From Hyaloscypha bicolor E (taxonomy: Eukaryota > Ascomycota > Leotiomycetes > Helotiales > Hyaloscyphaceae): DNA of 64,000 bases. Under the pieces are notes generated by a model. The model searched no databases. It worked only from the letters and a program-made list of their open reading frames with translations, and was not told the origin of the DNA. The stretch lies in assembly GCF_002865645.1 (NCBI RefSeq), contig NW_020194667.1, positions 124,001 through 188,000 on the forward strand, written 5' to 3'. Within the stretch, counting starts at the first letter, position 1; each line of letters opens with the position of its first letter. Positions 1 to 64,000 of the stretch are shown here, piece after piece. Both the position numbers and the translations under genes were made by a program.

Positions 1-2640
1 ATAGTTTAGAAACCAAGAATTAGAATAGAATTATATTATATAATAAAGCCTTTAACTAATATATTAATAATATCTATAATAACCTTAATAAAAATATTTA
101 TAAAAAGTTATATTTCCTTTTTAAAATAAAAGCTTTAGTATATAAGGCTATTTAATTAATTAATAAAGCTATTTTGAAATATATTAAAAATAAAAAATAT
201 TAGAATATTAGTATATATTATAGTATGTATTACGTATACGGCTAGTTACGTAATATATACTATACTCTTATATAGTAGAATAGCTAATAAGGCTTCTAAC
301 CTTATTATTATACCTTTTAATCTAATTACCTATATAGTAAAGCTATTTCCCTATATATACGTCTATTAGTCTAAGCGACTCGTAATAGTATATTTACTAA
401 ATTAGATATTATTAAGGTATTTAAGTATATTAAAACTATTTTAAAACCTAAAGAATTAGTTTTTAAGCTATTATTAGCTAATAATCTTAAGGCTAGATAA
501 TATATTTTTAATATTTCCGGAATCTTTATTAAAGAATATTATAATAATAAATCTTTCTCTAACTTCTATAATAAGCCTAGAAAATAGGCCTTTATTATAA
601 TTTTAATAGTAATTTAATTAGATCTAACTAATAAAACTAAAACTAAACTAATAAAACCTATTATTAATATTAATAATAAAACTATTTAAGAATCTAGTAA
701 AAAAAAGAATAAACTAAATCTAAAACTTCTAATAAATAATACAGATTTAAATACTAGTCTAAATATAAGATTAGTAATATAATAAGAAATAAAATAAAGA
801 AAAGTAAAAAAGAGATATTATCTAGAAAGCTAAAAACTAAAAAAAAAAAGAATATTAATAATATTAATAATATATCTAAGTATTATACTTATAAGATATT
901 AGCTAAATAGAAATTAATACTTAATTATTAAAATAACTATATCTTTAAAAAGTTATATAATAGTATTCTGGAACTTATTTGTAAATAAAAATATTATAGA
1001 ATTATTAATAGATTTTTTAAAACTTTTTATAAAATATATCTTTAGTAATTTACTAATGTTTTTTCTATTTAAATAATTAATATTAAGCTTATAAATATTT
1101 TAAAAATAGTTATTAAAATCTATAAAGTTATTAAAAATAAGAAATATATTTCTATTATTTAGATATATAAGAAAATATAGGATTTCTTTTTAGAAAATAA
1201 AGAAATTATAAACTATAAATATAAATATCGGATTTTTAATTAATTTTATTCGAATTTATAGTTCTAATTTAATACTATAGCTTCTATTCCTAAATTTAGT
1301 ACCTTTAATCTAAATATAAATAGCTATATTTATAAAAAGAATTACCTAAAATAAATTAAAATACTTAATATCTAAAAGCTTTTAATAAAGAAAATAGAAA
1401 TATTATAATTTCATTTCTAAAAAAACAAAATATCGAAATCTAGAAATCTAGATAATAGCTATTTTATTTTAGTTTTTTAATTCTTAATAGCAGATCTTTT
1501 AATATAACTTGGATTTTATAAAATATTAGCTAAATATTTTATTTATCTAATTATTTACTCTTAGCTAGCCCGATATTATATTTCTAGAAATATTAATTAC
1601 TATTAGTATAAAGGAAATACTAAGAATCTGGCTATTATTAAAGCTCTAAATAGTAAGTTTTTTTTAGTAAGGAAAATCGGAATATTAGCTATATTTTCTT
1701 TATAAACTATAAGAAGGTAGTTTCTTTTAATAAAAAAGTTCTTAAGAGTATTAATTACTTTTCTATCTATAATAATTTCAATTTAGAAAATATAAAGAAG
1801 TTAAATAAATATCTAATAAAGAAAGAAGGAGAAAAGTATTTAAGTATAGTAAACTTAACTAAATAAATAGATATTTTTAGCTAGATAATTTATAAATTTG
1901 GAATTATAATTAAAGAATAATTAAAGAATAGCTTAATAATAATCTATTATTTAAAAAGTCTTTTATTATAATTCTAATAAGCCTAATTACTATTTAGAAT
2001 AGAATATATAAAAATAGAGTTTTCTATAAAGTTATTAAAGCTTTTTATTAAAAGCTTTCTTTTTTTACTAAAGGCTAATTTAAGAATACTAAGAATAATA
2101 CGAAATTTAAAGAAGCTATTTATTTGGAATATATTAGTATAATATATAATATAATTCGCTATAATAAGCTATTTTAGTATCTAGCTATAAAGGTTAAGAC
2201 TAACTAATAATTAAAGGCAAATACTAAGTAGTAAAGAGAACTATATTATATTTAGTATAAGAATATAATTAAGCTGGTTTGGATTACTTTTAAGTAAGTT
2301 CGAGAGTATGAAATAAGACTATTTAAGGGTAATAGATTATATTTTCGGTATATTAAAAAGAAATTAGAAATGCTAGTAGAGGAGAATCCTAACTATTTTA
2401 TTATTTTGGATTCTGAATAGGGATTTTCTATTAGTTTTTGGTATTTAGGGGACAAGTATAAATAAATAGGGGATCAGATATAGTACGGCAAGCCATACTC
2501 TATTAAAAATCGCTTTATTTTAATAGTTTTAATATTTTGGTTATATAATAAAGGCTAGAGCCTTTTATATATAACTTGCGGAAATCATATAAGAAAGCTG
2601 GCTTTTCTATAGTTCTAGATAAGAATCTCTCCTTTATATT
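1..2640. other. RIP-degraded AT-rich repeat relic
   Basis: This block is extremely A+T rich, full of TA dinucleotides, with stops in all frames and no readable ORF. That is the usual state of a repeat heavily hit by RIP in a Pezizomycotina genome. I could not identify the original element or its ends, which may lie left of the window. Composition becomes more normal near 2640. Confidence 0.7.
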
Positions 2641-3250
2641 CAATTAACTGAGCTTTTGTATACTATATACTATTTATGCTTTACTATTTATGCCTTTGAT
2701 CTTGTTGTTTTACTATCAAGTCACGTTTTGCGCTCTGGTGTACTTTATGTGGGTTTTTGTCTTGTCGCAGTTTCCCTCCCACAATATCCAGAAAGTAATG
2801 CGAATATAGTGGTTGGCTGCGGGCCGACCCCTACCAATATCTAGGTAATCTCATTGCTATAATTTGGCTTCTTTCTCTTTCCTGTACTAATTATTAGTAT
2901 CTATATAGTTAATATATCCGTATACTCTATTAATCCTGGTCGTCGATTCTATCGCTCGGGGTTACCTTCCAATTAACTAGTATAGCCAGAAGTTAGACCT
3001 AAAGGGTCTTCTCACCTCGACCCATTATCCATAGATAACAAAAGAAATGTGGGCCCAACGCCCCGCATAGGCGTTTACCGTATATAGAGACTGAGAATAC
3101 GGCTTAGTTTGCAAGCAGGCCTTGGTTAAGATACGTTACGATTTCAAAGACGTATTGACCAGGAGCATTTCCCTTTTCCCCTAATAGAGGGCTCCTTTTA
3201 TTATTGATACATACCGCCTAGAGAGCGCCTGTTATAAGTTGCCGTATTGA
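2641..3250. other. Gene-free transition between AT-rich block and HET gene
   Basis: Composition shifts from AT-rich to mixed. Only a 62-codon ORF with no recognisable content is present. This would be the 3' side of the minus-strand HET gene; nothing else is seen. Confidence 0.5.
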
Positions 3251-4556
3251 TTAACCCACAAATGGTGGGCATATCATGCTCCTACAGTTCCGCCTGTCTT
3301 TCAGGACTAGCCGTGAAAATTCTTTCCATTTGAAGTACCTAGAAAGGTCTGTGGAGCCTTTTAGGCGTCGACTATAAATGTTGGAGTCCTGGAAAACTGG
3401 TTCGATTCCCCCGCACAAGGAGTGCCATAATGCCACCCATCGTGAACATTTAGTGCTGCCATACTGCTCTTCAGACGAGTCCTCTATACGAGCAAGTCGG
3501 TGAATATCATTAAAGAACTCGGCATTATAATTCTCCGCACTCCGTAAAGCCCGGAAGCTTGTGGTTATAATGACATCGAATATCGTACCCGATATCTTTG
3601 CTTCCCGAGAAGCGATGAGCTTGAAATCAGTTAATATATCCAAGGCCGTATTAAACAGTTTGAGATCGCTCAAACGATTTTCGAGCATAACTCCCCCAAA
3701 ACCCTTAGCCGTCCAATTTGGGATATATGAGGGGAGTTTGGGATTTCGGGGTTCAAACAAATGGCTAAGAAACTCGAGCGTGCCTGTTCGCTCGGTTGAC
3801 TTGATCACAACAGCCTGACATACTTCTTCGGGCGAGAGCGTATAATCCGGTTCCACAAGGTCCGTATATACACCAGTTCCTAAGCCCAGTAGGCCATACA
3901 CTTTGTCCCGTGGATCAGTAACTTCTCGTCCGCAAAAGGTTGCTATTGCAGCGAGTATGCTATATGAGGGTCCTCTGGCCTTGGTGATGAAGTCCAAACG
4001 AGCTGGTTGAGTGAAGGCATCGTGCACGGTCAACCCAAGTTCAGTTGAAATTTGCTCCGAGTCCCATATTGTGCAACCTGCGCAGCACCGAGTCCTGTGA
4101 CTCCAGAAATTTGCTACGGCCATGGACATTGTTTCGCCAGTAATGGAGCTCTTGCTGCATTGGTAGACCAATCTTTGAGAGAGGACGAGTTCCCGAACAG
4201 TCCATGTGCGATTCCACCAAGGGAACCCAAATAAACGGACGAGGTGGCCACGAAGCTCGACAGAACTCAAAGAGAGTCCATTCACAGAAATACTTGGCTC
4301 CAGCAAGGGATCCAAATGAAGAGTTTCATTGCCAGCCAGGCTGGCCAAAAATTCTAGTGCCATATCACTCCCATCCCACCCTTCACCGAGCCAAACCACA
4401 ACTTGTGAAGCTTGACCGTAAATGGATCTCATTCGGGAAACCTGATGCTTTCTTTCCGTTATATCGTCCTGATTTATACAGAGTGCATCGACCTCGCCGA
4501 GAAACCCCAAAAAGTCACCACCCCCGGCAGATCCTCGGCCCCGCCAAGACCCTTGC
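3251..4556 (-). CDS. HET-domain (heterokaryon incompatibility) protein, 5' end unresolved
   Basis: The reading frame ends at TAA 3251-3253. It carries the HET signature VDALCINQDD followed by a QVSRMRSIYGQASQVVVWLG stretch, where the family conserves R-x-Y-x-x-A-x-x-V-x-V-W-L-G, and later FPWWNRTWTVRELVLSQ. HET proteins trigger cell death when incompatible fungi fuse or when foreign signals are sensed. No ATG precedes the motif in this exon. A possible upstream exon ending at 4691 reads ...ATALRRLLRMS, resembling the ALRRLR segment that normally precedes the DALCINQ motif, and a 134-nt GT-AG intron (4557-4690) would keep frame. The N-terminal LSYxWG motif was not found, and any further 5' exon would overlap the neighbouring CorA-like pseudogene. 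The gene may be 5'-truncated. The family call is firm; intactness is not. Confidence 0.65.
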
Positions 4557-4779
4557 CTAAGGTAATTAACGTTTCGACCTCCCCATTCCCCTTACCCCCA
4601 CCACCCAGGGGGCGATAAATACTTTAAAAAAGTAAATATAAGTTTACCTATTACATAGTTTCGTGCTACGCCCATTAGGCTGCTCCTCACCTGCTCATCC
4701 TCAGCAGCCTGCGTAAGGCTGTCGCGCCCGGCGGGCCCGGCTGGTATTTATTGTTTGTGCTCACCGGGTAGAGAAGCGA

Positions 4780-6695
4780 TTGTCGAACGAGTTGTTCAAT
4801 TTTGTTCAATATTCGACCATTCTTCCCCTTGAATATAACTTCGATACATTTCTGCAAAACCTTGTTCCTCCGGAAACGATGGATGACTATCTATTTCGAT
4901 TCAACATCGAGAAGTGCAGATATATTAATGAGGAGACTCGATGCTTAGAGATGTTTAATTATTCAGTGAGTCTATTTCAACCCTCAGTACGACGACTGAC
5001 CGGGGTGTACTAGGACCCTCTTTATGACACTGTGGTTGAGCAATCGCTACCACTCAATCAATTTACTGATTTCCTCTCGCAGAAGGTATGTTGCCTTTGA
5101 AATTTCTCAAGCCCCGTTCTAAAGCATAAACAGGGAGCGTTTGAGCAACCGAAAATTCCAGATGGTATGACTCAGCTTGCTGGTTTTAGAATGATGTTTG
5201 TCGATAGACCCTGATGACTTTAATGAGAAGGCTGACAACTCAGTCTGCAACAAAATGTACTACACCCCGAAGTTTTCGACCCCTCCGTCATTAGCCTCCC
5301 ACCTGATATATACTCTAAAATGATGACCGAGTTGCATCTTCCTTACAAAGGTATAGAAGGATCAAGCACTGTGGGCCCATTCTTCTGGTCTGCAATCGAT
5401 GATGATGACAAGCACATCTTCCGTATGTGAATCTCTACAGGAGAAACACTTCGTTCCAATCCTCTAATTATCTTTTGGTTTGAACAAGCTGACAAGTGCT
5501 TCTCAGAAATCATATATCGTAAATCCGATGTTACAAAGAAAGTCCATACCAGGGCCTGGGAGCTCCTGTTATCGTTTAATGTGCTAACAGGCATCACTAC
5601 GGCATTCTGCAAAGCAAGCCCAAAGTCGCACATTATTGATAGCATTAAACATCTCAAAGCATCGTCCCAGCAAATCGGTCATCCTATACTCTTTCCCATC
5701 ATCATCTTTAGCCACTATTACTCGGCGAGGTTAGAAGTCCAGCAACGAGATGCAAGACTCGGGTTGCGCAAGATCGAAATGGCTCTTAATTTTATACCGG
5801 ATAAGTATGAAAGTGAACTTGTCGTGGGCGGCATGGTGGTTGAAAACAGCGACGATTATTTCGACGAGAATAAGATTATTGACTTTGATCGTATTAATAG
5901 AGATCTGGTCGAGACACACACCAAAACACTGTCGCACAGTCCAGCTGCTTATCTACGAGTACTAGATGGGTTCAAAGAGGCTATGAATTTATTTGAGATG
6001 CAAAGGGTTGCCATTCAGTGCAAGTGGCCAGAGCTTACTCATTCCAAATTCGCATCCCGCATCGGTTTCTACCGAAAGAAGGTACAGGGTCAAGGATATT
6101 ACCAGTCTAGCACCCTGCAAAGGTTGGAGGCTCAGCGGAATGCCGTAAGTTGTTTTCTTCATAATGATAAACTCGAATTTGGGATGTAGCTGCTAATTGA
6201 TTTGATGGCAGCTCTCTGTGTCCTGCGGACAAATAGATAATAGAGTGAGCTTTCAAATAGCTGAAGCTCAGACGAAGCTAGCCTATTCAAACAAACGAGA
6301 AGCTGTATCGCAAAAAGTGATTGCGATACTGGGAACGGTATTTCTTCCAGGCGCCTATCTGTCCGTATGTTATGTCTCCAAAATGTCCCTCACCCATCCC
6401 CAAATCAACAGTAACACTTTCCTAGTCACTGTTCAGCATGACATTCTTCGACTGGCAATCAAGCAAGTCTAACGAACTTTACGTGTCGCCACTCTTCTGG
6501 ATCTACTGGGCCATATCGATCCCTCTGACAATCGCCGTCGTCGGCACTTACATTCTATGGGACCGGAGACTGTCCATAAAGGCACACAAAGAAGACGAAA
6601 TGATCGAAATACGGATGCTAGATATGAAGAGAATTTCTCAAAATCAAGCTGTAACGAGCAGGAGTGTTGTAAATGGTTGCATCCAGAGAGCCTAA
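4780..6695 (+). pseudogene. CorA-like fungal membrane protein, pseudogene
   Basis: The C-terminal half is well preserved. A coiled region is followed by exons joined across introns 6145-6211 and 6365-6425, giving KVIAILGTVFLPGAYLSS then LFSMTFFDW, then the second membrane segment PLFWIYWAISIPLTIAVVG. This is the two-helix C-terminus of fungal CorA-like (Mg2+ channel-fold) proteins that often sit beside HET genes. The N-terminal half is broken: an in-frame TAG at 5011-5013, a frame change near 5215, another near 5280, and a TGA near 5426-5428 where Trp would fit. Several lesions are single transitions compatible with RIP leaking from nearby repeats. A truncated protein from 5581 onward is conceivable but lacks an obvious start. 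Confidence 0.75.
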
Positions 6696-7029
6696 TGAGA
6701 GGGTGGCTTATGAACGAGTTTCAATGATTCTATAATTGTTGAATCCCGCTGTATTTTACAACACTCTCCCGAAGCGAGTCGAATATAGTAGTAATTGCGA
6801 GACAAGACAATTGGGAGGATTAAGCTTAGGGTTCAGTTGTTTCATATCAATACGCCTCGCGATCCTTTCCGAATTCTAGAGCTCAAGGTGGACGGATGCA
6901 CAGGGAGTAGGAATTATTCTGTCAATTTAAGTCAGTCCTAGAGCCGCTTTAGCTACCTCTAATTATATTACTGTTCTATATAGTACTACCTGCAAATTGG
7001 TAAGGCTAGCGAAGGGAAATTCGCACGCT
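6696..7029. other. Gene-free spacer between CorA-like pseudogene and transposon end
   Basis: No ORF of note. The sequence turns AT-rich from about 6960. A short stretch at 6984-7026 (tactacc...gctagcg...attcgcac) vaguely resembles a deleted terminal repeat of the adjacent element, but the match is too weak to call. Confidence 0.4.
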
Positions 7030-8111
7030 TTAATAATAAAAATATAACTATACTAGCTTTAATCTTAGCCTTAACTTTAATCTTAACCTCTTTCTAAAAA
7101 TAACTTTAATTCTAATATATAATATTATTAAAGCTTTTTTTTATTAAAAATATATTAAAGATAGCTTTAAATAATAGTTCTAGTAAAGATAAAAGTAGTA
7201 GAAAAAATAATAAAGCTATAAATAAATAAAAAGATAATATTTATAATATATTTTTTAATAATCTAGACTCAGTTTATAATATTCTTTTCTATTAATATAT
7301 TTAATTAATAAACTTTTTTATTTCTTAATCTCTTTTTTATATATAACTTTCTTTTTTACCTTTTTCTCTTTTATAATAATATTTTAATCTTCTTATATTA
7401 TCTAATAATACTACTAAAGTTAGAGAAATAGAACTATATTAGGATAGGAAACTAAAGAAATTAGAAAAAGATAAGATAAATCTAAAAGCAAGCTTAGTAT
7501 ATATTTATAAAACCGAATTCTTTTAAGCTTATATTACTTATAATAATAAAAAGAAACCGAGAGGCCCTTTTAAATACTATATAGTTATAGAAAAAAAATT
7601 CAATAATATTTATATAAATTATAAATATAATAATAATAGTAAAGTCTATATTTTCTATTAATTTAATACTAATTCTACTAAGTCTAGAAAGCCTTATTTT
7701 ATATTTATAAAACTTTTTATATTAAAGCCTCGATTACCTATAAAATATAGAAAGCAAATATAAAAATAGATATAAGATTAGAAGATAATAAGGAAGGAGA
7801 TTATAGTAGAGGAGGATAAGGATACTAGAAGAGAAGGAAATAAAGAAGATATAGATAATTCGAGTAATATAGGTAGTACGGAGGATATAGAGAGTAAGGG
7901 AGATAGAGATATGTCTTGTAATCCATAGGATTTGCCTTACGGACCACGTAAGCTAAGGGGGGACTAAGAGTAGTTAAGAATAAGGCGTATATGCTGTACT
8001 TTTTTTTTTTTAGTGAGGTATAGGGGGGGGATGCGGGCGCGAAAATCAAAAAATCAGAAAATCACTTTTCGCTTCTCGGTTTTGTCGACTAGCCCGCTAA
8101 TGGCCTCAGTA
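7030..8111 (-). mobile_element. Terminal fragment of TIR element (inverted copy of 53912-55020)
   Basis: Read on the minus strand, this stretch aligns by eye with the first ~1.1 kb of the element at 53912. It has the same terminal TACTGAGGCC at 8111, the same subterminal cttttcgcttctcgg block, and the same internal GPFKYY-type reading frame. Most differences are C-to-T or G-to-A, and this copy is the more degraded one. Homology stops near 7030, so it is a truncated or internally deleted copy. No target duplication can be recognised because the other end is missing. Confidence 0.85.
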
Positions 8112-11100
8112 CACTGACCAGGATATTCCTAAAGGAAGCCATATTCACTTCCACGAAGAACATCTTGCATTTGGACAGAGCTCTGAATAAGATAACTGAC
8201 CAGTCATTGGATCTGCCGGAAGACGGGTAAATGATGCGTTGTTTGATTTGAGTGTATAGACCTTCGGCAAGGGATTAGTTCTTGGGAGAGATCTTAGGTC
8301 CGTTTTCGCCCCACAACTACATGTTTTTGGCAACCAAAAATTGTGTTTGGCATTGGGTAGCCTACCAGTTGATCCCCAGCCTCAAGCAGTCTCGACAAGA
8401 GTGACAGATTACTCGCCGTCAAGGGATGAATGCGTAGCTTGCCCGATATCTACCAGAGTGTGATTCCATTCTCCATGTGTAAAGCTTAGAACCCGATGGC
8501 AAGGTTGCTCGAATATTCTTACGGATAAATGGAACTGAAAAAGCGAACTAGGAAGCCGTCGGCATTGTGGTACTAATGTTCCTCAACCAACCAAGGGGAG
8601 GGGAGATCGCGCCAGCTTCATCTAGTCAAGTAGTCACACAGCTAGGAAGTTGTCAAGTTTTGGTTTGGCCCGGAAAGCTTCAAGGTCTAAAATTTCCACA
8701 TCAATTGACTCGAGATTGAAACGTCCGCCTCACGTGGATCTCACTACCGCCAAAAAAAACATAATCTGGAGCAAGAAATCGTTCCAACCAATTCCCTAAG
8801 GATGTTCTAGATAAACAGCAGAAGCAAAAAAAAGCCAGAAAAGTTGCCAGGGCCACTTTTGCTAATCTCCGAGTCAACGATACCACTGAGATAAAGGAGG
8901 GTTCCATTATATAGGCAGCTGATGCAAAGAACCAATCAACTGCTAGCAAAGAATTAGGAGAGATGTAAATACAGTATACTTGCACTCCTCAAGATCCCAG
9001 ATTCCCGGTATGAACTTGTATGTATCGAAACCGATTGCGATGAAAGCTGAAAAGCAAGGAGAATGTGACACGGAAGTAGACATTGATAGAGACACAAACA
9101 AACAAACAATAAACTCGTACATGTTATTATTATTATTACTGAAGTCATGAGGTTATGAACACTTGTGATCACGGTAGAGATAGATGTTTATTGGGTTCAA
9201 GCAGCAGAGTAGGGTTGCAGCCACGGTGGTTCGCAAGTATCAACACCAAGCGGTTTAATGGGATGTGATATTCGCGTTCACGGCGAGGGGGAGGTGGTTC
9301 GTATACTACAAGAGTTGCGATCACTCAGTTCATCGACTCTCGCTTCCCTCCCTGCCAAAGTAGGATCATATTTAGGATTTTAATATATACACCATATTTG
9401 CAGTCAGCGCACTGACCCGACGTCTCTGTCCCTAGCACTATCACTACCACTTGGTCAGCCAGAGTAGGAAGAGAGGCCGCAAGCGCCGAATAGAGGACTC
9501 CTCTTTCCAAAGCTCCCTTCTTATTTAACATCTCATGATTCATTGCACAGAGCTTCAACACGCAGTAATACTCAAACTAATCTGCCACAACGTCAGGAAA
9601 ACTCCATCATATTATAGGACATTGATTTATCAAGGAACCGACATGCCATGCCACTCAGGGTATACTCGACCTCTTGCTTAAAAAAATGATAAAAGCAAAA
9701 CCCCGAACCGACGTCACATTGAGAAAACGCGCCCAGATAACCCCAATGTACCACAACTTTGGAAACATTTGAGTCGATGTGCGACAGAACGCTGACCTCC
9801 AAGACCCTCCTCCCTCCTTAACAAACAATCTTATTCGTACCTGAGCCACCACCTCGAGAACATCGAGTTCGATGGCTCAAGGGACGAGCCGAGGGTCCTG
9901 CATTGAAAAGCATAGCTCAAACCCCATCTGAATCCAAGCCTCAGATCGTTCGATTACCCACAGACCTTCCCCCCCAGACTTCCAGGGACACTTGTAGAGG
10001 AACGGAGGCTCGCAGACGGCGAGGATCGACGCGGGAAGGATTTAGGTGTTTGCTGCTGCTCGTTTCGAAGACTGATTCGGAGCGGGTACATTTTGTAGAC
10101 ACCTCTTTCTTCTGAACGTAGTCTTTGTTTAGAATTTTTCAGGGGGCTGGGAAGGAGTACTTCGAGGAGGGAAAGACATGTCCACGGGGCTGCCTGGCTC
10201 CGCACTGGCACTACGACCTCTGCCTTCCGAACTTTTCGATATGAAGGATCGAGTGCGTTGCTTGACGACCTCTCTTTGATCGTTCTGAGAGATGTCCCCG
10301 GGTGTCTCACAGCGCTCGACGTCATGAGTGGGAAAGCCGTTCGGTCCACGAAACGAAAGGAACCGTCGAAAAGGAGAAGCCCTCAAAAGCGTTCTGGTAC
10401 TGCGCTGCTCGAACTCAGTTGGCCTGCATCGATGTCAACGCCCACCGAGTCATCGCAGCAACGTTCCAATCAGGGGCAACCCCCCAGCGCAGTTCCCAGC
10501 CAAATCCTAATCCCAAGCTTCCATGCATAATCAATTACATTACGCTAACATTATAATCCAACAACAATCACTTACTCCTAGACAAAGTAGTTGTCTCTAC
10601 TATCACGCTCGCATCTTACTTGACAGGAACTCGGCCAGAATTCCCACCCGAAGCACCGAAGGGGGGCACGCGATGAAGGCTGTCAGCCCTCGCTTACGAA
10701 TAACGAAGGAACAGTTCTGACTAGCGAGTGTACTAAGTTTACTCGCCGCATCCATCATAACTCGATTCCCAATTTGGGATGCAGGAGATATTGATAGAGG
10801 GGAGTGCGGCGAAGCTCCCTCGTCTGCAATCTGCTTAGAAGTAGATGAGGGTATGGCACACTTCGTGAGAACCAACTAGAGAGCTCGTGAGAGACAGAGA
10901 AATGGGAGAAGCTTTTGATAGGAGGAAAATTACGTTACTTGAAGGCTGTGCCAGTGGCACAGTGCAGCGCAGCCAAGCAGCTACTTACTGGAGAACCTAG
11001 CAAGTTGAGTTATGACAGAAAGAAGATGGTTGGAACTGGCGGTTAGCCCCTCGTAAACGCGCGAGTGATGAATCATGGGCGTGTGTGAGAAGGATGTGAG

Positions 11101-13318
11101 AAACTGCGGCGTAGCAACAACAGGCCTTGGAGCCTGTCTAAGCCGAATACGGCAGTTGGGCTTGGTATTGTCTTGAGAGTGGAGGTGGTGGGGAGCAACT
11201 TAGGTAGCAAGTCGATACAGATTCTGTGTAACCTCGCTTGAGGTTGCGAGTGAGTTTGTTGTAAAAAGATTTGTGCAGAATGACTTTCATGTTGGCGAAT
11301 GCTGGAAACAGAGTTGGGATCGGGTACCGAGAGGATTGTTGGCGAGGGGAAGGGGAATTGTGAGCATTGAGCAATTTTCAAACGACTTGTTTCCAGCACT
11401 GAGAAAAGGCTCGGCAGTCAGTTGTTCCTCGGTGATGATGTGAGTCCAAACTGCCAACTTGCCAAGGCAATAGTTCGTGATGGGAGCCGATATTGGAAGG
11501 TTGAAGCTGTTTCTGGCGGATGTTAGAGCCCCACAGGAAGGTAAGACAGCGTCTCTAACGCCCATCTCCCAAATCCCCTTCAAGGAGCTTTCTATTTCGA
11601 TTCTCGTATGGCATGCCGTACTCGTAAAGCAAACCTGCTGGCATCCACCAAACCTCCGAGTCTGTATGAGATCACATACGGAGGCATTTCGGCCCTGACT
11701 TCGCAGTTGAAAGGGAGGTGGGTAGCAAAAGGGGAAGGCTTCGCTTCCGCAGCCCTTTGTCAGCGAACCGCATGCGATGCCGATGTGCTTGGAACCCAAT
11801 TAAAAGTCGCGAAATCCTTTTTCCGCTGACCCATTCAGTTGGTCGTGCATCTGTTCCCGTGCCGTACTGGGAACATGTCGACGCACGTGGGGCGCTGTCC
11901 TTACGGAGTATATTGCTCTGGTTTCTAGAACGGATGAAAGGAAAAGTGGGTGTCGTGGAACGCCCAACAGTCGTCATGTGTCGGGGACTCGGGGGGAAAG
12001 GCCATGTACCGCTCAGTTCGAGGCCTGAGCCTACAATACAGGCCAAGCTTTCTCCCGTGCTCAACGGCTGTTCTGAAAGGGCTGAGGTCCGGACTGGTCC
12101 CACAAAAAACAAACGTTGGAAAATGTGGCATTTAAAATTTATCACTCCGGCTTTCGCGCCAGAATCAATAAAGAGTTACCCTGTGCAGCGGACCTCAATG
12201 TCAAATAGACTGCGGCGTCATTCAAGTGCCGCAGTTGAAATTTGGAATATCGTATGGACGGCGCGTACAGGCGAGAAACTGGAAATGGCAGAGCTTGCGA
12301 ATTTGGCAGCCACAACTAGCTGGCCCGCTGACGAAGAGTAAAGCCACTCAAAAGGAAGGAAAGGGGCCGTTTGGGGGGTGTGTCGGTGTACCGCTCCGTA
12401 TGATCGGCGCCGTCCGCCCCTGTCCTCCCTACCCGGCCAAACTGTGCCGCCCGCAATTTGGGTTGGAGTCGCGAACCCGGAAAGCATCGCGGTCGGTTGG
12501 GGCCCTGGGGGGGATAATGGCGCTACGATCGAGAAAGCCATGTGGTGTTCGTCGTGCGTTCCCACCGTCCCACGACAGCACCAGGGGGGTTGCGGGCCGG
12601 GCAGGGGGGCCTGGGGGCCGGGGGGCTGTCAGCTCGGGAGCCAGACTTCCTCTCGGCATGTCTTCCCGCGCTCTCCAGCGGCTCCATTCCCCAGCGGCTC
12701 CACCCTGCGGGCTCTACCTGGAATTCCCATGCCCAGCCCGCCCGCAACAGGGCCAGCACGGACGAGGGCTTCGTCTGAAGAGTCAGGACAGAAGAGGTGA
12801 AGCGCGGCCGATGGCGACCCCCGGGCCCCGGCACAGGGGAGCTGCTCTCGTCCACTTGCAACGATCAGGCACAAAGCTGGCAAAGCTGGCAAAGCTTGAG
12901 GCAAGAGCAGCAATAACACGTCTCGTGTGGACGGATAAATAATAAACCCAAATCCTTGGGACTTCCCAGCCGGAGGCAAGCAGACGCATTTGCTCTTTTG
13001 GGCATGAGACAGGAGTGGATTTGCTTTGGTGGTTGCGTGTTCAGGAGACAGCCAGCAGGAGACGGGGTGCTGCTCCGCTATGCATGCACGCAGTCAGTGC
13101 ATCCAGCCCCTTCGACTTTTTGCATCGCGCCCATCGGCCCTTTGCTTCACCTCGTGCTGCACTCAGCTTGAACTGGAGCTCGTATTTTCAACACCGGCAG
13201 CTCAACGGCAAGCAAATCACTTCAGCCTCTTCATGCCCTTCCAGTTGAACTTCAATATCGCTGGCGGATGAGCACGTCGTCTGGATGTGGCACACTGGCA
13301 GCCCTGAGGCAGAGCTGG

Positions 13319-13332
13319 CCCCCCCCCCCCCA
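13319..13332. repeat. Poly-C run
   Basis: An uninterrupted run of about a dozen C residues inside the gene-free region, prone to length variation. Confidence 0.9.
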
Positions 13333-15693
13333 ATTCGGGGCCAGACCTCCGTTTGAACTGCCGGATCCGGCCTGGCGTGATCGTGTGGCCTCAGCGGGCT
13401 GATGACGCTGTTCCCACGAATCACGGCATATCCGCACCCCCTCTCTCGGTAGTGCTCTGCAATCTCTAATCTAGTAAGCCGAAGACTGGGGCTTTGGGCC
13501 TGTGGCTCGCGCACCAACACTAGTAACAAGGTTACAAGGAGCAACGCTACAAAGCGTGGATCAACGATTCTCCTTCTTCTTACGGGAATTTTAGGCGAGA
13601 CATAGCCAATTGGAAGCTTCGACGCTTCTTGTCTGTGCCTCAGACTTTGGAAACTAACTAGTTTCAGGTTGTGGATTGAGGGTGGAGCACTTGGTGCCCC
13701 TTTCTTACGGACGTAAGAAAGGTGGACGCTTTGGGGACGATGGGGCCTGACCTCCCTCTCCCTCAAAGACAAATTTGAATTTTTGACAAGCAGCGTGATG
13801 CCCCTCGTGCGAAAAGGCTCCCGTGATTGCAGTTTCGGCGTGTGCTCCGGCAAGCAATCTTGCAATACGGAGCTCCTATTATCGGTATTGCTCTTGCTTG
13901 ACCCCCCTTCGGCACACGGGTGTTGCACTGATCCCCCTCCTCATCTAGTTTACCCAGTTACCGGTATGAAATACGTTGTAATCTGATGTACAACGTGGCC
14001 GTCTATTCTTAGCATTTCGTGCAGCTTGTTGGTGATCCCGGCAGAAGTGAGAGATCGTAATCTAACCAATCACGATGGATTCCAGGGGGGGATCTGAGGG
14101 CTCCTGTTGCCCGGGTTCTTTAACCTTTGTCCGAACTTTGATCGGTAGCATGAATTCCTGTCTCTGGTCCGGTGGGAGGGGTCCTAATCCCGAGAAATGG
14201 CAGCGCCTGGTGACGCTGGTGTGCAGCGCCAGGGATCTGAGGGCGCTCCCCAGGCCCGCAGCAGGATCCAAATGCTGGTCCATGCACCTTTCGGGCGTGT
14301 TGCAGCGCTTGCAATTTTCCTGTGGTTTGCGCTAGCATGATTCGCTGTTTTGACTTCTCCGTCCCATGTTGGGCATTTTGAAGGAGGCGCCGGCAGAGAC
14401 TTTGATCGCCGAAGTCCCAAGAGGGATGAGGGGAAACGGGCCACGAAGCATTTTGAGGAGGAGGGAAGACCCTGGGCTTCAGGGCAGGGGCTCGGGGGGA
14501 AATCCGATGACAACCATGGGGTGGGGAAGAGACTTCTGTTGCACGCCCATCAACTGTTGTTGACTCGTAGGTTTGGACTCGAGTAGTCTGGTCGAGTCGA
14601 CTGCCTAGTACCAGCCATGCACGCCCACGAGTCGTCGTGACTCGTGAGCTACGGTATTACAGTAGTTCGACCTGCGTTTCCTGGCGAGATGGTAATCCAA
14701 TGTACTGTACAGCACGTCTCGCGGACTCTTCGGCACATTGCTCCGACGGCATCCTGCTGGACTCTGGAGTCACTGTATCGAGTTCGTGGAACGCTTGGCG
14801 ACATCGCCGAGCTGTCCCGAGCTCCCCCCACCCCATAATTTACCTGAGGAGCCTGTCCATGCGGGCCACGCCTCTGGCGCTTGTTCCTGCAGCGGCGTGG
14901 CACAATCGGGGACCCAGAAGAATCGGGACTGAGAAACATCCCTGCTCGGTATTTTCTGATCGTGTGAACGGCACATGGATTATTTGAGAAACTGAGACCT
15001 GTCTCTCGATTGCCGCGACGGTTGAACAATTCCGTTGCTCCTCCCCACCATCGAGACTCGATTATTCATTGATTCAGCACCACGGACGGTACATCGTGAG
15101 GTCGTCGTGGCCTGGATCCGGAGAGACTTGCGACATGCCCCCGCATGCCACGGCCCGTCCGCGGCATTGTTTGGAGATATGCAAGCCGGTCCGGTTTTGG
15201 GCAGTAAGTTGTTGGTTCTGGGGTCGAATTTCTTCATTCTGAGAGCCAGAATGGAGGTTTCCGCAGGCGAGTAGTGCCGAAGTGAGAGCTCATCACGACA
15301 AGTGTCTGACCCAGGCGCTGGCAAGAAAGAAAGATACTTTTCTAGCTTCAAGCTTCAAGCTTGTAACTGGAACGTCCTGCAGGCTGCATGCCATCTTCAA
15401 CGCGCCGCAGCCCATCATCTGATGTTTGTTCGCCAATCTTGGTGGTGAAGACCAGGAGGCCGGGCGAGTGGTGGGACACTGAAACCTGCCTCTCCCTCCA
15501 ACTTCCAAGCCTTCTTCGCCAGACGCCGTCTCCGCCACATCAATATTCCTACCCCCGTCTTATCAACAGCCCCTCACGCCGTTTGACACATTGATACGCC
15601 CTCCGCACCCCGCGGCCGAGATTGGGAAAAGCAGAACGTCTCCCGTGAACGGTGGGGTGTCGCACAGTGCACACGAACCCGCACAATGGGCCC

Positions 15694-15734
15694 TTCTCTC
15701 TCTCTTTCTCTCTCTCTCCCTCTCTCTCTCCCCC
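15694..15734. repeat. CT/TC microsatellite
   Basis: About 40 bases of alternating C and T with few interruptions, a polypyrimidine tract of the kind found in fungal promoters. Confidence 0.9.
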
Positions 15735-16671
15735 TGGGCCGGGTTCGCAGTTCCGTATCCGATGCCGTGGGTTCGTGACAGAAAGCTGGCCGCGAGCTTC
15801 CCTCGTTGTGCAATGATCCTCCGGGAGCTACGAGTAAGTTGCAGAAGTCTGGCTGGAAGTTTGGAACGCTCTGTCAAGATCTACATCGCGAAGGAAGCGC
15901 CAGAAGCAGTGGGAGCACACCTGCGTTAGGCTTTGCTTGGCTTAGTCGCATCGGGACAAGTGCCGAATCCAGCTTGGTGGGATTCCCATCACTTGCATAC
16001 ACGTCGCTCCACAGGGCGGAACGCACCAGCGAAACGTTACCACGGCATCCATGGCTCGAACGGCAGCTGGCAGCTGGCAGTTGTAGCTCCGGCCGTCAAG
16101 AATCGAAGGAGTCCATCCGTATGTCGTAGCTGTGGCCAGTGAAGTGTGTTGTATAGGTAGAGCCTTGTCGAGTGTGGTGGGTGGACGTAGATGTCGGATG
16201 TAGGGTTATCCAGGTGAGGGGCCCTTGATGATCACCATGACTTGGGCCCAAAAATACCTCGGAGCCTCGCTACCACGGTTATATTCGTAAGGCAACGCAA
16301 TGCAATGCGAGCGCGAGCCTGATGCCCGTCACCGACATGTCATATCGGACAGTACCGTACAGGCTGTCAGCCACTGTGACTGTGCAACCTGACGCCGCAG
16401 AGATGAGCAAGAAGTGGGCGCTCATCAAGTAAGTGTAAAAACAGGTGGCCGGGTAATAATGATGGCTTCTGCAGACTGCGGTGTCCTGTTTCTCGGCAAG
16501 AAGTTCCACCGCAAGGGAGAGTAACCTCTTTCTCGTAATCCACGCGACAAGCGACCCGGAGATGTGGGAACAAACTAATAATCAGTGAGCCCATGCTCCA
16601 GCCGGGTTTCCAGGGCCACGAGAGTAGTAGCCAAGAGGAAAGCCTTTTTTTTTTCTCGGGGGGCCTTGGGC

Positions 16672-16718
16672 GAGGAGGGGAGAGGGAGAGGGAGAGGGGG
16701 AGGGGGGAGGGGGGGTGG
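16672..16718. repeat. G-rich purine tract with G-quadruplex potential
   Basis: GGGAGAGG-type units followed by runs of five to seven G residues. More than four G3+ runs lie within 50 bases on the plus strand. Confidence 0.8.
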
Positions 16719-16829
16719 CAGCAGCCATCCCGAGACGCGAACCCATGATCGCAGCAGGCCGTTTCGGTGTGGGCTGAATGCTGAATCGAGGGCGACGGAG
16801 CCTTCTTGGGAGGTTGGGAGGGGCTACGG

Positions 16830-16869
16830 AGTACAGTACAGTACAGTGCAGTACAGTGCAGTGCAGTAA
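16830..16869. repeat. GTACA/GTGCA pentamer tandem repeat
   Basis: About eight copies of a five-base unit alternating gtaca and gtgca. Confidence 0.9.
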
Positions 16870-17013
16870 ATTTACGATGCAATTACCTGTCTATAGCGGC
16901 CGTCTGCTATGACCGTCGCCCCGGTGGAGTTTCCCGATTCCGGCTACTGGGAAACGGGGACATGTTCGGCTGGGATGTGTGGCATCACGCTTCCTCCCGG
17001 GGGGCAGGGGGCA

Positions 17014-17073
17014 CCATGCTCTGCCATGCTCTGCCATGCTATGCCATGCTATCATCCCATGCTGTGCCATGCC
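17014..17073. repeat. Ten-base ccatgctctg-type tandem repeat
   Basis: Four close copies of a ten-base unit (ccatgctctg / ccatgctatg), then diverged copies. Confidence 0.85.
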
Positions 17074-17208
17074 AGACCAGCATAATTGCCAACTTATTAC
17101 GGAGGTACTCCGTACTCCGTACAGCACAGGAAAACTGTGTGCGGCCGCAGCTGCAACACTCCCACCACGCCCATGCCCACCCTCCAGCGCGAAATCACTC
17201 CCCGAGGC

Positions 17209-17272
17209 TCCATCTCCATCTCCATCTTCACTCCTCCTCCATCACACTCCTCCTCCATCTCACTCCTCCTCC
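17209..17272. repeat. CTCCATC / CTCCTC imperfect repeat
   Basis: Imperfect repeats of ctccat and ctcctcc units forming a polypyrimidine-rich stretch. Confidence 0.8.
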
Positions 17273-17836
17273 ACAGGCTGCCCGTGTTGAGACAAGCGTT
17301 GCCGAGCAGGCCCAACTAAATTTACGACCATGGCCATATTTGTGATCCTGAGCGATATTGGCGCATTAAAATACGCACCACGTTCTCCGGCTCTTGCCCT
17401 GCCAGGCAGGAGTTCGGAGCGCGGTGCGTGATCTTGCACCGATGCATCATGGGTGGTTCATGGATTTGGCCCACTTCCGGCCACTGACGGCGCATGGAGC
17501 GCATGGCTTCGATCGCCGTAGGCGCCACCTCCTTTTACCCCACAAGTTCAAGTCCAAGTGGACTGTGGACCGTGGACCGTGGGCCAGGGCAGCAGGATCG
17601 CCTGGCCCTCCGCGCCCTCCCTCCCTCCCTCCCCTCCCCCCAAGACTCGCGCTGGGCTCGCGCTGAGCCCCTTCCTCTTGCTGAACCCGCCGTTTACTCC
17701 GTAGTCCCGGTGTGTGTGAGACGACTCGTCCACGAGGGCGGCTGGATCGAAGCGCAGCCATGGCCGCCACTCGCCTGAGTCGTGCTCCATGAGCAAATTA
17801 TCTGCCCCCTTTAGGGATAGACCACCTCTCCGAGGA

Positions 17837-17900
17837 ATATTCAGCGAATATCCAGAAATGCAAATATCCAAATATGCAAATATCCACATATCCACAGATC
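17837..17900. repeat. aaatatcc-type imperfect tandem repeat
   Basis: Repeated aatatcca / aatatgca units, locally AT-rich, about 840 bases upstream of the regulator start codon. Confidence 0.8.
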
Positions 17901-18741
17901 CAGATAAGGCTTTGTCCCGTCTATCTGGGTTGGGCGCTCGGCTGGCCTGAGTTAGAGCCGGAACTTATCATCTCACTGCTTGCGCCTCACTCACATCAGC
18001 CAAAGTAGCTGGCTGTTGGGCCTAGCTAGGTCTGGAGGGGGCTTGAAGACTAAGGTTACCTTTCTCTTTCCTACAAACCAGAGCTACTTCTCCCACAGGC
18101 CAATACCTCCCCGTCCCAAACATTCCCCTGCTACATATCCCGCACGTTGCATCGAACTACTTCTGCACGAGCCAGGTTCCTCATCCTTGGATCTATCCGT
18201 CAGTGACGCCTGCGCTACTAACTTACCCCCCCAGCCTTTTACAAAATTCGGACTTGCGCGAGCTGCCGTTTCCAGAAGAATGGGTATGGCCAAAGTCTTG
18301 GTCACTGCATGAGCCACAGATCCAATTTCTATCAGTACCGACAGGCGTTCTTCCATTGCAGATACATGAGTTGGACACCTCCCGTTGTATCTGTCACCTC
18401 TCGACGCGATTCCCGCTTGACCCACCACCACCTTTAAAGGGAGGCGTTCGGGGTGCGACCTCTCAGCAGCCATACCGCCAGCCCCCACCGGCACTACCGC
18501 GCGAATCGGGACAGACGGCACTCCGTTACGACTGCCGCTTGAAAACAAAGCTGTCTGCCTTCTTCTGGCTGGAAGTGCGTTGAATTCAACCGGCCCGTAA
18601 AAGGATATTCATCCTTCCTGAACGAGTCCGCTGGCAACAAAGACGAGCCGTGCCACAGAGATACCTCTATCCGAAAGAGATTCCAATATTTGATGTAGGA
18701 GGACGGCCCAGGCTACCTTGATAGGCCAACCAGCGCAGACT

Positions 18742-21700
18742 ATGACCCAGATCTACTCCGGGACGTTCATTTCTCCGTTGCATGAAAGGCCTTCTTCTTC
18801 TCACGACAAAAGTCGAGACCATTATACTCCAAGAGAGCTTCGACGTCCTGAGAAACATTCAGAGAAGCAGTACGAGGGGAATGGTTGGAAATTGACGCAG
18901 CCTCGTTCCCCAATGTTGGACACCGCGAAAGGACTCTATGAAGTTCCAGTACCAGAAGTTGGAGATATGTATCAAACACGGCCAGAGCTCAGTTACAAAC
19001 CACCCCGTGAGCAGCTACCTCCCTTGAGCAGCCTGTTTGGTTCAGCACCACCTCAAAATCGACCGGCTCAATCACCATATTCCGATGGCCATAGCCCCTC
19101 TTTCCCAGCGGGGTCTCCTCGAGATAGTCGACACCCAGCAACACCTGTACACCCTGACCGACCCTTTGAAAATTCTTACTTCCAACGACCACCATTATCT
19201 CGACATTCGTATGGATCAAGACCTGAACAAGTTGAAAGACTTGGTATTCCACCTCCCCCTCGACCAACACAGACAGGACCTAGACCCGAATCACCTCGAT
19301 ACGACTCGCGGTATGGTGTTGACGGCACGAGGACTCAAGGACCCGGACCCGTGAACGGATGGCCACACCATTCACAATCACAATCAAGGCCCTCATCCGA
19401 ATTTCTAGCCAGAGACACATCTTCCTCGTTTCGAGCTCACGCTGACCATCACCATCCACCCCCTCCTCCCCATAGACTCGAGTCAGACCCAAGAGCAGCC
19501 TACCGCGAAGCACCTCACAGCGCCCCTGTGACCCCAAGTTACCCACCAACACCTGCCAGCACAGTTGCGGGTGATGCGAACTCCACGAAGGATGGACTGG
19601 GTCCAAAGATTTGGACTGGAACGCAATTCTTGCCACGATTTGTTCGACAGGCTGAGGTACCAGGAGAAGGATTGTGTTATTTTTATGATGATGGAACCCA
19701 CTGCAAGACTGTGATCGATGGCGAGATCGTCAATGCCCACTGGGGTGTGACAAAGGCTGGGAAACCAAGAAAGCGACTTGCTATTGCTTGCATCACTTGC
19801 CGAGAGAAGAAGATCAAATGCGACCCAGACTATCCACGTTGCGTGCAGTGCGAGAAGTTTGGGAGGATATGCAAATTCAAGAACGCGTACGTGCCTTTCA
19901 TGAGCCCAAGCACATTCCTGTTGCCAGAGTCGTTGCGACAGAATCTGTGTCTCGAAGATTATCATACTGACTATGTTATACAGTCCTCGAGGTGGCCAAG
20001 GATCACCCGATACACCTCCAGCCGATCCAGAAGACAGCGTTTCCCGCCCAGTCTCATCGCGAGCTGATGCTGAATCTTTCAAAGGAGAGAAGCGTGAGAG
20101 CAGCCATTCTGTTTCTCCTCGGCAGCCACTCCGACAGGTAACTCCAGAGTCCGATACTCATCATGCAAAACGTCAGCGAAATGGCTACAATGACTTCACA
20201 CCGGTCGCTTCAGAAGCGTCTCCGCGACCGTCAGTTCACGAAATTCACTCCCCATCGACCCCTTGGATGGAAACTTCAGGCACTGGCCTCATTGATCACA
20301 ACAGTTTACTGCGGGAATGGCACACGAATCCTTATAGTGCTCACCCTGCTCTCGTCGCCGACCTCATCTCCGTATTCTTCAAACATGTTCCCGAGACAGC
20401 TCACTGTATGTTCCCGCCGGAACCTTTCAAGTCGTGGGTATTGTCAGCCAGTGAGAAGTCTGCCAATGACTTGATGTTGATTTACACCATCCTGGCTCTC
20501 GGAGCTGTCTTCTCCTTCAATCCAGGGCACCGACCACTTGGTGTCCAGTACGCTGCGATCTCCCGATACGCCTGCGATAACCGCGACTTCAGCATTCAGC
20601 TCGTCCAGTCTCGACTCCTTCTGTCTCTCTACTATTTCGCAACCAACAACCCGAACGACGCCTGGGATTTTTGCGGTGGAGCGTTGCGAGCAGCGAACGG
20701 CCTGAGGCTTAATTTAGAGATTGAGAAGAGCGATGATCATTTCCTCAAGGCCTATCCATATGGACTGAATCGCACTGGGTATGCTGAGTGCAGAAGGAGG
20801 ACGTTCTGGAGTTGCTACTTGTTGGATCGATTCAGCAGCTTCTGTTCTAGGCATTTGAGCGTCATTCATCCCGAAGATGTTTTCCTGCGACTCCCTTGCG
20901 ATACCAAGAGCTTTGAGTCGCAGGCAGACGTCCAGAACCCATATTTCGACATCGCCAACCCCGCTATTCACAGTGCGAACTGGACGATTGGATCCATGGC
21001 TTATCTCATTAATGTCTCTTCAATTTGGAGCGATGTTATGACACAGATTTATCGCTCTTCACAACGACTAACGCCGGCGACTTCTAATTCTGCATTCGCC
21101 TCTTTCTACGAGAACATCAACCAGCGTTTGCGAGCGTGGAATGACTCCCTACCCAGCTGCTACCTCTTCACAGCAGATAATCTCTTGAGAGCAGCGCGCT
21201 CCGGAAATCTTGGGACGTTCATGACCATGCACACAGTGTATCACACAACAGCCATGAAGCTTAACCGCCACATCCAGCATTCTGTTCTCTCTAGACCGCA
21301 ACTCCAACACCACATCTCCTTGGCACAACACCACGCCGAATCTCTCTTAGTGGTCATTGACACCCTCGCATCTCGTCGCTCTCCAGTTCCCTCGAGTCCA
21401 ACCAGCCTGACCGACATGCCCCCCAAATTCTCCTATCCCTTCGTCGGCTATTCAATCGTCTCAGCTATCGACATTTTGACCGCCAAAATCCCCATCTCTT
21501 CCATCTCCACCCGCCTCGCCTCCTTCAGCGGGGCGCAAACCATCCTCGCCGAACTCGCACCCTTCTGGCAAAGCGCCAAGAAGCAACAATCATTGGTCAT
21601 CCAACGCATCAGAGACTTGGCCGAGCTGGCCGCTGGACGAGACGATGCCGGCGAAGCAGGGGCTGTCGGGTTCAAGTTTGGGGCTATGGGCGCTGTGATG

Positions 21701-21787
21701 AGGGAGAGTACCGGGGAAGGGATATTCGAAATGCGGGAGGCGATTGAGAAGACGTTTGCGAAGGATCACGATTGCCTTTACGCTTAA
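18742..21787 (+). CDS. Zn(II)2Cys6 transcription factor with fungal-specific TF domain
   Basis: Two exons, 18742-19886 and 19984-21787 (intron GTACGT...ACAG, 97 nt), encode 982 residues. The first ~280 residues are Pro/Ser/His-rich and disordered. A conserved block LCYFYDDGTHCKTVIDGE precedes the Zn cluster at residues ~350-377 with spacing C-x2-C-x6-C-x6-C-x2-C-x6-C (CITCREKKIKC start). The second exon carries the fungal-specific transcription factor domain (for example NPNDAWDFCGGALRAANGLR and RRRTFWSCYLLDRFSSF). It should act as a nuclear DNA-binding regulator. The extended block before the cluster recalls a conserved ascomycete subfamily that may include developmental regulators of the NosA/RosA type, but I cannot confirm that. 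The ATG was chosen as the first in frame; upstream exons are possible given the very long leader region. Confidence 0.9.
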
Positions 21788-23135
21788 ACGCCATTTCCTC
21801 ATTTACATATGCCTTTCAAGACTTCATTTTTGGCGTAAGAATAGCGTGGAAGGGTTGGATATTACGATTCAATGATGGGATATGGAAATCTGGGACCGAT
21901 GATACCTCACGGCGTTCAGTGTACATTTGGGAAATAGAGATCTCCACCATTTTGTACCATATCAGGCCTGTGCCAAAAGCTACATAGCGGGCTTCACACT
22001 TGCACATAGCACCCAAAATCCCAAAATCATAATGTTTTTACTCCCCATCATTTTCATTATCCTCATCTGACTCGATAGTATCGTCATCACCGTCATCGTC
22101 AAGTGATGAACATCAGGAAGAGTTCTTCCGCGTCTATCGATTGCCGGCGCTGTTTCGTAACAGTAGATCAGAGTTCCGAGAACACATCCGATCTTCCACT
22201 CTCCGATCAGCAGAGTTTCTCTCCACAAGCGGATACGATACCACCAATCAGAAAATCATGTTCAAAGCCCAATTTTGTACCTCCCCACGTTTTGGCATCT
22301 TGAGCAACGAGCAAACAGAAGCAAACGATTCCGAGAATCTGATAACCAAAACCTCACCTCAACAAAACCAAACACGAACACATCCAATGACCCCCTCACA
22401 GAACAAACCCCACCCCATCCCACCCAACAAAGACCCCCCTTTACCCCACCCACGTCACGTGCAGCTCCCGCGGCCCTTTCCCCCTTCCATCTCCCCCTCT
22501 CATTCGTTACATGAGCGAGGAAGCGCCATTAATTCCACTCCGTATCCCCACCAGCCCATCTCGGCCAAAATCCCGGGCCGAAGGTGAACCCAAAAACCAT
22601 GTCTCAAACCCAAAAAATCATCTTTGGCTGGGCGGCTTTTGTTTTACACTTTTTTTCAGGCCGCTTCCGTCGGGCACAAACAGGGTTCCCGACCACATCC
22701 CGAGTTAGACATTTCAAACTTACTTTACTTTACTTTACTGTAGCGCTGTTAAGGTTAGCTCCGTCCCGACGAGAATCAACTACCGGGATGAAGCTGATCC
22801 TGGACCTTTTTGGATATCTGGAGATGAGGGGGAGGGAGTCTAGATGTGTTAGTTAAGGGCTAAGGGGGACTTGTTTAGGGGTGACATCTTGTCGGCAACG
22901 TTACTGTTTGTGGTTAGTCATGGGTATTGGGAACCAAGTCACCCCTTGACTTAGCCGAATTATGGGATCTTCGCCAACAAGGGAGCTAGTATGAATTGAG
23001 AATTTTCTGCCACCGCCTTTGAACTTCAACCTTGGACTTTTGATGTTGAAGATGAGGTCAAGATTCAGGATCCAAGACCGTGAGTTTACAACACAACGGC
23101 AATAATGATAGGAAGATGACCCTTTCGCGACAACA
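21788..23135. other. Intergenic, regulator 3' end to WDR83 promoter
   Basis: No coding potential is visible. It includes a short (ttact)n tandem at about 22720-22742. Confidence 0.6.
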
Positions 23136-24248
23136 ATGGCCTTCCCATCCAAGCCATTGACCCAACTCCTGGGCTCAAACGGTACCTCCCCTCCTCGTCC
23201 CTCCTCACCCTCACCCCTCATCCAAAACATCAAACTAACACTCCCCCTCGAAGGCCCAGTCCACGCCCTAACCTACTCCTCCACCCCCTCAACCTACATC
23301 CTAACCGGCTCCTCCGACCGTTCCATCCGCCTCTACAACCCATCCCGGCCCGCCGCTGGCCCAACCAACCCCCTCGCGCCCCCCACGCCAACCCAGCTCA
23401 TCCAGACCTACACCGCGCACGGCTACGAAATCCTCGACCTGTGCGTCTCCAGCGACAACGCGGCGTTCGCCAGCGTCGGCGGCGACCGCGCCGTCTTCCT
23501 CTGGGACGTGGCGACGGCGCAGACGACGCGCCGCTTCGGCGGCGCCCAGGGCCACGCGGCCCGCATCAACTGCGTGTGCTACGGCGGCGCGGGAGAGTCC
23601 GTGTTGATCAGCGGGAGCTTCGACGCGTCGGTGCGGATGTGGGATGTTAGGAGTCAGTCCGGGAAGCCGATTATGGTGTTGAGCGATGCGAGGGATAGCG
23701 TCAGTGCGGTGCTTGTTGGAGAGGGCGGGTATGAGGTTTTCAGTGGGAGTGTGGATGGGAGGGTTAGGTGTTATGATGTTAGGGCGGGTAGGCTGGAGAC
23801 TGATGTTATTGGGGCGCCGGTTACGAGTTTGAAGCGGACGAGGGATGGGAAGGGGGTCTTGGTGGGGAGTTTGGATAGTTGTGTTAGGTTGATGGATAGG
23901 GATGGCGGCGGACTGTTGAGGGCGTATAGGGGGGAGGGGTTCAGGAATGATGAGTTTAGGTGCAGGAGTGCGTTTGGAGGGAATGAGAGATGGGTTGTTT
24001 GTGGGAATGAGGAGGTGAAGGGCGCGGATGGCGAGGTGGTGGTTTGGGATACTTTAAGTGGGAAGGTTGTGGAGAGGGTCAGGATCAAGGGGAGGGAAGG
24101 GGAGGCGAAGAAGAAGATTGGGCGGGATGGGAAGGAGAAGGAGGGGAGGAATGTGGTTAGTTGTGTCGCGTGGAAGGAGAATGGGAGGGGAGATCAGTGG
24201 TGCTGTGCTGGGACGGATGGTATCGTCACTGTTTTCGGCCCTCCTTGA
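23136..24248 (+). CDS. WD40 protein, WDR83/MORG1 homologue
   Basis: A single exon of 370 residues forming a seven-bladed WD40 propeller. Family-specific blocks follow the order of animal WDR83: TGSSDRSIRLYNP, YTAHGYEILDLCVSSDNA, GGDRAVFLWDVA, SGSFDASVRMWDVRSQ, DARDSVSAV, GSVDGRVRCYDVRAG and GSLDSCVRLMDRDGG. In animals WDR83 scaffolds ERK-pathway components and is found in spliceosomal C complexes, so a scaffold or splicing-linked role is expected here. The ATG lies in a good context (caacaATGG). A charged insertion (~residues 310-345, rich in K/E/R) precedes the last blade. It is convergent with the FAD monooxygenase, 243 bases from its stop. The N-terminal 25 residues are Pro/Ser-rich. Confidence 0.9.
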   Translation: MAFPSKPLTQLLGSNGTSPPRPSSPSPLIQNIKLTLPLEGPVHALTYSSTPSTYILTGSSDRSIRLYNPSRPAAGPTNPLAPPTPTQLIQTYTAHGYEILDLCVSSDNAAFASVGGDRAVFLWDVATAQTTRRFGGAQGHAARINCVCYGGAGESVLISGSFDASVRMWDVRSQSGKPIMVLSDARDSVSAVLVGEGGYEVFSGSVDGRVRCYDVRAGRLETDVIGAPVTSLKRTRDGKGVLVGSLDSCVRLMDRDGGGLLRAYRGEGFRNDEFRCRSAFGGNERWVVCGNEEVKGADGEVVVWDTLSGKVVERVRIKGREGEAKKKIGRDGKEKEGRNVVSCVAWKENGRGDQWCCAGTDGIVTVFGPP

Positions 24249-24491
24249 TTTTCAACCATCTCAGACTTCAACTACGACATCCTCTTTTGGATGGACCTGG
24301 ACGGAGAATCCGACAAATTCCCTCCAAACAGTCCGGTCCGAGCAGATGACCCTTCAGGGCCTCTGCACGAGGCTATACAATCGACTTCGCGGCGCTCCTG
24401 ATTGCACAGGAGTTGCATCACAGAGAGACGCTAGCAATGGAACAGGGTGGCATGGAGAAGAAGTTATAACATACGAGGCTCAATACACAAA

Positions 24492-25860
24492 TCAAACACT
24501 CGCAAAAAGCTCATCAAAACCCTCCTCCGCAACCTTCATACAATCATGCCCATAAATCTGCTTCTGAACATCAGCATCCGCCCACTTATCGGGCACCGCG
24601 CCTTTCTTCTCCTTAAGCAAGGCGAATTGCTTATCCCTCTCCGCCTTCGCGGCTCCATCTCCAAGATGTAGCGCTCGCCCCGACGCCGCAGCAAGCTCGA
24701 CCAACATCTCTGCTCTCTCTTTTCTCACTTTCTGATACACCTGGAGTGCCTTGTTGATACTCTCTGGAGATGAATCCGGACAGCGTGAGAGCACAACGCC
24801 CAGGACTGCTGCATCTTCGATTGCTTGTGCGGCTCCTTGTGCCAAGTGAGGAAGCGTGGGGTGACAGGAATCGCCAACGAGGGCTACTGAACCGTGTACC
24901 CAAGTCGGAAGCGGGGAGTGGACTCTGAGTTTCCACTCGCAAACCTCTCCATCGGGAACCAAGCTCAGCATCCTATGGATCATAGGGCAGAAATCGTCGA
25001 AAGTAGCCAGCATGATAGACTTGTCTCCCTTGGTCGTATACGTCGCGGACGGCGCAGAAGCGAAATTCTTATCCACTTGAGTCGTAGAGAGATTATAAAT
25101 CTGCTTATTAGACACCGGGTACGCGATGATATGTCTCTTCTCGCCAATCCAGCGAATGACTCGATCCGCATCAATCAACTCGAGAAGTTCCGGATCGTGG
25201 GCCATCTCTTCCCTCTTAAGCATGATTCGATACGCCGCCTGCTCGGTGTCCATGACTTTGGCATTGATGTTCAGGTCCTTAAGCATCTGGTCTCGAACCA
25301 CGCTCTTCAGGCCGTCGGCAGCGAGCAGAACGTCCGCTTCCACGGTATACGCTTCGCCATTCCGAGGCTGGACTTTCAAAATTGGCTCTGGACCCCAGGA
25401 TTCTACGCCCAAGGCGGCGGTGGAGAAGTGCACAGTGATGGCCTTTTCTTTCTTGCAGCCTTCGTAGAGGGAGCCTGCTAGGGAGGAGCGGTGGCCCACC
25501 ATATGGGGGTAACCGTACGTTTCTCTAATATATCGAAGGTCTACGTTTCCGAGCTCGCCATCCGTGGATCCCTGTCTGATGCTCGTCGTTTTGATATCGA
25601 CGGCTTCAGCTTCGATGTCTTTCCAGCAGCCGAGCCGGTCTAGGATTCTGGCCATGTTTGGAGCAAGTTGGATCCCTGCACCCACAAACCCGAGATTCGA
25701 GGCTGTCTCGAAGACTGAGATGTCCGTGAAGCCTTTCTTTGCTAGTGCGAGAGCGGTTGCAAGACCTCCCATCCCTGATCACGTGTCAGCTGGACGGTCT
25801 TTCTGTTCGAAAAGGGGCATTACCCGCTCCCACGATCACAATACGTAAATTCTTATCCAT
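24492..25860 (-). CDS. FAD-dependent monooxygenase, salicylate hydroxylase-like
   Basis: Two exons, complement(24492-25774) and complement(25824-25860) (intron GTAATG...TCAG, 49 nt), encode 439 residues. The junction rebuilds the Rossmann fingerprint IVIVGAGMGGLA (GxGxxG at residues 11-16). The DG motif lies at ~166-167 (LLAADGLKSVVR) and the GD motif at ~313-314 (VALVGDSCHPTLPHLAQG), giving the complete set for group A flavoprotein aromatic hydroxylases. Such enzymes use NAD(P)H and O2 to hydroxylate, or oxidatively decarboxylate, aromatic acids such as salicylate; the true substrate is unknown. No signal peptide is seen and the C-terminus lacks a clear peroxisomal signal. A dead CoA ligase gene lies about 0.8 kb beyond its start, suggesting a decayed aromatic-acid locus. 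Confidence 0.9.
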
Positions 25861-26664
25861 CTTGAAATTAGGTGGAGGTACTCAAGTCCAGGTCTCTCGG
25901 GGAAACCACAGCTGAATATATATTCGGAAGTAACTTTCAACAACGAGGAAGAATGAGACCTCTTCAAGCGAAATTCTTGAGATCAAGTACAGCTAGCTTC
26001 CTTCCCATGACTTATATCCCAACTAACAAATTCTGACAGCTGCTAGTTGATATGCTGCAACTCGCGGCCGTTGGCCACTCGGAAGATCGTCGGTATGTCA
26101 AAATGCGGGGCACTCGACAAGTGTGCTGCAAACGCGGGAAACACACTTCGCCATCAGTGGTCGAACTCCGTGATCGCAACGGAATTGATGTTTTTATGTA
26201 CAACGCTGTCACGTGTACTGATATCGTATGAGAAAGGCGTATGAATATTTATCCACAGGACGCGCAGCGCCCCACGACGGTGGTGGGGATGTGGCGGCTG
26301 TGGTGGGGACTCGTGCTCGGTGCTTGGTTGGTCCAGTGTGAGGTAATGTTTAGGTTCGGGTTTAGGTTTAGGTTTCGCGTTGTGCCTGGCAGAATGGAAA
26401 TAGGAAGTAGGGATCCGCATGCGATGAGCAACGAAAGGTTGGTGAGGTTGAAGGCGGTGGAAGATGAGGCGATGATCGTCCAACCAAGGTGGGACGCTCG
26501 GTACCCCTTTTTAGTGGGGTAGAGAGATAGCCGAAGCGGGTTGAAGGACCCCACGTCAATGACTTCCCCCTTTCTTTTGTTTGCCTAGTGGAGGATATCG
26601 TACAGCGCGTTGTCATTGGTGCTATAGTATCCTATTAGTTTCTTGAAAGGGGTCTCTCTTCACA
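25861..26664. other. Intergenic between FAD monooxygenase and CoA-ligase pseudogene
   Basis: It would hold a shared divergent promoter. No convincing ORF is present; a short ggtttaggtttagg repeat lies near 26350-26375. Confidence 0.5.
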
Positions 26665-28115
26665 ATGTTTTTCAAATCTTCATATCCAGATATTTACAGT
26701 AAGAAAGCCCCACAACCTCGGCACAATCAATATTGACGCCTTCAGTTACAACACACATTCCCCTCTGAGACTTCCCCTTCACGCCATCCTCCTACTTCAA
26801 GCCAATCAACTCACCCTCACCACCAGCACCCTTCACCAATTCTCTCGCAAACACTTCTCTCACCTGCTCTCGAGTCAAGCAATACTCCATTACTTCTGCA
26901 CGGTCCTTAACCGCAACCTCGGGTTAGCACCAGGAGATGTAATTTCAATATGTACCCCGAACAGCATCTGATATCCCGTTGCGCTTTTCGGGGTCTTGCG
27001 AGCTGAATGTCTACCGGCTCTTTCTTCCCCGGCTTTTGGAAAGGAAGAGATGGTGCATGCGTTCAAGACTGTGGGTGCCAAGTATGTTATTTGTTACCAG
27101 GAGAACTTGAAGGTTGTGAGAGAAGCCGCTAGAAAATGCGGTATTGAGGAAATGGAAATCCTCGTACTTGAGGGGAGGGCGGATAGGGTGACCAGTGTGG
27201 AAGACTTGGTTGAATACTCGGTTGAAGAAGCAACGTGAATAAGGGAGGACAGACGACTTCAACCGTGGAGTTTACCAACTGGGAAGATGAATAGTAAAGT
27301 GTGTGCGGTACTATGTTTCAGCAGCGGGACAACCAAAAGCTGTACGCCGTCCTTCGATTCCACAGTCCTGGATCCTCAAATCCATCTGACACAACCGCAG
27401 GTCATAATATCCCACCAAAACATCATCGCCCAACTCCTCCAGCTCCTCCCTACAACTTCAAAGGACCACGCCACAATCTTGGTTCACTCCCCTTCTACCA
27501 TAGTGCGTCCCCTTCCATCCCTCTCCCCACAACGCTCCGCCCATTAACCTAACACCCAGTAACCGGCGTCGTCAAACTCCCTACCCTCCCTCTCATCCTC
27601 TCCAGCTCCGTGATCCTCCTGCCACACACACCTCATTCTCTCCCGGTCCTCCTCTCCACAATCTCCCATTACCGAATCGCAGAACCGCAACTCGTGCCTC
27701 CCTCATAATCCACCTCGCTCACTCCGCTCTTATCTCAAACTACGGCCTCTCTCGTGCAACAAACGCTTCGCTTCTGGCGCTGTGCAGATCTTCCCATCTG
27801 TGCTTGGAAAATTAGAAAGGAGATTTCACGGAGGGGGATTCAAGAAAGGGTATGTGATGACGGAAGGTACCGTGTGCATCACCACGCATCCGCTTTGGGG
27901 CCGCGATTTTAAGTAGGCGTGAACGGGAGGGACTTTGGTCGCAAATACGAGCGTGAAGATTGTTGATGAGAAAGGAGAGATGCTTGGGGGTTGGAGAGAA
28001 AGGCGAAATTCTTGTCAAGGGGCCGCAGATATTCATGGGATATTGTGGGAATGAGAGGGTGACAGAAGAAGCTTTTGATAAAGAAGGATTCCTACGAACA
28101 GGAGACGAGGGTTGA
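26665..28115 (+). pseudogene. Acyl-CoA synthetase / 4-coumarate-CoA ligase-like pseudogene
   Basis: The start reads MFFKSSYPDI, typical of fungal 4CL-like AMP-binding enzymes. Remnants follow in family order across changing frames: GLAPGDVISICTPNSI then TGA then YPVALFGVLRAE; FGKEEMVHAFKTVGAKYVIC; the AMP-binding core as LCFSSGTTKS; VVKLPTLPLILSSSVILLP; GYVMTEGTVCITTHPLWG; and GEILVKGPQIFMGY then FLRTGDEG. Stops interrupt after NSI and after the HPLWG block, and several frame changes are needed. The C-terminal lysine-bearing domain is gone after ~28115. The intact enzyme would have made CoA thioesters of aromatic or fatty acids. Position beside the FAD hydroxylase suggests a former joint pathway. 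Confidence 0.85.
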
Positions 28116-28933
28116 AGGCCAAGGCCGCCAAGTCACTCACGCCAAATCCTACCTCACCTTGCCCCCTCACTACACTACTCAGTGTGCAAAGTATCTGGCC
28201 GGCTCTACTCCCTGCCATCACTTGCCTTGAGAGTGCCAGAGAGGACATGGCTAAGCTGCAGCTAACCTTCGAACTGTAATTCTCATTGGGTCCCGGATCT
28301 TATTCATGAACTTCGCGTTCAGCAACTGAGGTCGTACCGTACCTGGGTTAGTGAGATCAGCATACGTTACATTCCATTCCCGCATTCGATCATCGATAAC
28401 TTGTTCCTGTGTGCCGACTCTTGGAATGGAGTATGGATATGCTTTTTTCTATACCGGACTCTCATGCAAGCTTTAAATATGGCCTTATGGATGGCAAGAA
28501 AGGACGGCAAGAAAGAAGAAATAATCGTAGAAAAGGAGGAGGCGGAGTACCATCTCCCTCGGGAACCAAGACTGCTCCTAGCTAGCTCTGAGAAAAGAAA
28601 GAGAGTCTTCTAGCCGTTGAGTTACTTCAAGCTGCAGTTCAATGTGGAAGATGGAGGCGAGAAGGGAGATGCTAAAACAGTAACTAGACACGTTCAGTTG
28701 TTATACAAAAGCAGAACACGAACAGTTTCCTTCTGCAACCAAAATCTTTTTGCTAATAACAGTCTGTACCGCAATGACTATCGTCTTTGGCTTAGGGCTT
28801 CTGAGTATTTGCGTCTTCCGCCTTTTGCGATCTTTTCCGTACCTCTGAAATGATCCATAAAGCTTTTCTCGTCAGAGTCTGAACGAAGCAAGGATTAAGA
28901 GGTAGTGTTCCTATCTCTTCGCGAATCTCGACA
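28116..28933. other. Intergenic, no gene recognised
   Basis: Short ORFs only, none with recognisable content. It lies between the CoA-ligase pseudogene and the aquaporin 3' end and may include the lost end of the ligase gene. Confidence 0.5.
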
Positions 28934-30114
28934 CTAGTCCGTATGGCTTTCATAAAGGACCGGGTTTTCAATATCTCCAGAAGGTTGCCCATTGCCGAAG
29001 CTAACAGACTTTTTGTGAGTCTTGGCTGGCTCTTGGACTTGCTTTTCCGGGGTGGGAGGACCTGCGCTTGCTATTGGAATGATGGAAGAGGGCTTTCGTC
29101 CGTTCCTCACGATTGGCAGAATCAATTCAGGCATCGGATCCTGATCATCCGCGATCTCGTATTCCAAAGCCACGACGAGCTTGTACACCAAGACTGCAAG
29201 TACGACACCGGCGATTGGTCCAACGAAGTAGATCCAGAGGTATTCAGGAAACGAGCGGTTGACGATGCAAGGAGCCAGCGAGCGAATTGGATTCATGGAA
29301 CCACCAGTCCAGAAGGCTCCTGCGAGATAGCATCAACACCAAGAATGTATGAATATTGATTAACCATACCAATGAGTTCTCCAACGAACAGAGACAAGCC
29401 AATGCCAATCGGAGCCAAGCATGTTCCAGCATGTTCCTCAGCGGCAAGCACGAAGATTGTGAACGCCAATTGAGCCGTCAAGATCATCTCAATAACGATG
29501 CCTTGTGCGATAGTGGTGCCTCCTCCAAGCTCGGTGCCGACGTTGAGACCGCCACTGAATAGAGCGTACACGATGTAGGAAGCCGCGATGGTTGCAGCAG
29601 ATTGTGCGACGATGAGGAGTACACACCGAACCCAGGTGATTGCACCTATCAATGCCATGCCGAAAGAGATCTGTTGATTAGTAATTGGTCAACACGGGAT
29701 GTTCGGAGGGGAGACGGAGATTGATGCTGGATCGAGAAGCATTCCACTTACCACAGGGTTGAAGAGACCTCCGCTGATGCGGAAGAATGTCCAGGCAGTG
29801 ACGGCCAAACTGAAGCCAACCACCAAAGCGGTGTACAGCAGCTGCGCCGAAGTATGTGGCTTTGCCGTAGTCGAGACACCGAGGCCTTGGTTTCCGTTCG
29901 AAGACGCGCTGGCTGTTTCGACGCCCGCGAAAGCCAACGTAAGAAAGACGATAGTGCCAAGGAACTCGCCGACCACAGCGACGACGTGACCTCGAGTTGA
30001 GGGTGGTAGGGCGTCGAAGATCTTGGTGAAGAGCCTGTTAAACGGGTCCTTTCGAGTCAACACTGTCTCGGTGTGGTTGGTGTTCATTGTGAAGGTGCGA
30101 GAGAGGTATGCCAT
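28934..30114 (-). CDS. Aquaporin / MIP family channel with altered NPA boxes
   Basis: Three exons, complement(28934-29319), (29370-29670) and (29752-30114), encode 349 residues. Six hydrophobic segments fit the MIP fold. The first pore box reads SGGLFNPVISFG (NPV at ~residues 119-121) and the second GGSMNPIRSLAP (NPI), so both canonical NPA motifs have lost the Ala, while the pore Arg after the second box is kept. A cytosolic N-terminus of ~40 residues and a ~75-residue charged C-terminal tail flank the channel core. It should conduct water, glycerol or other small solutes across a membrane, with selectivity possibly altered by the box changes. Splice sites are canonical (GTAAGT/CAG and GTATGG/CAG). 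A second ATG eight codons downstream is an alternative start. Confidence 0.9.
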
Positions 30115-31015
30115 TTTAAATGCAGAAGAGGTTTAAGAGCGGGAGGTAATTGTTCTAGGGTGTGATAACAATGGCGATAAAGAGGTTGTGGTGTTGATGT
30201 ATGAGGGCATTGAGATGAAAGAGAGAAGAACGCTGTGAGGAGGGTAGGGAGGAAAGATTAGAGGATCGTGGCTTCCTCCAGTGTAGCCAGAACACCCACC
30301 CCGCTGACACTCGCTAAGGCTGGAAAAACAGACAGATTGCATTGCTTCAAAGCTCAAATCAAGGCGTAAGCATTTGAAATTATTAAAAGGTATTGGGAGG
30401 CATTAACAACAAAAGTGCAGCAGTCAAACATCTTGTCAGGCAAAGTCAATAAGTCACTTCGCTTGGGAAGAAGATGAAGCTATTGGCTTCAAAAAAGTGA
30501 ACCAGGGAAATCTGTGTAGAACCTAAACTCATAGAGTAAGGGGGAAAGGTGCAAAACGCTAGAAACTTGAGAAACCGGGCGAACTGTTTTCCCCCGTGAA
30601 ACCTGCAACCTTGTTGACCAACTTCGATAGGTTTAGTTTTCTCTGTTTGCAGAAGTGGTTCGAGTGGTGACACTCCTACTACTAAGGTTCTTTACTTCTA
30701 ACCTTTGCTGAGTAGGGAAAGCTTGAACGCTTTTTCGTAGTTTAATGTCGATTGCGGATAGCCACCGGTTGTTAGAATGTGTGCTTTTGATCTAGGCAAG
30801 GAAACTTACCAAGCCAGGGGCGGGGGTTTGTGTACTCACAAAATACTTAAAACTACATATTAAAATATTAAGCTCCCTCCAGATAATTTGCCGATAACAT
30901 GACACGCGCTTACCACCCAACCTTCTCATAGCAGCCTTAAATTCAGTGATATTCTTGAAATTGAACGCTGCAACTGTATGTACACCCCGCGGTTGCCATA
31001 TCCGTGGTGCGTCCT
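30115..31015. other. Intergenic, aquaporin promoter side
   Basis: No coding potential is recognised. It contains the aquaporin 5' leader and the 3' flank of the LovD-like gene. Confidence 0.5.
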
Positions 31016-32418
31016 CTACAGCCGCTCCGTCCCAGACTTCTTATACAGTTCCTTCCGCCACTCTCTGTACAGCTCAATTGCTTTCAAATCTCCTGGCATG
31101 GATATCTGACATCCAAAGATGCCCAACATGCCAGCACTCCGATCGCAAAACCATTGCAGATTTGGGTATCCTCCCCATGCCATCGTGCCCTTCTTGGTCG
31201 CGCCCGGCAAATCCTCCATAATCAGACACCCGCCCAGTCCCCAATCAGTTTGAATCCCTTGCGGCAGTACGCCATATAACTGGTTGATCTCGGGGATAGC
31301 AAGCATCGCCATCCATGCCTTGCGCGACGCTTCCGAGAGCTGAGGTTTGAACATCTCGTTCACCATGCGTGGATTCAGCAGTTGCCCATCATTGGCACAG
31401 ATACTCTGCAAGATCTTCTGGTAATCGATGACAGAGCCGTAACACCCCGCTCCAGCAGAAATCGTACTCGATTCGAGATTCCAGACACGATCATCGGTGT
31501 ACTCGACTTTCCCCTCCGGGTCTGCTGGAATGCCGAAGATGGGATTCTGGCCTCCCGAACGGACGCTCATGTCGGTCAGCTTCTCCATACAAGCTGACTT
31601 GGTCTTGGGATGGAAGGTCATGGACTTGATACCGAGGGGAGCCCAGATAAACTTCTCCATGTACTGTTCGATGGACATATTGGACACACGCTCAACAGCC
31701 CAGTTAGCCCAGTCGATACCCACGCTGTATTCCCATCCTTCGCCTGGTGCGAAGAGGAGAGGGTAGGTGAAGGCCTCTTTCACGGGGTTTATTAGTTTCA
31801 GACTGGGAGTGATCCCCTGCGTTGCGCGGTAACGCATAAGTACAGGATCTGCCAAGGTCAGCAAATATTTTCCTGGAGACCTTAAAGCACTCACTGAAGA
31901 AATCGTAGCCTAGGCCCGAAGAATGAGTCAAAAGATGCCTGTACATCAATCAGCTTTGACAAACTCCACACACCGTCCTCGAAATACACACCTTAGAGTA
32001 ATCGCCTTCGTATTCTCCACCAAGACCGGCTTGTCTTTCCCATCTGGACCTTGTTCAAATCCTTTCAAGATCTGAAGCTGCCCAAGTTCAGGCAAAATCG
32101 CCGAGATATCCTTATCGAGATCTAACAGTCCAACTTCAACACACTGCAGGGCAGTGATTGTACCTATAAGTTTCGTGCATGAGGCCAGCCACATCGTTGC
32201 ATCCAAGGGCATGGGGTCGGGGTTGGAAAGATCCTTGAGACTTCTGTACCCAAATGCTTTCTCATAGCGGAAGTTTCCTACAAAATTGTCAGAAGTCTTC
32301 GAGGAAGTTGGGCAAGCTCTCGTTTACTTCCTCTATCACCACCGACCAACACCGCACCAGGGATGTCTCGATCCTTGCATGCCCTCTCCATCCTCTGTTC
32401 AAAAGTCTCGGGTGCCAT
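31016..32418 (-). CDS. Class C beta-lactamase-fold esterase / LovD-like acyltransferase
   Basis: Four exons, complement(31016-31848), (31895-31938), (31992-32277) and (32328-32418), encode 417 residues. The beta-lactamase-like SxxK motif is WLASCTKL with Ser63 and Lys66. The catalytic Tyr candidate is Tyr181 in PGEGWEYSVG. RHLLTHSSGLGYDF and a C-terminal MAWGGYPNLQWF block complete the family pattern. The spacing closely parallels LovD (Ser76, Lys79, Tyr188). Relatives are transesterases in polyketide pathways or intracellular esterases; no signal peptide is present, so the protein is probably cytosolic. No polyketide synthase lies in the window, so the substrate is unknown. The 44-nt exon 3 is supported by phase and conserved residues on both sides. 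Confidence 0.88.
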
Positions 32419-33201
32419 CTTCTTTGATGTTCCTCGATCTCAATCTGGACCGTTCTTCCAAGAATAACTTTCTGACTCTCAATTTCGATTAATCTCAAGC
32501 TTGGCTGCCAGTCCCGTCCAAAGTTTTGGGGAGTACGCGTAACATTGACTTGTGCGGGGGTATTTACCCAGCCGAATTAACCTCGGGCACGAACATTACT
32601 CGTAGCTCTCGCATTCGTACCCCCCCACAGCCTAGCGGCTGCGAGATTCGTACGTAAAATTGCCCAAGTACTATGTCTCCTTCATTGGGCCAACGAACTT
32701 CAGCCGTAAGTCGTGCATAACGGGACGAGCCGGCCGAAAGGTTTCCTAGAATAGGGGGGCTTTTTGGTTTCATAAGGGAAAGTACGCATATCATGCGGCG
32801 AGGGAGTCAGCGAAGGCATATTTTGGTAAGTCTGAGACAGCGGTTTTGTTTCTGGGAGTTCATGGTCATGACTCTTGTGCGAAGTCTTTTGAAGATATCG
32901 GAAAGCATGAGGACTGAGGTGCGGGTGGGGTCAAATCACGTGCAAAGGATAGTTTCAGAGTAGACATCCTGATTGGGCCTAGTACAGCCCCTTTTCCAAA
33001 GTCTTCCTTCAAAGAACTACTGCTTCACTTTGCAGTCAAATCTATTACCCTTCAATCGCTCTTCTTTCCAGAGCTGACATGTGGTCATTGTCCCAGCCAC
33101 ATGGTATGTTCACAACTGCGCATCTTCCAATTGACTTCAAAACAAAAGAGAGAGCGGCAGGGGGTGAGACAAGTCATGAGTATCTCTCCAACTTCAGCTG
33201 T
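32419..33201. other. Intergenic, no gene recognised
   Basis: 5' flank of the LovD-like gene. No recognisable coding region or repeat was seen. Confidence 0.5.
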
Positions 33202-33645
33202 TTAAGTCGGTAGGGGTTGGGTTGAAGATCGTGCTTGCGGATGAACCTGAGGAAACGGGGTATGTTGATGATTCATTCCAATCCCTGAGCTCGAATTCTT
33301 TTTTGGTTTCCTCTTTCTTAGCGTGCTTTGTTGATATGTCAGAGAAGTTGCTGGATATCTTGTTTGGTTTCTTGAAATGTGGTGGATACTCTGTCTTGAG
33401 CCCTTTTGATATGTCTTTTGATGTGTAAAAGCTGACTCTGGTGTAGTCTCTTGTGGAGTTTTGTCTCTGCTGCTACGACAGGGATGGCTTCTGCTGTTGG
33501 AGACTGGCTTCGCAATTTCATGGCTAGACAGGGACAGTGATTTATGGTGGTGTTGTGGTTGTGACTGCGAATCCATGGGCGACATCGAGTACATGTCTTC
33601 TTGTGACGCTAAAGTTTCAATATAAACTTTATCATGACTCGCCAT
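33202..33645 (-). CDS. Possible small Ser/Gln/His-rich hypothetical protein
   Basis: An ATG-initiated ORF of 147 codons rich in Ser, Gln, His and Thr (for example DSQSQPQHHHKSLSLSSHE), with a basic KRKPKK patch. No domain is recognised. Composition is low-complexity, and the ORF stands alone without introns between the LovD-like gene and a pseudogene, so it may be a chance frame. Confidence 0.25.
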   Translation of the reverse strand: MASHDKVYIETLASQEDMYSMSPMDSQSQPQHHHKSLSLSSHEIAKPVSNSRSHPCRSSRDKTPQETTPESAFTHQKTYQKGSRQSIHHISRNQTRYPATSLTYQQSTLRKRKPKKNSSSGIGMNHQHTPFPQVHPQARSSTQPLPT

Positions 33646-34267
33646 GGACAAGAAAAGCGAAGCTGAGGTTTGAACGTCCGAGGTCGAAAGGAACATTTCA
33701 AATATCCCCATTTTAAGTGTCCAGACTCAATCGTACATCGAACGTCTACCCCTTTAATCCTCACGGCTTTCCAGTATATTTGGATTCCATCCAAGGTCAG
33801 GCAAGGTCGAAGGTCTAACTTGCCTTGGGATATTGAGAGTTCAGTGCCGCTTTCTTTGTCCACTGCAAGCTTGGGCATACTGGTCTAATATACCCTCGTG
33901 GTGGACAAACAAGGGGAGTTCGCATTTAGTGCGGCTTTCTTTGTCCGCCTCGAGATAGCTACCTTTATACGGAGGTAGATCATTGCGGGGTGTATATGCT
34001 TGGACGTATAGGCTGAATGGTGCTGATCACATCTCGTGTTGAAACCCTTTTCTAGTAGGTCGAACTGGACGATCTCGAGATTGGATGCGAGGCAATTACC
34101 AGATAAATTCAACTGCAATTCCTCTTCTCTAAAACTGTTTCATAATTTCTCAATACGTAGAGGTATGGCGAATATGAGATTTCTTACAGTTGCGTGATTC
34201 TCGGCTTTGTGCTGTGGGAGATTGGTTGTAGGGGCAGTTGAGCAGACTCCACATACTTGAAAATGCT
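33646..34267. other. Intergenic, no gene recognised
   Basis: No coding potential is seen. The missing 5' part of the downstream hydrolase pseudogene would be expected here but was not recognised. Confidence 0.4.
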
Positions 34268-35274
34268 TCTACGTTAGTGGAGAATATGTTACCTCGACAA
34301 CTGGGGACTATGTTATGAAAATGAGATGTATGTCGAGGAGTTGACTCCTGTTGATGGAAACACGAAACCCTTTCCCTTCGTCTTCATCCACGGACGAGGC
34401 CAGACGAGACAGTAAGTCAATTTTCCCCTACAGGAATTCTTCAGCTTCTAAGTTTATGGGATATATGTTAATCGAAACACAGAATTAGTTCAATGCACCA
34501 GACGGACGTTCCGGCTGGGCGTCACATTTTCTCGCCCAGGGATACCTTGTTTATCTTATAGATCAACCACCCCGTGGCCTTTCCTCCTGGATTCCACCAC
34601 CCAACAACGCCACCGTATTCACAGCCACAACAGCCGAAGCCATCGAGCAGCGATTCACAGCCCTTGAGCTCTCTAAACTCTGACCGCAAACGCATCTCCA
34701 CACCGCCAGGCCCGCCGGCTACGGCAACGGCACCCGGGGCACGTCTCCTTCGACGCCTACTACTCCCCCCTTCCCCCCTCCATCATCCTTCCAGTAACCA
34801 CCGAAACCCTCGGCCAGAACGCAGTAATTGTGCTCGTGGACCGCATCAGGCGGAAAGTGATCCTAATCGCCCATTCACAAGGAACGGCCGGTGCGGTCTT
34901 GCTCGCGGATAAACAACCCAGCCTCGTGAAAGCGTTGATTTTAGTAGAAGCCGTGGGGCCCCCGTTCGTTGAGCCCTTGCTCAATGGAGGAACACCGACG
35001 CGAGCGTGAGGCATGAGCGATATGCCCGTCTCTTGTGGAGAACACGACTCCTGTCTCTGTCTCCTCCTTCGACATCATCAAGGGAGTCACAATATCCAAT
35101 TCCAATTATTACGTAAGGTGCACGACGGCATTTTTGAAGCAAGCGGGAGTGACGGCTGAGAAAGTGAGGCTTGTGGACAGGGTGGTTTTGGGGAATGGGC
35201 ATATGATGTTTATGGAGACGAATAGCGAGGAGATTGTAGGTGTGACAGGGGAGTGGTTGGCCAAAGTGGTGTAA
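34268..35274 (+). pseudogene. Alpha/beta-hydrolase (esterase-like) pseudogene
   Basis: Fragments in family order: FYVSGEYVTSTTGDYVMK, frameshift, EMYVEELTPVDGNTK, FPFVFIHGRGQT (oxyanion-hole HG), then after a likely intron FNAPDGRSGWASHFLAQGY, LIDQPPRGLSSW, a stop after ALELSKL where Trp would fit, the nucleophile elbow LIAHSQGTAGAVLLADKQP, and the catalytic-His end VVLGNGHMMFMETNS. At least one frameshift (~34320), an in-frame TAG right after the intron (~34484) and a TGA (~34681) disable it. Relatives are often secreted fungal esterases. The 5' end is missing. The good preservation of the last 250 residues suggests recent loss. Confidence 0.85.
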
Positions 35275-35642
35275 AGGAAATGACCACACTTGTGATAAGC
35301 CAAACACGCCTAGATTTCACTCGGAAGTGAGGGTTCTATAACAGGAGCTGAAGAGATGAACTGCTGGTTCCATGGGCTCTGATCAGACGCTTCAACTGTC
35401 ACTTGACTGCTAAATCACTCCAACGCACTCTCAACTTAGCCAAAAGATTGAGGAGTGAAGACAAACCCCAGATCATGAATCTCTTTTCCATTCGTCCGAC
35501 CTCTAATCCAGATGGTACAGATGATTATTACTCTACAATTGCTTCCAATCCTGACCCCACCAAACGCCTTGCCAAATGCTTCAATATCTGTACTCCACAA
35601 TGTAATTCATAATACAACGGACCCTTCCGAAACAAACCCGGC
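35275..35642. other. Intergenic, no gene recognised
   Basis: Short spacer between the hydrolase pseudogene and the convergent GT15 gene; nothing specific seen. Confidence 0.5.
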
Positions 35643-36971
35643 CTAGCCCGTTCCGACATATTTAAACCAATTCGGCCTGCAGTCTTCTTTCATTAACCAC
35701 GACTCTCCGTCTGTGAAACGGCCAGTCATGCAGCCTTTGCATTTGGGAGAGTTGGGACAGTTGAAATACGGGATGTGCTGGTATCCGATATCACGGAACC
35801 TATGAATCATCAGCACAGGCTCTGAAGCTTGAAAGAGGGGAAGAAGTACCAATGAATCTTGCTCGAATCCTCAAACAGGCCCAACGCAATACTGTGCACG
35901 GGAGCATCACCCCATCTCTCATAGAAAAACCCTCCCGCGCGGTCTAGATGATTGAAATAATCCTCATACGCCTGACTCCGCCAGAAACTCATATCTGCAA
36001 TCTCGAAATTGGACCAGAAATGACAGGTCGAGTACCCGTTTGCCTTCATGTTGTGATCTGGTCTCCGCTCAGTATCTACCAACCACGGCATCGAGTTTTG
36101 GTCATGGAGGTATTCTGGATGTTGGGCCAGAAATTTGACCGTTTCTGGCCATAACGTGGGGATTGATTTCGGCGCGTCGTAGAGGTTAATTGTGAATCCG
36201 TATGTCTTGTTGTTGTCCTGCATGTATCGGAAAACATCGTAATCGACATCGCAGAAAAAGTGTACTTTCGGTTCTACTCGCCAGTAGTATTGTGTATTTT
36301 CTAGAGCTGGATGCTTATAGAATAGGCCGCTGTTCCATCTGCACATCTGGTGGTAGGACTTCATGGACGCGTACTGGATGTCTTGTTCTTTCAGGATTTT
36401 GGCTGATTCCTGGAAAATCTCTTCGTCAATCCAAGAGGGGACTTCCCAGTGTTCTTTTGGGATCAATTCTGTAATGCCCATCAGCTGCCTGTCATCCGGC
36501 GGAAAGGACACTACTCACCATATTTGCACTCTGCTTTCGTCTCTGCCTGTGTCCGTGTCTTGAATTCCTCCGTGAATGGCACATCGTTAAAAAAGGTCCA
36601 CGGATAATTGAATTTTGAGTTCCACGTCCGTTCGAGATCTCTCATTGCTTGTACCATCCCTTCAATCTCCTCGTTTCGAACTAAAGATAGGAGAGTCGCA
36701 TTGATTCGGTTTGTGCCCTCAGCGCCAAGTCCGTATCCTTTCTCTGCTCGCCATAACGGGGCTCCTTCAGGTTCTCCAGTATCTACAGTGCAAATCAGCA
36801 GTCTGCCGGGAAAAGGGGCAGGGCTGGAGGCGTACAATCAAGAAGAGGCTCCTGATCCATAATTTTGGATGGCGATGCAGGCTTCGCAGGTCCAAAGACC
36901 TCGTATAAGAAGAACACCCACAGGCATATAGCTGCCAGGCCCAGCATTCGAATTGGTCTCGCTATCGCCAT
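35643..36971 (-). CDS. GT15 alpha-1,2-mannosyltransferase (KRE2/KTR/MNT1 family)
   Basis: Four exons, complement(35643-35799), (35850-36468), (36519-36782) and (36836-36971), encode 391 residues. A type II signal anchor lies at residues ~9-25 (MLGLAAICLWVFFLYEVFG), followed by a short stem and the GT15 domain. Family signatures are NATLLSLVRNEEIEGM, TWNSKFNYPWTFFND, ELIPKEHWEVP, MCRWNSGLFYKHP, YYWRVEPKVHFFCDVDYD (catalytic and donor site), WSNFEIADMSFWRS, FFYERWGDAPVHSIAL and a Cys-rich C-terminus. It should add alpha-1,2-mannose from GDP-mannose to N- or O-glycans in the Golgi. The start ATG is the only one that supplies the membrane anchor. It is divergent from the gamma-tubulin complex gene, with 216 bases between start codons. 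Confidence 0.93.
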
Positions 36972-37187
36972 GGTGAGATGTTGTCGTGCTTCTAACAAAA
37001 ATTATGCAGCTGGAAATAAATTGGAAGTGGCGCCCCCTTTGCCGACCCCTGAACCGGGGCGGCGCCACTCAATCGTAGCACGAACGCTTGCCTGAGATTT
37101 CAGGAATGAAACGCGTCTTCCGAGGCAGGCGCGTTTCTGTTGACATCGGATGAACCCAAGATTTCTTCCACAACTAACGCAAACATA
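36972..37187. promoter_or_regulatory. Short bidirectional promoter (GT15 / GCP5-like)
   Basis: Only 216 bases separate the divergent start codons, so both promoters must lie here or overlap the genes. No specific box was identified. Confidence 0.6.
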
Positions 37188-40049
37188 ATGGCGTACGCTA
37201 CCAAGTTAGGAGCTCTGACAGAAGAGCTTGTAACCTTGCTCACGTCTACGTCTCTAAAAGTATGTTCGTTCGCTCTGTTTCTTGAATTCTCCAAAGGCGA
37301 ACAGCATCTCCCCAAACGCTCTTTTAATGCTATAAGAAACCCTGGGCTAATAGAAACATAGTCTGACCCTGCGAGATTCAATCTGCATCGAGAGAGCGCT
37401 CTTAGAGCTCTGCGGCATCACAATTTTGCTCGAACAAATCAATTCGATGTCACCAGTCAATTCGATGGCCTGGACGAGAAGTTTCGAGTCCTCCTTGAAG
37501 ACTCATTGGCAGATGCGCTCAAGGAACGGCTGAACATTCTGGCAAAATTGGAGGTCAAATGGGCCCCCGAGATTCTACATCTGCTCCTCGAGCTTTCGGA
37601 TCGACCAGTTGAGAAGTCAAAGCTCGAAAATCTCGATTTTCTGAAAGAACCTGAACCGGATCCAGGACGAACCTTGAAATGGGAAGACCTTATTGCGGAA
37701 GATCCTCTTCTGCGAGATAAAAGTGTTTGGCAGAATGTTGATTTTGGCGCCGAGAGCTCTGATGGAGAGGATGGATTTGAGGACAGTCGATCAGAACTCT
37801 CTGGGTTGACAAACACAACTCTGCAATCGAGCGTAGATGAAGAGTTCAACCAGCGGCCGGAGGACTACGCTATTGATACAATCAACAAGGAGGATTTAGA
37901 TCAACTGCGAGATGCCCAATTTTGGCAGAAGACTCATACTGTGGATGGAGTCCAGTTGGAAACGGTGAAGACGACAGTTACAGAACTTCAGGCTATTCGT
38001 GAAGTCCTCTTCATGCTCTTGGGGTTGCCAACATCGTTATTTGAAATATTACGGGAGAACCTTGTAGTCCCGAAACGGAAGTATGCTCTAAAGCATGCCT
38101 CTGCGGACGCGTTCTTTAAAGTTGGGAGATCATTTTCCGAGCAAGGAACTGCAGTAATGCGTTTGCGGTCATGGGCAGGGCGGGATCAATCAATTCCATT
38201 GATGCAGGTCTTACAAAGCTCCATTCTATGCCGCACGGTCGAATTCGACGCACGAATATCGGACATACAGCAGCGATTTGTCAACCCGGCAAAGGATATT
38301 GTCGTCAGCCTCCTCAGTGTTCAAGCAGAAGTTTCTTCCTATCTGCGGCCTCTGGTTCGACTCTCTGAGATTATCAAGAAACTCGATGACGAGCGATACC
38401 CTCATGCATTTCGTTATCTAGAACTACTCTACGATGAAGCTTGCACATCGCAACTGGCTGGAGATGATGTGATCTACTCATTCATAGGACGAATATTCTT
38501 CGAATGCTTTAAAATATATCTTCGTCCTATCAGGAAATGGATGGAAGATGGGGAATTGACTAAGGGTGACAAAGTCTTTTTTATCTTGGAAGCTTCTGGA
38601 GATATTGAGCCCTCGTTGCTTTGGCAGTCACGATTCAAGATCCGCAGGACTCAAGATGGAGTACTACATGCACCGAGATTTCTTCAAGCAGCAGCTAACA
38701 GGATCTTTACGACCGGAAAAAGTGTTGTGGTCCTCAAGCATCTCAACCAGTTTGATTTTCTCCAATCAGCGAGGGGTGACTTTGAGCTCAGTCTGGATTT
38801 TGATAGCGTCTGCAACCCTGAAGTTCTCGGATACGCTCCTTTCCCGGAGCTCTTTGACTCTGCATTTCATGCTTGGGTAGAGAGCAAACATCACTCTGCT
38901 TCGTCGATGCTTCGCAGAATCTTATTCGACTCCTGTGGCCTCCAAACATCACTTGATGCTCTGTCCCATTTGTACTTCTTCGCCGATGGAACCACTGCCT
39001 CAGTGTTCACTAACTCAATTTTCGACAAGCTCGACACCTTGGACTTATCTTGGAATGATCGCTTCACACTCACCGAATTAGCTCAGAGCACCTTCGGGGC
39101 AATCCCGTCCCTATCCTCAGATCGTCTACGAACGTCCGTCCTCACCCTTTCCCGAAAGCATCAAGACGTTGCGAAATGTAGGAGAACGGTCAAAGTCCTT
39201 TCAATCCTCGAGCTCAAATATCATCTCTCTTGGCCCATCCAGATAATCCTCACCCCAGCGACGATCTCAACCTACAAAAAGATTTTTACCTTCCTCCTAC
39301 AAATTCGCCGAAGCTCCCACATTCTCTCGCGCCAGCGCCTGATTACCGATGGACTCACAAAGTCCAGCAGCTCCGACGAACGTGCACTCTACTACTCATT
39401 ACGAACCCGGCTTCTATGGTTTACCCAAATGTTGTATTACTACCTCACCTCCCTCGTTCTAGAACCCTTATCCCAGAAAATGCGAGCAGAGCTCAAAGCC
39501 ACCGAAGACGTTGATACTATGATCGAAGTCCATGCCTGCTACATCAAAACAACAATTGACCAAGCTCTTCTCGGCAGCAAGCTAGAGCTAATTCATAAAA
39601 CAATTCTTAAAATCCTGGATCTAGGAATCAAACTTGAAGATGCACAAGCGGCGAATGCAGCTGCAAATAAAGAAGCTTTGGAAAAGCAGCAAGAGATGAT
39701 GGATCTTTCGATGGCAAGCTTGGGTCTCCATACACCACAAAGGAAAGGTCGTTCTCAGCCCGTGTTAAAAGAGGCCAAGGAAAAAGCTGAATCAAGCTCC
39801 GATGATGAGGAACAAAATATCGATGTTGATCTTAGCATCCTTTCATCAACGTTTGACGAAAAGGGGGATCTGTTGTATGTTGAGAAATTGAGAAACATGA
39901 AGACGGACTTCGATAGATGGGTACGCTTTGTAGCAAGTGGTTTGAGGGGTGTCGCACGGGCTGGCGGGGGAGGAGAGGCCAGGAGTTGGGACACGCTAGG
40001 AGAGATGTTGGAGAATGGGTTAGATGCTGGTGGGATGGGACATCGATGA
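37188..40049 (+). CDS. Gamma-tubulin complex component, GCP5-like (Spc97/Spc98 family)
   Basis: Two exons, 37188-37259 and 37362-40049 (intron GTATGT...ACATAG), encode 919 residues. Residues ~1-220 are a charged extension with WEDLIAEDPL and FWQ motifs. The conserved GCP N-terminal domain starts near 233 (ELQAIREVLFMLLGLPTSLFE), and the C-terminal gamma-tubulin-binding domain includes IFTFLLQIRRSSHILSRQRL, LWFTQMLYYYLTSLV and DVDTMIEVHACYIKT. An acidic low-complexity insertion lies at ~820-850. It would help assemble the gamma-tubulin ring complex that nucleates microtubules at the spindle pole body. Choice of GCP5 (S. pombe Mod21 type) over GCP4 or GCP6 rests on overall impression and size. 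Confidence 0.85.
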
Positions 40050-40553
40050 ATGTGTGTAGTTGTGGCATCGTGATCACGAATGCCGAACTGGAAGTGATTG
40101 AGGCTCTCATCCTCCCATCATTGCGCGGTCGATGTCGTGCTCATCTGCACCCCGCGTTGGTGGAACGTTTCTCGGCGTCGGCCCCGAAAATTCCCCGCAG
40201 ATTGACGTGAGCCACTTGTTTTCGGGTCTTCTACCTGTGTATATATCTTCAGATGTATATTCAGGAATAATTCACCTTACGGGTCAGCAATTGCCCCGTT
40301 GACCGACGGCCAAGATGAACTCCGGCGACTTCTCTTTGTCAGCTAATCATCATCTTCTCCAGCACGGAGTTCCCGTTTTCGTTCGCCCGTGCTTTGATTT
40401 GTAAGAAGGCCAACCCACTCTTTTGCCCTTTGGCTATCTCTTATCGCTCAATGCACGACAAGTGTACTGTGTTGAGCTTCATCTTTCTCTTTTCACGTTC
40501 CATATTTCCAATTTCATCATAATAAACGCCTCTGCAAGAGAGGAAAGGTCAAG
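40050..40553. other. Intergenic, aminotransferase promoter
   Basis: GC-normal spacer with pyrimidine-rich sequence just before the aminotransferase start; nothing else recognised. Confidence 0.5.
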
Positions 40554-42548
40554 ATGGCAGACTTCGAGTACATTAATCAAGCAGATGCGATGGAATTGAA
40601 AGGGCCTAAGCCCCCGAAGGATTTCAGCTACCATTACTCGCGAGTCACTGCTGCGAGGAAGGAAAGCAGTGTCAAGTCATTCTACAAGTACTTTATGATT
40701 CCGGGAATTAGAAACCTGGCTGGTGGTATGTATGAAGCTCTTCCATGACATGATGGACTTCTCGAACAGCATCCGCCACACACCGCATGGGGAAGCAGGT
40801 AGCTAACAGCACTGCACAGGACTTCCTAATGCCAGTTTATTCCCATTCGATACTCTCGAAGCACAAATCGCACAACCTCAACGATGGAAACCCACTCCCA
40901 TCGACCCCAATGATCCCAACAAAGATCTCTCGGAGCACCTTGCCGCAACCTCCCTCAAGAAAGACAATAAAGATGTATCTGTCGCAGCACATCTTACCGT
41001 CCCACATGCGTCAGCGGTTGCAGACCCCATGCAGAAGATCGACTTGACAACCGCCCTTCAGTACGGTCAAACCCAAGGCTATCCTCCTCTCTACTCCTTT
41101 CTCCGACAATTCACACGAGAGAACTTACAACCAAATATACCATATGAGGGTGGACCAGATATAGCCCTCACCTGCGGAAATACTGATGGGCTATCCAAAA
41201 CACTCGAATGCTTGACCAATGTCTGGAGTGAGGAACGAGATTGGATTCGGGAGAGACCGGCTATCTTGTGCGAGGAGTTCGCATACATGAGTGCCGTACA
41301 GTCGTGCAGACCGCGAGGAATTGCAGTCGTGCCGGTTAAGATGGATATGGAGGGTATGCTTCCAACTGGCTCTGGTGGCTTGGAAGACGTTCTGGAGAAT
41401 TGGGATGACTCCCAGGGGAGGAGACCTCATCTGATGTATACTGTGACGTGAGTGTTACTCTTCGCTCCCAAAATATTCTGCTCACGGATTGAAGGATTGG
41501 ACAAAACCCCACTGGAGGAACACTCTCCGTCCAACGACGAAAGGACATTTATGCTCTCTGCAGCAAGTACGACGTGATGATTATTGAAGATGACCCTTAC
41601 TGGTATCTGCAATTCCCTTCTGCTGCATCACTCGAAGCAGAGGCTCGAAATCTCCCTGCTCCGGCTGCCGCACCGGTGCACACTTTTGAAAAGTCATCAG
41701 GCTACCCGTTCCTTGATAGTCTTGTTCCATCGTACTTGAATATCGATTATGATGGCCGAGTCATTCGTCTGGACACGTTTTCAAAGACTGTTGCTCCGGG
41801 CTGTCGACTGGGATGGATTACGGCCCAACCAGCAATCGTTGAACGCATCGTTCGTATTTCGGAATCATGCACACAGCAACCTTGTGGGTTTGTTCAATCC
41901 ATGATCTCTGAGCTGGTCATGGGCCCTCAGCCCGTCATGTCCGAATTTGTAAAGAAATCCAAAAAGGAGCAGGTTACATTCACAGGATGGAAGACAGATG
42001 GCTGGGTCCGCTGGCTTGCCGGCCTCCGTGGTGTCTACGAGAGACGGATGAACCGGATGTGCTCTGCTCTGGAGGAGGGCCGTTTCCAACTCAAGCAGGG
42101 AACCCCAACTAAGACTTCTGAGTCAGATTGGGCGGTGATCTCCAAGACCAAGATGTACTCATTTGATTGGCCACGAGGAGGGATGTTTGTCTGGATACAG
42201 ATGCATTATGAATCACACCCTCTCTTTGGCCAGATCCCTGGGCCGAAGATGGCACAGCTGTGTTGGATCTTCTTGACTACCACGCCGTATTTGGTGCTGG
42301 CTGCTCCGGGTCTGATATTCAGTCCTACACCAGAAATTATGGAGAAGGAGGGTTGGAAATATTATAGACTTTGTTTTGCTGCTGTTACCGAGGAGGAGGT
42401 TGGCAAGAGCGCCAAACGATTTGCTGAGGGGATCAAGGCGTTCTGGTTGATCAAGGACAAGAAGGAGATGGAGGATATCGATCCCGAGATCAGTGGAAAA
42501 CAGATGGACGGCGAATTGACGGATTTAGGAATGGAATTTGCTTGTTAA
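40554..42548 (+). CDS. Class I/II PLP aminotransferase, Aro8-like
   Basis: Three exons, 40554-40725, 40820-41447 and 41495-42548, encode 617 residues. The fold-type I pattern is complete: GLPN start of the domain at the first junction, LTTALQYGQTQGYPPL, LTCGNTDGLSK, TIGQNPTGGT at ~267-276, IIEDDPYWYLQF at ~296-307, and the PLP lysine at ~364 in LDTFSKTVAPGCRLGW. Relatives are aromatic amino acid / 2-aminoadipate / kynurenine aminotransferases using 2-oxoglutarate. The protein is longer than yeast Aro8 (500 residues) because of inserts after the first exon and before the last third (~430-480). Cytosolic location is likely; no targeting signal is seen. All three junctions restore conserved residues. 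Confidence 0.9.
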
Positions 42549-42941
42549 GATACTTCCTCTTGTTAGATGGGGGTTTGGGATATTCAAGATAGACCGGGAA
42601 GAATACTGTTGATGTCATTACGAATGTAGGACAAACATGTCAATGACGAAGCTTATTAGACGCAAATATAGACAATCTGATCCTTACACATCTACATCAT
42701 CGGTGTCACCTCTCACCTGTAAAGAAAAGGCCTGTCTACCATGTAACCCCAAACATCCGAAGTTCACCCATCGACCCCACATCGCATGCCCCACAAATAC
42801 AATCAGCCTTGCTTCCTCTTCCTCACCACAACGACTACAACCTCTCCTCTGGAGTCCGCAGAACCCCAATTGAGCCTCAATCTCCTCTCTGCAGCTCCTT
42901 TCACTCCCCTGTCTTTCAATTCCCTCAAAGGCACATCGAAA
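42549..42941. promoter_or_regulatory. MTHFR upstream region
   Basis: A spacer of 393 bases between the aminotransferase stop and the MTHFR start. It is in frame with MTHFR from 42786, but those codons give a low-complexity Ser/Thr/Pro/Leu stretch unlike any MTHFR, so they were left out of the gene. Confidence 0.5.
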
Positions 42942-44972
42942 ATGGAGAAAATCACTACCAAGATCGCCGCCCTCCCTCCGGGCACGCCCTACTTCTCCCT
43001 CGAGTTCTTCCCCCCCAAAACCCCCATGGGCTCCTCAAACCTGCGCGCGCGTCTCGACAGGATGTCGCACTCCCTGCGCCCCCTCTTCGTGACTGTTACC
43101 TGGGGCGCCGGCGGCTCAACAGCAGACAGGAGCATGGAGCTCGCGGAGCTGTGTCAGCGGGAGCTGGGCCTCACGACGTGCTTGCACTTGACCTGTACGA
43201 ATATGAAGCGGGACATGGTTGACAGGGCATTAGAAGATGCGAATGCGTTGGGGGTTAGGAATATATTGGCGCTGAGGGGAGATCCGCCGCGGAGCGATTA
43301 TAAGGATGGTAATGGTAATGGCGATGGTGGAGCGGAGGGGGAGTTTGAATGGGCGGTTGATTTGGTGAGGTATATCAGGAAGGGGTATGGGGATTACTTC
43401 TGCATTGGCGTGGCGGCATACCCGGAGGGACATGCGGATGAGAGTCACCCGGAAGGACAGAGCTTGGAGCACGATCTGCCGTATTTGGTAGAGAAGGTCG
43501 GGGCTGGAGCGGACTTCATCATGACGCAGCTTTTCTTTGATATCGACGCATACGATCGGTTTGAGCAGAGATTGAGGGACCATGAGAGTGGTCTTTTCAA
43601 AACGTTGCCGATTATCCCGGGCATGATGCCGATTCAGAGTTACCAGATGATTAAGAGGACGACGAAATTGAGCCATGCAAAGATGCCAAGCAAGATTATG
43701 GAGAGGCTGGATGTGGTGAAGGGCGATGATGAGATGGTTAAGAAGGTCGGGGTGGACATCGTGAGCGAGATCGTCACGCATATCAAGAACTCACCGTCGC
43801 CACAACCAAGGGGTTTCCATTTCTACACTCTCAATCTGGAGAAAGCAGTCTCTTTTATCCTGGAACGAACAAAACTTATCCCCTGCTCACCAACGGATAT
43901 CGAGTGCGCGATCACAGAGGAACCTTTGCCTCTCCCACTCCCTCTACAAACCGTCAGTATCAACGGCCCGCACACAAACGACTCTCGCCACCGCCGTACC
44001 CGCCGCCAAAGCTCAGTGGGCTCAGACCCGCACAACCGAATCATCATTACCGCGCCCCGAACCTCGAACCCCTCCTACGAAGCCACAGGTCTCGAAGCTG
44101 GGGTCCCCGCCGAACCCGTCAACACCCGCGCCAACACGCTCGCTATCTCCGAAGGCGAAGGCTCTCTCGGCCGCGAAGCAACATGGGATGATTTCCCCAA
44201 CGGGCGATGGGGAGACGCCCGAAGTCCCGCTTATGGAGAAATAGATGGTTATGGTGTCAGCCTACACATGTCTATCAACCAAGCGATCAAGCTCTGGGGC
44301 TACCCTACCTCTCGAGACGACATCACAGACCTCTTTTTCCGGCACATCGAAGGTTCTCTCTCCGCAATCCCGTGGAACGAAGAGGGTTTGAATGAAGAAA
44401 CTAACACCATTAAATCCCAACTCTTAAAACTAAACCAGAAAGGATGGTGGACAGTAGCTTCCCAGCCAGCGGTAAACGGCGTGCGGAGTACAGACCAAGT
44501 CTTCGGCTGGGGACCAAGAAATGGCTTTGTGTTCCAGAAAGCATTTGTCGAACTCTTCATCCCATCTTCAGACTGGAAAATCCTGAGGCAAAAACTCTCT
44601 GAAGAAAATATATCGTCGATGGTATCATGGTATGCATCGAACGCCGCAGGCGACTACCTTTCCTCTGATACCTCGTCCTCTTCCTCGTCTTCCAGCAACT
44701 CCGGAAATGGTTCCACGAACGCAGTAACCTGGGGCGCCTTCCCCGGCAAGGAAATCATCACCCCGACGATCATTGAAGAGGTGAGCTTCAGGGCTTGGGC
44801 GGAAGAGGCGTTTGGGATTTGGGGGGAGTGGGGACGGGTATATGGACCAGGAGAGAAGGGGCAGGTTAGTAGGGGGTTAATAGAGGGGATTAAGAGTGAT
44901 GTGTGGTTGGTTAATATTATTCATCACGGGTATGTCGAGAAGGAGGGGTTGTGGAGCATGTTGCTTGATTAA
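42942..44972 (+). CDS. Methylenetetrahydrofolate reductase
   Basis: A single exon of 676 residues. The N-terminal FAD/NAD(P)H TIM-barrel carries YFSLEFFPPKTPMG, LFVTVTWGAGGSTADRS, HLTCTNMKRDM, NILALRGDPPR, FIMTQLFFDIDAY and LPIIPGMMPIQSY. The C-terminal regulatory half carries WGYPTSRDDITDLF, NGFVFQKAFVELF and VWLVNIIHHGYVEKEGLW. The enzyme makes 5-methyl-THF for methionine synthesis. Start ATG 42942 gives MEKITTKIAALPPG, a usual family start. A disordered linker (~residues 330-405) and a Ser-rich insert (TSSSSSSSSNSGNG at ~570-585) lengthen it relative to yeast Met13 (600 residues). Fungi carry two paralogues (Met12 and Met13 type); I lean to Met13 but cannot settle it. Confidence 0.93.
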   Translation: MEKITTKIAALPPGTPYFSLEFFPPKTPMGSSNLRARLDRMSHSLRPLFVTVTWGAGGSTADRSMELAELCQRELGLTTCLHLTCTNMKRDMVDRALEDANALGVRNILALRGDPPRSDYKDGNGNGDGGAEGEFEWAVDLVRYIRKGYGDYFCIGVAAYPEGHADESHPEGQSLEHDLPYLVEKVGAGADFIMTQLFFDIDAYDRFEQRLRDHESGLFKTLPIIPGMMPIQSYQMIKRTTKLSHAKMPSKIMERLDVVKGDDEMVKKVGVDIVSEIVTHIKNSPSPQPRGFHFYTLNLEKAVSFILERTKLIPCSPTDIECAITEEPLPLPLPLQTVSINGPHTNDSRHRRTRRQSSVGSDPHNRIIITAPRTSNPSYEATGLEAGVPAEPVNTRANTLAISEGEGSLGREATWDDFPNGRWGDARSPAYGEIDGYGVSLHMSINQAIKLWGYPTSRDDITDLFFRHIEGSLSAIPWNEEGLNEETNTIKSQLLKLNQKGWWTVASQPAVNGVRSTDQVFGWGPRNGFVFQKAFVELFIPSSDWKILRQKLSEENISSMVSWYASNAAGDYLSSDTSSSSSSSSNSGNGSTNAVTWGAFPGKEIITPTIIEEVSFRAWAEEAFGIWGEWGRVYGPGEKGQVSRGLIEGIKSDVWLVNIIHHGYVEKEGLWSMLLD

Positions 44973-46512
44973 GCTACCTCCCCCCACCCTTCTCCTCTCC
45001 CTCCTTGTATCTGTTCTCAAATATTCCGAGAAACGGGGACAATGGAGCATGGGAACGAGGAATGAGGAGTTGGGTTGCAGCATTGCGATGGCTGCGGGCG
45101 TATGGTGTTGCAAAAATTGCGGATATGAAAAGGCGTGAATGGATTGCAGAAAAAGATTGTTCTAGTAGACGAGGGATGAATGGAGCAATGGGTGGGAATA
45201 TCAAGGCGTTTGATTATGCTTCTTCCTTCCTCTTCTGAGACATTCAACTACTTCCTCTTTGGACCTTGACTTCTCAACTTGGTGATGTCCTAGATATCGT
45301 TGTTGAGAAGATGTGGTGGTTTATGAATGTCCAGGCTGTGGCAGGAGAATGAGACAAACGTAGGTGCTCGTAAGGACTCGCTGGCTTGAGACACTTCTCT
45401 TCGGAGTCGAAATAGCTCTGTAAGATCAACAAATCAAAATGTCTTATATGAAGGGAATTTAAGCCTCCTCCACGGCAGCACTAATCTCACAACACCACCC
45501 ATCCCCACTCCCCCTCACATCAACGCAATCTTCATAACACAAATCAAAACACAGCACAGTCACAGCCATAGCCACAGTCACAGTCACATTCAAGATCAAA
45601 GAAAAGGTATCTCAATTCCTTAACTACGCAGACCGTCCAGTCCACCCAGCCCCGAAAAGAGAACACCCTGTGTATCACACCGCTCCCTCAGGGCAGTGCC
45701 ATCTATTCATCCCCCATTCATCATCCTCAAATGAGACCCCATTCTTTGAAGTACCACAAACCCAATCATCAATCCCAGACCCCAGGCAACGTAGACGAAT
45801 TCTCCCTCCCCACCGAGGTGTCCTCCATCCATTGTTCCGAAAGCCGAGAGAGAAGCTGCCAGCAACTGAATGCCACGCGAAGGGTGTACATGTGGTGTGG
45901 AAGGGAAAGAGGGGGAAATGTCATGTAATGAACCATCTGTAAAGGCCAACCAGCAAAGTACAACCGGGCAAAGACCCCTGAAATCCAATCCAACTATCCA
46001 TCATCCAGCAAAGCAAGCCAGCCAGTCGAAAGATCCGTCGTTGTCGAGATTGAAAGGAATCCGCGGTTCAACACAATCTCTATCCAGGAAAGAGAGAAGA
46101 TGGACTTTCTCACCAAAGTCATATTCCTCATTTTTTCTGGAAAGAAGAAGCCGAGGAAGTGTGGTGGCGATGGCGAATATGTTGTATGTTGTATGATCAT
46201 CCGGAACACCGCCGGGAAATTTTGTGAAATGGCGAAAGAAACAAGCAAGGAAATTTTGGTGGTATTTTGTCGAAGCCGATTGTTGAAATGCGCCGGGCGC
46301 CGAAGATCGACGTGTTGAATCAAGTCGAAAGAAGTTGAAAGGGAATCAAGACCAGACGCTGACACGCCGAAGGAAAACCGCTGAGATGGTACAAATGAGG
46401 TTGCAGAGCCGAAGTCGATCTGGGCCAAGATGAATTGTCGATTTACTGCATGTTGCGAGAGAGACTGCAGATTGTTGAGGCAGAGAAAGGCGGGAAGTCT
46501 AAGGCAGGAGAC
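44973..46512. other. Intergenic, no gene recognised
   Basis: It contains the 3' ends of MTHFR and the convergent cassette gene, a short cacagtcacag repeat near 45550-45590, and short minus-strand frames (45707-46120), one of which has a hydrophobic segment but no credible start or family match. Confidence 0.5.
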
Positions 46513-49500
46513 TTAAGCTTCCTCTTCGACGTCGTAGTAGAGGCCCTCCTGGTCATCATAGCCATTCATACCGTCATCAGCGTTGCCATTGCCGTTACCA
46601 TTGTGATAGCCATTGTCGACGAATCCATCAGAGCCGTTCTCCATGGACTCCTCGTTGACCGCTCCATCCTCTTCGTCATTCTCCGAAAGCTCAGCATATG
46701 AAGATGGAACAACACGGGAACGGGGGGATGGCTTCTTAACACGGCCGCTCTGGACCTTGTGGAGAGTGGCCTTCTTCTTTGTCGGAGTCTCATCAAAGTT
46801 GCTGCCGGTATCCTCCTCATCGTCGTCTCCCTCGTCCTTCATCTTCTTAGCGGGCGCCTTGCGCTTTCTTGGCGTTTGGTTCTTTTTCGCGGAACCATTC
46901 TCTTCTGTAGTGTTAGCTCGGTTCCAACTTGGATCCTTACGTGCGCGCTCAAAGTATGTGGAGACAGCTTTACCTGTAACGCCCTCGCCGTATTCACGAG
47001 CGATGGCTGTAGAAAAGTTAGCAAAAGTTCAGTCAAAATATGAGTGGTTGATGACAGCTCGGAGGAGAACGAAAGGAAAGACGGAATGAAATGAATCATC
47101 GCAGAGAAGTCGGTGTGGAAGGCAATAGCCTAGGGGAGCGCAAACATGTGTCAGCCTTCATAGCCTCAGCATCCTTCTTGATAGGGCGGAACGTGTGCTC
47201 AAGTGAGGACGGTGTTCTCCCATCATTGAGAAAGCGGGACATAGCTGCAAACCAGTCAATATGTGTCAATCCATCGATCTTGTGCTGTGCTGGGCTGTGC
47301 TGCAAGGAAAAGAAGACAAGAGGTACAGTTCGTTCCACCAGAACCCTTGCCATCCGGCTTGCCCTGAGGATTGACATCAACATTGATATTCTTCGGGTCT
47401 TGGCCTGCTGCCACAGCAGCCATCTGCAACTTTGCACCTGCTTTGTAACGGCGGAACTGCCATTCCAAAGCACCCTTAGTGCAGTCACTACCGATGAACT
47501 TCGCCATCTCTATAATGCTCGTCAATAAGTGGTTGGTTGAACATGACCAAAGAAAACGTGATGTGCTGTGTAAAGAATGGAATTTTCAATCTCTGACTCT
47601 GCTTGCTTCCAATTGTGTTCAATGCAAGGTCCTTTGGATCGCCACCAGAATCAGCGCAAGCACGCTGGCGATCAGCATTAGCCCGAATGGCACGGAGTAC
47701 AAACTGTGTGCCACCTGCGGTGCTGTCGCTGCCGAAGTACTTGCTGATATCTGTGGATCTCATCAATAAGATGTCCAATTGGTGGATCACTGACAAAAAA
47801 ATCGTGCTGGCAAGGAAAGCGTGCAATGGAAAGTGTATCAAGAACTCCCTGACCCTGAGCTCCCTTGCCCTTGACACTGTCAAGATTGACGTCCTTTGGA
47901 TCTAGGCCCGCCGCCTTCATGTCCAACTGGCGCTTGGCAATAGGCCGGAAGCGATCCGTGAACTGGAACTTGATGCCATTGGGTGTGGTATCACTGCCCA
48001 TGATGCTCGAAATCTCTGTGCACTAATCAATATGTGTTTTGGGGTGCTGAAATTGAAAGAACATTCAAGAAATTTAAAAGCAAAGTCTTCTACCATTGCC
48101 ACAGTTCGAACCCTCGTTTGCTCCGCTAAGCATGATGCCCTTGCAGTCAATGCCATTTGCTCGAGCATTCTTGATGAGGTTGACATCGGCCTTGATACGA
48201 GTCGCAAACTGGAACTTGATGCCACCAGCTGTCGCATCGGATCCGAAACACTGTTGAATCTCTGGAAGTAAAATCAATAAACATGCTTGAACATAAGGAA
48301 AACGTGTAAAACAGGATGACTAATGGGGAGCTCTCTAACACTTTCCGCCGCCACCATCCTTGACATTTCCTACCAAAGTGACACCCATTGGGCTTTTGCC
48401 TTTGGCGAGAGCGTCTTTGATGAGCTTGACATTGGGGTTGATGTTGCGGTTAAAGTGTTGATTAAGAGTGCCAGGCTTGAGCTCGGGATCAAGGCACCTA
48501 GCGATTTCTGCAGCAGTCATCAATATATTGATGCACTGGAGCAATAAGCAGACGTAATGAAAACGTGCAGGGTGAAAAATATTGCGTGAAGACAGATGTC
48601 TGACCCTTGGAACCACCGCTGATCTTTGCAATACCAGCCAGGGAGATTTTCTCGGGATCGCCACCGGCCTTCAAGGTCTCCAGAATGAGCTTGACATCAG
48701 GTCTGACAGTGCGGTCGAAGATATTCATGATGGATTTGGCTGTTGCCGATTTGCCGAAGCAACGAGCGATCTCTGCAGGAATACCAATAGCGGCTTCAGA
48801 TACTGCCGACATTGACAAACCACCTAACAGAAGGAAAACTTGCAGTGTGCTGGGGGGATTGAAAGATGCCTAACGCTTTCCCGGCTTGCCATCTCGAACG
48901 TTCTCGATCAGGATGACGCCAACTGGATTTTCACCTCGGGCGCGAGCCTCTTGGACGAGCTTGACATTAGGTGTGATATTGCGAACGAAGTGCTTTTGGA
49001 GAGCACCAGACTTGAGCTCAAGGTCAAAGCACTTGGCAATTTCTGAAGGCAGCATCAATATGAATTCCCAAGATGACGCAGTGCAAGAGCGAAAGCCAAA
49101 AGGAAAACGTGAAGTGTGCAAGATGGATTGTGGTGAATTGTCTGACCCTTTCCAGCTCTATCAGATCTGACACCTTCGATCAAGATCACCGAATCGGGAT
49201 CTTCACCTCGGCCGACAGCTTCCTTCAAGAGCTTGGTATTAGGACTGATATCACGACCCAAATGGTGCATGAGACTCGGCTTCGTGAGGCGGCTTCCGTA
49301 GAATTTGACAATCTCTATGGCGATCATCAACAGCAACCCCAATGAAAGAATCATCAAAAACTTCGACGCAAGGAAAACGTGCAATGTGTATAGGATGTGA
49401 CATGGTGTGCGCTCTGACCCTTGCCGATTTTGCCGTCCCGAACATTCTCCATCATGGTAAGATCCTTAGGATCATCGCCACGAGCGAGAGCGTCGCGAAT

Positions 49501-50841
49501 AGACTTAACGTTGGGTCGGATGTCTCTCTTGAAATGATTGTCGAGACCAAACTTCGTGCAGTTGGTGCCATAGCACTTGGCGATCTCTGGAGGCCAAATC
49601 AATATGAGATCCACCGGCGATGCTCAACTCGTGTAAAGACGAAAGGAAAACGTGTTATGTGCTTATGGGGAGATCGCTGAAGGGTCTACGACAACCGCCA
49701 GCCCGCAAGGCGTTGATCTCAATGTCTTTGGTCTCCGCCTTGCGCGAGTGCCTCGTTGATCTGTCGGACACCTTTCTTGACCCGAGCAAACATGACATTT
49801 TGGATGGCTTTGTATCAGCATCAGAGGCTGAAACAACAAGCCACACCAGACTCATAAAGACTGCAGCGCAGATGCTTAAACAAAAGGAAATGGGTTGTGT
49901 GAAAAAGGCAGAAATTTTAAAAGGTCTACCCGAGGCTCCCTTTCCGCCAGTCCAGAAAGTACCCAAAAGGTTAACATCCTTGGGATCGCCACCTTGATCC
50001 AAGGCATCGGTGATGGCCTTGACACCTGGGCGGACTTGTCGCTTCCAGACACTTTCAATGGCGGATTTGGTGGCATCAGACCCAAAATATCTAGCAATCT
50101 CTGCACTACATATCAATAAAGACTTCTTCTTTGAGGAGTGCTGTTCAAAATCCCAAAACGTAAGGAAATGTGTAAAGTGCTTTGAAGTATTTGGGGAAAC
50201 ACGCCGGACACCTTTCGGAAAACCAGCCCCTTTTGTTTCAGCGCCAATGGGAAGCGTCTTCGGATCAATGCCCTTGGCAATCGAGTCATTGATCAACTTG
50301 GCATCTCTCTTGAGAGGGCGGAATCGATTCTCGAGAGCAGATGCAGTGCAGTCACTACCGAACCTAGCAGCAATGTCTGACAGATATCAACGGAGGCCAA
50401 CAACATCTCGCAAAACGGAAAGAAACGGTGCTCTGTGCAAATGACAAGAAACAATGAATATTTTGCCCTTGTTACCTTGGACTTTGGAAGGAGCATCGAT
50501 CAATTCAACTTTGAAGGGATCGAGGCCAGCCTCGACTGCATCTCTCAGGAGCTTGGCGTTCTTGTGCATGAGACTGCATCTGTCCCAACAAGATTTGTAT
50601 TTAACTCCATCTCCCCAGAAACGGGCGACCTCTAGATTCGCCAGCATTATCAGGAACCGCAATTTTTGAGTTCACAAACTAATGAGATTGACTGAAGGAA
50701 ACGATGAGATGGGAGGATGGCTGAGCGAAGAGATAAGGAAAGGTGTCACATACCGTTATAGTCTAGCTTCAGACCGGGGTGAGCGGCAAGGATGGCCGAA
50801 AGAAGGCGAACAGAGCTCTCGTACGACTTCCAGTTGGGCAT
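46513..50841 (-). CDS. Putative nuclear Myb/SANT-like protein with 14 tandem alternative cassette exons
   Basis: Exon 1, complement(50754-50841), encodes MPNWKSYESSVRLLSAIL... (29 residues). The last exon, complement(46513-47006), starts IAREYGEGVTGKAV, then a basic stretch (TPRKRKAPAKK, NLS-like) and a long acidic Asn/Gly-rich tail. Between them lie 14 exons (listed separately) with the pattern E-I-A-x-x-F-G-x-D-x-T-x-x-A-I-x-x-x-F-R at the start, as in small fungal Myb/SANT-like domains. All exons are phase 1-1, so any subset keeps frame apart from junction codons. Exon 1 joined directly to the last exon gives 193 residues; one cassette gives ~226-254. Strict inclusion of all 14 meets TAG at the cassette 9/10 junction. 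Function is inferred as DNA or chromatin binding. Which exons are joined is unknown without transcripts. Confidence 0.8.
47146..47244 (-). repeat. Cassette exon 14, short form (33 codons)
   Basis: Reads AMSRFLNDGRTPSSLEHTF, then RPIKKDAEAMKADT, the form closest to ordinary single-domain fungal relatives. It lacks the DPK tail of the others. Acceptor GCAG, donor GTTTGC, last base T. Confidence 0.8.
47327..47509 (-). repeat. Cassette exon 13 (61 codons)
   Basis: Reads EMAKFIGSDCTKGALEWQF, then QMAAVAAGQDPKNI. Acceptor ATAG. Donor GTACCT is preferred (last base T); GTTCTG 18 bases earlier keeps the same phase. Confidence 0.82.
47598..47750 (-). repeat. Cassette exon 12 (51 codons)
   Basis: Reads DISKYFGSDSTAGGTQFVL, then RANADRQRACADSGGDPKDL. 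Acceptor ACAG, donor GTCAGA, last base A. Confidence 0.88.
47854..48015 (-). repeat. Cassette exon 11 (54 codons)
   Basis: Reads EISSIMGSDTTPNGIKFQF, then RPIAKRQLDMKAAGLDPKDV. It shares GIKFQF with cassette 10. Acceptor ACAG, donor GTCAGG, last base G. Confidence 0.88.
48094..48261 (-). repeat. Cassette exon 10 (56 codons)
   Basis: Reads EIQQCFGSDATAGGIKFQF, then KADVNLIKNARANGIDCKGI. Acceptor CCAG, donor GTAGAA, last base G. Confidence 0.88.
48340..48507 (-). repeat. Cassette exon 9 (56 codons), ends in T
   Basis: Reads EIARCLDPELKPGTLNQHF, then NPNVKLIKDALAKGKSPMGV. Acceptor GCAG, donor GTTAGA. The last base is T, so joining to a following exon that begins AG makes TAG. Confidence 0.88.
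48605..48772 (-). repeat. Cassette exon 8 (56 codons)
   Basis: Reads EIARCFGKSATAKSIMNIF, then RPDVKLILETLKAGGDPEKI. Acceptor GCAG, donor GTCAGA, last base G. Confidence 0.88.
48875..49042 (-). repeat. Cassette exon 7 (56 codons)
   Basis: Reads EIAKCFDLELKSGALQKHF, then TPNVKLVQEARARGENPVGV. It is close to cassette 9. Acceptor TCAG, donor GTTAGG, last base C. Confidence 0.88.
49147..49314 (-). repeat. Cassette exon 6 (56 codons)
   Basis: Reads EIVKFYGSRLTKPSLMHHL, then SPNTKLLKEAVGRGEDPDSV. Acceptor ATAG, donor GTCAGA, last base G. Confidence 0.88.
49419..49586 (-). repeat. Cassette exon 5 (56 codons)
   Basis: Reads EIAKCYGTNCTKFGLDNHF, then RPNVKSIRDALARGDDPKDL. Acceptor CCAG, donor GTCAGA, last base G. 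Confidence 0.88.
49690..49827 (-). repeat. Cassette exon 4, frame-scrambled copy (46 codons)
   Basis: It starts SDADTK and ends KDIEINALRAGG in the normal frame, but the middle matches the domain only in another frame (AIQNVMFARVKKGVRQINEA). Two compensating indels therefore changed the central residues while keeping the exon open. The usual EIAxxFG start is missing. Acceptor TCAG (an earlier GCAG is also possible), donor GTAGAC, last base C. Confidence 0.6.
49930..50100 (-). repeat. Cassette exon 3 (57 codons)
   Basis: Reads EIARYFGSDATKSAIESVW, then RPGVKAITDALDQGGDPKDV. Acceptor GCAG, donor GTAGAC, last base G. Confidence 0.88.
50212..50376 (-). repeat. Cassette exon 2 (55 codons)
   Basis: Reads DIAARFGSDCTASALENRF, then RPLKRDAKLINDSI and DPKTLP. 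Acceptor TCAG, donor GTGTCC, last base G. Confidence 0.85.
50476..50631 (-). repeat. Cassette exon 1 (52 codons)
   Basis: Reads EVARFWGDGVKYKSCWDRC at the start and DPFKVELIDAPSKVQ at the end. Acceptor CTAG, donor GTAACA, last base G. It is the most diverged copy in the helix region. Confidence 0.8.
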
Positions 50842-52561
50842 TTTGTTGGCGGTGTTGACCAGTTACCGAAAGTGACTGTCAAACGTCGCAGTTAGCGAAA
50901 CTGAATTTGAAAATGCATCAAAGTCTCCCAAGGTCGAGAGAAGCGGGGTAGGAAAAGTGAAGATGAAGATGACGTGATAGGTGTATGACAAGTACCAAAG
51001 TACAGTCGATGCAGTTGCAAAGTTGAAAGCGAGTGAGAATGGCTCAGAGACAGCGATGCAGATAGATCTGTGCGATGACTGCAGGTTGCGATGGTGGATG
51101 GATGATGGTTTGAGATGTGGTATTGTGGGAGAAGGAAGATGTTTTAGAGTTGGGGTGGAAGGTTGGAAGTTGAAAGGTGCTTTGGGGAAAGTTGAAGTTT
51201 GAGCTGAGAAGGCGGATGTGGGGTGGTTGGGGAGATGGGAATTGTGCTGCGACGGGAATAGATGAATGGAAGGAGGAGAGCGTGATCGAAAATAAGTTGA
51301 AGAGTAGATCACTTACATTTGGGAAGTTTGTTTGGATATCGTGAGGTAATATGCGATGGTGGTTCAACTTGAGGTCGAGATCAACGAGCTGGTGGGAAGA
51401 AGGTCAGCGAGAGTTGGCGGGAAGAAGATTGTGGTCGAGAGAAGGTTTGAGGATTGGACGAAGAAAACAGGAAAGAGTAATACAGATGTGTGATGCGAAG
51501 AGCAAGGCGTTGTTGTTATTGTTATTATTGCGTTGACTTGGGTTGTCTTGCGAAAGAGGTTGTGGTTGAGGTCGTTGATGGGAAGAGGAAGAGGAGGGTT
51601 GCGAGACGAGGGGGGGTCTTAAGTACTATTTCGAAAGGACGGGAAGTTGGCCAGGCTAGACACGCAAAATTCGAGAGAAGGCTCGAGATTCACCGTGGGG
51701 ATGAAAGCGAGAGGCTTCTGGATTACGGAGGCTTGTGAAGTCAACGTGCAAAGGTGTGAAAGGCGGGCGGAGCCTCAAGGGCTTTGGAAGGCACAATTGC
51801 TTGGAAAATCATGGAATCTTACTCCTAGAAGCCAGTTGAAGTTTCTATACTTGTATCTCATTATCAGAATATTGTATCCCCACACAACAGGATCAATTGA
51901 GGTGGTGGTTGCCATGGTTGGTCTCGAGGCGCAAGCAGGTGTTTCCTTGACGTTCACGCTCCCTCACGATCTTTCACTTTGCCGAAGCGAGATCTGCCCT
52001 GCGCCAAAACCTGCCACAATTTGCCCCCTCTCAACCTTGTACCTTTCCTCCCCCGGATCCGCGAGCCTATCATTTCTGTCGATCATAGTTTTTGCAATCT
52101 CGGTCTGTACAGGTTTGTCTGGGAATTGTGAGATTTGACAGTTGTGGCTGTCTCGAGAGCCATTGGCCAATCGCGAAGAACGCCTGGCATTGCTTCCACC
52201 CTGGCAGCGTGGCAGCAGGGGTATCTTCACCGCCCACCAACTGAGGGAATATTGACAGTCGAAGAATTAAAGCAAACAAAGATCATAATCAACCTCTCAT
52301 CCTTGGGAGCAACGGGAGCGGGGTTATGGCCGAGGAGAAGAGTTGAGCATGTTCCGGGTATGTGCAGAAAGTTGCTTCTTAGAGGAACTGCTGGGTTGAG
52401 TGGAAGCAAACAATGAAGGTTGACGGATTGAGTAGCACAAGAGAAGAAGATGGCCTCGAGGTCATCTGCAAAGCGGCAGACTAGAAGCATTAGCAAGGGA
52501 GTCCCAGCAGCGGATTCAAAGGTAAATGCAGCTTGTCGAAAACGTGTAATTCTAATCTAGC
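50842..52561. other. Upstream region of the cassette gene
   Basis: It holds the promoter and leader of the cassette gene and the 3' flank of the PQ-loop gene. An imperfect (gtt/att)n run lies at 51508-51533. Short ORFs have no recognisable content. Confidence 0.5.
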
Positions 52562-53530
52562 TCAATCTCCCAAGTACGCATCCTTTTCTCCAGCCGGTGT
52601 CCTCGCCCTCGGCCCATTCGCATGCCCATTCATCCTCATCTCCATCCCTAATCCCTGAGCATGCTCTTTCACCATCTTGCCCGCTTCCCCATCCCCATAC
52701 ACAAAATACTGGCCGCCTAAGAACAAATCACAGCACATCTGGAATATGCCACACAGCTTGAACGTCCAGGGTATCTCACTGGTCGCCGTAAAGAACCAAA
52801 ACATCTTCATGATATCACCAGCAATCCAGTTTGCGATAACGGAGACACGAAACCCTTTGCAGGAGCGAGACTTGTAGTTGGACAGGATTTGCGGGAGCGG
52901 GAGTGTGGCTTCGACGGAGAGGCCGATGGCGCCGAGGCCTGCGGAGTAGAGGGCGTAAAGGGTTGGAATAGGGGAGATCAGGAGTTCGAGCGCGACCAGG
53001 GAGATGAAGAGGTAGAGGAGGAACTGCCAGTATCTGCATGAAAATCCGTTAGCATTCGCTCGCAGATTCTGTGCGGGCTTGGAATCAACTCACGGTTTAT
53101 GGGACCGCCATTGCCAGAAATTATACGGTCTTGGAATGTCGAATTCTCTGTCTCTTGCCCCGGCGAACGGGATTGCTGCTTCTCCTCCCTTCGACGAAGG
53201 GGACGGTCGGTGGTCGAGGGCTATTTTCAATAGCACCAATTGAATCACAATCATAATGAACGCTTGTATGAGCAAAGCTGTATCGAATCTCGCGCCTGGA
53301 TAGTAGAACACTCTATAATGTTCCCATCAGCAAAGGTTGGTTCGGGAAGCCGGAAGTGCAGCATACTTCAGCATCGATGCAACCAGCATAATCAACGGGA
53401 TATCTAACGAAAATCCAGCGCTAGATTTCGCCCGGTGCATCGAATACGTCTGGTCGGCGTAGGAAGTGATGGGCGAAATGATGATGAAGATAGGGGCGAC
53501 GAAGCCCGTTATGAAGGACACGAGGCCCAT
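52562..53530 (-). CDS. PQ-loop repeat membrane protein (Any1/PQLC1-like)
   Basis: Three exons, complement(52562-53033), (53094-53312) and (53367-53530), encode 284 residues with about seven hydrophobic segments. The first PQ-loop repeat is degenerate (PITSYADQTYSM...KSSAGFS at ~19-45); the second is clear (LPLPQILSNYKSRSCKGF at ~171-189). The size and the YADQ/KSSAGFS pattern fit the SLC66A2/PQLC1 and yeast Any1 group, linked to lipid asymmetry and endosome-Golgi membranes. The hydrophilic tail of ~50 residues is probably cytosolic. All splice sites are canonical and restore frame. Its start codon lies 381 bases from a 9 kb transposon that has displaced whatever was upstream. Confidence 0.87.
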
Positions 53531-53911
53531 CTTGAAGGAGTGTCGGGGGCGGGGGCGCGACGAAAATGCGAAAAGGGAAAATCTCGACTACAATGAGTCC
53601 ATCTATTATGATATGTACAGAGGGGAGAACAGGCGGTGCAATTGAACGCGTCGGGAGGTTTGCTGTCAAGATGTGGACTTTGGCCAACTTTCCTCGAGAT
53701 CAGCGTCGGCGATCCACCACCCATGCTCCCACGTGATTGAAAAGAGAAACTCAGGGCAGTTGGCGCAGCAATCACGAAGTGTGAGATCTTCGCAGTCGAC
53801 CCTTCAATACAGTACAATATTTTTTCGCATTAAGTTTTGGAACATTCTTTTTCATAATCATTTCAATTGTTCCGTTTCTTCTCTGGACATTGAAGGCCAG
53901 CTCGTCGGCTC
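53531..53911. promoter_or_regulatory. Promoter remnant of PQ-loop gene, left target-site copy
   Basis: Normal-GC sequence ending at the transposon. Its last five bases GGCTC (53907-53911) recur directly after the element at 62936-62940, which marks the target-site duplication. Confidence 0.7.
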
Positions 53912-53992
53912 TACTGAGGCCATTAACCTTAGCGGGCTAGCGGACAAATCCGAGAAGCGAAAAGTGATTTTCTGATTTTCTGATTTTCGCAC
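53912..53992 (+). repeat. Left terminal inverted repeat
   Basis: 81 bases. The outer ten and inner 57 bases match the right end. The spacer between them differs in sequence and length. Confidence 0.9.
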
Positions 53993-54049
53993 CCACACCT
54001 CACCAAAAAAAAAAAGTATAGCATATACGCCTTATTCTCGACTACTCCT

Positions 54050-54600
54050 AACCCCCCCTTAGCTTGCGTGGTCCGTAAGGCAAATCCCATGGATTACGAG
54101 GCACATCTCTATCTCCCTTACTTTCTGTATCCTCCATACTGCCTATATTACTCGAATTATCTATATTTCCTTCGTTCCCTTCTCCTCTAGTATCCTCACT
54201 CTCCTCTACTATAACCTTCTTCCCCATTACCTTCTGACCTTGTATCTATCTTTGTACTTGCTTTCTATATCTTATAGGCGGTCAAGGCTTTGGTATAAAG
54301 GGTTTTGCAGATACGGAGCGAGGCTTTCTAGACTTAGTAGGATTAGTATTGAGTTAATAGAAAGTATAGACTTTACCGTTATTATTATATCTATAATTTG
54401 TATAAGTACTATCGAATTCGCCTTTTATAACTATATAGTATTTAAAAGGGCCCCTCGGTCTCTTCTTATTACTATAAGTAGTATAAGCTTGAGAGGATTC
54501 GGTTCCGCAAGTATATACCAAGCTTGCCTCCAGATTTGCCTTGCCTTTCTCTAATCCCTTTAGCTCCCTGCCCTAGTATAGCTCTATCTCTCTAACTTTA
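54050..54600 (-). pseudogene. Degraded ORF with DUF3716-like domain inside the TIR element
   Basis: On the minus strand a frame reads NLEASLVYTCGTESSQ, then a region matching the spacing GPFxxCxVxxGxF...CxNCxYNxxGxxC, except that most Cys positions are Tyr (GPFKYYIVIKGEF, then TNYRYNNNGKVYTF). TGC/TGT to TAC/TAT is the change RIP makes. The other copy (7500-7700) shows the same frame, further degraded. The domain resembles DUF3716 from memory. It would encode an element-borne protein of unknown function. Confidence 0.5.
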
Positions 54601-55652
54601 GTCTTATTATTAATTTGCTTTATTACTTTAGTAGTATTATTAGATAGTATAAGGAGATTAAAGTATTATTATAGAGAAGAAAGAGGAGATTATATATAAG
54701 GAGAAGGTTAAGAAGCAGAGGGGTTTATTAGTTAAATATATTAATGAGAGAGAATATTATAGACTGAGTCTAGATTATTAGAGGATATATTATAAATATT
54801 ATTTTTTCGCTTATTTATAGCTTTATTGCCTTTTCTATTACTTTTGCCTTTACTAGAGTCGCTACCTGAAGCCATATTTGATATATCTTTAATAAAGAAA
54901 AGCTTTAATAATAGTATTATATATCGGAATCGAAGTTATTTTCGGAAGAAGGTTAAGGTTAAGGTTAAGGCTAAGATTAAAGTTAGTATAGCTATATCTT
55001 TATTATTTATCTTTGGGATATAAAGATATATATTTAATATAATTATTTAAATCCGAATAAATTTATAATAAATAATACCTGAAAATAGAAATATTAGTAC
55101 TTAATAGCCCTAGGTTAAGTATATTTAAATATTAAAAAAATTATAATTTTAGGTATTATAGTTATAAAAATAAAAATAAAAATATTCTTTCTCTTACTAA
55201 TTCGTAAAAGCTAAAATATACTAATAATAATTAAACTATACTTAATCTATATAGTTAACTAATTTACTTTACTAATTATAAATAATTCGAGGTAATTTAA
55301 ATCTTCTCAAATCTTTATATATAGCTTATTATATAAATTTCTATATTTTTATATTTAATAATACTATAATTATAATTTTTGGATAAGAAGAATTTCCTTA
55401 TTCTAATATATATAATTATATTTATTTCTTATTTTTCAAATATATAGTTATTAAATTAGAGAGGCTCAAGAATTCTAAGTAATACTTTCTCCTGAGAGAT
55501 ATATATCTTTAATAAATAGCAAAAGTAAATATGGAATTATATAATAATATAACTATCCTATACTAGTAACTTTATTTTCTATAAAACTATAACTCTATTC
55601 TATTTTTACTCTAAAACCTCTATTCTTCTTCTATATTTTTTCGACTTCGCTA

Positions 55653-56090
55653 TTAATACCAAGAGCTTCTATTCTCTACTAATACCTTCTCTATTAATAC
55701 CTTTATTAATACCTTTATTAATACCTTTATTAATACTAAAAGCTAGTATCTGACTGCCTTATAACCTTCCTTTCCTCCTCTGAACTCCTCCTTACCCCTT
55801 TTCCAAACTCCTCTTTCTTATCCCTCTTTCTTTAATACTTCTTCCATTAATACCAAGAGCTAGTATCTAACTATCTTATAACCTTCCTCTCCTCCTCCGA
55901 ACCCCTTCTTACCCCTCCTCCGAACCCCTTTTCCTTACCCCTCCTCTTTTAATACTTCTTCTATTAATACCAAGAGCTGGTATCTGACTGCCTTATAACC
56001 TTCCTCTCCTCCTCCGAACCCCTCTAAACCCCTCCTCCGAACCCCTCCTCCTTTAATACTTCTACTAATAATACTAAAAGCTGGTACCTG
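55653..56090. repeat. 117-bp minisatellite inside the TIR element
   Basis: Units beginning aatacYaaRagctRgta start at 55732, 55849, 55966 and 56070, with spacings of 117, 117 and 104 bases and a partial unit at 55653. Each unit holds tctgactgccttataacc followed by ctcctccgaacccc. Confidence 0.85.
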
Positions 56091-57865
56091 ACTACTACTT
56101 CCGGGTTACTTTTATCCAGAACTCCTATACTATAAGTCTTTAATCCACTTGCTTCTTAGAAAGCTAAATTTTAGATCCCTTTTTCCTTTCTCTAATATCT
56201 CCTTCTTTCCTTTTCCGATATCTCTTATATCTTTAGGCCCTTTAGGAATACCCTCTTTCGAACTTCCAAAAAAGAGGCTAACTCCTATTTAGATTCCTCC
56301 GAACTTTAATACCTCCTCTCCTTCTTTAATACTTATAAAAGCCTTCGGGCCATTACTAAGTACCCCTATTCTTTATCTTGGAATATATACTAACTTATTC
56401 TTATAGGAAATAGCCCTTCTCTTTCCGATCTCGACTTCTTTAATATATACTTCTTACTTTCGGGCTATTTAGACATCTCTCTATTCGCTTTTATAAAATA
56501 TATACTAATTTACTTTTTAGTTCCCCTTGCCTTACCTCTCCTTTAATATTACTATATATATACCTAGTTAGTACTAGTTCTTATAACTCATAGTTAGGCT
56601 TTCTATTTATTAAATATCCGGATATTTTATTTTACTTTTACTTTATATATTTTGTTTTATATACTTTACTTTTCTTTTATTATAGGTTAGGACTCAAATA
56701 GTATTTACCTTAAGTACTTATACTCTCGGGTATATAAGATTTCTATAGATCTTTCGGGATTATAAACTAGTTTACTTTAGTTCGGGAGAGCTTCCTCGAG
56801 AGTATTTCAGGAATTATAATATTTACTATAATCTTTCTTAAAAATTAATATAGTATGGGTATTTCTGGTCTATTTTCTCTCTATAGAGCAAACCACTACC
56901 CTAAGTCTATATAAAAGTCCTAATTATCCCTCGAGTTAAAGTATAGGTATTTCTTATTTCTATTAAATTAGATATAAAGGATAGTAGGTGCCTTTAGACT
57001 AGACTATAGTACTAGTTAAGTACTAAGACTCCCTATACTTATCTCGCAAACTTATAGTTCGAGATATATTATATTTAATAGGGCTTTCATATCTAATTAC
57101 TTTATACTATAGTAAAACGTCTTGGTATTATAATTAGGGGAGTTCTATTTTATAATCTTATCTATTACTTATAGATTTTCTAGCTAATAAGTCTTGGCTA
57201 ATAGCTAAGAAACTTATTAGCTATTTTATCTAAAGCCTCTAAGAGCGGGAAGTTGCCTTAATAAAGACTTAGTATTAAAAATAGGTTTAACTAATTAATC
57301 TAAATAAGGAGTTTATAGCAGGAGTCTCTATATATAAGTAATTCCATATAATAAACTCAAATCCTTATTCCTAGTTATATAAGTAAGCCATATAAGAAAC
57401 TCTTTCTGGCCTATTAGAATAGTCCCTGTCCCTGGTTATATAAGTTATAATATATAATAAACTCAAACTTTTCTTGGGTTATCTTTAGAAGAATTAGTAA
57501 GCTTTTCTAGATAGATTTATTAAGGCCTTGGTTTTCAAAAGTATTAGTCTAGCCTTTTTACTTCCTTTTTAGGTAATAGTTCGGCTCTCAGGAATTATAT
57601 ATAAATATCGGAATAAATAAGGAGATATACTATATATATTTTCTGGATAGATTAGGATAGAACCTATAAGATTCCCGTAATATTTTTATTAAATCTATAA
57701 TACTAGCTAGCAAAGACTTTAATAACTTTAATAAGACTTGAATTATAAGCCCGACCCTCAGATTTCCCGCTTAACTTAAAGATTAAGTAGTCTATAATAG
57801 GTTGCCTATTATAGAATATATTATACTTTTTTCCCAAAAAGTACCGGGTACTAGTAATAGTCCGG

Positions 57866-57914
57866 AAGCCCTAAAGCCCTTGAGACTCTTTATAAGTTTC
57901 GGGCTTTAGGGCTT
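57866..57914. repeat. Perfect 14-bp inverted repeat
   Basis: AAGCCCTAAAGCCC at 57866-57879 and its exact complement at 57901-57914, with a 21-base spacer. It is GC-rich within a strongly AT-rich block. Confidence 0.85.
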
Positions 57915-60900
57915 TTCTATAGCTAGCCAATTATATAAAGTCACGTGACTATACGGGTCCGGTATTAATATAAAGCAATTAGTAACTTTATATATAGATA
58001 TAGTATGGTTTTTAGTATAGCTAGTCTAATATATTATATATCTATATATAAATACCTATAATTTCATTATTATAATATAATATATCCTTAATATAAAAAT
58101 CCCTTTATAATCCTAGACTTTTAGGAGTCTCCTCTATACTAAAGGCAAAGTATATAATACTATTTAGGTATTAAACTCAAAAGGCAAAGAATTATAAAGG
58201 CCCTAATAATCATAAGACTTTATAAACTTGAATGGATTTAAGTATTATAAAAGTATTAAATTTAGTAGCCTAACTTTTAAATTATATAAGAACTAATTAA
58301 AGAATATTACTTTAAAGTATTAATTATAAATTTCAAGTATATATATATATTCATAAGGAAATAAGACCTAAAATAGTACTAAGCTAATTATAAGATATAG
58401 GAAAAAGTATATTAGATATTAGGCCTATTTTTTCTTAACTACCTTAACCTTGGCAAATATTTATATATAATTTATTAGACCTTATATAATAGATTTATTT
58501 AGGAGAAGTAAGATTAATTAGCCTAGAAAGTTTAATAATAATAATTAGATTTCTATCCGGGGTAATAAACAGAATACTAGTAGTAGCCCGGGTACCTTGG
58601 GTTTTACTTATAAAGCTAAAGATATTATATCCGTTAATTCTCTATATCTAATAAGGAAGAGAAGTAGTATATTTATATCTCTAATATACCCGTTACTATA
58701 AAGTAATACTTATACGGTTTATAAAATTAACTATAGTTCCTTCTACTAGAGGAAAGGATAGTAAAATTAAAGGAGGATCTAATAGCCTATTACTATTATT
58801 ATTATTATTACTATTAGGATTAGCTTTAGTAGTACTTTTAGTAGTACTTTCTATATTATCTTATAGCTCTTAGAAGTCGGTAAGTAAAGAAGAATCCTGA
58901 TATATATAAGTTAATTAAACCTAAAAACAAAAAAGGATCTATAGAAAAAATAAAGAATAGAAGCCAGAATTAAAGAAGAGAATTATATATATACCTTTAT
59001 TTACCTACCGGTTTATTAGATTCTTTCTTGCTCTTAAAGTCTTATACCTATACTAGTAGGTAATACTTTTCTGGGCTTTCTGGGCCTCCTTAGTCTATTA
59101 TTTAATCTCCTCAAATTACTATATCTTCTAAGCATTTTTTAGCTCTTTACAAGTAATTTTAAAACAGAGATCTTTATATAGAGTTTTTTTCTAAGCATTT
59201 TCTAGCTCTTTATAAGTAATTTCAAGACAAATATCTTTATATAGAGTCTTATTCTAGTATAAAATAAGGAAAATTATTTAGATACCCTTAGGGCCCAGAT
59301 ATATACTATAGTAGGAAAGGTTAAAGATAGTTTAGATAAAACCTGGTAAGACCATAAGTTCCTGGACTCTTTTATTATTAGGACTAGTATAGAATACTAG
59401 TTTATTTATATTATTAATAAATTAATAATAGCAGATAGATTTGCTAATACGGAGAAAGAAGTAAGGGAATAGCTACTAAGAAACTATATTAGAAAAAGTA
59501 AAAAAGACTCGATTATTTATTTTAAATCAAAAGCCACCTATTAAAAAATATCTATTAGAATTCATATAGAGAATCTAGTAAAAGAAATAGGAGAAAACTT
59601 ACTACTGATTTCTTTAGAAAGTTAGATAGTTCTTTGCTTAGTTCTCTAATTCTTTATATTATTAAATACCCACTTATAGAGAACTAGCTATAAAACTATA
59701 GTCTGTAATTCTATAAGACTAGATCCGGCCATATTTTGATTTATAAGACCTTAAAGGGCTCCAGGTAGCCTATTACTAGTATAAGGAGCTATAGCCTAAA
59801 TAGTGGCCTGAGTAACTCTTGCATTTATAGTTTATTAAGCTTATATAGTAGTATAAGTACTACTAGAAAAGTAATTAGGTCAAGTAATATGGCTTGTAGT
59901 AAAAGGAAATATAGAAGGAAGTAGTTATAGGGCTATTAGAGCAGGAGGAGCCTGGAGTAAAATAGAACTAGTACCTAATAGCTATATAGTAATAGTAACT
60001 AGAGAAATAGATATAGTAGATATTTCTAGAAGAAAAGATACGGGATAAGGATACTAAGAAGAGCTAGGGATCTAAAGTATCCCAGATATAAAGAGGGGGG
60101 CAGATACGGACGGAATTCCAGAGCTATAAGGTTTAAGTCTATTAGTATTACTATTCTAGGCAAGTAAAGTAATAGTCTTTATATTATATTTATTATTAGT
60201 AGATTAATAGAACTTATAATATTAGATATTACTATACTAGTATTTGGCTATAGGATATATAATATTAGGGCAGGTTCTAAGAAACGGTAGTACTATTTTA
60301 AGAGATAAGAATTTAAGGATATAGAATATTTATATAGTAAATAAACTTAATAATTCTATTAGTATTATTCTTAAAAGTAAGAAGAGGGTTTCGAAAATAA
60401 TATATTTAATAATAAATAATACCTATCTTAATATATCTAGTTATTTTATAACTAGCTTATTTAATTACCCTATATTATTAGGAATATTACTAATAAAAGG
60501 CCATTCCTGGGTAAAGTCCTAGACTATTAGGAACTATATAGGTATTCTTCTGGCCTATATATTATTTATATATTCTATATTTATTAGGATAACTTATTTA
60601 AGGATCCTATTCCGTATAATAATAGTATTATATCTACTAGTTAGCTTCTCGGACTCTCCTAATATCGGTAGCTACCCTAAGGCTATATATATCCGGACTA
60701 TATATTAGAGCTAGTAGTAAGCTTAAATATATAGTCAATTACCGTTTCTATTAGTATTTCCTATACGAATATCGGCTATATTTATACCATAAGATATAAG
60801 CTTCTAATAGTACTATTCTAGTATTTCTCTCGGTAGAAACTTATTAATATCTATATTAGTATATAAGTAAACTATTTATATAGAGCTATATAAGGTTATA

Positions 60901-62860
60901 TTACTTACCCTAAACTAAATAATTATTAAGAATTATATTATAAAGCTTTATATCTATAGGGCGACCCTAGTATTATGCCTTACCTAAGGGCCTTATATAT
61001 AGTCTAAATAGCTTACTAGCTACTATATTAGGCCTAGATCTGTCTTTTCTAATCCTATAGATATTTCACAAGTCCGCAAACCTATATATCTCGTTTTGGA
61101 TCTACTATATATAAAGTACTAGTAAAATAATCCGGTTCTATAGGTATTAGTAATTATAATTCCCGGTATAAGCTAGTTCCTAAAAGTAGTTCTATATATA
61201 CTAATCGGAATTAGTTATATAATCCGGTACTATAATATAAGATCTAATAGCCTTAATAAAAAGCGGTATAATTATTAGTATCTAATATTTCCTTCTAATA
61301 ATAGAAAGAATAAGAGGCAGATATAGGGAAACGGAATTACTTATATACTACCGGTATAGCTAGCTTTTCTAAAGCTCTTACTACTAGAATTTAACTTACT
61401 AATTCTCGGTACTTTTCCCAGAAATAAAGTAGTCCTCTATATATATAACTAACGGATCGGCTATCTGTAAGAATATAAAGTATACTTTAGTAATAAGGGG
61501 AAGTTTAGAACCTCGATTAGCCCTAAAGAAATAAGGATAGTAGCCTATTTAAGTATAAATCTAAAGATACTACTATATAACTAAATAGGTAATCTAATTA
61601 GAGATTCTAATATATACCCAGATAATATTATATAAATAAGTATTAATACAAGTATATATCTCGATCCCAAATAGTAATAGCTTATTATATCTATTAATTA
61701 ACTAAATCTAGTCCGGCCCAGGTATAATATATTCTCTCTTCTTGAACTATATCTATTATATTTGTAGTATAATTACCTCGGGATCCAAGAGTCATAATAT
61801 TATATATAAGCTCTCCCTATAGATAATAAAATATATTAGTAAATAAGGCCCTAACTTTCCAAGCTAGGGCAAAATAGTAAAGTATAGAAAGACTAACCGG
61901 GTTACTAGTAAACCTTATTAACGGAAGTATATATATAAATACCACTGTCTATAACCTGTAATCCGCCTATTATTTAGCTTACTCTATAGTATTATAAATA
62001 ATTACTTGTTTACTACTTGCCTGTCTATTATAGTTATATGGCAAATGAGACCAAGCTTCTTATATATACGGATAACTCTAGTAATTAAAGCTATATAACC
62101 ATAATCCTTAAGATCCTTAAGTATTTCCTTATCTATATTTCCCAGATAATACAGGATTATAATCTATATATAAAGGAAAGGTATATCTACTATTTGAGTA
62201 TATATTTGGATATTCCATTCTTATAGTCGCTATTGGACCGTATATAGATTAACTGAGATTCTATATAAATCTTTTAATTTATTTATAATTTCTTCTTAAT
62301 TAATATTTATACGAGTCTATTTAGTAATAGCTTTATAATATAGTAATAGATTTATTAAAAGTCATAGTATTATTTTAATGAAATCTACTAAGTTATTTTA
62401 ATAGGGGTTAAGTTCAGGGCATGCTTTACTATCGTAATATACTTTTTAGTAATATAAGCACTAAAAAACTCAAGTAATATTACCCCTATATGATTTTATT
62501 AATTAATTACTAAAAAAAAGTAATTAGCCGGCTTCTCAGTTATTTTAACAGTTTAATTTTCTTATTTCTAATCTCGGGAATATTAAGGAAGTCATTAGAC
62601 CCTGTTAATAGCATTATTCTAGAAGGGCTTATAGCCTATAGTCACCTGACTACAGTAATTTGCAATAAATACTTAATTTTATATTATACTACCCGGCCCA
62701 ATTTTGGTACGATTTCATACGGTAGTATGGGCTCTCACTTCGTTAATTAGACAAGCAAGCAGCCTTACTATTGTTGCATTATCCAAGCCGAAAGTCACGT
62801 ATGGGTACTATACCCCTAATTAGGAATTCTGCCTTGGGGAGGAGGGGGGGGGGGGCGCCA

Positions 62861-62935
62861 GTGCGAAAATCAGAAAATCAGAAAATCACTTTTCGCTTCT
62901 CGGATTTGTCCGCTAGCTAGCTGTGGGCCTCAGTA
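62861..62935 (-). repeat. Right terminal inverted repeat
   Basis: 75 bases in inverted orientation relative to 53912-53992. It is preceded by a G run (62843-62855) and followed by GGCTC. Confidence 0.9.
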
Positions 62936-63158
62936 GGCTCGGTCATACTCTTATCCGGTCCCTCATTTTATCCCGCCAAAATTTTGCGAGGCGACCCCGC
63001 CATACATTCCAGTTCAGAGGAAAATGCACCACATCTAAAGGTACAACAACGCGCCCGGCGTTGCTTTTGCAATTTCAACCTTGCCCTTATGTTTGCAGTG
63101 CCATATTAATTCACTCGCTCACCAGTCTACTCGCATTGTTCCAACATAACCCGGAACA
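62936..63158. promoter_or_regulatory. FGAM synthase upstream region, right target-site copy
   Basis: Only 223 bases of non-repeat sequence separate the transposon from the FGAM synthase ATG. With the element removed, the PQ-loop and FGAM synthase genes would be divergent with about 600 bases between start codons. Confidence 0.6.
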
Positions 63159-64000
63159 ATGGAGTACCTTACCCTACCAGGAGAATCCTGCTACACGCAA
63201 GCAGAAACAGAAAAGCTTAAGAAGGCGATTCTGGCACGAGGTGGTCCGAAAGTACTGAATTTACAGGGCTGCTGGGTACATTATGTCCATTTAGGACAGC
63301 GCGATTCGGTAGGGTTCCTTTCAGAACATGAAATAGCGCCGTGCTGATGGCATATACCATAAACAGGCTGTCCAAGAGAAAATCAAGCAGCTCCTTCCAG
63401 ATACGACCTCTAGCCCAGACATACTCGGAACTGCGAACACCGCACGAAGCCAAATTTACTATGTCACACCACGAAATATCTCTCCTTGGAGTTCCAAAGC
63501 TACCAGCATTGCCCACGTCTGTGGAATTAAGAACCAAGTCCGACGCATCGAGCGAGGCCGTGCGATATCGATTGAATTTGAAGAACCTTTCCAAGGCGGA
63601 AACGAGATATTGTTCAGAGACGCGTTATACGACAGGATGACCGAGAACTTCGGCACAGACGAGCCGAGTCCAGGAAGGATGTTCATTGAGGGACAGCCAT
63701 ATCCCTTGGAACTCATAGACTTGTTCGCGGAAGGGTCTACACCCCTGGAAATATTGAAGGCATACAACACAAAACGAGGTCTGGCACTCGACGAGAACGA
63801 GATGGAATACCTCGTCCAGGCTTACAAGAATCTCGGCAGACAGCCACATGATATTGAGCTTTTTATGTTTGCACAAGTCAATTCCGAGCATTGCAGACAC
63901 AAGCAGTTCAACGCCGATTGGAATATCGACGGCATTGATATGGGCAAGGGCAAGAGTCTTTTCGACATGATCCGGAATACGCATAGAGAAAATCCCCAGT
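63159..64000 (+). CDS. Phosphoribosylformylglycinamidine (FGAM) synthase, 5' part
   Basis: Starts MEYLTLPGESCYTQAE. After an unresolved stretch it continues in one open frame from about 63345: YHKQAVQEKIKQLLPD, YYVTPRNISPWSSKATSIA, VCGIKNQVRRIERGRAIS, LFMFAQVNSEHCRHKQFN, SLFDMIRNTH. These are the N-terminal and linker blocks of the large fungal FGAM synthase (~1350 residues), which converts FGAR, glutamine and ATP to FGAM in purine synthesis. The gene runs off the window. Between ~63265 and ~63345 the start frame ends at TGA (63345-63347) and the downstream frame differs, with no acceptable intron found. One or two indels, an odd intron or sequence error could explain it. Confidence 0.85.

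Follow-up and report, generated by a model that had tools for sequence, protein, structure and literature searches.

How many of its cassettes does a gene with a tandem array of similar exons place in one transcript: all of them in order, a few, one or none? The question is raised by a gene on the minus strand (46513-50841, about 4.3 kb in all) of the window, by which is meant the whole 64,000-nucleotide stretch of Hyaloscypha bicolor E DNA analysed here. The answer preferred here, with a probability of about 0.7, is that exon 1 is joined to the last exon either directly or by way of a single cassette out of 14 (one of which is decayed); the gene would thereby offer some 13 interchangeable half-domains, or none.

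Anatomy of the array

The layout can be read directly from the DNA. All features lie on the minus strand, with exon boundaries that were set by eye and then tested computationally. Exon 1 (50754-50841) is constant, encodes MPNWKSYESSVRLLSAILAAHPGLKLDYN plus one base, and is followed by the donor GTATGT; the last exon (46513-47006) is likewise constant. Between them stand the 14 cassettes of the original prediction, a number that a recount confirmed. The first four are C1 (50476-50631, 156 nt), C2 (50212-50376, 165 nt), C3 (49930-50100, 171 nt) and the decayed C4 (49690-49827, 138 nt). Six of exactly 168 nt follow: C5 (49419-49586), C6 (49147-49314), C7 (48875-49042), C8 (48605-48772), C9 (48340-48507, with T as its final base) and C10 (48094-48261). 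The array closes with C11 (47854-48015, 162 nt), C12 (47598-47750, 153 nt), C13 (47327-47509, 183 nt) and the short C14 (47146-47244, 99 nt). The eight cassettes that are not 168 nt long thus span 99-183 nt, and 12 of the 14 fall within 138-171 nt. Every cassette length is divisible by three, with phase 1 on either side, start-to-start spacing is 241-276 nt, and the introns measure 78-139 nt; the phase, the six lengths of 168 nt and the spacing, all predicted at the outset, hold on recomputation. Tandem arrangement, length, frame and homology agree with what defines a cluster of mutually exclusive exons (PMC3228551), except for the decayed frame of C4, which has stops in the homologous frame and whose open frame is non-homologous. 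As a separate observation, C2, C3 and C4 together with two introns form a single open frame of 243 codons (49655-50386, minus strand), within which introns 3 and 4 are free of stops.

A predicted domain divided between exons

The original prediction had each cassette encode a full or near-full Myb/SANT-like domain, and had counted 14 putative DNA-binding variants if one cassette were chosen per transcript. A set of 14 full-domain variants does not suit the locus. Helix 1 lies in exon 1, each cassette carries helices 2-3 (plus linker), and helices 2-3 recur at the start of the last exon, ahead of a basic and acidic tail and the stop. Each cassette is therefore half of a predicted three-helix Myb-like domain, to which exon 1 contributes the missing part; one of the cassettes is decayed, the last exon adds a half-domain of its own, and a form with no cassette exists. 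An AlphaFold model of a relative, P0067 (exon 1, one cassette and the last exon), places helices at residues 4-20, 28-35 and 41-64 with pLDDT of about 80, and its tail is of low confidence.

Membership of a known family is less distinct. The nearest is Myb_DNA-bind_8 (PF22980), which the zero-cassette form matches over helices 1-3 at 11.6 bits where the cut-off is 27, and which finds no match in two one-cassette forms of the window gene. Relatives match this family in 5 of 24 cases (best E 0.0016, E-values being the only scores), and six further relatives gave no match above the cut-off in the family search. Myb-like Pfam scores, where given, all lie below the curated cut-off for Myb_DNA-bind_8 or Myb-SANT membership, and structure searches returned no significant solved-structure match to the predicted three-helix fold; binding to DNA is therefore a prediction. 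The weak match over helices 1-3 of the zero-cassette form is a likeness to Myb_DNA-bind_8 proteins, from which the gene differs in its sub-threshold score and in a domain split over two exons, the second half being swappable.

Clear Myb_DNA-bind_8 members do occur at other places in the same genome. On contig C5 (locus L006, about 1673000-1675700), at least four short open frames in tandem have Myb_DNA-bind_8 matches; this tandem group is a set of separate small genes and not an exon array. On contig C46, four more matches lie inside about 29 kb (885161-913700).

Which joins the reading frame allows

Exon 1 ends in G, and its junction with a cassette encodes Glu or Asp in 12 of the 14 cases and Ala in the other two. 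All 14 single-cassette joins give open products, as does the join of exon 1 straight to the last exon; since the last exon starts with CC, no cassette can form a stop with it. Joining all cassettes has a different result. A TAG arises where C9 meets C10 and stops the product at residue 520 of 939, so that the repeats do not share one open frame, as a constitutive tandem-repeat protein would have them do. Such a protein, of about 900 residues and with every cassette spliced in order, would sit well with the single phase of all cassettes and with the short introns of 78-139 nt, but it is contradicted by this stop, by the lack of helix 1 in the later repeats and by the decay of C4. Exactly the same junction is dropped in the gene model of Hyaloscypha finlandica, which is without C4, the final part of C9 and the first part of C10; the C9/C10 gap is what a predictor forced round a stop would produce.

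The stop is a local feature. Among the 91 joins of one cassette to a later one, three create a stop, all from C9 (TAG with C10, C11 or C13), and 88 do not, so the frame excludes the all-in join and still allows two-cassette forms.

Intron-free sequences from relatives

Evidence on the number of cassettes comes from unannotated (environmental) proteins of relatives; the label "lgn" we take to be Logan. Among 18 of them that contain exon 1, 12 continue into the intron, which means that the gene calling of these sources ignores introns; the six that pass from exon 1 onward without an intron are accordingly taken as derived from spliced RNA, although they are known as proteins. Cassettes in these short relatives were counted by eye from the sequences. 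Three of the six have one cassette (P0044, P0065, P0067), three have none (P0057, P0059, P0061), and none has two or more. P0059 and P0067 are particularly instructive, since they have in common the 29 residues at the start, which correspond precisely to exon 1, end in an identical stretch of 150 and differ only in between: P0067 has one cassette and is without the helix-3 stretch of the last exon, and P0059 has no cassette and keeps that stretch. The pair has the look of two isoforms from a single gene. The P0067 cassette has 49 of 55 positions identical to number 7 among the 16 of a gene model from Cadophora, so that cassettes on either side would have been skipped. Its best match in the window is C8, and its end and its junction with the last exon agree with the boundary assigned to C8.

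The idea that one cassette is chosen per transcript is thus upheld in one part and amended in another. It is favoured by relatives with one cassette (three of six) and none with more, and by the TAG between C9 and C10; the other three of the six contain no cassette. Short annotated models accord in part, with one cassette in P0049, P0054 and P0084, none in P0056, P0060 and P0076, and two in P0020, P0023 and P0024. Because zero-cassette forms exist, the rule would be at most one cassette and not exactly one, the standard set in PMC6071210.

The same six sequences bear on each competing account. Annotated Helotiales models with many cassettes, for example P0001 (852 aa), P0002 (1311 aa) and P0003 (1248 aa), speak for the constitutive repeat protein and, at face value, disagree with a choice of one or none; not one of the six spliced sequences, by contrast, carries two cassettes, and together with the stop and the missing helix 1 this leaves the constitutive protein quite improbable. 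A second account has the cassettes as optional exons, included in any number, often one or two, by loose skipping with no strict exclusivity. It draws on the annotated two-cassette models P0020, P0023 and P0024 and on the 88 of 91 stop-free pairs, but two cassettes are found in none of the six spliced sequences, and a second cassette would, judging from the model of P0067, be without a helix 1; we regard it as unlikely, if somewhat less so than the constitutive protein. Finally, the product of exon 1 and the last exon might be the real one and the cassettes mere remnants that duplication left behind in a big intron. The zero-cassette sequences P0057, P0059 and P0061 would be expected on that account, as would the annotated zero-cassette models P0056 (Botrytis cinerea B05.10), P0060 (Pseudogymnoascus destructans, where it is named a variant) and P0076, and C4 has indeed decayed. 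Against this, 13 of the 14 cassettes are open, homologous and in phase, they have reciprocal best matches across Helotiales, and spliced one-cassette sequences are known. Remnants of that kind therefore seem very improbable, the least credible of the accounts.

The last exon and its candidate internal intron

Under the preferred choice of at most one cassette, the half-domain at the start of the last exon takes on a particular role. A candidate alternative intron of 69 nt (46905-46973, minus strand; GTAAAG ... GCTAAC ... TACAG) lies in frame within this exon and encodes the default helix 3. Here it has full splice signals and an intact frame; its kept and removed forms are known from relatives alone. 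The helix-3 stretch, scored by eye, is absent in all three intron-free sequences with a cassette (P0044, P0065, P0067), and in the zero-cassette sequences it is kept in P0057 and P0059 and absent in P0061. These few data suggest that cassette use goes with removal of the default half-domain from the last exon.

The order of events may then be put as follows. Constant exon 1, with helix 1, would join at most one cassette, with predicted helices 2-3, and then the last exon. Were no cassette taken, the last exon would supply its default helices 2-3; were one taken, the 69-nt in-frame intron with default helix 3 would likely be removed, leaving one domain per protein. An internal in-frame intron of a coding exon is known as an exitron, and the element resembles one in its 69-nt length, frame and full splice signals, kept in P0059 and absent in P0067. 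It differs in being apparently tied to cassette use and in removing a default half-domain, a tie that we infer from six sequences.

Splice signals and RNA pairing

The splice sites are unequal in a way that could discourage cassettes from joining each other. The donor consensus GTRNGT fits exon 1, none of the 14 cassettes and seven of eight donors from neighbouring genes (Fisher p about 5e-5 for 0/14 against 7/8, on a small reference set picked by eye). In relatives where exon 1 reads into the intron, its donor translates as GK, GM or GT in 11 of 12 sequences and as GQ in one, and C2 donors translate as GQ (GTCAR) in nine sequences, by an eye count, among 42 rows, the majority of which do not extend into the intron. 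Branch sites are divided similarly. Introns before C2-C14 have TTGAT or TTGAC near the acceptor in 11 of 13 cases and no YTRAY site there in two; the intron before C1 has CTGAT and that before the last exon CTAAC. This asymmetry, which is present in the sequence itself, is the likely basis of the choice: a strong constant donor and acceptor would face cassettes with off-consensus donors and mostly TTGAT or TTGAC branch sites, such that strong-weak pairing (exon 1 to a cassette, a cassette to the last exon) would be favoured and weak-weak joining of neighbouring cassettes disfavoured. For exon 1 to reach a late cassette, an intron of more than 3 kb would be required, which is long for a fungus and counts against exon choice.

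Pairing between RNA segments could offer another means of exclusion. The best mean docking/selector duplex was -15.7 kcal/mol, where five shuffles, taken at a coarser step, gave -13.1 to -15.1 kcal/mol, and donor pairing energy was -7.7 against -7.6 in controls; these scans found no docking site. Competing docking and selector sequences of the Dscam exon 6 type are thus not seen here, and such pairing is not required of every cluster. The introns do share a mid-intron element near TGCACGTTTTCCTT, on the minus strand within 47549-49656 (starts at 49656, 49383, 49113, 48844, 48569, 48308, 47825 and 47562). Eight of the 15 introns match it at 11 or more of 14 positions, where 200 mononucleotide shuffles gave a mean of 0.17 and a maximum of 2, the motif having been derived from the very introns on which it was scored. 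It may have been inherited simply with the duplications.

Conservation of the array

A search of the 82-Mb, 76-contig assembly with C5 gave 10 matches (E up to 10), all inside this locus and with E down to 1.6e-11, a likeness beyond chance, as are the reciprocal best matches in other species described below; exon 1 and the last exon found strong matches in this gene only, and two more (E 0.017 and 0.095) contain stops. Between cassettes, dN/dS was computable for 54 of 78 pairs and below 1 in 51 of the 54, values that are indicative only, as dS is near saturation.

Beyond this genome, protein searches recovered the gene from Helotiales, from further Leotiomycetes and, as two models (P0109, P0113), from Sordariomycetes. 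The closest model found is that of Hyaloscypha finlandica (Helotiales), identical at 803 of 938 positions with gaps counted. Nineteen gene models (18 from one protein search plus P0019) have 7-20 cassette-like matches each, that of the last exon included where present. Reciprocal best matches of the window cassettes are widest for C2 (17 of the 19 models), followed by C1, C10 and C11 (15 each), and occur in three for C7 and C9. Cassette order is largely kept across the models; Lachnellula, Stipitochalara and Rhynchosporium are among the exceptions. Among 206 cassette segments, the nearest relative is a segment of another model in 194 (a figure inflated by the close pairs of two Botrytis, two Monilinia and two Diplocarpon) and of the same model in 12, from which it follows that the array predates these species and that many of its members have been separately maintained. 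A wider proposal would extend exon choice to a Dscam-like system throughout the Leotiomycetes that swaps the second half of a DNA-binding domain, with an ancient array whose largest versions have about 20 cassettes, a default half-domain excised upon choice and exactly one complete domain in every protein; it is offered tentatively, at somewhat less than even odds.

Relation to known systems

The nearest parallel lies in the exon 4, 6 and 9 clusters of Dscam1, which are likewise tandem, homologous internal exons of one phase; here the six spliced sequences from relatives contain one or none. The variable exons of Dscam1 also encode half-domains. The differences are considerable, in that this array is fungal, has introns of about 100 nt and encodes a predicted nuclear-type domain, whereas Dscam1 is a surface receptor; moreover, docking/selector pairing was not found here, a zero-cassette form exists and the last exon holds a default half-domain. 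Clusters from which one of many exons is taken are described for arthropod Dscam1 and other animal genes, and weaker splice sites of the alternative exons are part of the published Dscam1 model (PMC6071210).

For fungi, a study of human pathogens among them puts mutually exclusive exons at less than 0.2% and suggests that they may have no relevance in this group (PMC6176087). Higher counts exist. In Sclerotinia sclerotiorum, which belongs to the order of the fungus studied here, they make up 3.0% of differential splicing events (PMC9597501, the main text of which does not name the Sclerotinia gene sscle_01g004340). For Schizophyllum, 171 genes with mutually exclusive exons are given under a pairwise definition, mostly in UTRs (PMC5034255). 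Among the literature matches listed, which take in a minority of subscription papers, none names a comparable tandem array of cassettes in a fungus.

The implications would reach beyond this gene. With a conserved array and with one- and zero-cassette intron-free sequences, fungi would provide a small, tractable setting for studying how a spliceosome chooses one exon among many. If such choice is true, many gene models at the locus are wrong, because predictors string the alternatives together; if the domain binds DNA, about a dozen specificities would come from one gene.

Genomic surroundings

The neighbours of the gene are ordinary: 37362-44972 and 52562-53089 hold a GCP5/Mod21-type gamma-tubulin complex component, a class I/II aminotransferase, a methylenetetrahydrofolate reductase and a PQ-loop protein. 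Farther off, a HET (heterokaryon incompatibility) domain protein is encoded at 3251-4591 on the minus strand, and a tandem repeat at 55729-56053 (117-nt unit, 2.8 copies, 86% matches) adjoins short TATTAATACCTT repeats.
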